Origin: Myxococcales bacterium | GTDB taxonomy: Bacteria > Myxococcota > Polyangia > Fen-1088 | DNA: 11,996 nt | Assembly (NCBI GenBank): GCA_003155465.1 | Contig: PMCR01000595.1 | Location: 1-11,996, forward strand | Direction of reading: 5' to 3' | Shown: positions 1 to 11,996 of the stretch, one piece after another | Layout of the letters: every line of letters starts with the position of its first letter | Position numbering within the stretch: position 1 is the first letter of the stretch | Made by a program: the position numbers and the translations under genes | Notes under the pieces: model-generated | Told to the model about the DNA's origin: nothing | The model's input: the letters and a program-made list of their open reading frames with translations, nothing else | The model's database searches: none

Positions 1-125
1 TTGCCGTTGGCGTCGCGGGTGGTTTCCGCGTTGGCCAGATTCGACGAGGCCAAGTTCACTCGGACGCGTTCCGCTGAAAGCGCCGTTCCGCTCACGTGCA
101 GGGCCGTCAGAAAATCCATTCCCAT
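1..125 (-). CDS. flgC: FlgC, flagellar proximal rod protein (N-terminal part, runs off window)
   Basis: FlgC builds the proximal rod of the flagellar basal body, which crosses the periplasm and joins the MS ring to the distal rod. Only the first 41 residues are in the window. They begin MGMDFLTALHVSGTALSAER and continue with VNLASSNLANAET, the conserved rod/hook-family N-terminal helix with the SNLANAET signature; the short ALxxSGTALSAER lead-in is typical of FlgC. The ATG at 125 is chosen because GGGAAGG lies 6 bases upstream; a second ATG two codons later (119) is less well placed. It starts 12 bases after the flgB stop, so the two are co-transcribed in the usual flgBC order. The gene is open at the window edge. 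Confidence 0.88.
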   Translation of the reverse strand, partial: MGMDFLTALHVSGTALSAERVRVNLASSNLANAETTRDANG

Positions 126-137
126 GATTTGCCTTCC

Positions 138-581
138 CTAGGTGCCGTCCGAGGCCACGTACTTGAGGATGGCGAGCTTGCGACCGGCGGCTCGCGCACT
201 GGCGCCGTACTGCAAGGCGTTCTCGGCCATGGCGACCATGGTCCGGTCGAGATCCACCGTGTTCCCATCCAGCGAGGCGTTGCTCGACGGGATGTCCACC
301 ACCGGCAGATCCTTGGGCGAAAGCTGGCCGTCCTGAGCGCTGGCACTGCCGATGGGGACACCGAGTTCCATGTGACCAGGCGCCGTGGTCGAAGCCGGCA
401 GCGCGGCGCTGGGCTCCGGCCGGTCTGCCACCGAGGCCATGGCCGCGGTGAAGTCCAGGTCTTTGGGACGGAAGCCCGGTGTGTCCACATTGGCCAGGTT
501 GGCGGCGAGCAGGTTGTGGCGCAGCAGCCGCACGTCGAGGCTGCGTTCGAGTTGACTGAGAGTTGCGTCGAAAATTTTCAC
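138..581 (-). CDS. flgB: FlgB, flagellar basal-body proximal rod protein
   Basis: FlgB is the first proximal-rod subunit of the flagellar basal body. It is exported by the flagellar type III apparatus and so has no Sec signal. The 147-residue length is normal for the family. The N-terminal rod motif ANLANVDTPGF is at residues 27-37. The C-terminal FlgB block runs from about 105 to 146, including DGNTVDLDRTMVAMAENALQY and RKLAILKYVASDG. The variable middle (about 50-90) is Ala/Pro-rich, as is common. The start is GTG at 581, with AGGAGA 8 bases upstream; a later start would remove part of the conserved N-terminal helix. flgC follows after 12 bases. A strong sigma-54-type promoter lies just upstream at 597-613. 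Confidence 0.95.
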   Translation of the reverse strand: MKIFDATLSQLERSLDVRLLRHNLLAANLANVDTPGFRPKDLDFTAAMASVADRPEPSAALPASTTAPGHMELGVPIGSASAQDGQLSPKDLPVVDIPSSNASLDGNTVDLDRTMVAMAENALQYGASARAAGRKLAILKYVASDGT

Positions 582-588
582 GCTATGG

Positions 589-594
589 TCTCCT
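589..594 (-). promoter_or_regulatory. Ribosome binding site supporting the flgB GTG start
   Basis: AGGAGA on the minus strand, 8 bases before the GTG at 581, supports that start codon. It sits between the -12 element and the predicted sigma-54 start site, so it would be used only by transcripts starting further upstream, for example read-through from the preceding gene. Confidence 0.55.
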
Positions 595-596
595 CT

Positions 597-613
597 TGCG
601 AGTCGCGTGCCAG
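597..613 (-). promoter_or_regulatory. Sigma-54 (-24/-12) promoter of the flgBC operon
   Basis: Read on the minus strand, the 17 bases are CTGGCACGCGACTCGCA. Against YTGGCACGRNNNTTGCW this matches 12 of 14 specified positions, with intact GG and GC doublets 10 bases apart. It lies in the 63-bp gap between the upstream gene's stop (645) and the flgB GTG (581). Early rod and hook operons are commonly sigma-54 dependent, and a sigma-54 activator is encoded 1.7 kb upstream. The predicted transcription start (about 586) is only 5 bases before the GTG, so the Shine-Dalgarno at 589-594 would fall outside this transcript. Confidence 0.7.
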
Positions 614-644
614 CCGCTTGGCCATGACCGCAGTCCCGAGCTGT

Positions 645-2027
645 TCATGGCGCCTCCGTGGACTCGTCGCTGGCCGCCTCGGCCGACAGACGAGAGCTTG
701 CCGCGCGCGCGAGCGCGGTGTAGGCCAGGGTGAGATCACGCGTGACCTCGCCGGCGATCACTTGGGTGCGTGCGGTGGCGGCAATATCGTCGTCGTTCCG
801 CTGCAACTCGCTCTGCACCGCCTTCCAACGGGCGCCCGTCATCCTGGCTCGGCCCAGGCGCGTCTCGGCGAACTCGCCCACCACGCGCGCACGCGTGCGG
901 TCGCCGCCCGCCAGGAAAAGTTCCATGGTCCGAAGCAAGAAGTCGCCGAGCAGGTCCTTACTGGAGGCGTCCACCGCCTGGGCGCTCGATGCCATCACGT
1001 TGCCGGCGAAGATTGGGGCTCCCAGCGCAGCCGCTTTCTCTGCAGCCGCATGTATCAGGTTGAGGGCCAGCGGGCCTTCGGTGCGGCCGGGCAGGGCCAG
1101 GTAGGTCTCCAGTGCCTCCACGGCACCGTCCTTCCCCGGTAGTTCCAGCACCTTGAGCAGCAACTGGCGGCAGAAGAGCTGGGTGCTGCCATCGCACCCG
1201 CCGTGCGCGGCCTCGATGGCCCGCCGGAGGGCGACCATGGCCTGCGGGAGGTCGTCCATGTACGCAGCCACGCGTGCCGCACGCAGAAACATCTCGGTGT
1301 GCAGGGGCTCGGGCAAGAGCGTGCTGTCGAAGACACTCTGTCGCAGCTTGGCCAGGCAGGTGCCGGACAGCTCGCACAGTCGGGCGGCCGCCAGTCGGCC
1401 GAACGCTCCCATGCGGCCGGCGGCCTGATACCAGCCGGCCGCCGTGCCCGGATCTTCGCTCAGAAGGGCCATGTCACCCAGGCGAATGGCCGCCACTCGG
1501 CGTCCATCGCCGCCCAGCGCGCGGCGGAACTCCACCGCAGCGACGGTGTACTGGCCAACGCGATAGGCGCACTCGCCCCGTGCAACCGGCGTATCGCCCG
1601 GACATCCATCGCCGAAACGAAAGGCGAGGGGACTGTAGAAGACCTGGACCCGACTCTCCTCACCACGCCAGGGCACTCCACGCAACTCGTAGATTTCTAG
1701 GAAGAGTTTGCCCTTGCTGGCAGCCAAGACGCCGTCAAGCCGGCGGGTGTCGCACTCGAGCACGACCGTGTTGTGACCCATCAGGGTGCGCGGGCAAATC
1801 CGCGACCCGACAGCAGCGATCTTGGCGGCCAGGCCCGCGCTGTCGCGGGTGGTATGCAGCTCGATGCGCTTGTTGAAGGGATAGAGCGTGAGCGTCACGC
1901 TCCCGGGGGCGCGCTGCAGCGGGATGCGCTCGACCGTCGCCACCGTGGGCAGCCGCATCGGTGCTTCGCTGACCTGCGCGGCCAGCATGAAGAGAATGAC
2001 AGGGACGAACATCGCGTTGCCAAGCAA
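645..2027 (-). CDS. Secreted or membrane-anchored helical-repeat (TPR-like) protein, flagellar-locus hypothetical
   Basis: I do not recognise a named family. The N-terminus has a hydrophobic stretch (about residues 6-17, MFVPVILFMLAA) followed by AQVSEA, consistent with a signal peptide or anchor, although the n-region lacks a clear positive charge. Residues about 35-130 look beta-rich (SVTLTLYPFNKRIELHTT, then LFLEIYELRGVPW), loosely like an AMIN-type periplasmic domain. From about 150 to the end it is Ala/Leu-rich helical hairpins (CAYRVGQYTVAAVEFRRAL, AARVAAYMDDLPQAMVALRRAI) resembling TPR repeats. That layout suits a periplasmic scaffold. The gene lies between the sigma-54 activator and flgB on the same strand, so a motility role is plausible but inferred. 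The TTG at 2027 has AAGGA 5 bases upstream. The ATG at 2012 (codon 6) is the alternative, and the only one compatible with transcription from the sigma-54-like element at 2028-2044. Confidence 0.72.
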   Translation of the reverse strand: MLGNAMFVPVILFMLAAQVSEAPMRLPTVATVERIPLQRAPGSVTLTLYPFNKRIELHTTRDSAGLAAKIAAVGSRICPRTLMGHNTVVLECDTRRLDGVLAASKGKLFLEIYELRGVPWRGEESRVQVFYSPLAFRFGDGCPGDTPVARGECAYRVGQYTVAAVEFRRALGGDGRRVAAIRLGDMALLSEDPGTAAGWYQAAGRMGAFGRLAAARLCELSGTCLAKLRQSVFDSTLLPEPLHTEMFLRAARVAAYMDDLPQAMVALRRAIEAAHGGCDGSTQLFCRQLLLKVLELPGKDGAVEALETYLALPGRTEGPLALNLIHAAAEKAAALGAPIFAGNVMASSAQAVDASSKDLLGDFLLRTMELFLAGGDRTRARVVGEFAETRLGRARMTGARWKAVQSELQRNDDDIAATARTQVIAGEVTRDLTLAYTALARAASSRLSAEAASDESTEAP

Positions 2028-2044
2028 TGCAGTCCTTGTGCCGG
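2028..2044 (-). promoter_or_regulatory. Sigma-54-like (-24/-12) promoter of the helical-repeat gene
   Basis: On the minus strand the sequence is CCGGCACAAGGACTGCA, matching 11 of 14 specified positions of the sigma-54 consensus, with GGCAC and TGCA intact and correct GG-N10-GC spacing. The predicted start at about 2017 lies 5 bases before the ATG at 2012, the same geometry as at flgB. The AAGGA that supports the TTG start is part of this element, so one sequence is being read two ways. The call is therefore moderate. Confidence 0.45.
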
Positions 2045-2070
2045 GGTTCGGCGAAGCGTTGCGGGTGCAA

Positions 2071-2092
2071 CTAGATGAGCGATTTCATCTAG
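2071..2092. repeat. Perfect 8-bp inverted repeat, candidate operator or enhancer
   Basis: CTAGATGA, a 6-base spacer, then TCATCTAG: a perfect palindrome in the gap between the sigma-54 activator and the helical-repeat gene. It is centred about 65 bp upstream of that gene's predicted sigma-54 start. No T-run follows on either strand, so it does not look like an intrinsic terminator. It may be a dimer binding site or a hairpin in a longer leader. Confidence 0.5.
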
Positions 2093-2223
2093 AAGAGCGC
2101 CTGCCGCTGAGAACACGAAGGCAGATGGCTCTTCGGCGGCAGAAGCGGCCCGTAGGGGCGACCTGCGGTCGTCCAGAAGGCGATGTGGGCGGGACACATG
2201 CTCCCATGGCGAAACGAACGTGT

Positions 2224-2255
2224 TTTCCCTGTCATCGATCTGGCGCGACAGGAAA
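2224..2255 (-). terminator. Terminator-like stem-loop after the sigma-54 activator gene
   Basis: In the transcript TTTCCTGTC pairs with GACAGG(G)AAA around a 13-base loop: a 9-bp stem with one bulged G, starting 8 bases after the activator stop codon. There is no U-tract, so this may be an mRNA 3'-end hairpin or a weak terminator rather than a classical intrinsic one. Confidence 0.35.
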
Positions 2256-2263
2256 TTTGCCGG

Positions 2264-3472
2264 TCACGGAGCTGACACGTCAGGCGCGCGACGACGCAGC
2301 TTCTCCACCAGAGTCGTGCGGCCGAGGCCGAGTAGGCGCGCGGCCTCTTTCTTGTTGCCGCCCGATTGCTCAAGCGCCATGCGGATGTAGGAATCTTCCA
2401 GCATGTGCAGCAGGCTGGGCAGATCCACGGGCAGCGATAGACTCGCGGGCAGGGAGAGGACCGGCGTCGCTGTCCCATACGCGCTCGCGCCTTCCCCAGC
2501 ATCCGGCGCCAGGGCCACGGGCCCGCGCCGAACCGGAGGATCCAGCAGCCCGCTGCGTTCGGAGCCAGAGACCGGCTCGGGAACCGCATCGAGGTCCGCC
2601 CAGATCTCCTGTGAACCTTCGCGCACGGGCGGCGAGATTTCCTCGAGGCTGTCAAGCCGGCTGCCGTCGTGCACCTCGAGGAAAGCGGCGGGCAGGTCGG
2701 CCAGCTCGATAATGCGACCCTGCGCACACACCGACAGGCGTTCGACCAAGTTCTCCAGCTCGCGCACGTTTCCGGGCCAGTCGTAGCGCTCAAGCCGGTG
2801 CATCACCGCAGAGGTGACCGGCCGTTCTTCTCCGTGCCGTCTCCAGAAATGGTGGAAGAGGACAGCGATGTCGCCGCGCCGCTCGCGCAGGGGCGGCAGG
2901 TGAACCGGACAGACATGCAGGCGGTAGTAGAGATCCCGGCGAAAACGGCCCAGCCGCACCTGTTCGGCCAGGTCGCGGTTGGTCGCGACCACCAGGCGGA
3001 AATTGGCAATGACCGAAGTTGAGCTGCCCACCGGTTCGTAGGTTCTCTCCTGCAGCAGGCGCAGCAGCTTGACCTGCATGGGCAGCGACAACTCGCCGAT
3101 CTCGTCGAGGAAAAGCGTGCCCTCCTCGGCAATGGCCACGCGGCCGCGGCGCGAAGCCGCGGCGCCGGTGAAGGCGCCGCGCACGTAGCCGAACAGCTCG
3201 CTCTCGATGAGCGACTCGGGGATGGCTCCGCAGTTGACCGGGACGAAGGGGCGGTCGGCGCGGGTGCTGTGCGCATGAACCAGGCGCGCGAAGACTTCCT
3301 TGCCCGTCCCGGTATCACCGGTGAGCAACACGGTGGCATTGCTGGCAGCGATGCGCGTGCAGGTCGCGCGAATGGCGGCGATGGGGGAGCCCGTACCATA
3401 GATGAGACCTGGGTCGGAAGGGAGCGACTCGGAGACGGCTGCAGATTGGCTGGGGAGCGCTGTGTTCAACAT
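2264..3472 (-). CDS. FleQ-like sigma-54-dependent transcriptional activator lacking an N-terminal regulatory domain
   Basis: This is a bacterial enhancer-binding protein that uses ATP hydrolysis to remodel sigma-54 RNA polymerase at -24/-12 promoters. The AAA+ domain starts by about residue 25 and is complete: Walker A GDTGTGKE (52-59), sigma-54 contact loop GAFTGA (99-104), Walker B LFLDEIG (120-126), sensor ATNRDL (163-168), arginine fingers in RFRRDLYYRL (176-185) and WPGNVREL (232-239). A long, poorly conserved linker (about 266-345) leads to a Fis-type helix-turn-helix (363-395). Its SGGNKKEAARLLGLGRTTLVEKLRRR region (split: SGGNKKEAARLL, GLGRTTLVEKLRRR) resembles the flagellar master regulators FleQ/FlrA rather than NtrC. 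Only about 22 residues precede the AAA+ core, so the usual receiver-like or sensory domain is absent. Its ATG overlaps the FHA stop as TGATG, with GAAGG 7 bases upstream, indicating translational coupling. Likely targets are the sigma-54 promoters of this window. Confidence 0.92.
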   Translation of the reverse strand: MLNTALPSQSAAVSESLPSDPGLIYGTGSPIAAIRATCTRIAASNATVLLTGDTGTGKEVFARLVHAHSTRADRPFVPVNCGAIPESLIESELFGYVRGAFTGAAASRRGRVAIAEEGTLFLDEIGELSLPMQVKLLRLLQERTYEPVGSSTSVIANFRLVVATNRDLAEQVRLGRFRRDLYYRLHVCPVHLPPLRERRGDIAVLFHHFWRRHGEERPVTSAVMHRLERYDWPGNVRELENLVERLSVCAQGRIIELADLPAAFLEVHDGSRLDSLEEISPPVREGSQEIWADLDAVPEPVSGSERSGLLDPPVRRGPVALAPDAGEGASAYGTATPVLSLPASLSLPVDLPSLLHMLEDSYIRMALEQSGGNKKEAARLLGLGRTTLVEKLRRRAPDVSAP

Positions 3473-4029
3473 CAGATGACCTTCTTGTTGGCGTTGCCGA
3501 AGTCGTCTTGATCCTGATCCTGATCCTGCGGCTGTGCCCGCTGGCGCAAGAACTCGCCGAAGCCACGCGGCAGATGGAAGAGCAAGGTGAAACGACCCAT
3601 GCGCAGAGTCTCGCCTCCGCGGAGGCGGCAGGGCTTGCGCGGGGGCAGCGGCACGTCATCGACGAAGGTGCCGTTGGTGGCGCCGAGGTCAGTCAGCCGG
3701 TACTCCCCATCGACTAGCGCCAAGAGGCAATGCCGTGTCGATATGGTGTACTCGGGGATCGCCAGATCGTTGTCCGATGTGCGGCCGATGGTCACCGGGC
3801 CGGGGAGCGAGTTGCGGCCCTTAACCACCGGGAAAACGCGCCCGGCCAGCGCCGTTGCCTGCAGCAACTCGCTGTTCGAGGCGATCATCGTGCCGCCTCG
3901 GCTCAGGTTTCCCTGCAGCACCCCACCGATGCCGGCTACCACGAGAACCGGCCAGGGATACGCACGCACGAACGACTGGGGACCAAGTCGCCGATACTCT
4001 GCTTCGAAGTCCGCTAGGTACGCCGGCAT
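3472..4029 (-). CDS. FHA-domain protein coupled to the sigma-54 activator
   Basis: FHA domains bind phosphothreonine peptides and usually act downstream of Ser/Thr kinases. The domain spans about residues 78-150 of 185 and keeps the binding motifs: GR (82-83) in IGRTSDNDL, S97 and H100 in ISTRHC, and NG (119-120) in LGATNGTFVDD. The first 75 residues include a hydrophobic patch (PVLVVAGIGG, 27-36) and match no domain I know. The tail is a (QD)n repeat ending in KKVI. No strong Shine-Dalgarno precedes the ATG at 4029, and no alternative upstream is better. The stop shares a base with the activator start, so the two are made together. FHA domains fused directly to sigma-54 activators are known in myxobacteria; here the sensor is a separate polypeptide. 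It could report the kinase encoded just upstream to the activator (inference). Confidence 0.9.
   Translation of the reverse strand: MPAYLADFEAEYRRLGPQSFVRAYPWPVLVVAGIGGVLQGNLSRGGTMIASNSELLQATALAGRVFPVVKGRNSLPGPVTIGRTSDNDLAIPEYTISTRHCLLALVDGEYRLTDLGATNGTFVDDVPLPPRKPCRLRGGETLRMGRFTLLFHLPRGFGEFLRQRAQPQDQDQDQDDFGNANKKVI
3511..3528. repeat. Hexanucleotide tandem repeat (ATCCTG x3) in the FHA gene
   Basis: Three perfect copies of ATCCTG, with a degenerate fourth copy on the left, encode the alternating Gln-Asp tail of the FHA protein. The unit is a multiple of three, so copy-number change would alter tail length without shifting frame. Confidence 0.7.
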
Positions 4030-4046
4030 GGATGTGTCTCGCGCTG

Positions 4047-4075
4047 GTGACAGCTCAGACCAGAGCGTTGGTCAA
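4047..4075 (-). promoter_or_regulatory. Weak sigma-70-like promoter before the FHA gene
   Basis: TTGACC (4075-4070) and TGTCAC (4052-4047) on the minus strand are 17 bases apart. The -35 box matches 5 of 6 positions but the -10 box only 3 of 6. It could give basal expression of the FHA-activator pair before autoactivation. Support is low. Confidence 0.2.
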
Positions 4076-4115
4076 GCGTTTCTGTCTCGGACCTGAGGTG
4101 CACGGACGCGAACAA

Positions 4116-4132
4116 TGCAACGGCCGATCCAA
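4116..4132 (-). promoter_or_regulatory. Sigma-54 (-24/-12) promoter of the FHA-activator operon
   Basis: On the minus strand the sequence is TTGGATCGGCCGTTGCA, matching 12 of 14 specified positions of YTGGCACGRNNNTTGCW; only the CA after GG is replaced by AT. GG-N10-GC spacing is exact and the TTGCA -12 box is perfect. The predicted start near 4105 gives a leader of about 75 bases to the FHA ATG. Because the operon encodes a sigma-54 activator, positive autoregulation is the natural reading. Two GTC-N8-GAC sites lie upstream at enhancer distance. Confidence 0.6.
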
Positions 4133-4172
4133 CGCGAAAGTGTAGCGATCAAGGCGTTTGCTGCGATCAGGC

Positions 4173-4186
4173 GTCGGTTTTCCGAC
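4173..4186. promoter_or_regulatory. Candidate activator-binding site 1 (FleQ-box-like GTC-N8-GAC)
   Basis: GTCGG TTTT CCGAC, a perfect 5-bp inverted repeat with a 4-base centre; one further flanking pair extends the stem to 6 bp. It is centred about 75 bp upstream of the predicted sigma-54 start of the FHA-activator operon. The FleQ consensus as I recall it (GTCA-N-TAAA-T-TGAC) has the same 14-bp GTC-N8-GAC frame and A/T-rich centre. It could instead be an RNA hairpin. Confidence 0.5.
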
Positions 4187-4206
4187 GGCACTTCTCGCTC
4201 TTGGGG

Positions 4207-4224
4207 GTGTCGGCAAACCGACAC
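4207..4224. promoter_or_regulatory. Candidate activator-binding site 2 (GTC-N8-GAC, 7-bp stem)
   Basis: GTGTCGG CAAA CCGACAC is a perfect 7-bp inverted repeat whose 14-base core (4209-4222) shares GTCGG-N4-CCGAC with site 1. The centres are 36 bp apart, and this one is about 111 bp upstream of the predicted start. It is also 29 bases past the kinase-HDOD stop codon on the same strand, so a terminator-like hairpin for that gene is the main alternative; no U-tract follows. Confidence 0.5.
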
Positions 4225-4231
4225 TTACATT

Positions 4232-4255
4232 GGAGGATATCTAGGAGGATATCTA
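4232..4255. repeat. Perfect 12-bp tandem duplication at the end of the kinase-HDOD gene
   Basis: Two adjacent copies of GGAGGATATCTA, with GGA of a third. Read on the minus strand each copy supplies a TAG, giving two in-frame stop codons 12 bases apart at the kinase-HDOD terminus. It looks like a replication-slippage duplication. Confidence 0.8.
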
Positions 4256-6280
4256 GGAACGCCGGAGGACGCAGTCGCGCAGCCCGGCGAGCGCTCGCGC
4301 GAGGGTCGGCTCGTCGATGGCCGTCGCGCGCCGGATCTCCTCCACCACTGCTGGCGCTCGGCCCATGTCGTCGCGCCGCAAGTGAAAACCGTCGAGAGAC
4401 GCCAACGCATCCGCCAATCTGATGGCGTTGCCGAGTGACCAGCCGGGCATGGCTTCACTGCCGGCGCGTTCGATAGCTTGCGCCGCAGAGTCGGAAAGCT
4501 GCCAGGCACACGCCACCCGCGCGCCAGCCGGCGCCGAGGTGACTTCGATGCATGCGACCATCACATCATCGGATACTAAGCGGCGACCTTTAGTGCTGGC
4601 CATCTGCCGCTCAACGTCGAGCAAGAGTGCGCCCACCACAGGCTTTCCGGTGTCGTGCAGCAGTCCCGCGAGAAAGGCTTCTGCGGCAGTCGCGTCGTCG
4701 CATCCATGCGCCTGCATCAGCCTCTGTGTCAGCAGGGCGACGGCGACGGCGTGGTGCCAGGGCTGCTTGAACAGATCGGCGATGCGGGACTCGCTCGATT
4801 CCAAGACCGGGCGCGCAGCAATCTCCAGAAAAGCCGTGCGCAGGCCGGTCGCGCCCAAGCGCCGGATGGCTTGTTCTGCGTTGTGCGCAGGCGAGCGCGA
4901 AGGGCCTGTGCCGTTGGCCACCTGTACCACGCGCGCGGCCAGGCGTGGCTCTTCGGCCAGGATCGCGGCCATACCCCCGAACGAGAACTCGGGCAGAGCG
5001 GCCAACTCCAGGCAACGCAGCATGCGGGCCGAAAGCTGGGGCAGTGGTAGACCGCCGTGCTGAATGCGCGAGCGCACGATCTCGACCAGACGCGCGGCGA
5101 GGGCCTGCTTGTTGATCCGTTCAGCGGTCGGAGTCGGCGTAGGCCCGGGCGTGACCAGCGCCGCCACCGGCGCGGCTGGCGCCGGGCGAGCAGCCGGGGC
5201 CAGCGCGAGCGGCGGCGGGGTCACACCCAAGACAGTGGGCAAACCGGAGAGCATGGTCGCCCCCAGGGATTCCTGTGTCGACGCGGGGACCGTGGTCGGC
5301 GGCCTGCCGGCTCTCGTCTCCGCGGGCGGGTGCGGCGCGACCTCGGCAGCCGAAACGCCGGCAACGGCTGCCAGGAGGGCGTCACGAAACTCGCGCATGC
5401 TGGCAAACCGACGCTCTCGTTGTTTCTCGAGCGCGCGAAGTATGACCGCGCCTACGACCAGCGGCAGCGCCGGATTGAGCGCACAAGGGGCCGGCGGCGT
5501 GGCTTGCACGTGCATGATGATCAGGCGGCCCGCCGTGTCCGCGTCGAACGGGCGCTGGCCCGTCATCATTTGATAGGTCACGACCCCCAGCGCGTAGATG
5601 TCGCTGCGATGGTCCAGGTTGGCGTCGCCCAAGCACTGCTCAGGCGACATGTACGCCGGAGTCCCGATAATGGCACCACACGCGGTTCGGTGTCCGGACA
5701 CTTGGTCGCGGGTCGCGGTCAGCTTGGCGATGCCAAAGTCCAACACCTTGACGAAGTCCGGATAGTCCGGGTGCCGGCACAGGAAGATGTTGGCCGGCTT
5801 CAGATCGCGGTGGACCATGCCGTGCTCGTGGGCCGCGCCCACCGCAGAGGCGATCTGGGCCACGATCTGGGCGGCACTGGCCGGGTCGAGGGCGCCGCCG
5901 CGGACCAGCCGCTCTTCCAGCGTCTCGCCCTCCAGCAGTTCCATCACGATGTAGGGCTGGCTGCCGAACTGGCCGAAGTCAGTCACCTCGACGATGTTGG
6001 GATGGCGGATGTCGTTGACCGCGCGGGCCTCGTTGAAGAAGCGCGACACGACGTCCTTGTCCGAAGCGACCTCCGCAGCAAGCACCTTGATGGCGGCCTT
6101 GCGTCCAATCAGCACATGCTCGGCACTGTACACCTGGCCCATGCCACCCTCGCCCAGCAACCCGGTGACGCGAAACGAGCCCAGGGTCTGGCCGATGATC
6201 GATGGGGCGCCCGCCGCTCCGCTCAAGCTGCGGGCGTCCATCCCGGTACACATCTCCACGGTCGGTCCGACGCTGGGCAT
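4253..6280 (-). CDS. Eukaryote-type Ser/Thr protein kinase fused to a C-terminal HDOD domain
   Basis: Predicted to phosphorylate Ser/Thr on partner proteins. The kinase domain (about 36-305 of 675) has all key elements: Gly loop GEGGMGQV (43-50), K65 in AAIKVL, E84 in helix C, HRDLKPAN (157-164), DFG (181-183) and GTPAYMSPEQ (206-215), so it should be active. A Pro/Ala/Thr-rich linker (about 311-388) with no membrane helix leads to an HDOD domain (about 405-605), shown by AAILAEEPRLAARVVQVAN, AIRRLGATGLRTA, WHHAVAVALL (508-517) and AGLLHDTGK (538-546). The late histidines usual in HDOD proteins are missing around CAWQLSDSAAQAI, so hydrolase activity is not expected; protein-protein sensing is more likely. 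The ATG at 6280 has no clear Shine-Dalgarno; ATGs at codons 10 and 14 are alternatives that keep the kinase intact. It is divergent from the histidine kinase/HDOD operon and precedes the FHA-activator pair. Confidence 0.93.
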   Translation of the reverse strand: MPSVGPTVEMCTGMDARSLSGAAGAPSIIGQTLGSFRVTGLLGEGGMGQVYSAEHVLIGRKAAIKVLAAEVASDKDVVSRFFNEARAVNDIRHPNIVEVTDFGQFGSQPYIVMELLEGETLEERLVRGGALDPASAAQIVAQIASAVGAAHEHGMVHRDLKPANIFLCRHPDYPDFVKVLDFGIAKLTATRDQVSGHRTACGAIIGTPAYMSPEQCLGDANLDHRSDIYALGVVTYQMMTGQRPFDADTAGRLIIMHVQATPPAPCALNPALPLVVGAVILRALEKQRERRFASMREFRDALLAAVAGVSAAEVAPHPPAETRAGRPPTTVPASTQESLGATMLSGLPTVLGVTPPPLALAPAARPAPAAPVAALVTPGPTPTPTAERINKQALAARLVEIVRSRIQHGGLPLPQLSARMLRCLELAALPEFSFGGMAAILAEEPRLAARVVQVANGTGPSRSPAHNAEQAIRRLGATGLRTAFLEIAARPVLESSESRIADLFKQPWHHAVAVALLTQRLMQAHGCDDATAAEAFLAGLLHDTGKPVVGALLLDVERQMASTKGRRLVSDDVMVACIEVTSAPAGARVACAWQLSDSAAQAIERAGSEAMPGWSLGNAIRLADALASLDGFHLRRDDMGRAPAVVEEIRRATAIDEPTLARALAGLRDCVLRRS

Positions 6281-6323
6281 GTTACCAGGGCTATCGGCTC
6301 ATTTCGCCATTAGCTTGCGTGGA

Positions 6324-6340
6324 TGCACGAACCAGGCCGA
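6324..6340 (-). promoter_or_regulatory. Weak sigma-54-like element before the kinase-HDOD gene
   Basis: On the minus strand the sequence is TCGGCCTGGTTCGTGCA, with GG-N10-GC spacing and 10 of 14 specified consensus positions. The predicted start near 6313 would give a 33-base leader. A match this weak can occur by chance in GC-rich DNA. It is listed because a GTC-N8-GAC-like site lies about 87 bp upstream, as at the FHA operon. Confidence 0.25.
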
Positions 6341-6393
6341 TTGGCTTGGACGCGCAGCCGTCGAAGTCTTGACACCCTCACTTAGGAATCGAG

Positions 6394-6407
6394 GACGGCG
6401 CGCCGAC
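6394..6407. promoter_or_regulatory. GTCGG-N4-CCGAC-like palindrome in the divergent intergenic region
   Basis: On the minus strand GTCGG CGCG CCGTC, one base from the inverted repeats at 4173 and 4209; the inner 10 bases (6396-6405) are a perfect palindrome. It lies between the kinase-HDOD gene and the histidine kinase operon and could serve either. GC-rich palindromes are also common by chance in such DNA. Confidence 0.3.
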
Positions 6408-6453
6408 AATCTAGTGGAAGGCAGGTCCGGTCCAAGGTCCTAGGCAAATTCGC

Positions 6454-8223
6454 ATGCAGGCCATGAAGATCCTCCAACCGCGCTATCTTTATCGACTCCT
6501 AGGGGGCGGCGGTTTCGTTGCGACAGCCATCATGCTTTGTGTCGTACGGGGCCCGACGGTCGCGGTGGGGGTCCTGGCGCTCTCTGCCTTCGGATTCGTC
6601 GTCGGCTACACGCTCAAACGCACAGCGAGCCACAGCCGGGTGGGGTCGGCCACGTTGCGCCTGGCCGCGGTGGAGGCAAAGGCCGACGAACGATTGATCA
6701 GCCTGGTCGAGGTTGCGCCCGAGCCGGTCCTGATGTGCGCCGGCGGCCGCGTTGTCTACGCCAACCGGGCTGCGGTAACCGCGCTTCATTGTGACAGCGC
6801 GGAAGAGCTGACGACCCGCGATTTTTTCGACTTGCTCGAAGGCAAGGATCGGGACTTCATGGCCGAACGCCTGCGCGAGATGCTGTCGAGCGGACGGCCG
6901 GCGCCGTCGGCCGAGGTTGCCTTTCTGTGCCGCGACGGAAGCCGTGCCACCCTGGACGTGTTCTATCTGCTCACCGAGTTTCACGATGAACGGGCGATTG
7001 TTCTGCTCTGCCGTGATGTCACTGAACGCAAGCAGCTTCAGGGTCACCTGATGCTGGCTGACAGGCTGGCGTCGCTCGGAACACTGGCCGCCGGTGTGGC
7101 ACACGAGATCAACAACCCGCTTCTCTACGTGAGCATGAACCTGGAGTACGTGACCAGCGAGTTGCAGAGAATTGTCGGCCAACTGGCCAGCGGGGGCGCC
7201 CACAAAGCGTCCGAGACGGTGCCGCAACTCGAAGCCCTGGACCGGCCGCTGCACGAGGCACGCGAGGGCGCCCAGCGCGTGAAGGACATCGTGCGTGACC
7301 TGCGCTCGTTCTCGACCGGCGGCGGGGGCGAGCGGGTCTGGCCGGTCGACATCTCGGCCATCATGGAATCCGCCCTGCGCATGGCGCGCAACGAGATCAA
7401 GTACCGCGCCGAGGTCGTGCGCCAGTATGGCGAGACGCCCATGGTCGACGCCAACGAGTCGCGCATGGCGCAGGTGTTTCTCAATCTGCTCATCAATGCC
7501 GCCCAGGCAATCCCTGAAGGCAACGTGCCCAACAACGAGATCCGCATTTCCACCACCACCGACCGGATGGGTCGCGCCGTCATTCAGGTCCAGGACACCG
7601 GCGTGGGAATCCCAACCGACGTCATGCCACGGATCTTCGACCCCTTCTTCACCACCAAAGCGGTTGGCAAGGGAACCGGACTCGGCCTGGCCATCGTCCA
7701 CCGCATCGTGACGGCGATCAAGGGTGAGATCTACATTGAAAGCCAGGTGGGCTCGGGAACCACCGTGCGCCTGGTCCTGCCGCCGGCCCTGGGTTCCCCC
7801 CAGGCCACCGAGGCAAAGCCGCTTTCTCCCCACGACGTGGGCGTGCGCGACGAGCGTCGCTTGCGCGTCTTGCTGATTGACGACGAGACCGCCCTGGGTA
7901 CGTCGCTGCGTCGCTGTATCAGCCGGTATTGGAATGCGAGTTTCGTCAACGACGGTCGCCAGGCCCTGGAGCTTCTGCGCCACGACTGCGGCTACGACGT
8001 CATCGTGTGCGACCTCATGATGCCTGAGGTGACGGGCATGGACATCTATGAGGAGCTGGTCCAATCCAAGCCGGATCTGTCGAAACGAATGTTGTTCATG
8101 ACCGGCGGGGCTTTCACCGAACGGGCGCGCACCTTCCTCGAAAGCGTGCCCAATCGTCACCTGGACAAGCCATTCGACCTGGCCCAACTGGAAGCCGCTG
8201 TTCGTTCAGTGGCGGCCAACTGA
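6454..8223 (+). CDS. Membrane-bound PAS hybrid sensor histidine kinase with C-terminal receiver
   Basis: Autophosphorylates on His and passes phosphate to its own receiver Asp. Two hydrophobic helices (about 20-31 and 35-51) with almost no loop anchor it, so it has no periplasmic sensor and probably senses through the cytoplasmic PAS domain (about 80-190, ending [12 protein letters not shown]). The HisKA H-box is GVAHEINNP with H217. The ATPase domain has N-box [12 protein letters not shown] (342-353), G1 DTGVGIP (381-387), F-box FDPFFTTK (395-402) and G2 GTGLGLAI (407-414). The receiver (about 469-587) keeps D476/D477, phosphoacceptor D520 in VCDLMMPE and K572 in DKPF. It looks fully functional. 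The ATG at 6454 has a weak AGG upstream; the ATG at 6463 is a close alternative. It is the first gene of an operon in which an HDOD gene follows after 6 bases, recalling receiver-HDOD fusions seen elsewhere. Confidence 0.95.
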
Positions 8224-8229
8224 GGACGC

Positions 8230-9168
8230 ATGACCGCCATGGTAAAACTGTCGACATCGCTTCTTGAAGAGCTTTGGTTTGCCGAGGACGATCCGGCTGC
8301 CGCTGACGCCAAGGCGGCCGAGAGCCTTGCCGCCCACTTGGCCGAGATTGAAGGGTTGCGGCCCTTCCCGGTGGTGGTGCAGAAGGTGATTGCTTGCGTC
8401 TCGCGCCCTGACTTCAGGATGGAGCAGGTGCGCGATCTCATCGAGGAGGATCCGGCCCTGGCCGCCCGCATCCTCCGAGTTGCCAATTCGGTTGCGTTCC
8501 AAACCCATGTGCCCTGCGCCTCGATCCAGGAAGCCATTGTCAGGATGGGTGCCCGCACGGTGACTGACCTGGCGAGCGGCATGGCGACCATGACGGCCTT
8601 TTCCGACCTCAAGGGTGCGGGCAAGATCGTGCGCGAGCACTGTGTGGGAACGGCAGCCATCGTGCGCGCGCTGACCTACCGCATGAGCGACGAGACCGCC
8701 CCTTCGGTGGCCTTCCTGGCGGGCCTTCTGCACGACATCGGAAAGCTCCTCATCATGCAGACCCGCCACCAGAGCTACACGGAGTTGGTGGCGACCGCGG
8801 CCGGGACTACCGACGAACTCCACCTTCGGGAACGCGAATTCCTCGGCTACGATCACGCGGTGCTGGGCGGGCATGTCCTGGCCAGGTGGCGCCTGCCCGA
8901 TCCAGTGCCCAGGGTAGTGGCCTTGCACCACCAACCCGCGCGCGCCTATCAGAAACCAGGCCCGGTGGCGGTCCTGGTGGCCGTCCTGCGTGTCGCGGAC
9001 GTGATCGACACCCTGACCCGCGGTGACAAGCCGATCGACGGCGTCACGGTCAAGCGCCTGGCCGGCGGCTCGGATGCGGTTCGCGCTGGCCTCCGGGAAG
9101 GCGATATTGCGGAGGTGTCTTCCGAGGCGCCCAAGCTTCGCGGTGAGGCCCTGATGCTCTTTGGTTAG
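8230..9168 (+). CDS. HDOD-domain signalling protein 1
   Basis: HDOD proteins are HD-superfamily relatives that generally act as non-catalytic regulators in two-component, chemotaxis and motility signalling. The HDOD domain covers about residues 40-235 of 312, with LIEEDPALAARILRVANS (70-87), AIVRMGARTVTDLASG and AGLLHDIGKLL (164-174), then YDHAVLGGHVLARW and ALHHQP (231-236). It is the most canonical of the set: H137, H168-D169 and a late Asp in RVADVID (D257) are all present, so a residual HD-type metal site cannot be excluded. The C-terminal 60 residues continue as an HDOD-like helical tail. GAGGA overlaps the histidine kinase stop, 3 bases before the ATG at 8230. Translational coupling to the receiver makes it the likely direct partner of that receiver (inference). 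Confidence 0.93.
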   Translation: MTAMVKLSTSLLEELWFAEDDPAAADAKAAESLAAHLAEIEGLRPFPVVVQKVIACVSRPDFRMEQVRDLIEEDPALAARILRVANSVAFQTHVPCASIQEAIVRMGARTVTDLASGMATMTAFSDLKGAGKIVREHCVGTAAIVRALTYRMSDETAPSVAFLAGLLHDIGKLLIMQTRHQSYTELVATAAGTTDELHLREREFLGYDHAVLGGHVLARWRLPDPVPRVVALHHQPARAYQKPGPVAVLVAVLRVADVIDTLTRGDKPIDGVTVKRLAGGSDAVRAGLREGDIAEVSSEAPKLRGEALMLFG

Positions 9169-9186
9169 CGGCGAGGGACACGGACC

Positions 9187-10158
9187 ATGAGTTACACCAA
9201 CACTCTCAACTACGGCCGCGGCCAGTACTCCATTGGAGACGATGGAATTCTGGTCGAGTCGGCTGCGGAGTTCGCGGCGCGCCTGCGCGCTCATTTTGCC
9301 TCGCCCGGCTACACGCCTCCTCTCTTGCCTGCGGTGGCTCTCGAAGTACACGCGCTGGCCCAGCAGTCGAATGTCGACGCGGCCAAGGTCGTGGAGGTGA
9401 TGAGAAGGGACCCCATGCTGGCGGGGCGCGTGCTCAAGATCGCACAGTCGGCGGCCTTTGCGCCCGTGGGTACCATCACCTCGCTGCTGGACGCGGTGGT
9501 ACGTCTGGGTCTGCGCAACCTATCGGAGATCGCCTGGGAGGTGTCTCTAGGCATGCGCGTCTTTCGCTCGCACGCCTACGCCGAAGCGATGGAGATCGTG
9601 CGCCGCCACAGCACCGCCTGCGCGTATCTGGCCCGCATGGTGTCCGGGTTCACCTCCATCGCCTCGGAGTATGCCTTTCTGTGTGGGCTGCTGCACGACA
9701 TCGGGATGGCGGCGGCACTCACCGTGCTAGGCGAACAGAAGGTCACCGCAGCGGGATTCGACCCAACCCTGCTGGGGCCGGCTTTGCAACAGTGCCACCA
9801 GGAGGCCTCCGGCGTGGTGGCCGGTCTGTGGAAGCTGCCTGCCGACGTGCAGCTTGTGCTGAGCCACCACCACGATGTGCTGATCGACGGATTCGTCCAC
9901 CCGCTGGCCGCGGTGGTGGCGATTGCTGAAGAGCTGACACGCGGTCTGGGGTTGGGCATCGTTCTTTCCGGCCATGACTGCGATGTGACCAGCGACACCG
10001 CTTTGGCCCATGCCCGCACTGCCTTGGGGTTCGACCACGCGCGCATGGACAAGTTGGGCCAGGAGGCCAAGAAACTGATTTCCACCCTCGAGCGCGGCGC
10101 CGCCATCGCGGCAGTGGCATCGGCAGATCGACCCAAAGCCCAGAGGTCCAGACGATGA
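9187..10158 (+). CDS. HDOD-domain signalling protein 2
   Basis: A 323-residue HDOD protein. Residues 1-45 are unassigned. The HDOD domain (about 45-250) shows MRRDPMLAGRVLKIAQSAAF (72-91), AVVRLGLRNLSEIAW, H141, CGLLHDIGMAAA (166-177), H204 and a LSHHHDV run (225-231). The late Asp of HD enzymes is replaced by Glu in VAIAEEL, consistent with a non-catalytic regulator. The C-terminus is Arg/Lys-rich (RPKAQRSRR). GAGGG lies 9 bases before the ATG at 9187, and 18 bases separate it from the preceding HDOD gene. Its stop overlaps the next start as ATGA, so translation is coupled. It is not a recent duplicate of its neighbours: shared residues are mostly the family signatures. Confidence 0.92.
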   Translation: MSYTNTLNYGRGQYSIGDDGILVESAAEFAARLRAHFASPGYTPPLLPAVALEVHALAQQSNVDAAKVVEVMRRDPMLAGRVLKIAQSAAFAPVGTITSLLDAVVRLGLRNLSEIAWEVSLGMRVFRSHAYAEAMEIVRRHSTACAYLARMVSGFTSIASEYAFLCGLLHDIGMAAALTVLGEQKVTAAGFDPTLLGPALQQCHQEASGVVAGLWKLPADVQLVLSHHHDVLIDGFVHPLAAVVAIAEELTRGLGLGIVLSGHDCDVTSDTALAHARTALGFDHARMDKLGQEAKKLISTLERGAAIAAVASADRPKAQRSRR

Positions 10159-11429
10159 CAGCCAGCGAGCTCCTAGCTCTTTCGTCCACAAAGGCCGCTT
10201 TGCGACCGGTCGCAGCGCAGGTAGACTGTCGTGCGGTGACCGACGCGCTTGACCTGATTCCCCGCGTTATCGATCTGATGAATCGGAATGCCTTGCGCAT
10301 TCCGCCCTATCCGGCAGTGGCGGTGCGCCTACGCCGGGTCATCGCCCGAGGCGACTATGGAATTGGTGAGCTGGAGCGAGTTGCCGGCGAAGATCAGAGC
10401 CTGGCCGCGACGCTGCTCCGCTATGCCAACTCCGCGGTCTACCGTCGGGTCACGCCCACCACCACCCTGGGCGCGGCCATCATGCGCATCGGCGCCACCG
10501 AGGTGGCGCGTATCGCCCTGGCATTGAGCGTGGGCGGATTCGCGGTCCAGAATGGACCCCTGGCCGAAGTTCGCTTCCGGGTCTGGCGACAGTCGCTGGT
10601 AGCGGCGTTGTGCTGTCGGGCCTTGGCCTACTGGCGCCAGACCGACGCTGAAGAAGCCTATGTGTGTGGGCTGCTGCACGACTTCGGCCGGGTGGTGGCG
10701 GTAGCCGGGTTCGAAGACATCATGGGGCGCACGCACGACAAGCGAGTCTTGTCCGAGCAATGCTGGGCGGACGCGGTCGAACAGGTGCACGTCAAGATAG
10801 GCATGCTCACCGCCCAGCGCTGGAACCTTTCACCCTTGCTCTCTTCAGTGATCGCAAATCATCACGCGCCGGAGCGAGCGAGCGCGTATCGGCCCATGGT
10901 GGACATCGTCGTCGTGGCCGACAAGCTGGTGGAAGCCTTGGAAAGGGAGCCCCATCCGAATACCAGCGACTTGATGAAGGCGGCGCCCTTGCGGGCCGAC
11001 GAGGCCGAGTACATGGTGACCATCCTGTCCACCGTGGCCGCATCGGTCAGCGCCATCGACGAGACCACCGCAGTTCCCGAAGTCGAAGCAGCGCAGACGA
11101 CCAGCCAGGTGGCGCGGCCGCCGAGCGCGCTCGCTCCGCCGCACAAGCCGATCGACCTGAAGGTGGGTCTTCTGCGTTCAAGCGGCAACGTCCCCTGCCA
11201 GGGCACCTACCTGTCGCGCGACGGAATCGCCTTTGTCGGCAAGATCAAGATTCGCGAGAACAGCATGATCCGGCTCGCGGTGGAGACGCCCAAGCAGCCG
11301 CTCGATGTGTGGGCCGTGGTTGCGCGTTGCGAACCCGAGGGCGATGCCAGCCGTATTGAGGCCCGTCTGTTCGCGGTAGCGCCTGAGTTGCAGTCGGCCT
11401 GGTCCCGGCTTTTCGCGTCGGTAGCGTAG
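10155..11429 (+). CDS. HDOD protein 3 with C-terminal PilZ-like domain
   Basis: A 424-residue protein. The HDOD domain (about 48-260) shows VAGEDQSLAATLLRYANSAV (76-95), AIMRIGATEVARIAL, CGLLHDFGRVVA (171-182), VHVKIGMLTAQRW (211-223) and NHHAPE (235-240). The first HD histidine, present in the sister proteins, is replaced here (VWRQSLVAA). An Ala/Pro/Thr-rich linker (about 300-330) leads to a beta-rich module (about 332-420): VGLLRSSGNVPCQGTYLSRDGIAFVG, given here as VGLLRSSG and TYLSRDGIAFVG, then a basic and hydrophobic strand set ending AWSRLF. LSRDG resembles the PilZ (D/N)xSxxG motif, but no clear RxxxR is seen, so cyclic-di-GMP binding is uncertain. It overlaps the previous gene by 4 bases (ATGA) and is the last gene of the operon. 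Confidence 0.88.
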   Translation: MTASELLALSSTKAALRPVAAQVDCRAVTDALDLIPRVIDLMNRNALRIPPYPAVAVRLRRVIARGDYGIGELERVAGEDQSLAATLLRYANSAVYRRVTPTTTLGAAIMRIGATEVARIALALSVGGFAVQNGPLAEVRFRVWRQSLVAALCCRALAYWRQTDAEEAYVCGLLHDFGRVVAVAGFEDIMGRTHDKRVLSEQCWADAVEQVHVKIGMLTAQRWNLSPLLSSVIANHHAPERASAYRPMVDIVVVADKLVEALEREPHPNTSDLMKAAPLRADEAEYMVTILSTVAASVSAIDETTAVPEVEAAQTTSQVARPPSALAPPHKPIDLKVGLLRSSGNVPCQGTYLSRDGIAFVGKIKIRENSMIRLAVETPKQPLDVWAVVARCEPEGDASRIEARLFAVAPELQSAWSRLFASVA

Positions 11430-11745
11430 CGACTCCTCCGTCCACTCCTGAAACAGCGGGATGCGGTGTGGGTGGCGGTCACGTTGACAGGGGACGGTGA
11501 AAAACGTGGCTGATTTCGAGGAGCCCGACAGATACCGCAGAACAGCGGCGTCATGACCCAATCAACACGGTCGAGCCGCGGAGCCGGCGTACGGCCTGTC
11601 GGTCACCGCACCAACAACGCATCGATTCCACGCCGGCTCGCTGCGGCATCCAGATCCATGAGCCCCTATCATGGCACAAGTCACTGCATCCAGTGTTATC
11701 GTCAGGAACGTCCTGGCGTTCTGGGCACTTCCAAAGGGGAACCTC
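11430..11745. other. Intergenic region after the HDOD operon (316 bp, no gene seen)
   Basis: I find no convincing gene here: the open frame beginning at 11553 continues out of frame through the signal peptide of the next gene. The region holds a TTGACA (11484-11489) without a matching -10 box, a G-rich GGGGACGGTG stretch followed by an A-run (11490-11504), a long imperfect inverted repeat (11575-11647), a TATCAT -10-like hexamer (11667-11672) without a -35 partner, and a small CAGGA-N3-TCCTG repeat (11703-11715). No intrinsic terminator with a T-run follows the operon. Confidence 0.6.
11575..11647. repeat. Long imperfect inverted repeat downstream of the HDOD operon
   Basis: GAGCCGGCGT (11581-11590) is perfectly repeated in reverse complement at 11630-11639. 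A further 5-bp GCCGC/GCGGC pair (11575-11579 with 11643-11647) is separated by a small internal loop, and the apical loop is 39 bases. It may be a structured 3' or 5' untranslated element, a remnant of a small palindromic mobile element, or chance pairing in GC-rich DNA. Confidence 0.45.
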
Positions 11746-11996
11746 ATGATTCAATTCGTCCGAAAAGCACGGCTTGGCTGCTTCTCACTGGCCTTGATGT
11801 TGGCGATGGCGATACCGAGCATGGCGTCTGCCCAGGCCACCGCAGACGCAGTCTTGATAAAGACCTTCGACATCAGCGCCGCAGGTCCAGGGCCCAGGAT
11901 GCGGGCGGGCGATCTGAACGGGGACGGCAGGCTTGACTTTCTGCTGTGTGACGCCACCGACGATACTCCCAGCTACGTGGCCATGCTTACGGCCTA
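11746..11996 (+). CDS. Secreted FG-GAP/VCBS-type repeat protein (N-terminal part, runs off window)
   Basis: The first 83 residues are visible. A classical signal peptide has a basic start (MIQFVRKARLG), a hydrophobic core (CFSLALMLAMAIPSM) and an ASAQ-A cleavage site near residue 30, so the protein is exported. The mature part begins with VLIKTFDISAAG and reaches MRAGDLNGDGRLDFLLCD, the Ca-binding DxNxDG turn of FG-GAP/VCBS beta-propeller repeats, as found in surface adhesins and some secreted polysaccharide lyases. The enzyme or binding class cannot be told from this fragment. The ATG at 11746 has AGGGGAA 4 bases upstream. It is separated by 316 bp from the signalling operon and probably belongs to another unit. 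Confidence 0.8.
   Translation, partial: MIQFVRKARLGCFSLALMLAMAIPSMASAQATADAVLIKTFDISAAGPGPRMRAGDLNGDGRLDFLLCDATDDTPSYVAMLTA

Follow-up and report, generated by a model that had tools for sequence, protein, structure and literature searches.

The window analysed here, a stretch of 11,996 nucleotides from a Myxococcales bacterium, carries on its minus strand, in this order, a kinase-HDOD gene, an intergenic stretch, a gene for an FHA-domain protein, a gene for a sigma-54 activator that we refer to as ACT, a further conserved gene, and flgB (Table 1). The FHA and ACT genes overlap by one base, ACT lies near flgB in a conserved gene order, and the TTG start listed for gene 645–2027 is probably too early. 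The element directly before flgB overlaps the likely flgB ribosome-binding region, so that a start there would leave almost no leader.

ACT had been described beforehand as an activator with a FleQ-like DNA-binding domain, and its likeness to FleQ/FlrA activators holds in part. It has an AAA+ domain with a GAFTGA loop and a C-terminal HTH_8 domain with the FleQ/FlrA-type recognition helix RTTLVEKLRRR, but Pfam finds no FleQ-like or receiver-like domain at the N-terminus, where the AAA+ match begins at residue 29, and ACT has one of the two tandem arginines of FleQ, with G in place of the first. The residue before RTTLVEK is thus G in ACT, R in FleQ, and Q in most orthologs at loci L118–L147. 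In an alignment of four FHA protein sequences, the GR, S, H and N residues, which we take to have their usual roles in the FHA site, do not vary.

Relatives were reached by searches around L010, a record titled Myxococcales. Six genomes (G819, G831, G852, G804, G808 and G847) provide loci L161–L166, which together with the window make up the seven genomes of the clade alignments. Identity to the window in the six relatives is 81–88% for ACT and 85–88% for the FHA protein; an ACT this close, at E 1e-150, is present in 6 of 18 genomes of the relatives' family, and a phylum search around G004 covering 297 genomes gave no match at E 1e-118. The kinase-HDOD gene is complete in four of the six relatives, and the L164 contig ends before it. 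In L161 (9367–9747) it is reduced to a C-terminal remnant of the last 127 residues, and the FHA-activator module there is intact. Some 35 noncoding bases 3′ of the ACT stop (2229–2262, minus strand) are mostly kept in the seven genomes and end in CTGTC...GACAG.

Table 1. Genes and sequence elements of the window, listed in minus-strand order.
Feature	Position	Strand	Remarks
Ser/Thr protein kinase gene with HDOD domain	4253–6280	-	Next gene upstream of the FHA-activator operon; Pfam
Distal palindrome GTCGG-N4-CCGAC	4209–4222	read on +	GTCGGCAAACCGAC; perfect, arms extend to GTGTCGG/CCGACAC
Proximal palindrome GTCGG-N4-CCGAC	4173–4186	read on +	GTCGGTTTTCCGAC; perfect
Sigma-54-like -24/-12 element	4132 to 4116	-	TTGGATCGGCCGTTGCA; GG and GC correctly spaced (10 bases), 2 mismatches to consensus
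FHA-domain protein gene	3472–4029	-	185 aa; Pfam
Sigma-54 activator gene (ACT)	2264–3472	-	AAA+ (GAFTGA) and HTH_8 domains; Pfam finds no N-terminal sensor domain
Canonical box	2263–2276	-	GTCAGCTCCGTGAC; TGA of box is the ACT stop codon
Sigma-54-like element CGGCACA-N4-CTGCA	2028–2043	-	Before gene 645–2027; found in 7/7 genomes
Conserved flagellar-cluster gene	645–2027	-	Without Pfam or NCBIfam family
Conserved TGGCACG-N4-SGCA element	597–612	-	Directly before flgB; one letter different in L164
flgB	138–581	-	TIGR01396 above cutoff

Twin palindromes and a sigma-54-like element upstream of the FHA gene

The preliminary description had placed two copies of GTCGG-N4-CCGAC upstream of the FHA gene, and both are present and perfect. 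Their centres are 36 bp apart, at distances of about 75 and 111 bp if the start is taken to be near 4105. At up to one mismatch the palindrome occurs four times in the window against 1.29 expected (four were reached in 9 of 200 shuffles), and the exact palindrome is found 12 times in the seven clade upstream regions and not once in 100 shuffles. The -24/-12 element has a perfect -12 half and a poor -24 half (TGGATC) that contains both mismatches. Sigma-54-like sites with up to two mismatches number seven in the whole window, compared with 6.7 expected by chance, and the element is therefore without significance by itself.

Conservation is more informative. The 107-bp module from 4116 to 4222 aligns across the seven genomes with no gapped columns, compared with 51 in the downstream flank (to the ATG) and 34 in the upstream flank (to the kinase stop). 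Invariant columns make up 13/14 of the distal palindrome, 12/14 of the proximal palindrome and 13/17 of the -24/-12 element, as opposed to 9/22 and 15/40 in the spacers, 11/86 in the downstream flank and 8/30 in the upstream flank. We accept the sigma-54-like element and the twin as a module on this gap-free conservation against decayed flanks, and not on the promoter match alone. In the element, eight invariant letters (TTGGATCG) are followed by four variable positions and an invariant TTGCA, a pattern consistent with the layout of a sigma-54 promoter. The promoter proposed earlier at 4116–4132 remains a candidate by its location, its spacing and its conserved columns, although its match to the consensus is at chance level. 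A consensus scan of 3400–4400 showed no sigma-70-like site, and the seven clade promoters contain no sigma-28-like site.

The likeness of the palindromes to the FleQ box, also proposed earlier, extends to the outer GTC and GAC ends and the A/T-rich centre (GTC-N8-GAC), which are present in all seven genomes, but not to the half-site, which is GTCGG rather than GTCA. The second site reads GTCGGAAAGTCGAC or GTCGGAAAATCGAC in two relatives, L162 and L165, where it is an imperfect palindrome. Loci L167–L169, L171 and L172, which are sisters of the clade, have the same G before RTTLVEK as ACT and no GTCGG twin, and a link between this helix residue and GTCGG is weak because of these five loci.

Counts of GTCGG-N4-CCGAC are 11–20 per genome compared with 22–41 for the reversed pattern (in G852, sites were viewed individually only among the matches listed). 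The palindrome is rarer than its control in all six relatives, and we therefore reject a genome-wide regulon. A twin, defined as GTCGG-N4-CCGAC with GTC-N8-GAC 16–28 bp further on, is nonetheless at the ACT locus in 6/6 genomes, with one match at another place in each of G808 and G831, compared with three matches to the reversed-control twin across the six genomes. The genome-wide distribution, which had been named as a check, thus speaks against a regulon and does not refute an operator. Away from the twin locus, 8 of 12 palindromes lie, by our own reading, within longer coding-like frames; the 11 regions fetched for this were picked for A/T-rich centres and are not random. The twin looks like a locus-specific and almost private operator rather than a regulon motif. 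A mixed twin, GTCGGATCGCCGAC and GTCAGAAGACCGAC, 34 bp apart, is located between two genes with sigma-54-activator domains in G808 (L202 2644–2691).

Canonical boxes at the activator stop codon and upstream of related genes

The preliminary description had joined promoter, enhancers and activator into one set. The conserved module of sigma-54 layout agrees with this, but a canonical box at 2263–2276, the one occurrence of GTCA-N6-TGAC in the window, had been overlooked. This sequence is enriched in the flagellar loci studied (58 in 717 kb, where three control palindromes number 7, 9 and 3). A box at the stop codon is found in 13 of 44 orthologs (the window, L161–L166, L167, L170, L172, L173, L130 and L133) and in none of 464 other coding-like frames; a frame filter recovered 40 activator frames and 11 of these boxes, missing those of L130 and L165, and the 44 include L122, of uncertain start, L135, L140, L143 and L145. 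The 13 boxes are not 13 independent events, since seven of the sequences are close kin in the clade.

The last residues of ACT vary among these orthologs (SAP, SRS, SQS, SVG, SMA and STP). Because the box requires the serine codon TCA, a fairer count is restricted to the 15 orthologs whose third-last residue is serine, where the codon is TCA in 13 and TCG in two (L136 and L146); in other coding-like frames, 4.5% of serine codons are TCA. The stop sites of L136 and L146 are GTCGG-N4-TTGAC hybrids that pair a GTCGG half with a TTGAC half, which makes GTCGG plausible as a half-site. Ten distant homologues share the helix motif; in one of them, L032 (a record titled Proteobacteria), the stop position reads GTCAAAAAATTGAC. 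In the 44 orthologs the exact box is within 150 bp upstream of ACT in 18, at the stop in 13, at neither place in 13, and at both in none. The distance from the stop box to the conserved sigma-54-like element that precedes the next gene is 170–247 bp in four genomes and greater in three, so that the box may be an enhancer for that element. A GTCG...GAC sequence that precedes the stop box by 16 bp was set aside, as conserved RR and D codons can explain it. Loci L123, L124, L128, L129, L131 and L134 contain a further GTCAC-N4-GTGAC box about 7.8–7.9 kb after the ACT stop. A literature search, largely without subscription papers, found no account of this operon and none of a FleQ box that spans a stop codon.

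Upstream of ACT, other lineages differ. Many ACT genes of L118–L147 are preceded by sigma-54-like sites and GTCA boxes, with GTCA-N6-TGAC no more than 150 bp upstream in 18 of these 30 other-lineage loci (including L135, which has a broken activator frame). In one group of 27 loci, 15 have the upstream box compared with a shuffle mean of 0.14; this grouping omitted L135, with its in-frame TAG, and L140, and L143 and L145 form a group of their own. Within the window's class and outside its clade, all seven loci (L167–L173) instead have an upstream site resembling those of sigma-28, T[ACT][ACT]AG-N14-[GC].CGAT, a pattern written after viewing these sequences and modelled on the general sigma-28 consensus. 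Across 1.41 million strand-bases of 43 loci, among them these seven, the pattern has 17 matches, a rate of 0.005 per 400 bases; the 37 other upstream regions contain none. The L167 site directly adjoins the assumed start of the gene, which is therefore probably placed too early. The window's clade, which combines an FHA gene with a sigma-54-like element and the GTCGG twin, is unlike both groups.

Canonical boxes also occur elsewhere in these genomes. G847 encodes a second FleQ-type HTH protein, a receiver-type relative of ACT with a near-identical helix (NRTTLVEKLRRK) and no GAFTGA, and its gene adjoins a FliA/WhiG-type sigma gene with twin boxes (L230 1483–3848). Orthologs or relatives of this sigma gene were sought in 17 genomes, of which 16 matched, and 17 loci were fetched. 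Two GTCA-type boxes 34 bp apart are located no more than 260 bp upstream of the sigma gene in ten of them (L246–L255), one box is present in two (L256 and L262), and none in five (L257–L261, 36–42% identical); a TGGCA-type sigma-54-like site follows the boxes in six clade loci and in L252. The spacings, 34 and 36 bp, are similar, a hint that proteins of one kind, ACT or a relative, bind in both cases. G819 and G847 together have 38 YGTCA-N6-TGACR sites, and 16 regions were fetched by choice. These include a GTCA box with a sigma-54-like site before fliL in both genomes (the adjacent fliM was identified in G847 only), boxes before the FliA/WhiG-type gene in both, a box between fliD and cheA in G819, and boxes beside genes without a flagellar link. 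Genome counts of boxes of this type, relative to the reversed pattern, are 12–20 versus 3–11 in the six clade genomes, 36 versus 4 and 9 in two sisters, 29 versus 12 in G139, and 5 versus 8 in G018.

Probable autoactivation of ACT and alternative explanations

We favour, at a probability of roughly 0.6, sigma-54-dependent autoactivation of ACT through diverged FleQ-type twin boxes; this and the three alternatives below are treated as mutually exclusive. Under this explanation, 4116–4222 would consist of a sigma-54 promoter and two upstream operators and would drive the FHA-activator genes. ACT would most likely bind the twin sites as dimers and turn on its own operon, and would bind the canonical box at its own stop to switch on the downstream flagellar genes. 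The FHA protein may supply the sensor missing from ACT by reading phosphothreonine, with the neighbouring kinase as its candidate partner, although the kinase as a fixed partner is weakened by L161, which keeps only the last 127 residues. From the sequence we infer the use of sigma-54, ACT rather than another regulator as the ligand, a positive effect, and the phosphothreonine input through FHA. The positive feedback loop of FleQ type that had been suggested is likely.

Binding of the twin by ACT is suggested by the outer GTC and GAC ends and the A/T-rich centre, which match the FleQ box, by the GTCA boxes upstream of many orthologs, by the hybrid stop sites of L136 and L146, and by the autoregulation predicted for the related DVU2894 (PMC4641369). 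Against it, the clade also keeps a GTCA box at the stop, and it is not obvious why GTCGG would be conserved upstream for a protein that reads GTCA as well. The G that replaces the first FleQ arginine, the sister loci that have this G without a twin, and the second HTH protein of G847 point the same way. The poor -24 half and the lack of a regulon behind GTCGG-N4-CCGAC weigh against the favoured explanation as a whole.

A first alternative is that the promoter is a sigma-54 promoter but the twin contains the operators of a different regulator, either another enhancer-binding protein or a repressor, with ACT acting only through the GTCA box at the stop and elsewhere. We consider this rather doubtful, although several observations are in its favour: the canonical box is present in the same genomes and GTCA-N6-TGAC is enriched where GTCGG-N4-CCGAC is not; GTCGG is strictly kept, as for a dedicated ligand; and G847 encodes a near-identical HTH protein without GAFTGA. 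However, Pfam identifies no DNA-binding candidate other than ACT among the genes adjoining the twin, the GTCA box type occupies this place in 18/30 other-lineage loci, and the ends and centre of the sites follow the FleQ pattern. It is quite improbable that a sigma factor other than sigma-54 reads the -24/-12 element. Two mismatches in the -24 half and the chance-level frequency of such sites in the window are consistent with it, but the conserved and variable columns match the -24/-12 layout, and neither the sigma-70-like scan of 3400–4400 nor the sigma-28-like search of the seven clade promoters gave a site. Most improbable of all is that the palindromes are RNA or DNA hairpins, for example terminating transcription of the upstream kinase gene. 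The perfect 7-bp and 6-bp arms, G-U pairing that would keep the second stem in two relatives, and a fold z-score of -2.05 (6/200 shuffles fold equally well) agree with a hairpin. There is, however, no terminator-like site in a consensus scan of 3400–4400 and no Rfam match in the window; the fixed 36-bp spacing and the fixed 40-base spacer to -24, of variable sequence, are a better fit to DNA binding; and the sites are upstream of the predicted start and hence outside the FHA transcript.

Autoactivation through the twin could also be part of a wider, class-level rewiring of activator feedback. The sisters, with their sigma-28-like sites, would have an indirect loop, whereas the window's lineage would have a direct one, having placed an FHA gene together with a twin-operator promoter for sigma-54 in front of the activator; its own operator would have become GTCGG, the sensor would be a separate phosphothreonine-reading FHA protein, and a second, canonical operator would lie across the stop codon. 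We regard this scheme as a whole as unlikely, the more so in view of the kinase remnant in L161.

Relation to known activators

Myxobacteria have enhancer-binding proteins with FHA domains, and as in those, FHA and a sigma-54 activator would cooperate here, but in the window they are encoded by two separate genes. FlrA has an N-terminal domain, unlike ACT, and in Vibrio cholerae the gene order is reportedly flrA-flrBC. A FlrA box serving the operon after the activator gene resembles the stop-codon box of the window; the sequence quoted for it upstream of flrBC is GTCA-N6-TGGC (PMC4641369). DVU2894, a Desulfovibrio FlrA/FleQ-like activator, is predicted from comparative genomics to be autoregulated through yGTCA-N6-TGACr (PMC4641369). 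Like ACT, it is flagellar, lacks an N-terminal domain, and has an inverted repeat upstream of its own gene. The window differs in its GTCGG half-sites, in the FHA gene that precedes the activator, and in its sigma-54-like element, no conserved one having been found near DVU2894 (PMC4641369).

The FleQ box is given as GTCaNTAAAtTGAC for Pseudomonas and GTCAaAAAAtTGAC for P. putida in a ChIP study, which also disputes the Pseudomonas motif itself and calls FleQ/FlrA-type DNA recognition undetermined (PMC6120874). The Pseudomonas box and the twin sites are all 14 bp long, with GTC-N8-GAC and an A/T-rich centre, but the twin has GG and CC as inner letters where GTCA/TGAC has A and T, and the window has two sites 36 bp apart. 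A model of FleQ places the arginine pair at the 5′ GxC ends and shows the A/T centre as bent (PMC10723142).

The locus offers a testable case in which the own promoter of a master regulator would have been replaced in evolution with the downstream flagellar cluster in place. The operators GTCA, hybrid and GTCGG, together with helices carrying Q, N or G, would form a natural series for the study of FleQ/FlrA-type DNA recognition, and an operator that several lineages carry over the stop codon of genes with differing last residues would be a clear instance of regulatory sequence constraining the end of a gene.
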